A stretch of DNA of 42,606 nucleotides from positions 1 through 42,606 of the forward strand of contig CACOEA010000005.1 of the NCBI GenBank assembly GCA_902626185.1, written 5' to 3'. Under the pieces are notes generated by a model that did not search any database, had not been told where the DNA came from, and saw only the letters and a list, made by a program, of their open reading frames with translations. Below are positions 1-42,606 of the stretch, one piece after another. Numbering within the stretch: position 1 is the stretch's first letter; every line of letters begins with the position of its first letter. Made by a program: the position numbers and the translations under genes. The DNA is from an uncultured Pelagibacteraceae bacterium. Its GTDB lineage: Bacteria; Pseudomonadota; Alphaproteobacteria; Pelagibacterales; Pelagibacteraceae.

Positions 1-765
1 ACTGAGCGTTTTAAAAATTTTACAAAAATTATGAGCGACTTATCTAGATGTTCGGAACATGGGTATCACATATATGCAGATAAATTAAAGTTTGAGGAGT
101 ATGGAGTTCCTCAAACTCGCCATAGGCAAATATTGGTAGGATATAGAGGAGATTTTTTCAAAAAAAATAATATTTCATATAAAAAACCTAACGGGAACTT
201 GCCAACAATATCATGTAAAACAGCCTTAGAAGAAGGTGTTCCAGGAACAAATCAAAAAGGTTCAGTAGACGATTTAAAAAAACCGTTTAACAACGAATAC
301 ACAAAACATTCTAGTGATGTTAAATTGAGATTAGAAAATACAAAAGAAGGTCAAAATGTTTGGCAAATAGCAGATGAATTTGGTTTGCCAGGAGTAAAAA
401 GCGCTCGGATGAGTCAAATTTATAAAAAATTAGAAAGTAGCAAGCCTGCTTACACAGTCACTGGTTCTGGGGGTGGAGGCACACATGTTTATCATTATAG
501 AGAAAATAGAGCACTAACAAATAGAGAACGAGCAAGACTCCAAACCTTTGATGATAATTACAAATTCGAAGGAAATAAAGAGTCTGTAAGACGGCAAATT
601 GGAATGGCTGTACCGGTAATAGCAGCTAAAAAAATATTAAACGCCGTAAAAAATTCATTAAAGAAACAACCGGAAAGAATTAAATATCATCATGATATAA
701 TGATAGAGCCCTTTGGAAAAAAATTAAGTTTTACTGGTGAAATTCAATTGGAGATGTATGATTGA
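1..765 (+). CDS. DNA (cytosine-5-)-methyltransferase, C-terminal part (5' end outside window)
   Basis: The reading frame is open from base 1, so this is the 3' part of a longer gene. It shows the late motifs of C5-cytosine methyltransferases in order: VPQTRHRQ (motif VIII, QxRxR), a variable target-recognition stretch, then ALTNRERARLQTF (motif IX) and RRQIGMAVP (motif X, usually QIGNAVP, here M for N). The catalytic PC motif and the SAM-binding motifs would lie upstream and cannot be checked. The family methylates cytosine C5 in a specific DNA sequence, either as part of a restriction-modification system or as an orphan enzyme. No endonuclease gene follows it here, so a partner would have to lie upstream. 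The domain is firm; the specificity is unknown. Confidence 0.9.
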   Translation, partial: TERFKNFTKIMSDLSRCSEHGYHIYADKLKFEEYGVPQTRHRQILVGYRGDFFKKNNISYKKPNGNLPTISCKTALEEGVPGTNQKGSVDDLKKPFNNEYTKHSSDVKLRLENTKEGQNVWQIADEFGLPGVKSARMSQIYKKLESSKPAYTVTGSGGGGTHVYHYRENRALTNRERARLQTFDDNYKFEGNKESVRRQIGMAVPVIAAKKILNAVKNSLKKQPERIKYHHDIMIEPFGKKLSFTGEIQLEMYD

Positions 766-793
766 AATATTCGGAAGTGTATTTATATAAATT

Positions 794-892
794 ATGTTTA
801 ATCTAATCTGGCAATTTTTAACGAGTATTATTTTATTTATAATTTTAGCTTTTGGTTTGATTTATTTAGGGAGGCTTTTGTTTGGTTTTTAG
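794..892 (+). CDS. 32-aa single-span membrane peptide (hypothetical)
   Basis: A short frame from ATG at 794 to TAG at 890-892 encodes MFNLIWQFLTSIILFIILAF and then GLIYLGRLLFGF. It is almost wholly hydrophobic, with one predicted transmembrane helix over residues 4-27 and a single Arg near the C-terminus. It starts 28 nt after the methyltransferase stop and ends 16 nt before the tRNA-like gene. There is no strong ribosome-binding site (upstream AT-rich). It could be a genuine micropeptide or a chance frame in AT-rich DNA; conservation alone would decide. Confidence 0.35.
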   Translation: MFNLIWQFLTSIILFIILAFGLIYLGRLLFGF

Positions 893-908
893 TCATTTAA
901 CAATTTAC

Positions 909-993
909 GCTCAAATGGCGAAACAGTTAGACGCGACAAGTAAAGCTTGTTTCACTACGGTGAGTATCAGTGCAAATCTGATTTTGAGCACCA
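909..993 (+). tRNA. tRNA-Leu-like gene with defective anticodon loop (probable pseudo-tRNA)
   Basis: The class II tRNA fold is nearly complete. The acceptor GCTCAAA (909-915) pairs with TTTGAGC (983-989), followed by A73 and an encoded CCA (991-993). The D-stem is GCG/CGC (918-920/932-934), in the GGCGAAAC...TAGACGCG context typical of tRNA-Leu. The variable arm TCAC-TACG-GTGA has the 15-nt region usual for Leu, and the T-stem is ATCAG/CTGAT. Two faults are visible. The perfect anticodon stem ACAAG/CTTGT (936-940/946-950) closes a loop of only 5 nt (TAAAG) instead of 7. The T-loop is TGCAAAT instead of TTCAAAT. An alternative register (GACAA/TTGTT, no base 26) gives a 7-nt loop with anticodon AAA, which would also be abnormal. 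I read it as a decayed tRNA-Leu(UAA)-type gene, perhaps left by an integration event. Confidence 0.7.
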
Positions 994-1010
994 TAGATGA
1001 CTATATCTTG

Positions 1011-1035
1011 CAGGGAAGGATAGATCCCTTCCCTG
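1011..1035. repeat. Perfect 9-bp inverted repeat after the tRNA-like gene
   Basis: CAGGGAAGG (1011-1019) and CCTTCCCTG (1027-1035) flank a 7-nt spacer. This GC-rich hairpin begins 17 nt after the CCA of the tRNA-like gene and ends 9 nt before the first possible start of the next gene. No T-run follows on either strand (an A-run follows on plus), so it is not a standard intrinsic terminator. It may be a tRNA transcript end, a processing site, or a 5'-UTR structure of the following small gene. Confidence 0.6.
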
Positions 1036-1044
1036 TAAAAAATT

Positions 1045-1263
1045 ATGAAAAAGAAATTAATTAAAAATAATATTATAGATTTTTCCGAAAAGTTTATGAA
1101 AAAAAGAATACTCAAGGAAAGGAAAAGTTATTCAAATGAAATTGTTGGTGAATGCTTTGAGTGTTCGGGTGATGGCGTAGTTTTAGCAGAAGACGAAATT
1201 GTAGAGTGTATAAGTTGTGATGGGTTAGGTACAATTTATTATGGTGAGGTAAATATTAATTGA
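1045..1263 (+). CDS. Small protein with paired CxxCxG motifs (hypothetical, zinc-binding-like)
   Basis: A 72-residue basic protein whose C-terminal half contains CFECSGDG and CISCDGLG, 17 residues apart. These are the CxxCxGxG repeats that bind zinc in the DnaJ cysteine-rich region. Two such motifs give the four cysteines needed for a single zinc site. No J domain or other recognised domain is present. The start is uncertain: ATG at 1045 (72 aa) or ATG at 1096 (55 aa), the latter keeping both motifs. It lies directly upstream of rmuC with a 22-nt gap. Function is unknown; an RNA/DNA-binding or chaperone-related role would be guesswork. Confidence 0.6.
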   Translation: MKKKLIKNNIIDFSEKFMKKRILKERKSYSNEIVGECFECSGDGVVLAEDEIVECISCDGLGTIYYGEVNIN

Positions 1264-1285
1264 AATTTAACAAAAGGAGTATAAC

Positions 1286-2323
1286 GTGAGCATAATGGAG
1301 TCGATAATTATTATTTTAATAGGTATTTTAATAGTTCTAAACATATTATTGCTTTTTAAATTTAAAAAAGAGCCAAAAAAAGATGAGGAAAGTGAACTCA
1401 TTAAACTAAAGGAAGATATAGGTGGGTTAAAATTATCTTTTAGTGAGTCTTTTAACAGCATGAGCAAAGAGGTCGCAAAAGATATGACTGGAGCTTTAAC
1501 AAAAGTAGATGAGAAGGTTGGGGTGTTCAATCGTCAAGTGAGTGAACTTAATAAAAGCCAGGATAATTTTAGTAAAATTTTAAGTGGTGTAAAAACTTAC
1601 GGCACATTAGCTGAATTTGGGTTAGGAGCGCTTTTAAAAGATTTACTTCCGGCTTCACAGTTTATTGCTAACGTTAAAATGAAAGAAGATACATCCGAGA
1701 CAGTAGAGTTTGCCATAAAACTTCAAGATGTTTTACTTCCTATCGATAGTCATTGGCCTGTAGAAAAATATAAAGCTATTGATGATGCCTATAATGCTAA
1801 TGATAAAGATGCTCAAGCTGAAGCAAGAAAAGATTTAGCTGCAGCTTTTAGATTAAAGGCAAAAGGTGTTAGTATGAAATATATAGCTCCGCCAAAAAGT
1901 ACAGATTTTGCAATTGTTTATGTTCCGACAGAAGGGCTGTTTGCTGAACTATCAAGCTATAGAGATCCAAAAACAAAAGAATTATTACTTCAAGAATTGA
2001 GAACTAAATATAAGGTCACAATCACAGGACCGAATTCTTTATCAGCATTATTACAATCATATCACCTAGGATTTGCTACATTAAAAATACAGAAGCACGC
2101 TTCTCAAATTTATAGCGATTTGAGAAATATTAGCTCAAGATTTGATAAACATTTCGATGGAATTAAAGACTTAAGAAAAAAACTCGAACAAGCCATGACC
2201 GCAACCGATGGCTTTGGAAGAGACGCAAGATCAATAATGAATACACTTTCTAATATTAAAGATCCACAACAGGTAAAAGAAACATTAGAGGAAAATTCAG
2301 AAAAAATAAAAGTTCTAAAGTAG
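1286..2323 (+). CDS. rmuC: RmuC family DNA recombination protein
   Basis: 345 aa. An N-terminal membrane span (about residues 5-25) is followed by a charged, coiled-coil-like region to about residue 100, then the RmuC domain. The latter shows a GTLAEFGLGALLKDLLP stretch and the conserved LPIDSHWPVEKY (the family's PIDSKFPLE-like nuclease-fold motif). RmuC proteins limit inversions and rearrangements at repeats and are predicted nuclease-like. The start is GTG at 1286, chosen because AGGAG (1275-1279) sits at the right distance; an ATG at 1295 is the alternative. sbcB begins 8 nt after its stop, so the two probably form one transcript. Confidence 0.88.
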   Translation: MSIMESIIIILIGILIVLNILLLFKFKKEPKKDEESELIKLKEDIGGLKLSFSESFNSMSKEVAKDMTGALTKVDEKVGVFNRQVSELNKSQDNFSKILSGVKTYGTLAEFGLGALLKDLLPASQFIANVKMKEDTSETVEFAIKLQDVLLPIDSHWPVEKYKAIDDAYNANDKDAQAEARKDLAAAFRLKAKGVSMKYIAPPKSTDFAIVYVPTEGLFAELSSYRDPKTKELLLQELRTKYKVTITGPNSLSALLQSYHLGFATLKIQKHASQIYSDLRNISSRFDKHFDGIKDLRKKLEQAMTATDGFGRDARSIMNTLSNIKDPQQVKETLEENSEKIKVLK

Positions 2324-2331
2324 ATTAATCT

Positions 2332-3753
2332 ATGTCTAATTTTGTCTTTTATGATTTCGAAACAAGTTCCTCTAATAAATATTGGGGGCAGATAATTCAA
2401 ATTGGCGCTGTCTTGACCAATGATAATCTCGATGAACTAGACAGGTTTGATGCTAGATGCAGACTAAGTCCAGGTATTATTCCAGAGGCAATGGCTTTAA
2501 TTGTAAATAAATCGTCACCTCAGATGTTAAAGAACTCAAATTTATCTCATTATGAGATGATTAGACAATTTGTTGAAACTTTAAAAAGATGGGGAAAAGC
2601 AACCTACATTGGTTTTAACTCGATAGAATTTGATGAAGAATTTCTAAGGTGTACTTTATTTCAAACTTTAGAATACCCTTACATAACTAGTACGAATGGA
2701 AACACAAGAGGAGATGTTCTAAGTTTAGCTAGAGCAGCTAATTTATATTACCCAAACACTTTAAAAAACTCTGTTAATGAGAAAGGTAATGATGTTTACA
2801 AATTAGATCAAATGGCACCTCTAAATGGTATTGATCATGGTGACGCTCATAGTGCGATTGGAGATGTTATGGCAACTGTGGGAATAGCTAAAATAATATC
2901 TAAAAAAGCACCAAATGTTTGGAAAGCAAGCATGTTAACTATGGATAAAACTCAATCATTAGAAATAATTAAAAAAGAACTTTTTTTTTGTACAAATGAA
3001 TACTTCTATGGACGGAGCAGACCTTATGTACAAACTTTTGTGTGTCAGCATCCTCAATATCAGTGGGCATTATGTTTTGATCTGCGACATGATCCTACAC
3101 CTTACTTAAGCATGCCATTAAAAGAATTAGAGGCTGCAATGAAGAAACAACCAAAGTTTATTAGAACCATAAGGCACAATAAGCATCCTATAATTATGAA
3201 TCCATCTTATAGTGACAAATTTGAGGAATATAAAGTTATTGGAACAGCAAAATTAAAAGCAAGAGCAGAACTTGTGAGAAAAAGCAAAGACTTTGCAGAA
3301 AAAATTGAATCTATAAAACGCTCTGAGATTGAAGAAAAGGAACAAAGTAAGTCACAAGAGGATCTTTACAATGAGGAAAGTATTTATGCTAAATTTACAA
3401 CAGCTGAAGATAATAAAATAATGCCAGAATTCCATTCGGCTGAATGGGGAAAAAAATTGAGCGTAATATCTAAATTCAAAGATGAAAGACTTAAGTATTT
3501 TGGAAAAAAATTACTTTATATGGAAAAACCCGAAGTTCTAAGCAAAGAAGACTATAATTTAATTCACAAAGACACTGCAAAGAAATTATTAAGCACTAAC
3601 AATGAAAAGTGGAATACTATACCAAGAACTTATTCAGAGATTGATACTTTGAGAGCAAAATTTGAAAAACAGGAAGATGAAGAAAAACTAAAAATTCTAG
3701 ATGAAATTAACGCATACGTTGAAGATTTAGAGAAACATTACTCATCTGCGTAG
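2332..3753 (+). CDS. sbcB: Exodeoxyribonuclease I (SbcB family)
   Basis: 473 aa, the normal size for ExoI. This DEDDh 3'-5' exonuclease degrades single-stranded DNA in recombination and mismatch repair. Visible motifs: YDFET (D8, E10; Exo I motif), GFNSIEFDEEFLR (N96, D101; Exo II), and DAHSAIGDVMAT (H173, D178; Exo III). The WGQIIQIGAV and RLSPGIIPE stretches also match the family, and the C-terminal half corresponds to the SH3-like and helical domains that wrap ssDNA. It follows rmuC by 8 nt and precedes trxA by 34 nt. Gamma-type SbcB in this position is notable because many alphaproteobacteria carry addB-addA upstream of trxA. Confidence 0.92.
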   Translation: MSNFVFYDFETSSSNKYWGQIIQIGAVLTNDNLDELDRFDARCRLSPGIIPEAMALIVNKSSPQMLKNSNLSHYEMIRQFVETLKRWGKATYIGFNSIEFDEEFLRCTLFQTLEYPYITSTNGNTRGDVLSLARAANLYYPNTLKNSVNEKGNDVYKLDQMAPLNGIDHGDAHSAIGDVMATVGIAKIISKKAPNVWKASMLTMDKTQSLEIIKKELFFCTNEYFYGRSRPYVQTFVCQHPQYQWALCFDLRHDPTPYLSMPLKELEAAMKKQPKFIRTIRHNKHPIIMNPSYSDKFEEYKVIGTAKLKARAELVRKSKDFAEKIESIKRSEIEEKEQSKSQEDLYNEESIYAKFTTAEDNKIMPEFHSAEWGKKLSVISKFKDERLKYFGKKLLYMEKPEVLSKEDYNLIHKDTAKKLLSTNNEKWNTIPRTYSEIDTLRAKFEKQEDEEKLKILDEINAYVEDLEKHYSSA

Positions 3754-3787
3754 TTGACATTAAATTAAAAACAATTATTTAGATGTT

Positions 3788-4108
3788 ATGGCTACAAAAT
3801 CAGTTACAGATGAAAGCTTTGACAGTGACGTCATCAAATCAGACAAACCTATCATAGTTGATTTTTGGGCAGAATGGTGTGGTCCTTGTAAACAAATAGG
3901 TCCTGTTCTTGAAGAAATTTCAAATGAGATGAAAGATCAAATAATTATTGCCAAACATAATATTGATCAAGAACCCAATATGCCGACAAAATACGGAATT
4001 AAAGGAATCCCTACAATGCTTTTGTTCAAAAATGGAGAGCTAAAATCTACCAAAGTAGGCGCAACAACGAAGTCTAACATTGTTTCTTGGATTAAAGAAA
4101 ATATTTAA
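3788..4108 (+). CDS. trxA: Thioredoxin
   Basis: 106 aa, normal thioredoxin length. The redox site WCGPC lies at residues 30-34 (C31, C34), and the cis-proline loop GIPTM at 73-77. It is a cytosolic dithiol reductant for ribonucleotide reductase, methionine sulfoxide reductase and other oxidised proteins. The ATG at 3788 gives the family's usual N-terminus. It converges with folC: the TAA of trxA and the TAA of folC on the other strand share the palindrome TTAA (4105-4108), so there is no intergenic terminator. Confidence 0.97.
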   Translation: MATKSVTDESFDSDVIKSDKPIIVDFWAEWCGPCKQIGPVLEEISNEMKDQIIIAKHNIDQEPNMPTKYGIKGIPTMLLFKNGELKSTKVGATTKSNIVSWIKENI

Positions 4109-5379
4109 TTTTTATTAAGGACATTTCCACAAAGATAAAGAGAGCCAAACACACATATTATTTTTTTTTCTTTAGAACTTATAATTTTTAATGCCTGTTC
4201 AAAACTTTTAGAGGACTCAACTCTATAATCATTTTTTTCAGCAATTCTAGACAATAAGGTGTTCGGTAACGCAGCAGTTTCATTTTCAATTGGCACTGTA
4301 AAGATCTTTTTAAAAATACCTCTAAATTGCTTTATAAACAAATCTGGATTTTTATTTTTCGTCATACCCCATATACCATAGACTGGCAGATTTAAAGTTT
4401 TAAGATATTCCGCTAAGTTTCTTGCACTTGTTTCAGAATGACAACCATCGATTAAAATTTTCTCATTTTTGTTAATCATCTTGATTATCTTTCCCTTGTT
4501 TATATATTCAAGTCTTCCTTGATACTTAATTTTAGGAATAGTCTTTAAGATGATTTTCTTAGGTATTTTCAAATCTAAAGCAATTTTAATCGCAAGACAT
4601 AAATTGATTAGCAATCCCTTAGAATGAATATATTTAGATTTTAAAAGTAACTTATTTTTTTTATCCTTATAATAAAAATTATTTTTAGATTTAATCAATT
4701 TCCAAGAATGTGAATAATCAATATTGCTGTTGTTATTTTTTAATCTTTTTTTTATTTTTTTTAAAACTGAAGATTTTTGTTTTCCAACGTAAATCTTAGT
4801 AAAATTACTTAAAAATCCAACTTTTTGATTAATTACTTCATCTAGTGTTTTCTTTCTTAAAAAATTTAGATGCTGTTTATTTATATTTACAACTACTTGT
4901 GCTCTGGGAAAATCAAAAAGATTTGTAGAGTCTTTTGCAAAAAGAGCTCCAGCTTCAATTAAATTAAAATCATTTTTTCTTTTTGCTGCGTTTAAAATGA
5001 ACACAACTGTTAATACTTCAAAGATTGTTAAATTTATTTTCTGTTTTTTTATAATATGAATTGTATCTTTAATTTCTCTATAGTTTAAGAATTCTTTCCC
5101 CATCCAAAATCGCTCTTTAATATTTTTAATACTTGGAGAAATATATGCAGACGTTGTTTGTTGGTTAGCCTCTATAAAAAATTTAAGGGATGTTAAGAGT
5201 GAAAATTTACCATCACTCCCAATCACATTAATTACATTTTTAAGTTGTTTTTCAGGGTGATCTAATTTTTTTAAAACTGTCTTAATTCTTTTAAGATCGA
5301 AGTTTATTGTTTTTTTAAATAATTTTGATTTAGCTAGCTGATTGTAAAGATTGATCGATTGTGACATTAGATGGCTCAT
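4105..5379 (-). CDS. folC: Bifunctional dihydrofolate synthase / folylpolyglutamate synthase
   Basis: 424 aa Mur-ligase-like enzyme adding glutamate to dihydropteroate and folates. Family marks: SPSIKNIKERF (81-91), IEAGALFAKDSTN (141-153), the metal-site His in NKQHLNFL (H170), the likely carbamylated Lys in NQKVGF (K186), YQGRLE (287-291) and DGCHSETSA (311-319, family DGAHN). The ATP loop is unusual: GSDGKFS (54-60) where the family has GTNGKGS; the lysine is kept. The ATG at 5379 overlaps accD by 50 nt; a second ATG at 5367 is also possible. Last gene of the minus-strand string, after accD as in many alphaproteobacteria. Confidence 0.9.
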   Translation of the reverse strand: MSHLMSQSINLYNQLAKSKLFKKTINFDLKRIKTVLKKLDHPEKQLKNVINVIGSDGKFSLLTSLKFFIEANQQTTSAYISPSIKNIKERFWMGKEFLNYREIKDTIHIIKKQKINLTIFEVLTVVFILNAAKRKNDFNLIEAGALFAKDSTNLFDFPRAQVVVNINKQHLNFLRKKTLDEVINQKVGFLSNFTKIYVGKQKSSVLKKIKKRLKNNNSNIDYSHSWKLIKSKNNFYYKDKKNKLLLKSKYIHSKGLLINLCLAIKIALDLKIPKKIILKTIPKIKYQGRLEYINKGKIIKMINKNEKILIDGCHSETSARNLAEYLKTLNLPVYGIWGMTKNKNPDLFIKQFRGIFKKIFTVPIENETAALPNTLLSRIAEKNDYRVESSKSFEQALKIISSKEKKIICVFGSLYLCGNVLNKN

Positions 5380-6247
5380 TTTTAGCTTGAGCCTCTGCTT
5401 TTTTCAATAGAACATTTAGTAAGGTTCCGATAGTTGAATTTAAGTACTTTCTCTCAACTACTAAATCTATACCGCCATGCTCTTTTACATACTCTGCAGT
5501 TTGGAACTCTTCTGGCAATGTTTCTCTCACGGTATCTTGAATAACTCTTCTACCAGCAAATCCTATAGTAGCTTTTGGTTCAGCTATTAAGATGTCACCT
5601 AACATTGCCCAAGAAGCTGTCACTCCTCCTGTAGTTGGATCAGTCAATACTACGATATAAGGTATATTTTTTCTCTTTAATTCATTTACAGCTAACGCTG
5701 TTCTAGACATTTGCATTAATGCAATAGAAGACTCCATCATTCTTTGACCACCACTACAGCTGAAGAAAATAAATGGCAAATTATTCTCTATAGAATTTTG
5801 AACTCCAGCAATGAACGCTTCACCTGAGGCAGCACCAAATGATCCACCAATAAATCTAAAATCCTGAGCTCCAACAATGACTTCAATATTCTTAACTTTG
5901 CCTTTTGCAATAAGAACAGCATCATTTTGCTGAGTTATTTTTCTAGCAGTTTTTAATCTATCGATATATCTTTTATTATCCTCAAACTTCAGAGGATCAT
6001 CTTTTGGAACAGGTGTCTCGATTATTTCATATTCACTGTTATCAAAAAATATTTTAAATCTTTCTACGCAAGACAATTTGTGATGAGAACCACATTTAGG
6101 GCAACACTTAAGATTTGATTGAAGATCTTCTTTATAAATTAAATTTTTACATCCACAAGTAGTCCAAAGATTATCTTCTGTCTTAGAAGATTTTTTTTCA
6201 AAGAGTGATTTTATTTTTGGTTTTATAAATTTTGTAATCCAGTTCAT
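5330..6247 (-). CDS. accD: Acetyl-CoA carboxylase carboxyltransferase subunit beta
   Basis: 305 aa. With AccA (encoded at 34990-36093) it transfers CO2 from biotin to acetyl-CoA, making malonyl-CoA for fatty-acid synthesis. An N-terminal zinc ribbon (residues 28-56) precedes the crotonase-like carboxyltransferase core: RFIGGSFGAASGEAF, FFSCSGGQRMMES, LTDPTTGGVTASWAMLGD and GFAGRRVIQDTVRETLP. The first zinc knuckle is CGC (C31, C33) where the family has CxxC, a one-residue deletion; the second, CPKC (C49, C52), is normal. Its ATG overlaps the trpA stop by 4 nt, implying translational coupling. Confidence 0.95.
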   Translation of the reverse strand: MNWITKFIKPKIKSLFEKKSSKTEDNLWTTCGCKNLIYKEDLQSNLKCCPKCGSHHKLSCVERFKIFFDNSEYEIIETPVPKDDPLKFEDNKRYIDRLKTARKITQQNDAVLIAKGKVKNIEVIVGAQDFRFIGGSFGAASGEAFIAGVQNSIENNLPFIFFSCSGGQRMMESSIALMQMSRTALAVNELKRKNIPYIVVLTDPTTGGVTASWAMLGDILIAEPKATIGFAGRRVIQDTVRETLPEEFQTAEYVKEHGGIDLVVERKYLNSTIGTLLNVLLKKAEAQAKNEPSNVTIDQSLQSAS

Positions 6248-7044
6248 AAAATTTTGTTTTTAAGATTGTATACAACTTTATCAATTTTTGTGACAGGATT
6301 TTGTCTCATTTTGAGCGATTTGGTAATTATTTTACAAATAAATGAGCCAATAACGAGGCCATCTGCAGATTTCAATGCTTTGATATTCTTATCTGTAATA
6401 CCAAATCCTATAACTAGATTTTTCCTGGGACTGATTCTTTTTATCATATTGTAATTTTTTAGTATTTTATTTGGTGAAACTTTAAGTTTTCCACCAGTGG
6501 TCGAAAGCATAGAAATATAATAAATCATATCGTGAGAGTCTTTTATAATCTTTTTCATTCTTTCTTTTGATGTAGTTGGAGACAATAATTGAACAAAATT
6601 TATTGACTTTTTTTTACATTTCTTTGCAAAATTTTTATTTTCTGGATAAGGAAGATCAACAACAATTAAACCATCCACACCAGAAGCTTTGCAATTATTT
6701 AAAAAATTATTTTCTCCATTTTGATAGATTAAATTAAAATAACCCATCAATATTAAAGGTTTATTAGGATTAGATTTTTTAAATTTTTTTACTATGTAAA
6801 AAACATCTTTAAGTTTTATTCCATTCTTTAAGGCTCTGTAAGAACTAGTCTGGATCTGTCCACCATCTGCGATTGGCGTGTTATGAGGAAAACCTAATTC
6901 TAAAATATCAGTATATTTTGAAATTGAATATAATATTTTAAGTGAATTTTTTTTTGTATTATCACCAGCAACTGTATAAGTGATAAGAGCCGGTCTCTTT
7001 TCTTTTCTACAATGTTCAAAAGCTAGGGTAATTTTTGATTTCAT
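6244..7044 (-). CDS. trpA: Tryptophan synthase alpha chain (divergent)
   Basis: 266 aa TIM barrel that cleaves indole-3-glycerol phosphate to indole and glyceraldehyde-3-phosphate. Catalytic residues are kept and happen to number as in Salmonella: E49 (ILELG) and D60 (PIADGGQIQ). The phosphate-binding elements GFGI and IGSFI are present, and the loop TTGG keeps the threonine equivalent to T183. The normally conserved PFSDP segment is PHNTP, so Asp56, which forms a salt bridge with Lys167 of TrpB, is Thr. It overlaps trpB and accD by 4 nt each. Confidence 0.9.
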   Translation of the reverse strand: MKSKITLAFEHCRKEKRPALITYTVAGDNTKKNSLKILYSISKYTDILELGFPHNTPIADGGQIQTSSYRALKNGIKLKDVFYIVKKFKKSNPNKPLILMGYFNLIYQNGENNFLNNCKASGVDGLIVVDLPYPENKNFAKKCKKKSINFVQLLSPTTSKERMKKIIKDSHDMIYYISMLSTTGGKLKVSPNKILKNYNMIKRISPRKNLVIGFGITDKNIKALKSADGLVIGSFICKIITKSLKMRQNPVTKIDKVVYNLKNKIL

Positions 7045-8267
7045 CTTATATACGAACCTAATTTTTGTTTAATAATGTCTTTGTCTTTAATGCTATCACC
7101 ACAAGAATTAACAACAATTATCTCAGAAGATTTACACCTAGGTGCTATCTTAATTGCTTCAGCAAAAGCATGAGAAGGTTCAAGAGATGGAGAAATATTT
7201 TCCAATTGAGAAACTAATTGATAAGCTTTTAAAGCTTCCTCATCTGTTGCAGAAACATATCTAGCACGTTTTGTATCTTTTAAGAAACAATGAAGTGGCG
7301 AAATTCCAGGGTACATTAGTCCCGCCGAACATGATTCTATAGATCCTATTTGTCCTTCTTTATCTTGAATTACGTATTGAGCAGCTCCATGTAAAATTCC
7401 TACCTTAGATCCATTTGTTAATGGAGCAGCATGAAGCTTGCTATTTTTAGGTCCACCTGCTTCAATTCCGATAAATTCTGCATTTGTATCCATGAACTCA
7501 TTCCAAAAACCCATAGCAGAGCTTCCACCTCCAACGCAATTCAAAAGTTTTAACTTATTAGGTATTCTTCCAAATTCATCTTTTATTTGTTCTATAAGTT
7601 CCCTTGAAATTTGTGCAGTGCTAAATGCGCAAATTTTTATAAATATATTTGGGCCCACCGTTGATCCTACACACATGTGGGTAGTGTCACAATTTGAAAC
7701 CCAATAACGCATACATTCACTAACAGCATCAACTAGAGTTTGGCTTCCTGTTGTTACAGGAACGATTTCAGCGCCATTTTTTTTCATAGCTTCTACATTC
7801 GGTCTTTGCCTTTTTATATCTCTTGAACCCATGAATATTTTACATTTAAGTCCAAATTTTTTTGCTGCCATGGCAAGCATTTTTCCGGCATAGCCGGCTC
7901 CTGTGTCTCCCACAATATATTTTTTACCAGCTCTCTTAGCAATCAGGCAATGCACTGTTGCATTATAAATTTTATGGGCACCACCATTTGCTTCTGACAC
8001 CACCTTTGCATAGATTTGTGCTCCACCTAAATGTTCTGTTAAATTTTCAAGTTTAATAAAAGGAGTTGGAGTTCCAACATAGTTTTTAAAATGATAATCT
8101 CTTTCTTTTAAGAATTTTTTATCTTTCCTCAACTTTGCAAATAATTTGGTTAAATCATCAATAGGTTTTTTTAAAGTTTCAGGAATGAAATTTCCACCAA
8201 ATTTACCACCATACATATAGTTTTTATCATGTTGATCAATTAGCGGTATACCTTTTTTAATTTTCAT
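7041..8267 (-). CDS. trpB: Tryptophan synthase beta chain (divergent active-site network)
   Basis: 408 aa PLP enzyme of fold type II that joins indole and serine to give tryptophan. The PLP lysine lies in GGAHK (K99 = Salmonella K87), the phosphate cup is GGGSSAMG (246-253), and the LEPSHA motif is kept. Several near-invariant residues differ: the indole-activating Glu109 is Asp (D121, VGDTGAG), QHG after it is YAG, Lys167 is Val (V179), Asp305 is Met (M318), and the VNLSGRGDKD segment that supplies Ser377 reads VNSCGDSIKDKD. Alignment is gap-free from K99 to V179. It is still most simply TrpB, given the adjoining trpA, but altered catalysis or coupling is likely. No trpF lies between pyrF and trpB. 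Confidence 0.88.
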   Translation of the reverse strand: MKIKKGIPLIDQHDKNYMYGGKFGGNFIPETLKKPIDDLTKLFAKLRKDKKFLKERDYHFKNYVGTPTPFIKLENLTEHLGGAQIYAKVVSEANGGAHKIYNATVHCLIAKRAGKKYIVGDTGAGYAGKMLAMAAKKFGLKCKIFMGSRDIKRQRPNVEAMKKNGAEIVPVTTGSQTLVDAVSECMRYWVSNCDTTHMCVGSTVGPNIFIKICAFSTAQISRELIEQIKDEFGRIPNKLKLLNCVGGGSSAMGFWNEFMDTNAEFIGIEAGGPKNSKLHAAPLTNGSKVGILHGAAQYVIQDKEGQIGSIESCSAGLMYPGISPLHCFLKDTKRARYVSATDEEALKAYQLVSQLENISPSLEPSHAFAEAIKIAPRCKSSEIIVVNSCGDSIKDKDIIKQKLGSYIR

Positions 8268-8278
8268 TATTAATTCTT

Positions 8279-8932
8279 TTATAATGATTTAATTAGCTTT
8301 TGAATATTCTTTTTAATATTTCCTTGGGTAACTGAACGCCCAATAACAAGCCAGTCAGATTTGACTTTTTTGGCTTCCATAGATCGTTTTTGATCATAAT
8401 TTCTTTTACCTAACTGGACGCCTGGAGTAATGATTTCTTTTTTGAAAACTTTTCTGACAACACTTACTTCAAAAGGACTACAGACCAAAGCATCTAAAGA
8501 TGCTTGTCTAGCAAGCTTTGCTTGATGAGCTACCAGATTTTTAACAGATTTATTGTAGCCTATTAATTTTAAATCTCTGTCATCGAGAGATGTTAAGGTT
8601 GACACCCCAACGACCTTGATTGAGCCAGACACTTTTTTAACCAACCTCAAGGCTTTAAGACCTGATGAGATATGGACTGTAAGGTAATTTATTTTCAAAT
8701 CTTTCAATGCTTTAACTGCAGACAGCATTGTATTTACAGTGTCATTTAATTTGAGATCAATGAAAATAATTTTATTTCTTAATTTGGATACAAAATGTCT
8801 CCCTTTTTTTGAATTCATAAATTCAAGTCCAAATTTATAGCCAATTTTAATTTTCTTGGTTTGTGATTGATTAATTATTTTTTTTGCTTTTTTAAGGTCA
8901 GTAGTATCGACAGCAATAAATATTTTTTTCAT
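8279..8932 (-). CDS. pyrF: Orotidine 5'-phosphate decarboxylase
   Basis: 217 aa TIM-barrel enzyme for the last step of UMP synthesis. The catalytic Asp-Lys-Asp set is in IDLKLNDTVNT (family LDLKFHDIPNT; His replaced by Asn). TPGVQLG and the C-terminal phosphate motif VIGRSVTQ match the family (TPGIR and VGRPIT). N-terminal IAVDTTDLKKA corresponds to the usual ALD-like start. It overlaps ihfB by 4 nt and is 11 nt ahead of trpB. Confidence 0.9.
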   Translation of the reverse strand: MKKIFIAVDTTDLKKAKKIINQSQTKKIKIGYKFGLEFMNSKKGRHFVSKLRNKIIFIDLKLNDTVNTMLSAVKALKDLKINYLTVHISSGLKALRLVKKVSGSIKVVGVSTLTSLDDRDLKLIGYNKSVKNLVAHQAKLARQASLDALVCSPFEVSVVRKVFKKEIITPGVQLGKRNYDQKRSMEAKKVKSDWLVIGRSVTQGNIKKNIQKLIKSL

Positions 8933-9210
8933 TTATTTAAAAATTCTTTAAATTTTTTACTCGCTCTAAACCTTATCTTATTCTTTTTTGGAATATAAAT
9001 CACTTCTCCAGTTTTAGGGTTTCTACCTGACGGATTCTCGTTTATTTTTCTAACAAAAAAAGTACCAAAACCTCTAAGTTCAACTGATTTATTATTAATT
9101 AGAGCCTCTTCAATACTTTGAATAAAAGTATCGATTACCATCTCTAAATGTAAATTGCTGAGTTTTGGGTGTTTGATTTTTAAATTTTTAATTATCTCAG
9201 GTCTTGACAA
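8929..9210 (-). CDS. ihfB: Integration host factor beta subunit
   Basis: 93 aa HU/IHF-fold DNA-bending protein. The family signature GFGTFFVRKINENPSGRNPKTG... is present (residues about 47-68), including the NPxTG loop whose proline intercalates in DNA. The N-terminal MSRPEII plus placement directly after rpsA is the standard rpsA-ihfB pairing, which favours IhfB over HU. Its start codon is immediately adjacent to the rpsA stop (no spacer). The protein acts in nucleoid structure, transcription and replication as a heterodimer with IhfA, which is not in the window. Confidence 0.92.
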   Translation of the reverse strand: MSRPEIIKNLKIKHPKLSNLHLEMVIDTFIQSIEEALINNKSVELRGFGTFFVRKINENPSGRNPKTGEVIYIPKKNKIRFRASKKFKEFLNK

Positions 9211-10938
9211 TTATTTTTCTTCTTTTTTCTTCTTTTTGCTACCAATAGCTTTTTCAAAAATTCCCTTCAATGTTGCGCCTGATTTTGTTGCGCCCTCCCC
9301 AAATTTAGCTATTAAAGATTTTTCTTCATCTATTTGAGCAGCTTTTACAGATAGCTTTATTTTTCGAGTTTTAATATCTAATTCAATAATTTTTGCATCA
9401 AGTGCGTTACCTGGCGCAAAAATGTCTACTCTTTGATCCGCTGACTCTTTAGCTAAGTCAGTTTTTTTAATTGTTGTAATTAATTTTTTTTCTTTATCTA
9501 TTGAAACTTTTACACCTGTTTTCAAAACTTCGTGTACTCTAGTTGTAATAATACTGCCAACCTTTTTATTATTTTCTTTAAACCAACTCAATGGATCTTT
9601 ATCTAAAGCTCTTTTAGAAAACCTAATTTTATCATCTTTAATTTCAATTATTTTTACATTAATAACATCGTTCTTTTTAAATTTTTTAAGGTCCTCAATA
9701 TTCTCTTCATATGAAATTTCTTTGTAATGTAACATTCCAACAAGACCTGAGTCGACAAGTTCTGCAAAAATTGCTTTATCTGTGATATTGTTAATTTTTA
9801 TTTTAACTTCTTCGCCTACATTATCCTTAATTTTATCCCAAGGATTTTTTAAAGTCGCTTTGTAAGACAATGAAATTCTTTTTGAATCTTTTTCAATATT
9901 AACTATTTTAAATTTTATATTTTGAGAAACAGCTAAAACTTTACTTGGTTTAATATTTCTATTGCTCCAATCTAATTCAGAATTATGTATAAGACCTTCT
10001 ATGCCATCTTCAATTCTTACAAAACATCCATAATCCATAATTTTAGTAACAACTCCCTCATAAATTTCTCCAACTTTATATTTCTTTTCTATGTTTGCGT
10101 AAGGATCTTCTGTTAAAGCTTTGACTGATGCTGAAACTCGATTTGTTTTCGGATCAATTTTTGTAACTTTTACTTTTAATTTTTGTCCTATTGTAACTAA
10201 GTCTGATGGTTTTTTAACTCTACCATGACTTAAATCTGAAACATGTAATAGAGCGTCGATACCATTTATATCTAAAAAAATTCCCCAATCCGTTGTTGCT
10301 TTCACTATAGCATCTTCAATTATATCTCCTTCTTTAATATTTTTTAATGCCTTAGTTATTTCTGCGTTTTTGCTTTTCTCTAACACTGCTCTCCTAGACA
10401 CACAAACGTTACCTCGATTTTTATCTATTCTTGTTGCTATTACCTTCACAGGTGTATTCATCAAGTGATCTACTTTCTTCAGAGGTCTAACATCAATTTG
10501 TGAAGATGGCATGAAACAAGGCAAACCTTCTACATTAGCAATAAATCCGCCTTTTACCTTTCCAGTAATGTATCCAGTTAACTCTTCTTGCGACTCGAAA
10601 ACTTTTTCTAGTTTTTTCCAAGCTTTCATTTTTCTAGCTTTATCCCTAGAGATTATTATTTCACCTTTAAAACTTTCAATTCTCTCTAGATAAACATCAA
10701 TAACTGAACCTACTTTAAGCTTTGAAAGTTCATCATCATTTTTAAATTCTTCAATTGGTATCATGCCTTCCATTTTAGCTTTGCAGTCAACAACAATAAA
10801 ATTCTTAGTAATTTCTGTCACTGTAGCTTTAATGATTTCGTTTTCTTTTAACTTTCTATCTTTGAAATCTTGATCTAGAAGGTTTTGAAACTCTTTATGG
10901 AGAGGGTTGGATTTTTTTAGCTCTTGTTCAGTTGCCAT
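9211..10938 (-). CDS. rpsA: 30S ribosomal protein S1
   Basis: 575 aa, containing a series of S1/OB-fold RNA-binding repeats from about residue 35 to 535. Clear copies include KVKGGFIANVEGLPCFMP, TTDWGIFLDINGIDALLH and IMDYGCFVRIEDGIEGLIH, each followed by the SDLSH or SELDW-type end of an S1 domain. The N-terminal repeats bind the 30S subunit and the later ones recruit mRNA. The C-terminus is a lysine-rich tail. The gene overlaps cmk by 11 nt and touches ihfB, giving the common cmk-rpsA-ihfB order. A dedicated promoter is expected for such a highly expressed gene, but I could not recognise one inside cmk. Confidence 0.96.
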   Translation of the reverse strand: MATEQELKKSNPLHKEFQNLLDQDFKDRKLKENEIIKATVTEITKNFIVVDCKAKMEGMIPIEEFKNDDELSKLKVGSVIDVYLERIESFKGEIIISRDKARKMKAWKKLEKVFESQEELTGYITGKVKGGFIANVEGLPCFMPSSQIDVRPLKKVDHLMNTPVKVIATRIDKNRGNVCVSRRAVLEKSKNAEITKALKNIKEGDIIEDAIVKATTDWGIFLDINGIDALLHVSDLSHGRVKKPSDLVTIGQKLKVKVTKIDPKTNRVSASVKALTEDPYANIEKKYKVGEIYEGVVTKIMDYGCFVRIEDGIEGLIHNSELDWSNRNIKPSKVLAVSQNIKFKIVNIEKDSKRISLSYKATLKNPWDKIKDNVGEEVKIKINNITDKAIFAELVDSGLVGMLHYKEISYEENIEDLKKFKKNDVINVKIIEIKDDKIRFSKRALDKDPLSWFKENNKKVGSIITTRVHEVLKTGVKVSIDKEKKLITTIKKTDLAKESADQRVDIFAPGNALDAKIIELDIKTRKIKLSVKAAQIDEEKSLIAKFGEGATKSGATLKGIFEKAIGSKKKKKEEK

Positions 10939-11584
10939 ATTTTCTTTTTAAAAATTCATCAACATGTTTTGTCATTTTTTTTAACATTGCTTGTTTGTTT
11001 AATTTTCCGGTGTCGATTTCTATCGCATCTCTATGTTTGAGTAAAGGGCTGTTTTTTCTCTTCATGTCGAGATTATTTCTTATTCTTAAGGCTTTTTTAA
11101 CGTCTTTGAGTTTAACTTTGTAATCTTTTTTTTTAAGCTCTTTGTATCTCCTGATAGCAGCGGTATTCAAGTTACATTTAAAAAAAAATTTTATGTCAGA
11201 ATTTGGAAGTATTTTTGTAGAGATATCTCTTCCTTCTATACAGCAATTTTTATTTTTTTTTGAAAAATTTATTTGAAATCTTTTCAAAACGTCTCTTACC
11301 TTTCGTTCCTTAGCAATATTTGCACTGTATTTAGAAATTTCAGGAGAATGTAAATTAAGTGTATTTAAATTTTTTTGATTTAATCGCTTAAATTTCTTTT
11401 TTAAAAAATTAATTTTCTTTTTTGGCTTATATTTCATTAATAAAAAACTGGCGTATCTGTATAATAAACCTGAAGATAAGAATTTAAGATTGTATTTTTT
11501 TGAAATCATTTTTGCTCCAGTCGATTTCCCAGTGGATGCACCACCATCACAAGAAATTTTAATTATTTTATTTTTTGATTTCAA
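10928..11584 (-). CDS. cmk: Cytidylate kinase
   Basis: 218 aa P-loop kinase that phosphorylates CMP and dCMP. The ATP loop is DGGASTGKST (residues 14-23). SSGLLYRY (family DTGALYR), CIEGRDISTKILPNSD (family LDGRDIGT) and the nucleotide-binding end KRKNSPLLKHRDAIEIDT match Cmk closely. It overlaps aroA by 17 nt upstream and rpsA by 11 nt downstream, so translation is probably coupled across all three genes. The sequence is more lysine-rich than usual, as expected from AT-rich codon pressure. Confidence 0.93.
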   Translation of the reverse strand: MKSKNKIIKISCDGGASTGKSTGAKMISKKYNLKFLSSGLLYRYASFLLMKYKPKKKINFLKKKFKRLNQKNLNTLNLHSPEISKYSANIAKERKVRDVLKRFQINFSKKNKNCCIEGRDISTKILPNSDIKFFFKCNLNTAAIRRYKELKKKDYKVKLKDVKKALRIRNNLDMKRKNSPLLKHRDAIEIDTGKLNKQAMLKKMTKHVDEFLKRKYGN

Positions 11585-12914
11585 ACTTACCTCCCAAAAT
11601 CTTTATTATTTTTAAAAAGGAAGGAGAAGAAGTATACACAGTCTCAAAATTTCTTATATTGGTTTTGACCCCTGTAATTAATGAAAGAATTGTTGCAGAC
11701 ATACAAATCCTATGATCTCCAAGGTTAGGAACTTTTATCATATTATTTTTTTTATTTTTAAAATTTTTACCGTAAATTTTAATCATGTTTTTAGTAGAGA
11801 TACTTTTTATACCAATTTGTTTTAATATTTTTTGCATTTCTTTTACACGATTACTCTCTTTGTTTGCTAGGTCATCAATTCCTCTAAAAACAGAAATTCC
11901 TTTCGTAAGGGCAGCAATCACAAATAAAATTGGATATTCATCTGTAGATTTCACATAAAATTCTTTTGAAGCCTTTATTGGTTTCATTAAAGAACTCCTT
12001 ACAATAACGTTGCCAGATATTTCATTATTACTTTTTTTTAAATTCTGAAAAGAAATTTTCGCTCCAAATTTTTTTAATAATTGATAAAAACCAATTCTAG
12101 TCGGGTTTAAACCAACATTTGTTATCTTCAGCGTAGAATTTTTATTTAGCAAAGTGAGAGCTGTAAAAAAGGCTGCAGAAGATGGATCACCAGGAATACT
12201 AATTGTTAAAGGATTAAGATATTTTTTTCCGGAAATTGTTATTAATTTTTTTTTAACATTTGTAATTTTAATAGCTTGTGGGTTTCTAGCTAATAGATTT
12301 TCAGTATGATCTCTGCTTCTCTTACTTTCAAATATTTTTGTGTTACCAAAAGAATTTAAACCGGCAAAAATAACTGCACTTTTTAATTGAGCAGAAACAC
12401 CAGCGTTATAATTTATACCGACAGGCATATCAGTAGATATAAGTTTTAATGGAAAATTAAATTTATTTTTAGGTATAAAGTAAGCTCCGAATTCTGACAT
12501 TAAATTTATTAGTTTTTGCATACTCCTTTTACTTAAAGAATGGTCACCTCTTAGTTTTACTTCAATTTCAGGTGTAGTAGATAGTATTCCAATTAAAAGT
12601 CTTGCCAGAGTACCTGAATTTCCAAAGTTTAAATCTAGGTTTTTTTTTGCAAACAATGAACCTAAACCTTTCCCATATATTAAGTAAGACCCTGCCTTTT
12701 TCTTTTTAATAGTAACCCCAAGTTTTCTTAAACAATTAATTGTAGAAAATACATCTTCTGACTCTAAAATATTATTGACTTTCGAAATATCATGACTGAT
12801 TGACCCAATAAGAAAACTTCTTATTGAAAGTGATTTATCTGGATCAACTTTAATAGTTTTATTAAAAGAACTTATCTGGTTATGAATTTTTAAATTAAAA
12901 CTTTTCAAAGGCAT
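11568..12914 (-). CDS. aroA: 3-phosphoshikimate 1-carboxyvinyltransferase (EPSP synthase)
   Basis: 448 aa enzyme of the shikimate pathway that transfers the enolpyruvyl group of PEP to shikimate-3-phosphate. Motifs: DKSLSIRSF (K27, substrate-binding Lys), NFGNSGTLARLL (98-107, PEP site), RGDHSLSKRSM, GDPSSAAFF and the late DHRICM. In the PEP-site motif the glycine corresponding to E. coli G96 is kept, but P101 is Leu, so the motif resembles class II enzymes. The start 5 nt after the lptB stop gives a family-like N-terminus. Confidence 0.94.
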   Translation of the reverse strand: MPLKSFNLKIHNQISSFNKTIKVDPDKSLSIRSFLIGSISHDISKVNNILESEDVFSTINCLRKLGVTIKKKKAGSYLIYGKGLGSLFAKKNLDLNFGNSGTLARLLIGILSTTPEIEVKLRGDHSLSKRSMQKLINLMSEFGAYFIPKNKFNFPLKLISTDMPVGINYNAGVSAQLKSAVIFAGLNSFGNTKIFESKRSRDHTENLLARNPQAIKITNVKKKLITISGKKYLNPLTISIPGDPSSAAFFTALTLLNKNSTLKITNVGLNPTRIGFYQLLKKFGAKISFQNLKKSNNEISGNVIVRSSLMKPIKASKEFYVKSTDEYPILFVIAALTKGISVFRGIDDLANKESNRVKEMQKILKQIGIKSISTKNMIKIYGKNFKNKKNNMIKVPNLGDHRICMSATILSLITGVKTNIRNFETVYTSSPSFLKIIKILGGKFEIKK

Positions 12915-12919
12915 TAATT

Positions 12920-13675
12920 CTACGAAAATTGAGATCCAAAATAATGCTCTATTGCTTTTGATGATTTTAATATTTCTCTTGAAGTTCCTTCAGCTATAAC
13001 TGTATGCTCACCAAGCACGTAACTTCTATCTGTTATATCAAACAAGTTTTTAACATTGTGGTCGGTAACTAATATAGCAGTTCCGCTTGACTGAATTTTT
13101 AAAATATATTTTTGAATATCTTGAACTACAAGTGGATCTAATGCTGCAAGTGGCTCATCTAATAAAACTATTTTTGGTTTATTTATCATCACTCTAGCCA
13201 TCATTAAACGTCTAATTTCACCACCAGATAAAACTGATGCATTTAATGTTCTTAAATGTTGTAAATTAAACTCATCAAGAAGTTTCTCTGTAATCGCCTT
13301 TTGTTGATCAACATCTTTAATACTGATTTGAGCAATACCAAGGATATTGTCGTATACACTCATATCAAAAACACTTCTTTGCTGAGGCAGGTATCCTAAA
13401 CCTTCTTTAGATCTTAAATGTATTGGAATTTGATCTATCGCTTTATTATTTAAATAAATTTTACCACCTTCTGGGTTTTGTTCACCAATACACATTGAGA
13501 ATAAAGTTGTTTTTCCACATCCGTTTGGACCTAACACACCCACGCATTCACCCGGAAAAACTTTCAGTGAAAGTTTTTTTAAAATTGGCCGCCCGTCATA
13601 AGATTTACTTATGTCTTTTACTTCGAAGACTGGCTTAGCTTTTTTAAATTTTAATATTCTAAAACCTTTTTTCAT
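12920..13675 (-). CDS. lptB: LPS export ABC transporter ATP-binding protein LptB
   Basis: 251 aa ATPase. Walker A is GPNGCGKTT, the Q-loop region LGYLPQQRSVF is diagnostic for LptB, the signature is LSGGEIRR, Walker B with its glutamate is IVLLDEPLAALDP, and the H-loop is VTDHNV. It powers LptFG extraction of lipopolysaccharide from the inner membrane. Its start lies 17 nt inside lptC, indicating coupled translation. The usual lptA gene between lptC and lptB is missing here. lptF and lptG are not in the window. Confidence 0.94.
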   Translation of the reverse strand: MKKGFRILKFKKAKPVFEVKDISKSYDGRPILKKLSLKVFPGECVGVLGPNGCGKTTLFSMCIGEQNPEGGKIYLNNKAIDQIPIHLRSKEGLGYLPQQRSVFDMSVYDNILGIAQISIKDVDQQKAITEKLLDEFNLQHLRTLNASVLSGGEIRRLMMARVMINKPKIVLLDEPLAALDPLVVQDIQKYILKIQSSGTAILVTDHNVKNLFDITDRSYVLGEHTVIAEGTSREILKSSKAIEHYFGSQFS

Positions 13676-14279
13676 TCAAATTTACATTAGCATTAATCTT
13701 ACCATCATTAAAAGAGGTAATATCTAATTTTTTTTTTGTTATATCAAAAAGCAGTTTATCAGCTATTAAGTTGCCTCTAATATCGTCAACTTTTACATTT
13801 TCAGAAATTGATAGGTAGCTTTTTGAATTAGAATATTCAGCTTTATTAGCAAAAAGATCAGTTCCTTGATATTTCGCTTTCACATTGTTTTGAAATTTCA
13901 TATCTAAATTTTTATTATTATATATTCCTTTGTCAGACCAAACATCTAAATTATTACCATTTTTGAAATAAAAAACTGCATGAACATTTTTCATAAAAAC
14001 AATTTCCGGTTTTAAATCATCAAGATAAGCTTCTTCAGATTTCAATGAGTATCTATTTCCATTTAAATCTAATCCAGTATATTCAACATTAAAAAATAAA
14101 TCTGGCTGATCCGAATCTTCATCAATTTTTTGCTTTTCTACTTTCTCTTTCGCAGACTTAGATAATAACTCTTTATCTAAATCAGAATTTTTATTGTAAT
14201 AGGTAATATAAATTAAGAAAATTCCAAAAATGAGCAAACTAAACTGTATAAGTTTTAATTTTTTTTTCCTCTCCATCAT
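13659..14279 (-). CDS. lptC: LPS export protein LptC-like, membrane-anchored
   Basis: 206 aa. A single N-terminal signal anchor (about residues 9-27) is followed by a periplasmic beta-rich domain with repeated strand patterns such as YSLKSEEAYLDD and KYQGTDLFANKAEYSNSK, typical of the LptC/OstA jellyroll. LptC receives LPS from LptB2FG. Identification rests on fold-like pattern and on position between kdsD and lptB, because LptC sequences diverge strongly. With no separate lptA next to it, the bridge component may be encoded elsewhere. Confidence 0.82.
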   Translation of the reverse strand: MMERKKKLKLIQFSLLIFGIFLIYITYYNKNSDLDKELLSKSAKEKVEKQKIDEDSDQPDLFFNVEYTGLDLNGNRYSLKSEEAYLDDLKPEIVFMKNVHAVFYFKNGNNLDVWSDKGIYNNKNLDMKFQNNVKAKYQGTDLFANKAEYSNSKSYLSISENVKVDDIRGNLIADKLLFDITKKKLDITSFNDGKINANVNLNEKRF

Positions 14280-15253
14280 CTTATTCCATATTGTAGCAAT
14301 GAGTGAATATGTATAATACCTAATAATTTTGTGTTATTTTTTTTTTCGTAATCTTTATCAGAAACAACTAAAAGACTAGTAATTTTTTTGTCATTCATAA
14401 TTGCCAATGCTTTTGTAGCCGGCATATTTTCGCTTACTAACATAGGCTTCTTCGTCATTAGTTTCTGTAAATTAGTTTTTTTTGACAAAACTCTCATATC
14501 TCTTCTCAAATCACCATCAGTTACGATTCCAGCAATATGTTTCTTTTTTAAAACCACTATAATTCCTAATTTTTTTTGATTAATCACTTTAAGAGCTTCA
14601 CCTAAACTTTTTTTATAATCTATAATTGGAAGTTTTTTACCAGTTAACATTAAATCTTTAGCTAGCAGCAACGAACTCCCAATATTTCCACCAGGATGAA
14701 AAATTTTAAATTTTTCTTTAGAAAACTTTTTTTTAGATATTACAGTTGTTGCCAAACAGTCTCCGAGCAATAAAGTTATTGAGGTGCTTGAAGTTGGCAC
14801 CATACCAGTTATGTCAGACTCTTTTACTTTTGGTAATAGAAGCTTAATATCACTTGCTTTCATAAGTAGACTATCTGCTTTAGAGGCTATACCGATAATT
14901 TTTATCCCAAATCTGTTTGCATACTTGAGCATATTAGATAATTCTGAAGTGTTTCCTGAATAAGAAAATATTATTAAAAGATCTTTTTTTTCAATTTGTC
15001 CCATATCTCCGTGCAATGCTTGTGCGGGGTCACAAAAAAAACTTGGAATTCCAACACTAGAGAATGTTGCAGAAATTTTTCTACCTATCAGACCAGATTT
15101 ACCAATACCTGCACAAACAACTTTGCCCTTGCAATTTAAAATAGAGTCTACTGCTTTGATAAAAGATTTATCAAGCACCCTATTTATCTTTCTTAATTCT
15201 TTAATTTGAGTGTTTGCTGCTTTTTTTGCTAATGTAATATAATTATTTTTCAT
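14276..15253 (-). CDS. kdsD: Arabinose-5-phosphate isomerase (KdsD/KpsF)
   Basis: 325 aa. An N-terminal SIS sugar-isomerase domain (about 35-190) has GKVVCAGIGKSGLIGRKI, DPAQALHGDMG and FSYSGNTSEL; two C-terminal CBS domains (about 200-325) include VTDGDLRRD. It converts ribulose-5-phosphate to arabinose-5-phosphate, the first step of Kdo synthesis. It works with KdsB, encoded at 28392-29135. It overlaps lptC by 4 nt and follows rnd by 2 nt, the standard alphaproteobacterial rnd-kdsD-lptC order. Confidence 0.94.
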   Translation of the reverse strand: MKNNYITLAKKAANTQIKELRKINRVLDKSFIKAVDSILNCKGKVVCAGIGKSGLIGRKISATFSSVGIPSFFCDPAQALHGDMGQIEKKDLLIIFSYSGNTSELSNMLKYANRFGIKIIGIASKADSLLMKASDIKLLLPKVKESDITGMVPTSSTSITLLLGDCLATTVISKKKFSKEKFKIFHPGGNIGSSLLLAKDLMLTGKKLPIIDYKKSLGEALKVINQKKLGIIVVLKKKHIAGIVTDGDLRRDMRVLSKKTNLQKLMTKKPMLVSENMPATKALAIMNDKKITSLLVVSDKDYEKKNNTKLLGIIHIHSLLQYGIR

Positions 15254-15255
15254 TA

Positions 15256-15879
15256 TTAATGTTCAAAAATATCAAATTTAAATCCATTTTGGTCAAGCTC
15301 AACTCTTGTATTTAGAAAATTAATGCAACTTTTAAATATATCCATTCGATTTTCTCTGATTAACATTTTTTCTAATTCAGACTTGATTTTATGTAAATAT
15401 ATTACGTCATTAGCAGCATATTCTAGTTGTTTATTAGAAAGATCATTCAGATCCTTGTTCCAATCACTACTTCCTTGTCGTTTGTCTAAACTTTTATTGC
15501 AAAATTCTTGAACTAAATTTTTTAGACCGTGAGCATCAGTATAAGTTCTCACAATTTTAGAAGCTATCTTAGTATCAAAAATATTTTTCATTTCGCATTT
15601 TAAAAAAAATTCTAGGGCATTTTTATCAAACCTTAAAAAATGGCCTATTTTCAAAATTTTATCATTCTCTAAAACTGATACTAAGTTTGGTGCTTTGTAA
15701 GTTTTTTTATCTGGTTGAATAATGTAAACGTTTTCTTTTTCATCGCAAATTTGAATTAGACTTAATTTATCTCGCTCTGGAATTTGCAATCCAGTAGCCT
15801 CAGTATCTATTGCGATACTACCTTTGAAAGAATTAGCTATCTCTGAAGTTATGTCCTCTTTAATCTTAATTATTTTCAT
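15256..15879 (-). CDS. rnd: Short ribonuclease D-type 3'-5' exoribonuclease
   Basis: 207 aa DEDDy exonuclease. Catalytic residues: D25 and E27 (AIDTEATG), D85 (IGHFLRFDKNAL), Y154 and D158 (LEYAANDVIYL). It has only the exonuclease domain and no HRDC domain, the short form common in alphaproteobacteria. The likely role is 3' trimming of tRNA and other structured RNA. It is the first gene of the 13-gene minus-strand string. Its ATG lies 18 nt from the ATG of the divergent NDUFA9-like gene, so the promoter must overlap that gene or the transcript must be nearly leaderless. Confidence 0.92.
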   Translation of the reverse strand: MKIIKIKEDITSEIANSFKGSIAIDTEATGLQIPERDKLSLIQICDEKENVYIIQPDKKTYKAPNLVSVLENDKILKIGHFLRFDKNALEFFLKCEMKNIFDTKIASKIVRTYTDAHGLKNLVQEFCNKSLDKRQGSSDWNKDLNDLSNKQLEYAANDVIYLHKIKSELEKMLIRENRMDIFKSCINFLNTRVELDQNGFKFDIFEH

Positions 15880-15897
15880 ATATAGTTTCTAAATATC
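15880..15897. promoter_or_regulatory. 18-bp spacer between two divergent start codons
   Basis: Only 18 bp separate the start codons of rnd (minus) and the NDUFA9-like gene (plus). The spacer is AT-rich and has no Shine-Dalgarno-like sequence for either gene. Core promoter elements for both must sit partly in the opposite coding region, or both messages are leaderless. Confidence 0.5.
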
Positions 15898-16842
15898 ATG
15901 AAAAATCAAATTTGCACAATTTTAGGTGGCGGAGGTTTTATAGGAAGATATCTTGTTCGAAATTTGACCAAGAAGAACTATAGATGCATTATAACCACAA
16001 GAAATCCTTTCCAAAAAGGCTATTTAAAGACTCAAGCCACTCCAGGCTCTATAGAACTCATTGATTGGAATTCTAATAATTTCGATGAACTAAAAGAATC
16101 AATTAATAATTCTGATGTTGTAATTAACTTAATTGGAATTCTTTATGAGAATAGAAAACAAAAATTTATGAAAATTCATAGAGATATACCTGAGGCAGTT
16201 GCAAAAATATGTGCTCAGTCAGATGTAAAAAAATTCATTCAAGTGAGTGCAATAGGAGCTAATGAAAATTCAAAATCTTTATATCAAAGATCTAAATTTC
16301 AAGGGGAATTAAAAGCACTTACAAATTTTAAGAACACCGTAATAATAAGACCAAGCGTTGTGTGCGGAACAGAGGATAATTTTACAAACTTGTTTTCAAA
16401 GTTAAGTATTTTACCCGTGATACCAGTTGTTGGGATAAACTACAAATTTCAACCTATTTTAGTCACAGACGTTGCTGATGCAATTGTTAAGGCAATTGAA
16501 GCAAAAGATAATCACGGAAAAATTTATGAAATAGGCGGGCCTAAAACTATAAGCTTTGGCGATATGGTTAAATCAATTATGAAAACATTAAATAAGAAAA
16601 GATTTGTTGTGCCAATGCCGATGCCAATTGCAAAAATTCAAAGCAGTGTTATGAGTTTACTTCCCATTCCCCCAATATTAACTCGGGATCAATGTGAGAT
16701 TTTATCTGAAGCAGATAATGTTGTTTCAAATAATCATCTAACACTTCAAGACCTTAAAGTAAAACCATCCGATGTTGAGGAAGCAATGAAAAAATGGTTG
16801 TGGCGATTTAGAGATGGTGGACAGTTTGCAAAAGCACAATGA
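15898..16842 (+). CDS. NAD(P)-binding NDUFA9-like (complex I-associated) SDR protein
   Basis: 314 aa extended short-chain dehydrogenase fold. The dinucleotide loop is LGGGGFIGRYLVRNL (9-23), and NLIGILYE, QVSAIGANENSKSLYQRSKFQGE (YxxxK-like YQRSK) and IIRPSVVCG match the atypical NDUFA9/YfcH-type branch. In mitochondria NDUFA9 is a complex I accessory subunit that binds NADPH; in alphaproteobacteria homologues are found as complex I-associated or quinone-related proteins. No other respiratory subunit gene is adjacent. It overlaps the following SMR-like gene by 4 nt. Confidence 0.85.
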   Translation: MKNQICTILGGGGFIGRYLVRNLTKKNYRCIITTRNPFQKGYLKTQATPGSIELIDWNSNNFDELKESINNSDVVINLIGILYENRKQKFMKIHRDIPEAVAKICAQSDVKKFIQVSAIGANENSKSLYQRSKFQGELKALTNFKNTVIIRPSVVCGTEDNFTNLFSKLSILPVIPVVGINYKFQPILVTDVADAIVKAIEAKDNHGKIYEIGGPKTISFGDMVKSIMKTLNKKRFVVPMPMPIAKIQSSVMSLLPIPPILTRDQCEILSEADNVVSNNHLTLQDLKVKPSDVEEAMKKWLWRFRDGGQFAKAQ

Positions 16843-17183
16843 AAAGTATTAGTTTATTATCAGGTTATATTTTTTTAATTTTAGCTATATTAACTGGTAT
16901 TTTTTCTAATAGTTTTTTAAAAGTAACAGAAGGGTTTACTAAACTTGGACCAACTCTTTTTTGTATAGCAAATATGTTTGTTTGTATATTTTGTCTTTCC
17001 AAAGCTATGAGCGTAATACCAGTAGGTTTTACTTACGCAACTTATGGAGCTCTTACAATTACAGTGGTGACTTTATTTGGGGTATTTAAATACAATCAAA
17101 CTCCAAATCTTTATGGAATTCTGGGTTTGGTATTAATTATTCTTGGAGTTGTGCTTTTGAACACTTTTGGAAAAGTAAAATAA
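16839..17183 (+). CDS. SMR-like four-helix membrane protein lacking the essential glutamate
   Basis: 114 aa with four predicted helices, similar to small multidrug resistance transporters. FLKVTEGFTKLGPT aligns with EmrE residues 20-33, and VIPVGFTYATYGALT with the helix 3 region of EmrE. Anchoring on the TEGFT match, the proton- and substrate-binding Glu14 of EmrE corresponds to Gly20 here, and Trp63 corresponds to Tyr. Classical proton-drug antiport therefore looks unlikely. SMR-fold proteins without this acid (for example ArnE/ArnF lipid flippase subunits) exist. It starts 4 nt inside the upstream gene and ends 98 nt before ugpB. Confidence 0.82.
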   Translation: MKSISLLSGYIFLILAILTGIFSNSFLKVTEGFTKLGPTLFCIANMFVCIFCLSKAMSVIPVGFTYATYGALTITVVTLFGVFKYNQTPNLYGILGLVLIILGVVLLNTFGKVK

Positions 17184-17281
17184 AACCTACAGTAGAATCT
17201 TTAAATTAATATTCGGACTCCTCATTATATTTTATTTATGCTAGTTTTTTTTCTTTTTAAAGAAAACGGGGGATATCAAAA
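17184..17281 (+). promoter_or_regulatory. ugp operon leader and promoter region
   Basis: The only sizeable gap ahead of the ugp genes. It has AT-rich -10-like sequences (TATATT near 17227, TATGCT near 17237) without a good -35, an A/T inverted repeat TTTCTTT-TT-AAAGAAA (17250-17265) and a strong ribosome-binding stretch GGGGGA about 8 nt before the ATG. No convincing Pho box (CTGTCAT repeats) is visible. The exact promoter is not resolved. Confidence 0.4.
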
Positions 17282-18595
17282 ATGAAAACAATAAAAGCAA
17301 TAATTGCTTCGTTGGCACTTTTCTCAATGTTTGCGGGAACAGCTGCCCAAGCAAAAGTAGAAATACAATGGTGGCATGCTTTTGGTGGAAGACTTGGTGA
17401 ATTACTTGATGAACAAGTAAACAAGTTTAACGCATCACAAGACAAATACACTGTGGTTCATACTAGAAAAGGTAATTACTCAGAAACTCTTAACGCTGGT
17501 ATCGCTGCATTTAGAGCTGGACAACACCCAAATATCCTTATGGTATTTGAAGTTGGAACAGCTAGTTTAATGGCTGCAAAAGGAGCTTATGTTCCTATGT
17601 ACCAACTAATGAAAGATGCTGGTCAAAGATTTAATCCTAAGGGATTTGTTTCTGCCGTATCTGGTTATTATACGACAACAGATGGCAAAATGTTATCTAT
17701 GCCGTATAACTCTTCAACACCAGTTCTTTGGGTAAATAAAGACTTGATGAAAAAAGCAGGTTTAGATCCAGAGATGGACTTAAGTACTTGGAAAAGAGTT
17801 GGTAACGCGCTTGATGCTGCAAAAGCAAAAGGTATTGATATGCCTTTCTGTACTTGTTGGCACAGTTGGGTTCACCTTGAGAACTTTTCAGCGTACCACA
17901 ACATTCCATTTGCAACTAAATCAAATGGATTTGCTGGTTTAGATACTGAGTTAGCTTTCAATAGCCCAGTACATATCAAGCACATTCAAACTTTAGGTAA
18001 ATGGGCACAAGAAGGTAAATTTAAGTATATGGGTAGAAGAAATGAAGCTGGTAAAAATTTTAGAGCCGGTGAATGTATGTTAATGACAGAGTCTTCTGCT
18101 GGTTATGCTGGTATCAAAAAAGAAGCTAAATTTGAATTTGGTATTAGGCATTTACCTTACTATGGAGCAACAGAAGCACCTCAAAACACAATTATTGGTG
18201 GTTCATCTCTATGGGCATTATCTGGAAAATCTAAAGAAGAGAATAAAGCAACAGCAGCATTTTTAGCTTTCTTATCAAGAACTGATATTCAAGCTAAGTG
18301 GCACCAAGACACGGGTTATTTAGGTGTTACCACTGCAGCTGCTTCAGCTACTAAAAAGTCAGGGTTCTATAAATCAAATCCTGGAACTGATTTAGCAGGA
18401 ATACAGATGATGAGAAATAAAGTTACTCAAAACTCTAAAGGCTTACGTCTTGGATCTTTTGATCAAATAAGAGGAATTATTGATGAAGAGATGGAAGGAG
18501 TTTACAACGGCACTAAAACTGCTCAAGTAGCTTTAGACAGCGCTGTAAAAAGAGGTAACGTTCTTTTAAGAAGATTTGAAAGAGCTAACAAATAA
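17282..18595 (+). CDS. ugpB: sn-glycerol-3-phosphate ABC transporter, periplasmic binding protein
   Basis: 437 aa with a Sec signal peptide (about residues 1-24, cleavage after AAQA). The mature protein begins VEIQWWHAFGG. Match to UgpB is specific: FEVGTASLMAAKGAYVP, PYNSSTPVLWVN, and the two ligand-contacting tryptophans in CWHSWVHLENFSA (WxxW). It captures glycerol-3-phosphate and related glycerophosphodiesters for UgpAEC. The strong GGGGGA ribosome-binding site and the stable hairpin after the gene fit the high expression usual for marine binding proteins. Confidence 0.96.
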   Translation: MKTIKAIIASLALFSMFAGTAAQAKVEIQWWHAFGGRLGELLDEQVNKFNASQDKYTVVHTRKGNYSETLNAGIAAFRAGQHPNILMVFEVGTASLMAAKGAYVPMYQLMKDAGQRFNPKGFVSAVSGYYTTTDGKMLSMPYNSSTPVLWVNKDLMKKAGLDPEMDLSTWKRVGNALDAAKAKGIDMPFCTCWHSWVHLENFSAYHNIPFATKSNGFAGLDTELAFNSPVHIKHIQTLGKWAQEGKFKYMGRRNEAGKNFRAGECMLMTESSAGYAGIKKEAKFEFGIRHLPYYGATEAPQNTIIGGSSLWALSGKSKEENKATAAFLAFLSRTDIQAKWHQDTGYLGVTTAAASATKKSGFYKSNPGTDLAGIQMMRNKVTQNSKGLRLGSFDQIRGIIDEEMEGVYNGTKTAQVALDSAVKRGNVLLRRFERANK

Positions 18596-18610
18596 ATCAA
18601 TTTAATGTAT

Positions 18611-18628
18611 CAGGGGCGAAAGCCCCTG
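18611..18628 (+). promoter_or_regulatory. Intercistronic GNRA hairpin between ugpB and ugpA
   Basis: CAGGGGC (18611-18617), GAAA tetraloop, GCCCCTG (18622-18628): a perfect 7-bp GC-rich stem, conspicuous in this AT-rich sequence. It is not followed by a T-run, so it probably stabilises the 3' end of ugpB mRNA or partly attenuates transcription rather than ending it. This would raise UgpB above the membrane subunits. Confidence 0.75.
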
Positions 18629-18647
18629 GTATAATTCTTAAGATCAA

Positions 18648-19529
18648 ATGGAAAAAAGAGTTTTTTTTAAAGGCTGGTGGTTACCAGCGATATTAGTTGC
18701 ACCTCAGCTGCTCATTTCTTTTGTCTTCTTTTTTTATCCATCAGGACAAGCCATTTGGAATTCTTTATTTTTACCAGATCCCTTTGGATTAAAGACAGAA
18801 TTTGTAGGTTTAGATAATTTTAGATTTTTATTATCCGACCCTTATTATCTAGCAAGTTTTAAAACTACAGTTATTTTCTCAACTGCAGTATCGGTTTCAT
18901 CAATGGCTTTAGGTTTATATTTAGCCGCATTAGCAGATCGATTAATTAAAGGCGCAGGAGTTTATCAAACATTATTAATTTGGCCTTACGCTATAGCACC
19001 TGCGATCGCAGGTGTTCTATGGTTATTTATGTTTAATGGAAATATTGGTTTAGCTTCTTATTATCTTAAAGCTTTAGGTTACGAATGGAACCATACTTTA
19101 AAAGGTGATCAAGCGATGTTTTTAGTTATTTTAGCCTCTTCTTGGGGAAGAATAAGTTATAACTTTTTATTTTTTTTAGCAGGACTACAAGCTATTCCAA
19201 AATCAATCATTGAAGCGGCAGCAATAGATGGAGCTAGTTTTTGGAAACGGTTTGGAACGATTGTAATACCTCTTCTTTCACCAATTACATTCTTTTTATT
19301 AGTAGTGAATATTGTTTATGCTTTCTTTGATACTTTTGGAGTAATACATACAATCACTTCAGGCGGACCTGAACAATCGACCACTATACTAGTATATAAA
19401 GTATTCTCTGATGGGTTTGTGAGCCAAGACTTAGGATCAAGTGCAGCTCAGTCCGTAATCCTGCTAGTTTTAGTTGGAATTCTAACCGTCATTCAATTTA
19501 AATATATAGAGAGAAAGGTGCATTATTAA
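18648..19529 (+). CDS. ugpA: sn-glycerol-3-phosphate ABC transporter, permease UgpA
   Basis: 293 aa with six predicted membrane helices and the MalF/UgpA-type EAA loop EAAAIDGASFWKRFGTIVIP (about 201-220), where the ATPase docks. The N-terminal WWLPAILVAPQLL and VGLDNFRFLLSDP are typical of UgpA. It pairs with UgpE in the inner membrane. The start is 52 nt after ugpB, beyond the hairpin; its last base is the first base of the ugpE start. Confidence 0.95.
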   Translation: MEKRVFFKGWWLPAILVAPQLLISFVFFFYPSGQAIWNSLFLPDPFGLKTEFVGLDNFRFLLSDPYYLASFKTTVIFSTAVSVSSMALGLYLAALADRLIKGAGVYQTLLIWPYAIAPAIAGVLWLFMFNGNIGLASYYLKALGYEWNHTLKGDQAMFLVILASSWGRISYNFLFFLAGLQAIPKSIIEAAAIDGASFWKRFGTIVIPLLSPITFFLLVVNIVYAFFDTFGVIHTITSGGPEQSTTILVYKVFSDGFVSQDLGSSAAQSVILLVLVGILTVIQFKYIERKVHY

Positions 19530-20383
19530 TGGTTGAGAAAAAAAAATCAGGATATTGGTTAACTCACCTTGGTTTAATTCTTGGGATATTATTCATTTTC
19601 TTTCCAGTGTGGCTTACTTTCGTCGCATCCACTGTAACACAAGATGCAATTATTTATCCTCCACTACCAATACTACCGGGAACAGAGTTCTTTGAAAATT
19701 ACGCAAATGCGCTATTTAGAGGTTCACCAGAGGGATATGGAGCCAAAGTTCCTGTGATAAAGATGATGATGAACTCTGCAATCATGGCAATCGGAATTAC
19801 AGTTGGAAAAATAATTATTTCATTATTGTCAGCTTTTGCATTTGTCTATTTTAGATTTCCTTTTAGGAATTTATGTTTCTGGCTAATTTTTATTACTCTA
19901 ATGCTTCCCGTAGAAGTTAGAATAGTGCCGACTTATGAAGTTGTTGCAAATTTAAATCTATTAAATTCATACACAGGGTTAATCTTCCCGTTGATTGCCT
20001 CAGCTACGGCAACTTTTTTATTCAGACAATTTTTTATGACAATACCTGATGAAATGGTTGAAGCAGCTAGAATGGATGGATGTAGTCCAATGCGTTTCTT
20101 TTTTGATATACTAGTTCCAATAAGCAAAACTAATATTGCAGCTTTATTTGTTATTTTATTTATTTTTGGTTGGAACCAATATTTATGGCCACTATTAATG
20201 ACAACCGATCCTGACATGAGAACAATTGTAATGGCCATTGACTCAATGATACCTACAGGTGATGATTATGCACACTGGCCAACGGTTATGGCAACAGCAA
20301 TGTTAGCTATGGTACCACCAGTAATAGTAGTAATAAGTATGCAAAAGTTTTTTGTTAAAGGATTATTAGAAAGCGATAAATAA
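19529..20383 (+). CDS. ugpE: sn-glycerol-3-phosphate ABC transporter, permease UgpE
   Basis: 284 aa, six predicted membrane helices, MalG-type permease. The EAA loop is EAARMDGCSPMRFFFDILVP (about 183-202). FGWNQYLWPLL is the signature seen in UgpE-type carbohydrate permeases. It shares one base with ugpA upstream and one base with ugpC downstream, so all three are translated from one message. Confidence 0.95.
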   Translation: MVEKKKSGYWLTHLGLILGILFIFFPVWLTFVASTVTQDAIIYPPLPILPGTEFFENYANALFRGSPEGYGAKVPVIKMMMNSAIMAIGITVGKIIISLLSAFAFVYFRFPFRNLCFWLIFITLMLPVEVRIVPTYEVVANLNLLNSYTGLIFPLIASATATFLFRQFFMTIPDEMVEAARMDGCSPMRFFFDILVPISKTNIAALFVILFIFGWNQYLWPLLMTTDPDMRTIVMAIDSMIPTGDDYAHWPTVMATAMLAMVPPVIVVISMQKFFVKGLLESDK

Positions 20384-21438
20384 TGTCTCAAATTAGTTTA
20401 CAAAATTTAAAGAAATCTTTTGGTAAAACGCAGGTTATTCATGATCTGAGCATTGATGTCAAAGATGGTGAGCTGATTGTAATAGTTGGACCATCAGGAT
20501 GTGGAAAATCAACTCTATTAAGAATGGTGGCAGGCTTAGAAGATGCTAATGAAGGAAATATTTTAATAGATAATAAAAAAGTAAATGAGCTTGAACCCAT
20601 GGAGCGAAATATTGCAATGGTATTTCAAAATTACGCCCTTTATCCTCACATGACCGTCTTTGGTAACATGGCTTACGGCTTAAAGATTGCAAAAGTACCA
20701 AAGGCAGAAATTGAATCCAGAGTTCAAAAAGCTGCTGAAATTTTAGAGCTTGGAGAATTATTAGAGAGAAAACCCAATCAATTATCTGGTGGACAAAGAC
20801 AAAGAGTTGCCATGGGAAGAGCCATTGTGAGAAATCCTGTAGCCTTTTTATTTGATGAACCCTTATCAAACCTTGATGCCAAATTAAGAGTTCAAATGAG
20901 ATTAGAGATTAAAAAACTTCAAACTCAATTAAAAACTACCTCTCTTTATGTAACTCATGATCAAGTTGAAGCCATGACTTTAGCTGATCGTATGATTGTT
21001 ATGAACGAAGGAAATGTAGAACATATTGGAACGCCATTAGAAGTTTATACAAAGCCAAAAACTTTATTCACAGCTCAATTTATCGGAAGTCCTGCAATGA
21101 ATATTTTAAAAGGTAATTGTGGAGGTAACAAATTGATTTTGGCAAACAAAGCCTCGCTTTCAGTGAATTCAAAATTTAATGGACCTGTTAATATAGGCAT
21201 GCGACCTGAAGATTTTGAATTAGATCAAAATGGTCCAATCAAGTTAAAAGTTGAACTTGTAGAGCTGATCGGAGCTAATACACTTATTCATGGTAAACTT
21301 GAAAATAGTAATGAAATTTTAGTTGCAAGTATCTCAGGTGTTGTTAAAGAAGATACTATTGGAAAAAATATTAATCTTTCCATTCAAAATGACAAACTAC
21401 ACCTGTTTGATACTAATACTGATTTGAGGATTAATTGA
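20383..21438 (+). CDS. ugpC: sn-glycerol-3-phosphate ABC transporter, ATP-binding protein UgpC
   Basis: 351 aa MalK-family ATPase. Walker A GPSGCGKST, Q-loop VFQNYALYPHMTV, signature LSGGQRQRVAMGRA, Walker B FLFDEPLSNLDA and switch VTHDQVEAMTLADR are all intact. The C-terminal OB-like regulatory domain (about 240-351) includes IGMRPEDF. It drives uptake through UgpAE. Its stop overlaps the TTG start of ugpQ. Confidence 0.96.
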   Translation: MSQISLQNLKKSFGKTQVIHDLSIDVKDGELIVIVGPSGCGKSTLLRMVAGLEDANEGNILIDNKKVNELEPMERNIAMVFQNYALYPHMTVFGNMAYGLKIAKVPKAEIESRVQKAAEILELGELLERKPNQLSGGQRQRVAMGRAIVRNPVAFLFDEPLSNLDAKLRVQMRLEIKKLQTQLKTTSLYVTHDQVEAMTLADRMIVMNEGNVEHIGTPLEVYTKPKTLFTAQFIGSPAMNILKGNCGGNKLILANKASLSVNSKFNGPVNIGMRPEDFELDQNGPIKLKVELVELIGANTLIHGKLENSNEILVASISGVVKEDTIGKNINLSIQNDKLHLFDTNTDLRIN

Positions 21439-22367
21439 TCAATCCATTTTTAACGAAACCTAATTACATAAGAATTTACGGCCACAGAGGAGCTAGAGGT
21501 GATATTGTTGAAAACTCAATCTCTGGTTTCAAACATACGTTTGATCTTGGTATTAAAGCTGTTGAGTTTGATGTTGTAATTTCAAAAGATAATATTCCGA
21601 CAATATTTCATGATTACAGACTAAACCCAGATTTAGTTAAAGATGCCTCAGGAAACTGGATCACAGATAAAAGTATGAAATTAGTAGAACTTACCTATGA
21701 AGAAATTAGCAAGTATACTATTGGAAGTGTAAAGCCTGAAACAAAGTATGCAAAAAGATTTAAAAATCAAAAACCTATTAAAGGTGAAAAAATACCAAAA
21801 TTAACTGATTTCTTCAAATTAGTTGCCGAAGATAAACACAAAGATGTTTTTTTAAATTTAGAGATAAAATCAACTTTAACTCAAGAAAATGTTACACCAA
21901 ATCCAGAAAAAATGGTCTCTTTAATTTTAAAAGATATTAAAGAATACGATTTAGAAAACAGAACATTAATTACGTCTTATGATTGGAGAATCTTATATGA
22001 ACTAAAAAAACAAAATCCTAATATTTTAAGAGGATTTATTACTTTGCAACAAGATCTTCCTACAACTAAAAAAAATATTTACGAGAACTCTCCTTGGATG
22101 GTTAAAAATTATCCAATGGAAGAATTATTTTTATTACCAAATATTATAAAATCTATAGAGGGACATGTATGGAGCGTATTTTACCGTGATGTCACAAAAC
22201 AAAATGTGGAGCTAGCACATAAGCATGGACTTGCTACTTGTGTTTGGACTGTAAACAGAGAGAAAGATATTATTAGGATGATTGAGTACGGCGTAGACGG
22301 AATTATCACAGACTACCCAAAAAAAATTCAAGAAATTTGTAAATCCAAAAATATTTCTTGGTTTTAA
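21435..22367 (+). CDS. ugpQ: Glycerophosphodiester phosphodiesterase
   Basis: 310 aa TIM-barrel GDPD. Catalytic and metal residues: YGHRGARGDIVENS (HRG and E), VEFDVVIS (ExD), FHDYRL (second His) and LNLEIKS. The C-terminal GVDGIITDYP motif is typical. It hydrolyses glycerophosphodiesters taken up by the Ugp system to glycerol-3-phosphate and an alcohol; the absence of a signal peptide makes it cytosolic, as for E. coli UgpQ. TTG at 21435, overlapping the ugpC stop as TTGA, is the only plausible start giving the full N-terminus. Confidence 0.94.
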   Translation: MINPFLTKPNYIRIYGHRGARGDIVENSISGFKHTFDLGIKAVEFDVVISKDNIPTIFHDYRLNPDLVKDASGNWITDKSMKLVELTYEEISKYTIGSVKPETKYAKRFKNQKPIKGEKIPKLTDFFKLVAEDKHKDVFLNLEIKSTLTQENVTPNPEKMVSLILKDIKEYDLENRTLITSYDWRILYELKKQNPNILRGFITLQQDLPTTKKNIYENSPWMVKNYPMEELFLLPNIIKSIEGHVWSVFYRDVTKQNVELAHKHGLATCVWTVNREKDIIRMIEYGVDGIITDYPKKIQEICKSKNISWF

Positions 22368-22411
22368 TGTCAAAAACTTGAAAAATTTTTTATCTTAATG
22401 TAAATAATCGT

Positions 22412-22549
22412 ATGCCGAAAAAAAAATATCAAAGAAACTGGTTAGAGAGAAAACTTGATGAATATAACCATACAATGGAGCTAATCAGAACTATTCTACC
22501 TTTTTTGATACTATTGCTACAAATTTACATACTAACGAAACTCATTTAA
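22412..22549 (+). CDS. 45-aa single-span membrane protein (hypothetical)
   Basis: The ATG at 22412 encodes a basic N-terminus (MPKKKYQRNWLERKLDEYNH) followed by one hydrophobic helix (about residues 27-42) ending LTKLI. The N-terminal positive charge followed by a membrane span is a credible N-in topology, and it sits in line between ugpQ and another small membrane protein. No known domain is recognisable. The positive-inside pattern makes it more likely real than a random frame. Confidence 0.5.
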   Translation: MPKKKYQRNWLERKLDEYNHTMELIRTILPFLILLLQIYILTKLI

Positions 22550-22580
22550 CACTTAGCTAAATTTCAGGTATAATTTATCG

Positions 22581-22808
22581 ATGACTTTATTGTTTTTATC
22601 TTTAGCAGTTATAATTGCTATTATCGTAATTCTTGTATCAGCGAAACATATTAAAAAAGGCTTTGAAGCTAGAAGCGAAGTAAAAGAGCAACAAAGAAAT
22701 GAAAATGTCAGCCAAGAAGATGAGGAGATTTTAGACAAGTTAAAAGATAAAAATTTATCTCCTGAAGATCTCAAAAAAATTTATGAAGATTTCCAGAAGA
22801 AAAAATAG
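22581..22808 (+). CDS. 75-aa membrane-anchored, charged protein (hypothetical)
   Basis: An N-terminal hydrophobic helix (residues 2-20, TLLFLSLAVIIAIIVILVS) is followed by a strongly charged helical tail rich in Lys and Glu. The tail includes SPEDLKKIYEDFQKKK at the C-terminus. It resembles small inner-membrane anchor proteins with a cytosolic coiled tail; no domain is recognised. It is the last gene of the plus-strand ugp string and converges with the PiT-like gene 9 nt away. Confidence 0.65.
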   Translation: MTLLFLSLAVIIAIIVILVSAKHIKKGFEARSEVKEQQRNENVSQEDEEILDKLKDKNLSPEDLKKIYEDFQKKK

Positions 22809-22817
22809 TCTTGATGA

Positions 22818-23786
22818 TTAATATAATCCTTTAGGAATTATAAAGTAATGAATTGCTAGCACTATTGCTACCGAAACACTTAAACCAAAAAACATTTTTA
22901 CAAAATCTTTTCCAATTAAAGGAAATACATATTTGAACTTATAATCTTTATTCATTGTCGAAATCGCTAACTCTCTACCACACAGCAAACCTACAAATAC
23001 CCATGTTGTAGACATTGGCAAATCGTTTAATTCTTTAAAATAATATAATACGGCTGCGTAGATTACATTTATAATTGTTGCCGATCTGGCGTATCTAGTA
23101 CCTGTTTTTTCTAAAACAACTTTTTGTATCGGTCCACCGTGAATATAAAAGATGTAAAATAATAAAGCCGTAAAATAAGCCATAACAATAAGCAATAAAG
23201 AAATATCCAACTGCCTTGGTAAGAAAACAGCAATATTAGCAACATCGTGAGATAACCATACCCACCAAAGCCAACCCGATGTCACCCAAACTGCATTACG
23301 CCAAAAAGAAATCCATTTCTCACCTTTTACTTCGTCAAGTTTTTCATTAATAAATTTTGAAACCACTATCCAACATATGTAAGCTACCGTTGCGGCGATA
23401 CCGTATCCAACAATACTTTTCACTAACATTTTTTCTAAAACAACTGTTGATGCAAACGCTGACAAAACTAAAAATGTAGTTGAAACTGGTATACCAATTC
23501 TCGTTAATAATAAAAGAATGGCAGGCGCTACAGCGTGGTACCATTGAATTTCCTGGTAAGGAATTCTTGTTAATCTGCCATAAGAAATATCTCCATCATA
23601 ATTATACCAACCCCAAGCCAGGGCAAAAATCATGACAGAAGAGGCTGATCCAGCTAAAATATACCAAGCAAACCATTTTTTTTTAGATGCAATAAACGTT
23701 CCTAATGTTTGAATAGAGTCATTAGCTATTACACTGTAACCAGCAAGTGCAAATCCAACTACTGTGTAAATCAAAGTTAAATCCAT
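22818..23786 (-). CDS. PiT-like inorganic phosphate transporter family protein
   Basis: 322 aa, about 8-10 predicted membrane helices. The PiT duplicated signature is visible in modified form: VIANDSIQTLG near the N-terminus and LSHDVANIAVFLP in the middle (family GANDVANA), each half also carrying a PxSTT motif (GIPVSTTFLVLSAF, DLPMSTTWVFVGLL). PiT proteins are cation-coupled phosphate symporters. The departures in the first signature (DSIQT for DVANA) put it in a divergent subgroup, so phosphate is likely but not certain. Its position next to ugpBAECQ supports a phosphorus role. Confidence 0.78.
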   Translation of the reverse strand: MDLTLIYTVVGFALAGYSVIANDSIQTLGTFIASKKKWFAWYILAGSASSVMIFALAWGWYNYDGDISYGRLTRIPYQEIQWYHAVAPAILLLLTRIGIPVSTTFLVLSAFASTVVLEKMLVKSIVGYGIAATVAYICWIVVSKFINEKLDEVKGEKWISFWRNAVWVTSGWLWWVWLSHDVANIAVFLPRQLDISLLLIVMAYFTALLFYIFYIHGGPIQKVVLEKTGTRYARSATIINVIYAAVLYYFKELNDLPMSTTWVFVGLLCGRELAISTMNKDYKFKYVFPLIGKDFVKMFFGLSVSVAIVLAIHYFIIPKGLY

Positions 23787-23978
23787 AAGATGACTCTACT
23801 TATAACTTTCTATAAAATTCTGTCTAGGGGGGAATTTATTTATTTTTTATTTTGAATAGTAGTTGGATTTCTTATAAAAATTTTCTTTTAAAAATCAATT
23901 TTAAAAAAGAAAAAAAATAATTTTTCGTGTATAATTATATTTCACATGTTGATTTCACGGGATTATTTATAGCGTTAT
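23787..23978 (-). promoter_or_regulatory. Upstream region of the PiT-like gene, no gene seen
   Basis: 192 bp, extremely AT-rich, with long A/T runs around 23880-23930 and a C-run on the minus strand (23826-23831). It must hold the PiT-like gene's promoter and the end of the upstream small gene. No Pho box, riboswitch or clear hairpin terminator was recognised. Confidence 0.35.
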
Positions 23979-24206
23979 TTATTGAAATACAACTTGATAA
24001 ATTCCAATCATAAATAAAGGTATCTGTAATCCAAAGTTTGTAAGAATTGCTTTATCCTTTGATAAAAAACCAGCTATCGTCCAACCTACAACTCCAGCAC
24101 CATGAAACATGATATTAATTGGATACATATTTAAGTTGGTTAATAAAATACCAGTTAAAACTAAAAAGGTACTTAACCATTTAAGGTATTTTTTAACGAA
24201 ATTCAT
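23979..24206 (-). CDS. 75-aa three-helix membrane protein (hypothetical)
   Basis: Three predicted membrane helices (about residues 10-28, 32-48 and 55-73) separated by a short charged loop SKDKA. It resembles short uncharacterised membrane proteins of marine alphaproteobacteria by general pattern only. It lies 12 nt downstream of gcrA on the same strand and is probably cotranscribed. No function can be given. Confidence 0.65.
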   Translation of the reverse strand: MNFVKKYLKWLSTFLVLTGILLTNLNMYPINIMFHGAGVVGWTIAGFLSKDKAILTNFGLQIPLFMIGIYQVVFQ

Positions 24207-24218
24207 GAGACAATATTA

Positions 24219-24716
24219 TTAGCCTGCTGACTTAACTTTTTTCTCGATAAATTCTGGAATATCATCGCCCAGGTCATCTTCTTTCTGATTTTTAGGCTGA
24301 AAGGCATAAAGTACATGTAATTTACAATATGGAAAATCACCCTCTGGTTTTCTCCCACAAAAGTAAAATTTCTCCTCATTAGGGTGTCCTATTGGCCATT
24401 TACAAGTTGATTCAGTTAATTCTTCTAAAGATTTAGGGTTTTCAGGCTCAAAATTTTTATCCAGCAAAATTGATTGAAATTTTGCTTTTCTAGACATTGG
24501 TGCGTTGCCACGTCTTATAACTTGTTTATCCTCTTTTGACTTCGGTGCATTTGAATGTTGTTTTGACGGTGCTCTAGCTGCTAAGTTTAATCGATGTGCT
24601 TTACCAATGACAGCGTTACGAGTTGTATCACCTAACATTTCAGCGATTTGACTTGCCGTATGACCTTTAGACCAAAGCTCCTTTAATTTTTCAACTTTCT
24701 CGCTAGTCCAACTCAT
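24219..24716 (-). CDS. gcrA: GcrA cell-cycle regulator
   Basis: 165 aa from the ATG at 24716, which gives the family's N-terminus MSWTSEKVEKLKELW; an in-frame TTG 15 nt upstream is less likely. A Myb/HTH-like DNA-binding domain (1-45) with SASQIAEMLGDTTRNAVIGKAHRL-type residues is followed by a basic linker and a C-terminal region with CKWPIGHP, FCGRKPEGDFPYCKLH. GcrA binds sigma-70 RNA polymerase and activates promoters carrying methylated GANTC sites made by CcrM, which is not in this window. Divergent from the ABC-2 permease across 138 bp. Confidence 0.95.
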   Translation of the reverse strand: MSWTSEKVEKLKELWSKGHTASQIAEMLGDTTRNAVIGKAHRLNLAARAPSKQHSNAPKSKEDKQVIRRGNAPMSRKAKFQSILLDKNFEPENPKSLEELTESTCKWPIGHPNEEKFYFCGRKPEGDFPYCKLHVLYAFQPKNQKEDDLGDDIPEFIEKKVKSAG

Positions 24717-24854
24717 TGTATATTTTTTCAATATTTAGTATTTTTTATTAAAACTAATTCATTATGTTGTAGTTTAAAACATTAAAAGGATATTAGGCTG
24801 TTAATAGGATTAGTTTTGCACAGTTTTTTTTAATAAGGAGATATAAGACTATCA

Positions 24855-25667
24855 ATGGTTGAAATGATAAAAAAATATAAAATTGGCAAAAGGAGATTTG
24901 GAGTAGTCAATTGGGTTGGAGCTTGGACTTTATATAAAAAAGAAGTTTTAAGATTCCTTATCGTATGGATACAAACTATATTTTCTCCTCTAGTTTCTTC
25001 ACTTCTATTTTTAATGGTTTTATCTTTAGCTATAGGATCTGATAGAGGCAACGTGTTAGGTGTACCTTTTATAACTTTTTTAGCCCCAGGTTTAATAGCC
25101 ATGCAAGTTATTCAACAGTCATTTTCACATTCATCCTCAACATTTATGATTGGCAAAATACAAGGCAACATTGTAGACCTGCTTTATGCTCCACTATCAG
25201 CTACCGAAATAACGATTTCAATTTCTCTAGCTTCAGCCACTAGAAGTTTTATGATAGCAATAGTCTCGATTATAACTTTTTATTTAATTATCGATATTCA
25301 AATAAAATACTTTTTACTACTCTTTTTGTTCACTTTTCTCACTTCATTTATTTTAGGAAATATAGGTATCATATCTGGTTTATGGGCAGAAAAATTTGAT
25401 CATCAAGCTACCATTACAAATTTTGTAATAATTCCTCTGTCTTTTCTTTCTGGCACTTTTTATTCTATCGAGATACTTCCAGACTTTCTTAAAAAAATTA
25501 GTGAATTAAATCCATTTTTCTACATGATTGATGGCTTTAGATTTTGTTTTCTTGGCCAATCGGATGGATCTATAAAGACCGGAATAATATACCTATTGAT
25601 CCTAAGTATTTTGAGCTGGTTAGCGGCTTACATTTTATTTAAAAGAGGTTATAAGATTAAATCTTAG
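24855..25667 (+). CDS. ABC-2 type transporter permease
   Basis: 270 aa. A cytosolic N-terminal amphipathic stretch (WTLYKKEVLRFL) is followed by six predicted membrane helices, with the ABC-2 marks FLAPGLIAMQVIQQSF and PLSFLSGTFYSIEILPDFLKKISELNPFFYMIDGFR near the end (YadH/NodJ-like). Such permeases export lipids, polysaccharides or drugs with a separate ATPase. No ATPase gene adjoins it; the partner must be elsewhere. The ribosome-binding site AAGGAG (24835-24840) is 14 nt from this ATG. The stop is 4 nt before argD. Confidence 0.88.
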   Translation: MVEMIKKYKIGKRRFGVVNWVGAWTLYKKEVLRFLIVWIQTIFSPLVSSLLFLMVLSLAIGSDRGNVLGVPFITFLAPGLIAMQVIQQSFSHSSSTFMIGKIQGNIVDLLYAPLSATEITISISLASATRSFMIAIVSIITFYLIIDIQIKYFLLLFLFTFLTSFILGNIGIISGLWAEKFDHQATITNFVIIPLSFLSGTFYSIEILPDFLKKISELNPFFYMIDGFRFCFLGQSDGSIKTGIIYLLILSILSWLAAYILFKRGYKIKS

Positions 25668-25671
25668 AAAA

Positions 25672-26838
25672 ATGAGCGCTATATTAAACACTTATAATAG
25701 AAAAAAAATTTCCTTTAAAAGAGGGAAAGGAAGCTTTCTATATGCTACTAACGGTAAAAAATATTTAGATTTTGTTCAAGGTATAGCAGTAAATTGTTTA
25801 GGGCATTCCAACACTTATTTGAACAACGCAGTTCAAAAACAATTAAAAAAGGTTTGGCATGTTTCAAACGTTTTTACTATCCCAGAGCAAGAAAAATTAG
25901 CTAAAAGATTAAAACAAAAAACTTTTGCTGATTACGTTTTTTTTCAAAATTCAGGCGCAGAAGCAACCGAAGCCGCTATAAAATTTGCCAGAAGATATTT
26001 TTATTCAAAAGGTAAAACTAAAAAGAATAGAGTTTTGTGTATTAAAAATAGTTTTCATGGCAGAACTCTTGCAACGATATATGCGAGTGGAAGTAAAAAA
26101 ATGACTGAGGGATTTTCTCCAAAAGTTGAGGGCTTTGATCATTTTAATTTTGGAGATCATAGAAAATTGGAAAGATCTATAACAAAAAAAACTGCAGCTA
26201 TAATGGTTGAAACGATAATGGGTGAAGGCGGAATTAAAATTATTCCAGACTACTGTTTAAAAGGTCTAAGGAAATTATGTAATAAAAAGAATATCTTGTT
26301 AATTCTTGATGAAGTTCAATGCGGTATAGGTAGAAGCGGAAAGTTTATGGCTTATGAGTACGCTAAAATTAAACCAGACATTGTTCCGATTGCAAAAGGG
26401 ATAGGAGGTGGTTTTCCTATCGGAGCGGTCTTAGTTAATAAAAAAGTTGCCTCAGGGATGAAACCTGGAACTCATGGTTCTACTTTTGGAGGCAATCCTT
26501 TGGCCATGAGTGCGGGAAATGCAGTTTTAGACGTAATGTTTAAAAAGGGATTTTTAAGCAATGTGCAAAAAAATGGAAATTTTTTTATTAAAAATTTAAA
26601 TAAAATTCAAAAAAAATTTCCAAATGTCATTAAAGAGATAAGGGGGAAAGGCTTACTTATAGGTATAGTACTGCATAAAAACCAAAATAATTTTATAGAC
26701 TCTTTGATGCAACATAATCTTCTCACAGTGAGAGCTGCAGAAAATGTTGTCAGACTTTTGCCTCCTTTAACTGTTACAAAAAAAGAAATTAATTTAGCTT
26801 TAAAAATTATAGAAAAAGTGTGTGAAAAATATAAATGA
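25672..26838 (+). CDS. argD: Acetylornithine aminotransferase
   Basis: 388 aa class III PLP aminotransferase of arginine synthesis (N-acetylglutamate semialdehyde to N-acetylornithine). FVQGIAVNCLGHSN, FQNSGAEATEAAIKFAR, SFHGRTLAT, LILDEVQCGIGRSGKF and the PLP-lysine motif PIAKGIGGGFPIGAVL are all intact. HGSTFGGNPLA closes the active site. It may also act in lysine synthesis, as in other bacteria. It overlaps argF by 4 nt. Confidence 0.95.
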   Translation: MSAILNTYNRKKISFKRGKGSFLYATNGKKYLDFVQGIAVNCLGHSNTYLNNAVQKQLKKVWHVSNVFTIPEQEKLAKRLKQKTFADYVFFQNSGAEATEAAIKFARRYFYSKGKTKKNRVLCIKNSFHGRTLATIYASGSKKMTEGFSPKVEGFDHFNFGDHRKLERSITKKTAAIMVETIMGEGGIKIIPDYCLKGLRKLCNKKNILLILDEVQCGIGRSGKFMAYEYAKIKPDIVPIAKGIGGGFPIGAVLVNKKVASGMKPGTHGSTFGGNPLAMSAGNAVLDVMFKKGFLSNVQKNGNFFIKNLNKIQKKFPNVIKEIRGKGLLIGIVLHKNQNNFIDSLMQHNLLTVRAAENVVRLLPPLTVTKKEINLALKIIEKVCEKYK

Positions 26839-27761
26839 GAAATTTTTTAGATATTTCAGATCTTTCTTCCAATGAATTAAGGGCAATAATCGAAGAGGCC
26901 AAAGCGAGAAAGAAAAAAAGAGAAAATTACAATAAATCTGCAGCAGATGACGATAAACCTTTTGCAGGTAGATCCATGGTTATGATTTTTGAAAAACCAT
27001 CTACAAGAACAAGGATGTCTTTCGATATAGCTGTAAAACAGCTTGGTGGATCATCCATAATTTTAAATCCAGATGGAATCCATTATGGCAAAGGTAATGA
27101 AACTCTAAAAGATACAGCAAAAGTACTTTCTCAATACGTTGATATAGTAATGCTTAGAACTTCTTCACACAAACACTTAGAAGAGTTTGGAAAATATTTA
27201 GATATTCCAATTATTAATGGTCTTTCAGAGCAAAGTCATCCCTGCCAAATTATGTCAGACATTCTTACTTTCGAGGAGTTTAAGGGGTCAATAAAAGATA
27301 AAACAATATCTTGGCTTGGTGATGGAAATAATAACATGTCCAATTCGTTAATAGAAGCTGCTGGTAAGTTTAACTTCAATCTAAAAATTGGTTGTCCTAA
27401 AAAATATTCACCAAATAAGAAAATAATAAGCTGGGCAAAAAAAAATAAAGTTAATATTTTAGTAACTACAAAACCAGAAGAAGCAGTTAATAATTCTGAT
27501 TGCGTAATGACAGATAAGTGGGTTTCAATGAATGACAAAGTAAATCAAAAACAAAAAAAGAAAAATTTAAGAAATTACCAAGTGAATAAAAAATTAATGA
27601 AAAAGGCTAAGTCTGACGCTATATTCATGCACTGTCTTCCTGTTGGAAGAGGTGAGGAAGTCACAGATGAAGTAATAGATGGCAAACAATCTGTTGTATG
27701 GACACAAGCACTAAACAGAGTTCACGCACAAAAAAGCATTATCAATTGGTGTTTAAATTAA
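26835..27761 (+). CDS. argF: Ornithine carbamoyltransferase
   Basis: 308 aa. The carbamoyl-phosphate loop is KPSTRTRMSF, followed by LRTSSH, SHPCQIMSD, LGDGNNNMSNSL and the ornithine loop MHCLPVGRGEEV (family HCLPAxRGEEV). It makes citrulline from ornithine. It forms a two-gene arg unit with argD. The stop shares TTAA (27758-27761) with the convergent cytochrome gene. Confidence 0.96.
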   Translation: MRNFLDISDLSSNELRAIIEEAKARKKKRENYNKSAADDDKPFAGRSMVMIFEKPSTRTRMSFDIAVKQLGGSSIILNPDGIHYGKGNETLKDTAKVLSQYVDIVMLRTSSHKHLEEFGKYLDIPIINGLSEQSHPCQIMSDILTFEEFKGSIKDKTISWLGDGNNNMSNSLIEAAGKFNFNLKIGCPKKYSPNKKIISWAKKNKVNILVTTKPEEAVNNSDCVMTDKWVSMNDKVNQKQKKKNLRNYQVNKKLMKKAKSDAIFMHCLPVGRGEEVTDEVIDGKQSVVWTQALNRVHAQKSIINWCLN

Positions 27762-28300
27762 GGAAGAGGTTTTGGACTACTGCTTTTTGAATTCATAAAC
27801 AAAATCACCGACGCTCTATCTTTTTCTTTTCTCAGACCTGCAAAGGCCATTTTAGTCCCTTTAATATAAGCCTGAGGTTTAATTAAGTAAGAATTCATAT
27901 TCTCAAAAGCCCACTCTTTACCGTACGCAACCATAGCTTTTGAGTATTTGTAATCACTCACTGAACCAGCTTGTCTACCAATTACTCCCCATAAATTAGG
28001 GCCTATCATATTTTTTCCGTCACTTTTAACCATATGGCAGGCGCTACATTTTTTAAAAACTTTTTCTCCATGCGCCAAGTCACCCATTGCTAAAAGTTGG
28101 CCGATATCAACTTTTTCTACAACTTTCTCTTTAACATCAGTATTAGACACTGTTGTTGAAGCTAAACCCTCAACTTTGTAAGCAGATTGCTCAGGCTTTT
28201 CTACATGAAAAAGAATATCTGTAAATTTACCTATACCTATTACTATTAAAGCTGTAAGTAAAATTGCTGCTATAATTTTATTTATTTCAAAACTGTCCAT
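27758..28300 (-). CDS. cycM: Membrane-anchored cytochrome c (CycM type)
   Basis: 180 aa from the ATG at 28300, which gives the typical alphaproteobacterial CycM start MDSFEINKI; an ATG 24 nt further upstream is possible. An uncleaved N-terminal anchor (about residues 8-25) is followed by a linker and a class I cytochrome c domain with heme site CSACH, NLWGVIGRQAGS, and Met ligand GTKMAF. It carries electrons from the bc1 complex to cytochrome oxidase in the periplasm. Confidence 0.93.
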   Translation of the reverse strand: MDSFEINKIIAAILLTALIVIGIGKFTDILFHVEKPEQSAYKVEGLASTTVSNTDVKEKVVEKVDIGQLLAMGDLAHGEKVFKKCSACHMVKSDGKNMIGPNLWGVIGRQAGSVSDYKYSKAMVAYGKEWAFENMNSYLIKPQAYIKGTKMAFAGLRKEKDRASVILFMNSKSSSPKPLP

Positions 28301-28370
28301 AATTTTGATAAAACCTAATGACATATAACACGACTACAAAAAAAAAACTTGAAATTACTTAATATTTTTT

Positions 28371-28385
28371 GCGTCTTTGAGACGC
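28371..28385. repeat. Perfect 6-bp hairpin just before kdsB
   Basis: GCGTCT-TTG-AGACGC ends 6 nt before the kdsB ATG and occupies the place where a ribosome-binding site would be. No T-run follows, so it is not a clear terminator. It may affect kdsB translation or bind a regulator. Confidence 0.55.
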
Positions 28386-28391
28386 ATAATT

Positions 28392-29135
28392 ATGAATAAA
28401 ACTGCAATAATAATACCATCTAGACTTGATGCTCAAAGATTTCCTAATAAACCATTGAAACTTATAAACAACAAAGAGATGATTCTACATGTTTATGATG
28501 CAGCGATAAAATCTAAGTCCGGAGATGTATATGTTGCTTCTCCTGATCAAAAAATAATTGATATTGTTAAAAATAATGGGGGTATTGCTATAAAGACGAG
28601 CTTAAGTCATCAAACAGGAACGGATCGTATATTTGAAGTTTTTGAGAAGCATTTGGAACGTAAACCTAAATTGATTGTAAATTTACAAGGAGATATGCCT
28701 AATATTAAACCTGAAGCGATTTCAGATTTAGTTAAATATATGGATAATGGAAAATGTGACATCGGAACCTTAGCTAGTAATTTAGAATCTCAAGAAAAAT
28801 TAAACAACGCGAATATAGTAAAAGTTGCAGTAAAGGAAAAGTTAGAAAATAACAATTTTTTAAAAGCTGATGATTTTTTTAGAATAAATACAAATACATC
28901 CTATAATTTATATCATCACATAGGAATTTATGCCTTTACTAATAAAGCACTGATAAGGTATGTAAGTTTAAAAAGATCTAAGCTTGAGTTAGAAAGAAAA
29001 TTAGAACAATTAAGAGCATTAGAGAGTAATATGTCTATACACGTAGGTTATATAAAATCACCACCATTAAGTGTTGACACAGAAGAAGATCTAAATGAAG
29101 TTCAAAATTTAATGGAGAAAAATGAAAAAAATTAA
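28392..29135 (+). CDS. kdsB: 3-deoxy-manno-octulosonate cytidylyltransferase
   Basis: 247 aa from the ATG at 28392; this puts the nucleotide-binding motif IIPSRLDAQRFPNKPL at the N-terminus as in the family, so a TTG 15 nt upstream is not needed. NLQGDMPNI (family NVQGDEP) carries the metal-binding Asp, and the C-terminal VDTEEDL is conserved. It activates Kdo as CMP-Kdo for lipid A-core assembly, linking it to kdsD, lptC and lptB at 12920-15253. It overlaps pheA by 14 nt. Confidence 0.94.
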   Translation: MNKTAIIIPSRLDAQRFPNKPLKLINNKEMILHVYDAAIKSKSGDVYVASPDQKIIDIVKNNGGIAIKTSLSHQTGTDRIFEVFEKHLERKPKLIVNLQGDMPNIKPEAISDLVKYMDNGKCDIGTLASNLESQEKLNNANIVKVAVKEKLENNNFLKADDFFRINTNTSYNLYHHIGIYAFTNKALIRYVSLKRSKLELERKLEQLRALESNMSIHVGYIKSPPLSVDTEEDLNEVQNLMEKNEKN

Positions 29136-29964
29136 AATAGCAATTCAAGGGGAATTAGGAGCATACTCTCATATTGCTGCAAATGATTTATTTAAAGATG
29201 CAGAAATTAAAACTTGCGCAACTTTTGAAGAAACATTTAAACAAGCGTATGACGATGAAAATTATAGAATAATTATTCCCATTGAAAATTCCTTAGCTGG
29301 AAGAGTAGCTGATATTCATTACTTGCTACCAAAGTATAAACTTCAAATACATGGAGAATATTTTTTAAATGTTGAACACAATCTACTTAGTAAACCCGAA
29401 GCTAAGATTGAAAATATAAAATTTGTTAGAAGCCATGCACAAGCTATTGGTCAATGTCAGAAAATAATCAACAAGCATAAATTCCAATCAATAATTTCTG
29501 CTGATACAGCTGGTTCGGCTAAAGATTTGTCTGAAGGCGACGATACATCAATTGCTGCGATTGCTTCAGAGCTTTCAGCCAAAATTTATAAATTAAAGAT
29601 TTTAGAGAAAAATATAGAGGATGAAAAAGGCAACGTAACACGTTTTCTTATAATGGGAAAAAATATTGAACAACCAGAGATGAACAATCAAAAGAAATTT
29701 ATTACAAGTTGTATATTTAGATTAAAAAGTGAACCTTCAGCTTTATATAAATGTTTAGGAGGTTTTGCTACTAATCAAATAAACCTAACTAAACTAGAAA
29801 GCTTTTCTGTAAAAAATACTTTTGACCAAGCTAATTTTTATTTAGATTTAGAGGGCCATTTAGAACAACCTGGTGTGAAAAAAGCAATGGAAGAACTCGG
29901 CTTTCATACCGTTACACTTGATATTTTGGGAGTTTATGAAGCTTCAAAATTTAGGCAAAAATAG
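29122..29964 (+). CDS. pheA: Prephenate dehydratase
   Basis: 280 aa monofunctional enzyme making phenylpyruvate. The catalytic domain (1-190) has GELGAYSHIAAND, PIENSLAGRV, SADTAGSAKDL and the TRF motif GNVTRFLIMG. A C-terminal ACT domain (about 195-275) has SALYKCLGGFATNQINLTKLESF, the phenylalanine-sensing motif, so feedback inhibition is expected. No chorismate mutase domain is fused. The start lies inside kdsB. Confidence 0.94.
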   Translation: MKKIKIAIQGELGAYSHIAANDLFKDAEIKTCATFEETFKQAYDDENYRIIIPIENSLAGRVADIHYLLPKYKLQIHGEYFLNVEHNLLSKPEAKIENIKFVRSHAQAIGQCQKIINKHKFQSIISADTAGSAKDLSEGDDTSIAAIASELSAKIYKLKILEKNIEDEKGNVTRFLIMGKNIEQPEMNNQKKFITSCIFRLKSEPSALYKCLGGFATNQINLTKLESFSVKNTFDQANFYLDLEGHLEQPGVKKAMEELGFHTVTLDILGVYEASKFRQK

Positions 29965-29986
29965 TCCACAAAATTTGAATCTAGTC

Positions 29987-30016
29987 TTGTAGTATTCAAA
30001 TTGATCTTGATATACT
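29987..30016 (+). promoter_or_regulatory. Probable promoter of the SRP RNA gene
   Basis: TTGTAG (29987-29992) and TATACT (30011-30016) with 18-bp spacing form a reasonable sigma-70 promoter in the gap after pheA. The -10 box ends 6 nt before the predicted 5' end of the RNA. Confidence 0.55.
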
Positions 30017-30022
30017 CATATT

Positions 30023-30112
30023 GAGGTTGGCATCAGGTGGATGTTTCATAAACCCGGTCAGGTCTGAAAAGAAGCAGCCGTAGTGAAAATTATTCAGGTT
30101 GTTGCCTGCCTC
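30023..30112 (+). ncRNA. ffs: Signal recognition particle RNA (4.5S, small bacterial type)
   Basis: About 90 nt. The apical core is unmistakable: CCCGGTCAGGTCTGAAAAGA followed by AGCAGCC carries the GGTCAGG / GAAGCAGCC asymmetric loop bound by Ffh, with a four-base loop at the tip. The ends pair (GAGG 30023-30026 with CCTC 30109-30112). It targets membrane proteins with Ffh and FtsY. It ends 14 nt before dnaX; ffs-dnaX is a common alphaproteobacterial order. Confidence 0.93.
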
Positions 30113-30126
30113 TATAAATTAAGATA

Positions 30127-31806
30127 ATGACAAAGAACAAAATTTTAGCACTAAAATATAGACCTCAAGAATTTAAAGATTTAATTGGTCAAGAAGTAAT
30201 GGCTCAAACAATTACTAATGCAATTAAATTAGGAAAAACTCCAAACGCATATCTTCTAACTGGGATAAGAGGCGTAGGAAAAACTACTACAGCTAGATTG
30301 ATAGCGAAAGCATTAAATTGTGAGAGAAATGTTGATGAGAAGATTGTTTGCACTGGAGAAAAATTTTGTCCAACTTGTGAAGAGATTATTAATTCTAACC
30401 ACATAGACATTTTAGAAATGGATGCTGCCTCTAAAACAGGTATTGATGACGTAAGAGAATTAATTGAAAATTCAAAGTATAGTCCGACAAGTGCAAAATT
30501 TAAAATTTTTATAATTGATGAAGTCCATATGCTTTCAAAACAAGCTTTTAATGGGTTGTTAAAAACGTTAGAAGAACCACCTCCAAGTCTTAAATTTATC
30601 TTAGCGACTACTGAGGCAAGAAAAATACCAGTTACTATACTGTCGCGGTGCCAAAGGTTTGATCTTAAAAGAGTAAGCGTCGAAGAAGTCTCTAAACATC
30701 TAAAAAAAATTTCTGATAAAGAAAATGGGAAAATTTCTAATGATGCACTTAGGTTAATAGCAAGATCATCAGAGGGATCTGTTAGAGATGCGATTTCACT
30801 TTTAGATAGAGCCTTAATTTCTCAATCGATAAAAGAAAATAAAATAGTCGAGGAAAAAGATGTCAGAGAAATGTTAGGATTAGCAGACAGAAGCAAAACT
30901 ATTTTGTTACTTAAAGAAGTTTTAAATGGAAATGATAATGGAGCCCTAAATTTACTTAAAGAGTTAATTGTCGACGGAATTGATGCAAAAAATTTTTTAA
31001 ATGACGTATTAGAAGTTTTATATCTGTTTAGCAGAAGAATAAATTTGGGTTCTATTGAAAAGGATATGACTGTCTCAGAAGAAGAAGCCAAATTAGTTGA
31101 TCAACTTGCAAAAAATATTGATATGCAAGATTTAGGGTTGTTTTGGCAACTAACATTAAAAACAATAAATGATTTAAATATTTTAGGAAATGAAAATTTG
31201 GCATTAGAAATGTTTATTATGCAATTGACACATTTGAAAAAAATTGGAGATGATAAAAATTTAATCAAAAAGGAAAAAGGTAATAATGAAGTTGCTCAAA
31301 ATAATTTTGTTAGCAAAGAGAATAATTCAAACGATGTAGAAAGTAAATCAATACAGATTAAAGACCAACTTAAAAACACTGATCAATTAAAATCCAATCC
31401 AGTGAAAAACTTAACATCAAAATCACTTAAAGCAAAATCAGGAATTAATAATTTTCAAGATTTAATCGATCGGGCAAATGAAGAAAAAGAAGTAGAGCTT
31501 AGATATGATTTAGAAAGAAATGTCAAACTTGTGAGTTTTAAGAAAGGCAAAATTGATATAAGTTTTAACGAAAAGCTAAATAAAAATTTTATAAAACTAC
31601 TTACAGAAAAACTATTACTTTGGACTGGAGAAAGATGGTTAATATCTTTAAGTAAAAATAACGACGCTAAAAGTATTTACGAAAAAAATTTAGAGAATAA
31701 ATCATCAGAATTAAAGGAGTTTTCAAAAAGTGAAATTGCGCAGCAGATAAAAGCAGCATTCCCAGACTCAAAACTTTTAGATATAACCGAAGAGAACAAT
31801 GACTAA
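30127..31806 (+). CDS. dnaX: DNA polymerase III subunit gamma/tau
   Basis: 559 aa clamp-loader ATPase. YRPQEFKDLIGQE, Walker A GIRGVGKTT (46-54), four zinc cysteines (C65, C75, C81, C84), DEVHML (131-136), the SRC motif in LSRCQRF and sensor 2 GSVRDAISLLD are present. After about residue 370 comes a low-complexity Lys/Asn linker and a C-terminal tau-like domain. No clear frameshift signal for gamma was seen. It overlaps ybaB by 8 nt. Confidence 0.95.
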   Translation: MTKNKILALKYRPQEFKDLIGQEVMAQTITNAIKLGKTPNAYLLTGIRGVGKTTTARLIAKALNCERNVDEKIVCTGEKFCPTCEEIINSNHIDILEMDAASKTGIDDVRELIENSKYSPTSAKFKIFIIDEVHMLSKQAFNGLLKTLEEPPPSLKFILATTEARKIPVTILSRCQRFDLKRVSVEEVSKHLKKISDKENGKISNDALRLIARSSEGSVRDAISLLDRALISQSIKENKIVEEKDVREMLGLADRSKTILLLKEVLNGNDNGALNLLKELIVDGIDAKNFLNDVLEVLYLFSRRINLGSIEKDMTVSEEEAKLVDQLAKNIDMQDLGLFWQLTLKTINDLNILGNENLALEMFIMQLTHLKKIGDDKNLIKKEKGNNEVAQNNFVSKENNSNDVESKSIQIKDQLKNTDQLKSNPVKNLTSKSLKAKSGINNFQDLIDRANEEKEVELRYDLERNVKLVSFKKGKIDISFNEKLNKNFIKLLTEKLLLWTGERWLISLSKNNDAKSIYEKNLENKSSELKEFSKSEIAQQIKAAFPDSKLLDITEENND

Positions 31807-32119
31807 TTTCACTGACATGTTGTCTAAAGCGAAAGATTTACAGGACAAGATGAAGGAAGCTCAAGAAAAAATAAAGAAAATTGAGGTTGAGGGGAATGCA
31901 GGCGGTGATTTGGTAAAAGTAATTTTATCTGGTGACTATGAAATGAAATCTATAACAATAAGCGAAAAAGCTAAAAAAGAAGATCAAACAATTATTAATG
32001 ACCTTATCGTAGCTGCATATAATAACGCAAAAGAAAATTTAAAAAAAAAATCTGCTGAAGAAATTTCAAAACTCACAGGTGGGTTGAACTTACCAATCGA
32101 TTTTAAATTACCTTTTTAA
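31799..32119 (+). CDS. ybaB: YbaB/EbfC family nucleoid-associated protein
   Basis: 106 aa, normal length. A helical N-terminus (LSKAKDLQDKMKEAQEKIKKI) is followed by the conserved GNAGGDLVKVILSGDYEMKSITI and a C-terminal helix. YbaB dimers bind DNA as tweezers. It lies between dnaX and recR in the classic order, overlapping dnaX by 8 nt and recR by one. Confidence 0.95.
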   Translation: MTNFTDMLSKAKDLQDKMKEAQEKIKKIEVEGNAGGDLVKVILSGDYEMKSITISEKAKKEDQTIINDLIVAAYNNAKENLKKKSAEEISKLTGGLNLPIDFKLPF

Positions 32120-32724
32120 TGAACAATAATATTCCAGAAATAAATGAGCTTATTAAACAATTTTCAAAATTGCCTGGCCTAGGTCCAAAATCAGCTAAAA
32201 GAATTATTCTTAAACTTATAAATAATAAAGATTCAATGGTTAAGCCATTAGCTAAGTCTTTAGCTCAGGTATATAAAAGTGTTGTGCGATGCGCTGACTG
32301 TGGAAATTTGAAAATTAAAGATAAAATCTGCATATGTTCAGGCAACAATACTTACGATAAAATTTGTGTTGTGGAGAATTTAGCAGATATGTGGGTTATT
32401 GACTCAGCAAATATCTACAAAGGTCACTATCACATTTTAGGAGGAACATTAAACTCAAGTGAGAACTATGAACAGAAAAATTTACTTATAGAATCTCTAG
32501 TGAAAAGAATTAAAAAAAATAATTTAAAGGAAGTAATAATTGCTACAAGCGCAACAGTTGAAGGACAAACAACAGCTCATTATATTGAGGACACCATCAA
32601 AGATAATAACCTTAAAATAACAAAACTAGCTCAAGGGCTACCAGTTGGGGGCGAAATAGAACAACTGGATGATGGAACTCTTTTTTCTGCATTTAAAAAT
32701 CGCGTTCCTGTAACAGAGGGTTAA
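32119..32724 (+). CDS. recR: Recombination protein RecR
   Basis: 201 aa. A helix-hairpin-helix ([12 protein letters not shown], 18-29), a zinc finger (C58, C61, C71, C73) and a Toprim domain ([13 protein letters not shown] to YHILGG) are present. The second zinc knuckle reads CIC, one residue shorter than the family's CxIC. RecR loads RecA at gaps with RecO and RecF. Its stop shares TTAA with glcB on the other strand. Confidence 0.95.
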
Positions 32725-34865
32725 GATACTTCTTTTTTTTCAAGTCTTTTTTGATGTAATAATGGTTCTGTATATCCGGAAGGTTGAACTCTACCTTTAA
32801 AAACGAGATCACATGCTGCGGAGAAAGCTATAGATTTATCAAAATTGTCTGACATTTTTTGATAACTAGAATCATCTTTATTTTGTTCATCAACTATTTT
32901 TGCCATTTTTTTCATTACTTCCATTACTTGACTTTTTTTACAAATTCCGTGATGCAACCAATTTGCTATATGTTGCGAAGAAATTCTAAGTGTTGCTCTA
33001 TCTTCCATTAAACCAACATTATTGATATCTGGAACTTTTGAACAACCAACACCCTGGTTGATCCATCTTACAACATATCCTAAAATTCCTTGCGCATTAT
33101 TTTCTAGCTCGCGATTAATATCTTCCATTGACCAATTAGGTCTATCAGCTTTTGGTATTTCTAAAATATTTTCAATTTTAGCCTTACTTCTTGATTTAAT
33201 TTTTTCCTGCTCCTTAAAAACATTTACTTTATGATAGTGTATAGAATGCAATGTCGCTGCAGTCGGAGACGGGACCCAGGCACAGTTTGCTCCAGATTTA
33301 GGATGCCCAATCTTTTGCTCCATCATATTAGCCATTTGATCAGGCATTGCCCACATACCTTTTCCTATTTGCGCTTTTCCAGAAAAACCACAATTTAACC
33401 CTACATCAACGTTCCAATCTTCATATGTACCTAACCAGGTAGATTTTTTCATTTCTCCTTTGAATATCATTGGTCCAGCCTCAAAAGATGTATGCATTTC
33501 ATCGCCAGTCCTATCTAAGAAACCTGTATTTATAAAAACTATCCTGTTTTTTACTTGTCTGATACATTCTTTTAAATTTACTGTTGTTCGCCTTTCTTCA
33601 TCCATAATTCCAACTTTAATCGAATATTTTTTAATTTTAAGCACATCTTCTACTTTGCTAAACAAATTATTAGTGAAAGCTACTTCTTCTGGTCCATGCA
33701 TTTTCGGTTTTACAATATAAACAGAGCCAGTTCTTGAATTCTTTTTATTTTTGAAATCGTGTAAAGCACATAAAGTAGAAATAAATGCATCCATAATACC
33801 CTCAGGTATCTCCGATCCATCTTTTAAAATAATAGAAGGATTTGTCATTAAATGACCTACATTTCTATTCAATAACAAAGCCCTACCATGGAGACTAATT
33901 TTTTTTCCATCTTTAGAAATGTAATTTCTATCCTCATTAAGCTTTCTAACAATTTTTTTCCCATTCTTTTCAAATGAGGTTGTTAGATCACCCTTCATGA
34001 GACCCAACCAATTTTTATAGCATTTTACTTTATCTTCAGCATCTACCGCCGCAACAGAATCCTCATTGTCTATAATCGTTGACAAAGCTGACTCAGCAAT
34101 TACGTCAGATATACCAGCGCTGTCAATTTTTCCAACCGTAGCATTTGAGTCAATGATAATATCAATATGAAGATTGTTATTTTTAATCAAAATTGATTTG
34201 GGTTTCTCTTTGCTTCCATTAAAACCTATGAACTGATTATTATTTTTTAAAAAATTTCTTTTTTGGTCTGAAAGTAAAACTAATTCATTTTTATCTATTT
34301 GAATATTTGAAATACTTTTCCAGCTTCCCTCTGACAATGGGAAACTTTCATCTAAAAATTTTCTCACGAATTCTATTACTTTTTTGGCTCTTTCCTTATC
34401 CCAGGTTTTTCCAATATCACCAGATATTACATCAGTCCCATACAGAGCGTCATATAAACTTCCCCATCTAGCATTCGCTGCATTTAAAGCATATCTGGCG
34501 TTGTCTACTGGAACAACTAGTTGAGGGCCTGCTATCGACGTTATTTCTTGGTCAACATTTGATGTTTCAATTGTAAAATCATTTGTCTCATTAGCTATAT
34601 AAGAAATTGATTTTAAAAATTTGATGTATTCATCTTTATCAAAATTTTTGCCTTTATTTTTAATATGCCAATTATCAATCTCTTTTTGAATAGTTTCTCT
34701 TTTTTCTATCAACTTTTTATTAACTGGAGCTAGATTGTTAACAACTTCTTCAAAACCATTCCAAAAATCGTCTTGTGATAAATTTGTGCCAGGCAAAGCC
34801 TCACTATTTACGAACTCAAATAAGATAGAGTCTATTTTTAGGCTATTTTTTTTAATGTAGTTCAT
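32721..34865 (-). CDS. glcB: Malate synthase G
   Basis: 714 aa, normal for the G form. It condenses glyoxylate and acetyl-CoA to malate. Conserved blocks: [104 protein letters not shown] and GYTEPLLH. In studied SAR11 strains glcB is controlled by a glycine-responsive riboswitch; the 124 bp upstream here show no glycine aptamer that I can recognise. It is divergent from accA. Confidence 0.97.
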
Positions 34866-34903
34866 TTTAAATTTATTTACCTTAACTCTATTGTTAATTT
34901 AAA

Positions 34904-34947
34904 GTCAATTAGGGATAAATTCCATTTTTTTTAGTCAATTTATTGAC
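34904..34947. promoter_or_regulatory. Repeated GTCAATT elements between glcB and accA
   Basis: GTCAATT occurs at 34904-34910 and again at 34934-34940, exactly 30 bp apart (about three helix turns). The second copy is the left half of a perfect inverted repeat GTCAAT-TT-ATTGAC (34934-34947). The right half also supplies TTGACG (34944-34949), a good -35 for accA, with AT-rich -10 candidates around 34967-34975. This looks like an operator for a repressor or activator. Confidence 0.45.
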
Positions 34948-34989
34948 GCAATTGGTTTCTAATAGTAGTAGAATTAAAGATTATCAAAT

Positions 34990-36093
34990 ATGAAAAATTA
35001 TTTAGAATTCGAAAAAGAGATAAAAGCCTTGGAAGAAGAGGTCGATGGTCTAAAAAACCCTTTTGGTTCCGAGGGAATATCTGAAGTAGACACTAAAAAA
35101 ATAAAAAGCACTCAAGAAGAAATAAACGAGAAATTAAAGGAGACTTATAAAAATCTTAACAGCTGGCAAAAAACATTAGTTGCTCGTCATGAAGACCGAC
35201 CTAAAGCTAATTATTATATAAAAAAGATATTTGATCAATTTACACTTTTATCTGGTGATAGATATTTTGGAGATGACAAGTCTGTTATCGCAGGATTTGG
35301 TCTTATAAATGGAAAATCTGTTTTAGTCATTGGACAAGAAAAAGGTGAAGATTTAAATACAAGAATTGAAAGAAACTTTGGCATGATGAGACCAGAGGGT
35401 TATAGGAAATGCATAAGACTAATGAAGTTGGCCGACCGTTTTAAAATTCCTGTAGTGACTTTCGTTGATACGCCTGGAGCTTATCCAGGAATAGGTGCAG
35501 AGCAAAGAGGGCAAGCGTCTGCAATCGCGAATTCAATTGAGTCATCTATGTCTTTAACGGTTCCAAATATTTCAATAATAATTGGAGAGGGAGGATCAGG
35601 TGGCGCTATAGCTTTAGCATCATCTAATAAAGTTATAATGTTAGAAAACTCAATTTACTCCGTCATATCTCCTGAAGGATGTGCATCAATTTTGTGGAGA
35701 GATCCGAGTAAATCTTTACAAGCCGCTGAGGCAATGAAAATGACTGCTAAAGATTTGTTAGAACATGGAATTATCGATGAAATTATTTCTGAACCAATAG
35801 GTGGAGCACATAGGAATCCAGAAGCTATTGCTGAAGATATAAAATTTTCAATACTAAAAAATTTAAGAACATTTGAGAATTTTTCCAGAGAGGAAATTTA
35901 TGAAGATAGAAAAGCAAAGTTTTTGAAAATAGGTAGAAGTCAAGGTTTCAGTAAATCCAGTTCAAGTGACGCAGGTTTGAGTTATAAAGGTTCTGAAATC
36001 CAAAAAATTAAGAGTCATTTTTTGAAAAATAAACTTGCTTATCTAGGAATTAGCCTTGTTTTAATTGTGGGTTTAATCTCAATTATTTACTGA
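34990..36093 (+). CDS. accA: Acetyl-CoA carboxylase carboxyltransferase subunit alpha, with C-terminal membrane tail
   Basis: 367 aa, about 45-50 longer than the usual protein. The core is intact: an N-terminal helical part, LVARHEDRPKANYYI, LSGDRYFGDDKSVIAGFG, RNFGMMRPEGYRKCIRLMKLAD, FVDTPGAYPGIGAEQRGQ, GEGGSGGAIALA and SPEGCASILWRD. The core ends near EEIYEDRKAKFLKIGR. A Ser/Lys-rich linker and then a hydrophobic helix (about residues 349-367) follow, giving a tail-anchor-like C-terminus. It pairs with AccD (5330-6247), which is normal-sized. Confidence 0.96.
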   Translation: MKNYLEFEKEIKALEEEVDGLKNPFGSEGISEVDTKKIKSTQEEINEKLKETYKNLNSWQKTLVARHEDRPKANYYIKKIFDQFTLLSGDRYFGDDKSVIAGFGLINGKSVLVIGQEKGEDLNTRIERNFGMMRPEGYRKCIRLMKLADRFKIPVVTFVDTPGAYPGIGAEQRGQASAIANSIESSMSLTVPNISIIIGEGGSGGAIALASSNKVIMLENSIYSVISPEGCASILWRDPSKSLQAAEAMKMTAKDLLEHGIIDEIISEPIGGAHRNPEAIAEDIKFSILKNLRTFENFSREEIYEDRKAKFLKIGRSQGFSKSSSSDAGLSYKGSEIQKIKSHFLKNKLAYLGISLVLIVGLISIIY

Positions 36094-36138
36094 TAACTGT
36101 TGCAAAAAAACAATTCACTAAATTATTTAATTCTCCTA

Positions 36139-36167
36139 TTGACATTCATCTCACAAATCTATTTAAG
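36139..36167 (+). promoter_or_regulatory. Probable promoter of the cold-shock gene
   Basis: A consensus -35 TTGACA (36139-36144) is followed 16-17 bp later by ATTTAAG as a weak -10. The resulting 5' leader is about 50-55 nt, and a ribosome-binding AAGGA (36209-36213) precedes the ATG. Confidence 0.5.
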
Positions 36168-36225
36168 GTTCTCAGTTAGTAATTTACTAGCTATAGTTAA
36201 TAACAAATAAGGAAAAGTAAATAAT

Positions 36226-36438
36226 ATGAGTACACTAAAAGGTAAAGTAAAGTGGTTCAATGGAACTAAAGGATATGGTTTTATTGAAAGAGAAGACAAA
36301 GAAAAAGACGTGTTCGTTCATTCTTCAGCAGTGAGAGAAGCTGGTTTAAAATACTTAAACGAAGGTGATGAGTTAACGTTTGAAGTGGAGAATGGAGAAA
36401 AAGGTCCTTCCGCAGTTAAATTGCAGAAAACATCTTAA
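36226..36438 (+). CDS. Cold-shock domain protein
   Basis: 70 aa, a single cold-shock OB domain. RNP1 is KGYGFIER (15-22) and RNP2 is DVFVHSSAV (28-36), with the [14 protein letters not shown] start of the Csp family. It binds single-stranded RNA and DNA and melts RNA structure. It is a single-gene unit with its own promoter and terminator. Confidence 0.97.
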
Positions 36439-36460
36439 TTCTAATTTCCTAATCACAATT

Positions 36461-36497
36461 AACGGAACATTAAGCTTTAATGGTTTTTTGTTCCGTT
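36461..36497 (+). terminator. Terminator-like hairpin after the cold-shock gene
   Basis: AACGGAACA (36461-36469) pairs with TGTTCCGTT (36489-36497), 9 bp, 22 nt after the stop codon. The loop contains a smaller ATTAA/TTAAT pairing. A T-rich but broken tract (TAGTTCTTTCTT) follows. Confidence 0.7.
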
Positions 36498-36596
36498 AGT
36501 TCTTTCTTGAAAAAGACACATTTATTCATTAAATAACAACTTATGATTATTAAAAATATACTTTTTAAACAAAAATCTCATTCTCACAGAATGCAC

Positions 36597-36614
36597 GCTA
36601 GGCTATTGCTTAGC
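36597..36614. repeat. Small hairpin upstream of tRNA-His
   Basis: GCTAGGC-TATT-GCTTAGC forms a 7-bp stem with one G-T pair; TATAAT (36616-36621) follows. The 230-bp gap between the cold-shock gene and tRNA-His otherwise shows only the terminator hairpin and AT-rich sequence; the tRNA promoter is not clear. Confidence 0.4.
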
Positions 36615-36669
36615 TTATAATCAAAAAACATATAAATTTAATCTAAATTAAGATAAAAATAATAGGGAT

Positions 36670-36746
36670 GCAGCAGTAGCTCAGTTGGTTAGAGCACTAG
36701 TTTGTGGAACTAGGGGTCGGTGGTTCGAATCCACCCTGCTGTACCA
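36670..36746 (+). tRNA. tRNA-His (anticodon GTG)
   Basis: A full cloverleaf: acceptor GCAGCAG/CTGCTGT with a G1-T72 wobble, D-arm GCTC/GAGC, anticodon stem CTAGT/ACTAG with loop TTGTGGA (GTG), T-arm GGTGG-TTCGAAT-CCACC, A73 and an encoded CCA. The base before G1 is T, so the G-1 found in most tRNA-His is not encoded. Lack of G-1 together with A73 is known for alphaproteobacteria, whose HisRS co-evolved with it. Only 4 nt (AACA) separate it from the hisS start. Confidence 0.97.
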
Positions 36747-36750
36747 AACA

Positions 36751-38085
36751 ATGACAAAAGAAAAAACGAACAAACCTTCAAAAGAACTTCCTTTGGGGTT
36801 TGTTGATAGGCAAGAAAAAGAATTACTAGTACGTGATTTCATAGTTTCAAATATTAAAGAAGTTATGATTAAGTACGGTTTTCAATATCTCGAAACACCA
36901 AGTTTTGAGTATTCAGATAGTATTGGAAAATTTTTGCCTGATAAAGATAGACCAGATGAGGGAGTTTTTTCATTTAAAGATGAAAACAAATGGTTGTCTT
37001 TGAGATACGATCTTACAGCTCCATTAGCACGTTATATAGCAAAAAACTTTTTAGAAATTCCAAAGCCATTTAAAAGATATCAATTAGGAACAGTATGGAG
37101 AAATGAAAAACCTGGACCAGGGAGATATAGAGAATTTTTACAATTCGATGCTGATTTTGTAGGGACCAAAAGTTTACAAGCAGATGCTGAATTATGTGTG
37201 ATGATTTCAGAAATTCTTGAAAAATGTGGTCTTGCTAAATCAGATTATATAATAAAGATATCATCAAGAAAAATCACTGAAGAATTATTTAAAAAGATAA
37301 ATATAAACGACAATCAACAAAAACTCACTGCTTTAAGAGCTTTAGATAAAATTGATAGAATCGGTTGGAATGGAGTAAAAGAACTATTAAGCTCTGGTAG
37401 AAAGGACAAATCTGGAGATTTCACTAAAGGTGCAAATTTAAAATTAAAAGAAATTGAAACAATAGAAGAAACACTTAAGAAAAAGTCACTTGTAACAGAA
37501 GATTTAGCAGAGATATTAAAAATTTTTAAAGATTATAATTTTAATAATTTTGAATTTGATCCATCAATTATTAGAGGGTTGGAATATTATACGGGCGCAA
37601 TTTTTGAGGTGAATTTAAAATTTGATGTAACAAACAATAAAGGTCAAGTAATTCAATTTGGTTCTATAGGAGGTGGGGGGAGGTATGATAATTTAGTAAA
37701 CAATTTTGGTAATTACAATGCTCCCGCTACAGGTATATCGATAGGAATAGATAGACTGGTTTATGCTTTGATGCAAAAAAAAGAATTTAAAATAAAACAA
37801 TCAAAACCTATCGTAATTTGTGTTTTTGATAAAAATTCAATGAAAGAATACATAAATGTTCAAACGATATTGAGAAAAGCTGGAGTGAGTGTCGAAATTT
37901 ATCCAGGAGAAAGTAAATTAAAAAAACAAATGGAGTATGCAAATAAAATTAAATCTCCAGCTGTAATTTTATATGGTGAAGACGAAATAAAATCGGGAAA
38001 ACCAACTTTAAGAAATCTAAGCACAGGTCAGGAAAAATCAATTGAAATTAAAGACTTATTAAATGAAATCAAAAAAATTATCTGA
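36751..38085 (+). CDS. hisS: Histidyl-tRNA synthetase
   Basis: 444 aa from ATG 36751, the only start outside the tRNA gene. Class II motifs: motif 2 region KRYQLGTVWRNEKPGPGRYREF..QFDAD, the histidine-binding RGLEYYTGAIFEV and motif 3 GSIGGGGRYDNLV. The GPGRYREF form fits the alphaproteobacterial HisRS type that reads tRNA-His without G-1. No ribosome-binding site can fit between the tRNA and the ATG, so the tRNA itself forms the leader. It overlaps hisZ by 23 nt. Confidence 0.95.
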   Translation: MTKEKTNKPSKELPLGFVDRQEKELLVRDFIVSNIKEVMIKYGFQYLETPSFEYSDSIGKFLPDKDRPDEGVFSFKDENKWLSLRYDLTAPLARYIAKNFLEIPKPFKRYQLGTVWRNEKPGPGRYREFLQFDADFVGTKSLQADAELCVMISEILEKCGLAKSDYIIKISSRKITEELFKKININDNQQKLTALRALDKIDRIGWNGVKELLSSGRKDKSGDFTKGANLKLKEIETIEETLKKKSLVTEDLAEILKIFKDYNFNNFEFDPSIIRGLEYYTGAIFEVNLKFDVTNNKGQVIQFGSIGGGGRYDNLVNNFGNYNAPATGISIGIDRLVYALMQKKEFKIKQSKPIVICVFDKNSMKEYINVQTILRKAGVSVEIYPGESKLKKQMEYANKIKSPAVILYGEDEIKSGKPTLRNLSTGQEKSIEIKDLLNEIKKII

Positions 38086-39100
38086 AATAATAATTAAAAC
38101 TTTTAAGAAAAATGGTTTTGTTTTATCAGAACCCGACGTTCTTTTAGACTCAGATTATATTATCGAGAGGTCTGGAGAAAAATTCAGAAGTTCAATACTA
38201 ACTTTTGATAGAGATGATGGAAAATCTATGTGCTTAAGACCAGATTTAACAGTGGCTTCATGCATAAGCTTCTTGCAAAATAAATCTTCTTCAAAAATTT
38301 ATTATTCTGGACAAGCATATAGAAGATCAGGCACTAAAGGTGTAAACTTTATTAGCAATCAATTAGGAATAGAAATCTTAGGTTCAAAAAATAAAACTCA
38401 AGATGATTATAAAGTTATAAGTACAATCTTAAGTTCTGCGAAAAATATAAAAAAAAAGAAAATTCAAATTAAAGTTGGAGATATTAATTTATTTAAAAGT
38501 TTAATTAATGCCCTGGATATGCCTGAAAGATGGAAGTTGAGATTAATTAGACACTTTTGGAGACCAAGTTATTTTGAAGAACTTTTGAAAAGATTGGAAA
38601 AAAATACTGATATTAATGCAGTTTCTTTTGATGCAGATAAAAAAAGATTTTATGAAATGAAAAAATTGAGCCAGGATAAATTGGTTGCTGGAAGATCAAT
38701 ATCAGAAATTTTAAAAAGATTTGATAAAAAGATAAGAGACCCAAGATCTTTTACAGATGGAAAAAAAATTGTAAAAATTATTACATCCTTTTTAAAAATT
38801 AATTGCAAACTCTCAGAACTTGATGAAAAGTTATTAGATTTTGCTAAAAAGAATGATTTAAAAAATAATATATTTAAAGATCTTAAATCTATTCTTAATC
38901 TTAAAAAACTTAATCAAGATGTTAATTTCATCACAAACTTTGGTAGAGATGTAGAATATTATACTGGAATTGTGTTTGAAATATTTTCAGGAAAGAGAGA
39001 AATTGCTAGAGGTGGTCGTTACGATGATTTACTTAAAAGCTTAGGTGCTAAAAAGAATATTCCAGCTGTTGGTGCAGCAATTAATTTGAAAAATATATGA
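38063..39100 (+). CDS. hisZ: ATP phosphoribosyltransferase regulatory subunit
   Basis: 345 aa HisRS-like protein without catalytic histidyl-adenylate function. CLRPDLTVASCISFLQN, KIYYSGQAYRRSG and ARGGRYDDLLKSLG mark the class II core. HisZ is required by short-form HisG, encoded next, and confers histidine feedback. The start lies 23 nt inside hisS; the stop overlaps hisG by 4 nt. It is longer and more lysine-rich than average in the middle part. Confidence 0.92.
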   Translation: MKSKKLSEIIIKTFKKNGFVLSEPDVLLDSDYIIERSGEKFRSSILTFDRDDGKSMCLRPDLTVASCISFLQNKSSSKIYYSGQAYRRSGTKGVNFISNQLGIEILGSKNKTQDDYKVISTILSSAKNIKKKKIQIKVGDINLFKSLINALDMPERWKLRLIRHFWRPSYFEELLKRLEKNTDINAVSFDADKKRFYEMKKLSQDKLVAGRSISEILKRFDKKIRDPRSFTDGKKIVKIITSFLKINCKLSELDEKLLDFAKKNDLKNNIFKDLKSILNLKKLNQDVNFITNFGRDVEYYTGIVFEIFSGKREIARGGRYDDLLKSLGAKKNIPAVGAAINLKNI

Positions 39101-39774
39101 AAGATTTAATTACCATAGGTCTTCCAAGCAAAGGAAGATTAAAAGATAAAGCAATATCTTTTTTTAATGATAGAGGGCTTAAAATTTTGCAGAGTGAAAA
39201 AGAAAGAAATTATTTTGGGTCAATAGAGAATAATCCAAACGTAAAGATTATTTTTCTCCACGCTAAAGAAATTATTCAAAGACTAGGAGACGGAACATTA
39301 GACATAGGTATATCCGGGTTAGATCTTTTAAAAGAGTCTGATAAAAATTTGCAAGGTAAAATATATGTTCAAAAAAAACTCAATTTTGGTAAAGCCAACT
39401 TAGTTATTGCAGTTCCAAATGACTGGATAGATGTGCAGACAATCGCTGATTTAGAAGAGGTATCGTTTGATCTAAGATCTAAAAGAAATAGCCGGTTAAG
39501 AGTAGCAACAAAATATCCAAATCTGACCAATGATTTTCTAATTTCCAAAGGAGTTACTCAATATAAATTAATACCTAGTCTTGGTGCCACTGAAACATAT
39601 CCATTTATAGGTTCCTCAGAAATTATTACTGATATAACCTCTACGGGCAAAACTTTGGCTGATAATAATTTAAGAGTCCTTAAAGATGGATTAATACTAA
39701 GCTCAAATGCTTGCTTGTTTATTGCAAACAAAAAAAAAACTAAATTGCAGCCATTTTTAAATTTTATAAGGTAG
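39097..39774 (+). CDS. hisG: ATP phosphoribosyltransferase catalytic subunit, short form
   Basis: 225 aa, the short form lacking the C-terminal regulatory domain, consistent with adjacent hisZ. TIGLPSKGRLKD, GTLDIGISGLDLL and the PRPP-binding DITSTGKTLADNNLR are conserved. It catalyses the first step of histidine synthesis. The hisS-hisZ-hisG order places charging and synthesis of histidine in one transcript beginning with tRNA-His. Confidence 0.95.
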   Translation: MKDLITIGLPSKGRLKDKAISFFNDRGLKILQSEKERNYFGSIENNPNVKIIFLHAKEIIQRLGDGTLDIGISGLDLLKESDKNLQGKIYVQKKLNFGKANLVIAVPNDWIDVQTIADLEEVSFDLRSKRNSRLRVATKYPNLTNDFLISKGVTQYKLIPSLGATETYPFIGSSEIITDITSTGKTLADNNLRVLKDGLILSSNACLFIANKKKTKLQPFLNFIR

Positions 39775-39789
39775 TTTTATTCAATCAAT

Positions 39790-40554
39790 CTACCAGGGCA
39801 AAATATTTTTATTTAAATCAATAAATTTACCATTCAATTCTTCGTTTGAACTTTCAAGTATATTAATTATACTTAGTGCAACTTTATTGGGATTTAAAAT
39901 ACCATTAGGATTTAATTTAGTTTCGACACTGCCTGGGCAAATTGAAAAAACATTTATATTATAATCTTTTTTTAAGTCAATTGATAAATTTTTAGAAAAA
40001 GAATTCATTAGATTTTTTGTTCCTTTGTAAACATAGTTTCTTCCTGTGGTGTTGTGTTCAGTACTGCTATAAAGAGTGCTAATATTCAATATTGTATTTA
40101 AACTATTTTTTTTTGAGTATTTCAAAACTACCTCACTAAGCTTTAATATTGAAACTGCATTGACATTAATGGCTTGTGAAAAATTTTCATAATTAATATT
40201 TTCTAAACTTTGATTTTTTCCACCCCAAACTCCTGCGTTATTTATTATTATGTTTAAAGGTTGATTCAAAATAAAATCTTTTATTTTACTAATATTTTCA
40301 ATAACACTTTGATCACATTGACAAATTTTCAGTTTATCATTTTTTAACTTAAGAAGATTATCATTTGACTCATTATAAGTAGCTAAAACACTATTATTTA
40401 GATTTAGGAATTCCTTTGTTAACTCCAATCCAATCCCAGAATTTGCCCCAGTAATTAAAATATTGCTATTCTTTATTTTTTTAATTATCAAATTTTTAGG
40501 GGCATTAAATTTTTTACGGTAAATATAATTTTTAATCAGTCTTCTTAAACCCAT
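39790..40554 (-). CDS. Short-chain dehydrogenase/reductase
   Basis: 254 aa from the ATG at 40554 (a TTG 24 nt upstream is weaker). A classical SDR with ITGANSGIGLEL (cofactor loop), INNAGVWGG (NNAG), a catalytic Ser in LNISTLYSS, YKGTK (YxxxK) and CPGSVETKL. The N-terminus is basic and about 35 residues longer than the Rossmann core. The substrate is unknown. It stands just downstream of the groL terminator, on the same strand, and converges with hisG 15 nt away. Confidence 0.9.
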   Translation of the reverse strand: MGLRRLIKNYIYRKKFNAPKNLIIKKIKNSNILITGANSGIGLELTKEFLNLNNSVLATYNESNDNLLKLKNDKLKICQCDQSVIENISKIKDFILNQPLNIIINNAGVWGGKNQSLENINYENFSQAINVNAVSILKLSEVVLKYSKKNSLNTILNISTLYSSTEHNTTGRNYVYKGTKNLMNSFSKNLSIDLKKDYNINVFSICPGSVETKLNPNGILNPNKVALSIINILESSNEELNGKFIDLNKNILPW

Positions 40555-40576
40555 GAAATAACATAACACATCAAAC

Positions 40577-40612
40577 AAAAAAAAACCCCAGAAGTATTGA
40601 AACTACTGGGGT
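40577..40612 (-). terminator. Rho-independent terminator of groS-groL
   Basis: On the minus strand, ACCCCAG (40612-40606) and CTGGGGT (40591-40585) form a 7-bp GC-rich stem followed by nine T (40585-40577). It begins 28 nt after the groL stop. Read-through would supply the SDR gene. Confidence 0.92.
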
Positions 40613-40640
40613 TCAAATTCTTTAAAATAGTATGCTGAAT

Positions 40641-42317
<1,677 letters not shown>

Positions 42318-42606
42318 TTATTTTTTGCCTTTTGAAATTCCCATTATGTCTGCTTCTTTCATAATGCTATACTCTTTGCCGTCAATCTTTACCTCGGTTC
42401 CTGACCATTTTCCAAATAAAACAATATCTCCGACTTTAACATCCATTGGAGTAATTTTTCCATCTTCATTTTTTGCTCCTGGCCCAATGGCAACTACTTC
42501 GCCTTCTTGTGGTTTTTCTTTAGCTGTATCAGGAATGATAATTCCGCCCGCGGTCTTTTCCTCGCTGTCCAGCACTTTGATCAGAACACGATCGTGTAAA
42601 GGTCTA
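42318..42606 (-). CDS. groS: Co-chaperonin GroES (5' end outside window)
   Basis: The frame stays open to the window end: the residues before the first ATG inside the window (42575) read [11 protein letters not shown], the conserved start of GroES, so the true start lies beyond 42606 by a few codons. The mobile loop [28 protein letters not shown] and [13 protein letters not shown] are typical. The first 66 bases by the window edge are about 52% GC (34 of 66), against roughly 30% for the window, with codons such as CTG, GTG and GCG. Confidence 0.95.

Follow-up and report, generated by a model that had tools for sequence, protein, structure and literature searches.

A Pelagibacterales tryptophan synthase pair with altered residues on both sides of the subunit interface

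Introduction

Can a trpB-trpA pair that has lost both partners of the salt bridge between its subunits still be its organism's tryptophan synthase? The question is raised by a locus of an uncultured Pelagibacteraceae bacterium (SAR11), lying on a stretch of 42,606 nucleotides, the whole of which we refer to as the window. Tryptophan synthase serves as a textbook case of allostery and of substrate channelling; most work on its network has consisted in disrupting residues of the enteric enzyme one by one. A preliminary description of the window had proposed that this network is changed on both subunits, that the bridge partners have co-evolved, and that the pair may be uncoupled or use a nucleophile other than indole. 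Our analysis leads us to regard the pair, with a probability of roughly 0.8, as the organism's tryptophan synthase, of a kind that we call type 1 and with a rewired interface; its activity, coupling and channelling are what we infer from the evidence set out below.

Results

The window genes and their altered residues

Both reading frames lie where the preliminary description had placed them (Table 1), and they overlap by 4 bases (7041-7044, from the ORF coordinates). Residues are numbered by alignment to E. coli TrpB and TrpA from NC_000913, whose numbering is taken to equal that of Salmonella. Compared with the canonical TrpB1 and TrpA of Salmonella and E. coli, the pair has the same fold, PLP lysine, GGGS phosphate loop and gene adjacency, and the same residues at R141 and E350 of TrpB (with K87 likewise unchanged) and at E49, D60 and T183 of TrpA. 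It differs, on the other hand, by E109D, Q114Y, H115A, K167V, N236S, D305M and R379D in TrpB, with S377C, G380S and D381I in the E. coli alignment, and by D56T and F54H in TrpA, with S55N in that same alignment. Thus β Glu109 is Asp, the α Asp56-β Lys167 pair is Thr and Val, and of the Arg141-Asp305 pair R141 is kept and position 305 is Met. These assignments agree with those of the preliminary description for both subunits, retained and replaced residues alike, and bear out its claim of a network altered on both sides. It had described its alignment as gap-free, which does not hold, although the named positions are right; misassignment at these sites is very unlikely, judging from phmmer alignments to solved TrpBs and from the predicted fold. 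An altered Ser377 region had also been claimed, and the window does have Cys377-Gly-Asp379; C377, however, is common in Alphaproteobacteria (22/30 loci, L186-L215), where D379 is uncommon. L279, H280 and Y306 are likewise ordinary, being present in 30/30 alphaproteobacterial loci.

Table 1. Features of the trpB-trpA locus, in window coordinates
Feature	Position	Strand	Basis
trpB, tryptophan synthase beta subunit, Pelagibacterales type 1, 408 aa	7041..8267	minus	ORF, TIGR00263, fold and homology to solved TrpB
trpA, tryptophan synthase alpha subunit, 266 aa	6244..7044	minus	ORF, TIGR00262
pyrF, conserved neighbour upstream of trpB	8279..8932	minus	ORF and profile search
accD, conserved neighbour downstream of trpA	5330..6247	minus	ORF and profile search
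folC, beyond accD	4105-5379		
pyrF-trpB gap, 11 bases, without the trpF present here in most relatives	8268..8278	minus	ORFs, locus comparison
TrpB PLP lysine codon, K87 (residue 99), kept	7971..7973	minus	alignment
TrpB Asp codon replacing Glu109 (residue 121); homologous to the +1 frameshift site of relatives, intact here	7905..7907	minus	alignment
TrpB Tyr-Ala codons replacing Gln114-His115 (residues 126-127), substrate-carboxylate loop	7887..7892	minus	alignment
TrpB Arg141 codon (residue 153), kept	7809..7811	minus	alignment
TrpB Val codon replacing Lys167 (residue 179), beta partner of inter-subunit salt bridge	7731..7733	minus	alignment
TrpB Met codon ATG replacing Asp305 (residue 318), limited to the window's subclade	7314..7316	minus	alignment
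TrpB Cys377-Gly378-Asp379 codons (residues 389-391)	7095..7103	minus	alignment
TrpA Thr codon replacing Asp56, alpha partner of salt bridge	6877..6879	minus	alignment
TrpA Glu49 codon, catalytic residue, kept	6898..6900	minus	alignment
TrpA Asp60 codon, catalytic residue, kept	6865..6867	minus	alignment

The window TrpB scores 393.5 bits against TIGR00263, barely above the cut-off of 392.45, and some of its type 1 relatives fall just below; best matches in other alphaproteobacterial families reach 549-658 bits, fragments and genomes with only distant homologues set aside. TrpA is well within its family (TIGR00262, 206.5 bits against a cut-off of 102.35). With TrpB2 (TIGR01415), on the other hand, there is distant homology at 98.7 bits, far below the cut-off of 518.85, and the window trpB sits with trpA. 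K87, the GGGS loop, the adjacent trpA and a TrpB fold identify it as a TrpB1; the AlphaFold model has a mean pLDDT of 94.4, and its best structural match is P. furiosus TrpB (6cut_A, Z 64.7, rmsd 1.0 Å over 383 aligned residues).

A class specific to Pelagibacterales

The replaced residues are canonical elsewhere in the class. In TrpBs from other alphaproteobacterial orders, sampled as the 30 best-scoring and four low-scoring sequences, E109, Q114-H115, K167 and D305 are present in 34/34, and D56 is present in all 29 TrpAs found in these loci, so that the possibility of most alphaproteobacterial pairs sharing the window's residues, which would have undone the earlier claim, does not hold. Among its own kin, by contrast, the pair is not the oddity it had been thought to be: apart from M305, it has the common Pelagibacterales form.

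The altered residue set marks a Pelagibacterales-specific class, type 1, with 127 distinct TrpBs. D109 and V167 always occur jointly in these and neither occurs alone among 184 distinct aligned TrpB rows, which include L273 (a distant second PLP enzyme of genome G391) and L147, both without a TrpA pair. Within type 1, Y114 is found in 92% and A115 in 91%, the changes in the carboxylate loop, N236S, Y186M and R379D each in 83-100%, and R141 in 127/127; M305 is confined to the window and two near relatives (3/127), D305 being kept in the other 124. In our trees, which are quick trees throughout, type 1 forms one group (support 100) whose stem is 0.94 changes per column long. Its genes in the window's genus are under strong purifying selection: for 27 intact genes, dN/dS is about 0.05 in one half and 0.04 in the other, with a median dS of about 1.65, which approaches saturation. 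The changes do not cluster in the COMM domain (14/36 conserved sites there, 30/87 elsewhere, p 0.68).

One type 1 pair, L161, comes from a genome that we take to be HTCC1062. That SAR11 TrpBs form a separate cluster is already known: Kagan et al. (2008) described a third trpB group made up of environmental sequences and P. ubique, whose strain HTCC1062 has one trpB copy, taken as functional (PMC2395257). Type 1 corresponds to that cluster and shares its gene order, although the section of that paper on trpB does not cover catalytic or interface residues, the partner sites in TrpA or alternative pairs. We have seen no report of residue-level rewiring in the literature on SAR11 tryptophan synthase or trpB.

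Joint change at α56 and β167

Residues 56 and 167 follow a single charge rule in all 171 distinct pairs (L273 and L147 left out), K/R167 occurring with D/E56 in 41 and V/L167 with T/A/C56 in 130. Beside type 1 (V167 with T/A/C56), the trpB-trpA locus can hold a type 2 pair (K/R167 with E56) or a type 3 pair (L167 with T56), each bringing its own matched trpB and trpA. On a tree of 47 pairs, charge requires 2 changes at each site, with the same rows charged at both. The joint loss reflects one or two independent events; two cannot be taken as proven, since a single clade of types 1 and 3 is not rejected (p-AU 0.50). The earlier suggestion of co-evolution thus stands as far as the perfect matching goes, but is statistically thin given so few losses. 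Neither of the other types could be traced to an outside source: for type 3, none of the matches listed exceeds 39% identity (378 Pseudomonadota genomes, 353 with a match; judged by identity), and for type 2, the best of the matches listed is 52% identical (385 genomes of the class).

Evidence for a working enzyme

The window's genome (799 kb, 66% complete) yielded neither the second, canonical trpBA that the preliminary description had suggested seeking nor any other second trpB. In relatives, second trpB matches are gene fragments, weak matches to other PLP enzymes, or the two TrpBs of genome G110 (8% contamination), which are 81% and 76% identical to the window's. The window's genome does contain trpE and trpC, each of them found in 43/49 of the genomes chosen for this check. 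The single copy found, the presence of trpE and trpC and the strong purifying selection together lead us to read the pair as a working tryptophan synthase. No trpF was found at the locus or elsewhere in the 66% complete genome, so that supply of indole-3-glycerol phosphate would need another isomerase; a search of the literature for a SAR11 phosphoribosylanthranilate isomerase returned nothing. In a closed SAR11 genome, G139, both trpA and trpC are broken into two reading frames, and the pathway may thus not be intact everywhere in SAR11.

Three other readings have to be weighed. First, the subunits could be uncoupled, with TrpB working on free indole and channelling or allostery lost, as the replacement of D56, K167, Q114 and H115, and of D305 in the window's subclade, might suggest. 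However, trpA follows trpB in 19/19 loci drawn, and this constant order, together with the matched pair types, suggests that the fit between subunits still matters; we consider uncoupling unlikely, and the single trpB found, the retained pathway genes and the low dN/dS lend it no support either. Second, the named sites could merely be variable in the family and their changes without meaning. SAR11 proteins are divergent in general, and canonical alphaproteobacterial accD is 42% identical to that of the window (4 loci), much as TrpB is at 43% (30 loci); yet sites 109, 114, 115 and 167 are invariant in the 34 TrpBs of other orders and, with different residues, almost invariant once more in type 1, and the change at 56/167 is matched, all of which makes ordinary drift distinctly improbable. 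Third, that the pair is now a different β-replacement enzyme, acting on another nucleophile while tryptophan is taken from seawater, has in its favour the changed carboxylate loop with N236S, Y186M and R379D, the missing trpF of the window lineage and the split genes of G139, but we give it very little credence in view of the retained trpE and trpC, the TrpA catalytic residues, the absence of a second trpB from what is available of the genome, the selection on the 27 genes and the trpF-sized gap ahead of trpB in 105/118 type 1 loci measured.

A frameshift in the trpB of relatives

In 14/169 congeneric genomes, a +1 frameshift interrupts trpB precisely at the residue-109 loop; it is conserved among them, and the window gene is intact there. 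The site reads GTG GGG GAT ACC +1 GGC; in 14/14 of these genes GGGGG stands two bases ahead of ACC-AGG/CGG, and codons 119-123 show no synonymous change. These genes thus share with frameshifts of the prfB kind an internal SD-like purine run a few bases ahead of the shift site, a slow codon in the A site and frozen silent sites, but their A-site codon is a sense codon, where prfB has a stop. The frameshift is probably programmed and spreading by recombination: the internal GGGGG, with the P site holding ACC and the A site an uncommon arginine codon, AGG or CGG, would drive a putative prfB-like shift. Decay of these genes is ruled out by a dN/dS of about 0.05 in both halves, and the TTG that might serve for a restart instead is TCG in one of the 14 (L282), which, on that one gene, weighs against a restart. 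No common RNA structure was apparent by eye in single-sequence folds of 7/14 genes. The motif has 13 matches in 397 genomes of the family, all inside the window's genus, and no exact match in viral contigs. The word "frameshift" does not occur in the main text of PMC2395257, and no report of a trpB frameshift was seen in the literature on Pelagibacter frameshifting or on programmed frameshifts and trpB.

Discussion

For the type 1 pair as a working tryptophan synthase, we propose the following course. A single long branch may have seen the burst of replacements that gave rise to the class, which would since have been held nearly constant. TrpA would still cleave indole-3-glycerol phosphate with E49 and D60, and TrpB would convert serine to aminoacrylate on K87-PLP and then add indole, Asp109 doing the job of Glu109. 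The subunits would still associate, but where α loop 2 meets the β COMM domain an uncharged contact (T/A/C56 with V167) would take the place of the D56-K167 salt bridge. With the loop that binds the serine carboxylate also mostly carrying Y114-A115 in place of Q114-H115, open/closed switching would depend on other contacts. The window's subclade would, through M305, also lack one partner of the R141-D305 closing bridge. According to passages of PMC9512447, the closed state of the enteric enzyme is destabilised when Q114, R141 or D305 is changed, and the interaction of Glu109 is essential; from these accounts, the combined changes of type 1 should cost activity unless compensated. The Salmonella mutants β-K167T, β-Q114A and β-S377A (PDB 6duc, 7lt4, 6dzo, 6d0v and 6xe3) share three positions with the window pair, going by the PDB titles, but they are single changes to other residues, whereas those of type 1 are combined and naturally conserved.

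A broader picture, which we hold at even odds, is that the Pelagibacterales tryptophan synthase consists of interchangeable, internally matched α-β pairs at one fixed locus (types 1, 2 and 3), each wiring the two sites in its own way, to which one genus adds a horizontally spreading type 1 allele whose translation depends entirely on a programmed +1 frameshift in the loop around residue 109. If translated, the frameshifted alleles would place a biosynthetic gene among the few bacterial genes with programmed frameshifts, a newly recoded one that is prfB-like in its working. In an apparently working enzyme, very abundant marine bacteria have exchanged E109, Q114-H115 and the two bridge partners, to which the window adds D305. 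The type 1 pair is a natural experiment on which contacts coupling really requires, and biocatalysis might draw on its TrpB as a differently tuned variant.

Altered and retained residues of the pair

The window, one entire contig (C5) of a 799-kb SAR11 genome that is 66% complete, carries rpsA, ihfB, pyrF, trpB, trpA, accD and folC on its minus strand, rpsA and ihfB being named by eye from ORFs. The AlphaFold model of TrpB (mean pLDDT 94.4) matches a solved TrpB at 1.0 Å across 383 residues (Z 64.7), and the closest named relative found, from Pelagibacteraceae bacterium AG-325-J13, is 98% identical. Aligned to, and numbered by, E. coli TrpB and TrpA from NC_000913, window TrpB has D109, Y114, A115, V167, M305, C377, D379, S380 and I381 with K87, R141 and E350 unchanged, while TrpA has H54, N55 and T56 with E49, D60 and T183 unchanged.

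Trp loci, with positions in the window or in the record named
Feature	Position	Strand	Remarks
trpB	7041-8267	-	TIGR00263, 393.5 bits, barely above the cut-off of 392.45
trpA	adjoins trpB	-	TIGR00262, 206.5 bits
pyrF-trpB gap	8268-8278		window; trpF missing
Frameshifted trpB (L152-L160, L281-L285)	7905-7907		homologous site in the window, whose gene is intact
Motif in L110 (AG-907-B17, CACEQK010000008.1)	5404		named record

The preliminary description had claimed that the communication network is altered on both subunits. Alignment confirms D109, Y114-A115, V167, M305 and T56; C377 proves ordinary, since it is present in 22 of the 30 best-scoring loci (L186-L215) from other alphaproteobacterial orders. 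Together with four low-scoring loci (L274-L277), these supplied 34 TrpBs, all with E109, Q114, H115, K167 and D305; D56 is present in each of the 29 TrpAs that accompany them, so the altered residues are not the common alphaproteobacterial state. Three genomes from a second family of the same order (L243-L245) are canonical too. For the enteric enzyme, a review describes the Glu109 interaction as essential and the closed state as destabilised by changes at Q114, R141 and D305 (PMC9512447); judging by structure titles, solved mutant structures exist for K167T, Q114A and S377A.

Matched change at positions 56 and 167

It had also been proposed that the 56/167 salt bridge was lost by co-evolution. 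Among 171 distinct pairs, K/R167 occurs with D/E56 in 41 and V/L167 with T/A/C56 in 130, and no mixed pair, charged with uncharged, was found (0/171). On a combined 47-pair tree that leaves out columns 56 and 167, charge requires two changes per site, and the same rows are charged at both sites. Since a single clade of types 1 and 3 is not rejected by the TrpB data (p-AU 0.50, 38 rows), the independent losses number one or two. Co-evolution is well illustrated but not strongly tested.

Type 1 TrpB and other pairs at the locus

D109 and V167 co-occur without exception, in 127 among 184 distinct TrpB rows, and are fixed in type 1 by definition because the class is defined by them. In these 127, Y114 reaches 92%, A115 91%, S236 100% (rounded) and R141 127/127; D305 is retained in 124, M305 occurring only in the window, L031 and L035. 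Window TrpB is matched in 80 of 101 genus genomes and 126 of 147 family genomes, counts that include fragments, other-type TrpBs of 27-40% identity and weak matches to PLP enzymes of other kinds; the best matches among those listed are mostly long, at 63-91% identity. The type 1 consensus differs at 44 of 123 positions nearly invariant among 38 canonical rows, with no enrichment in the COMM domain (14/36 there vs 30/87 elsewhere, p 0.68), and in a quick tree type 1 is a single group (support 100) whose stem measures 0.94 changes per column. For 27 intact genus genes, dN/dS is about 0.05 in one half and 0.04 in the other (median dS near 1.65). A burst of change, then strong constraint, fits what an altered working mode would leave. 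Between two SAR11 families (L252-L272 vs window), identity is about 69% for type 1 TrpB, against 41% for accD and 34% for pyrF; this reflects either an unusually low rate of change since the burst or inter-family transfer.

In fourteen Pelagibacteraceae genomes the TrpB of the pair is just 27-40% identical to the window's; 12 of these loci were drawn and share the gene order, one of them (L140) being cut by a contig end. Type 2 (L132, L133, L137, L138, L286) pairs K/R167 with TrpA E56, and L246-L248 of the sister family group with it in a quick tree. Type 3 (L139-L146, L280) pairs L167 with T56, and no relative above 39% identity was found among the matches listed from 378 Pseudomonadota genomes. 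Median identities to the window are 78% for rpsA, 64% for accD, 46% for pyrF and 34% for trpB at genus type 2 loci (n=2), and 77% for pyrF, 59% for rpsA, 35% for accD and 29% for trpB at genus type 3 loci. The pair was therefore swapped inside a retained neighbourhood, the exchanged segment perhaps including pyrF (type 2) or accD (type 3).

Frameshifted trpB alleles

A pattern search found one extra base at the D109-T110 codons in 14 of 169 genus genomes, within the motif ATT/ATC GTG GGG GAT ACC [A/C] GGC GCN; in the genus TrpB match search, nine genomes have the frameshifted gene. Frame 0 stops 11-23 codons from the motif start, and the +1 frame encodes the remaining 286 residues (289 in L153). 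Both halves are under strong purifying selection (dN/dS 0.050 and 0.047, median dS near 1.25). Synonymous change is absent from codons 119-123 in 14/14, and nowhere else in the gene is there so long a run. A run of at least five anywhere arose in 1186 of 200,000 shuffles, and none of 2000 random draws of 14 intact genes was frozen at this site. D109 would survive a shift after ACC and be lost by one at GGG; we favour the former. GGGGG lies two bases ahead of ACC; the AGGGGG-like internal SD of prfB is described as three bases ahead of the slippery sequence (PMC12421855). Three arginine codons are uncommon in 23 window ORFs: per thousand codons, AGG is used at 3.8, CGG at 0.9 and CGC at 0.35, against 27 for AGA. 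The main text of a study of conserved prokaryotic frame transitions leaves trpB unmentioned (PMC3711429).

On the accD+pyrF flank tree the frameshift is scattered (13 changes, 52 rows; shuffled mean 12.5). It is scattered on the trpB tree without the motif too, taking nine changes (46 rows), at least six forced by starred branches, and some clustering remains because just 10 of 500 shuffles were as low. Compared with intact L004, L158 and L285 show 95-100% identity over codons 1-20 and past codon 281 but 70-93% between, a pattern expected of recombination. The alleles probably represent a programmed frameshift that spreads by recombination. Among nine frameshifted genomes checked, trpE was found in six and trpC in five.

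Pathway context

A second, canonical trpBA was sought, and no other trpB was found in the window's 66% complete genome. The same genome has trpE and trpC, and trpF was not found in it; among 49 chosen genomes, trpE and trpC were each found in 43 and trpF in 33. The pyrF-trpB gap is too short for trpF at 3/3 M305 loci, 13/118 other type 1 loci, 3/8 type 3, 0/8 type 2 and 4/14 frameshifted loci. Although trpE and trpC are retained, the window lineage and a number of other lineages lack the gene at this locus. Another enzyme must supply the isomerase step, and our guess is a HisA/PriA-like one. Kagan et al. (2008, PMC2395257) report trpF missing in 3 of 37 SAR11-like contigs and argue that trpB, present once in P. 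ubique, is necessarily functional there. In the closed genome G139 (L131, L169), trpA falls into two ORFs of different frame, covering residues 1-91 and 95-266, and trpC too lies in two frames, as two overlapping matches; unless sequencing errors are the cause, this speaks against the pathway being needed everywhere. We conclude that the window encodes a tryptophan synthase whose switch has been rewired, and we infer the activity and coupling of the pair.
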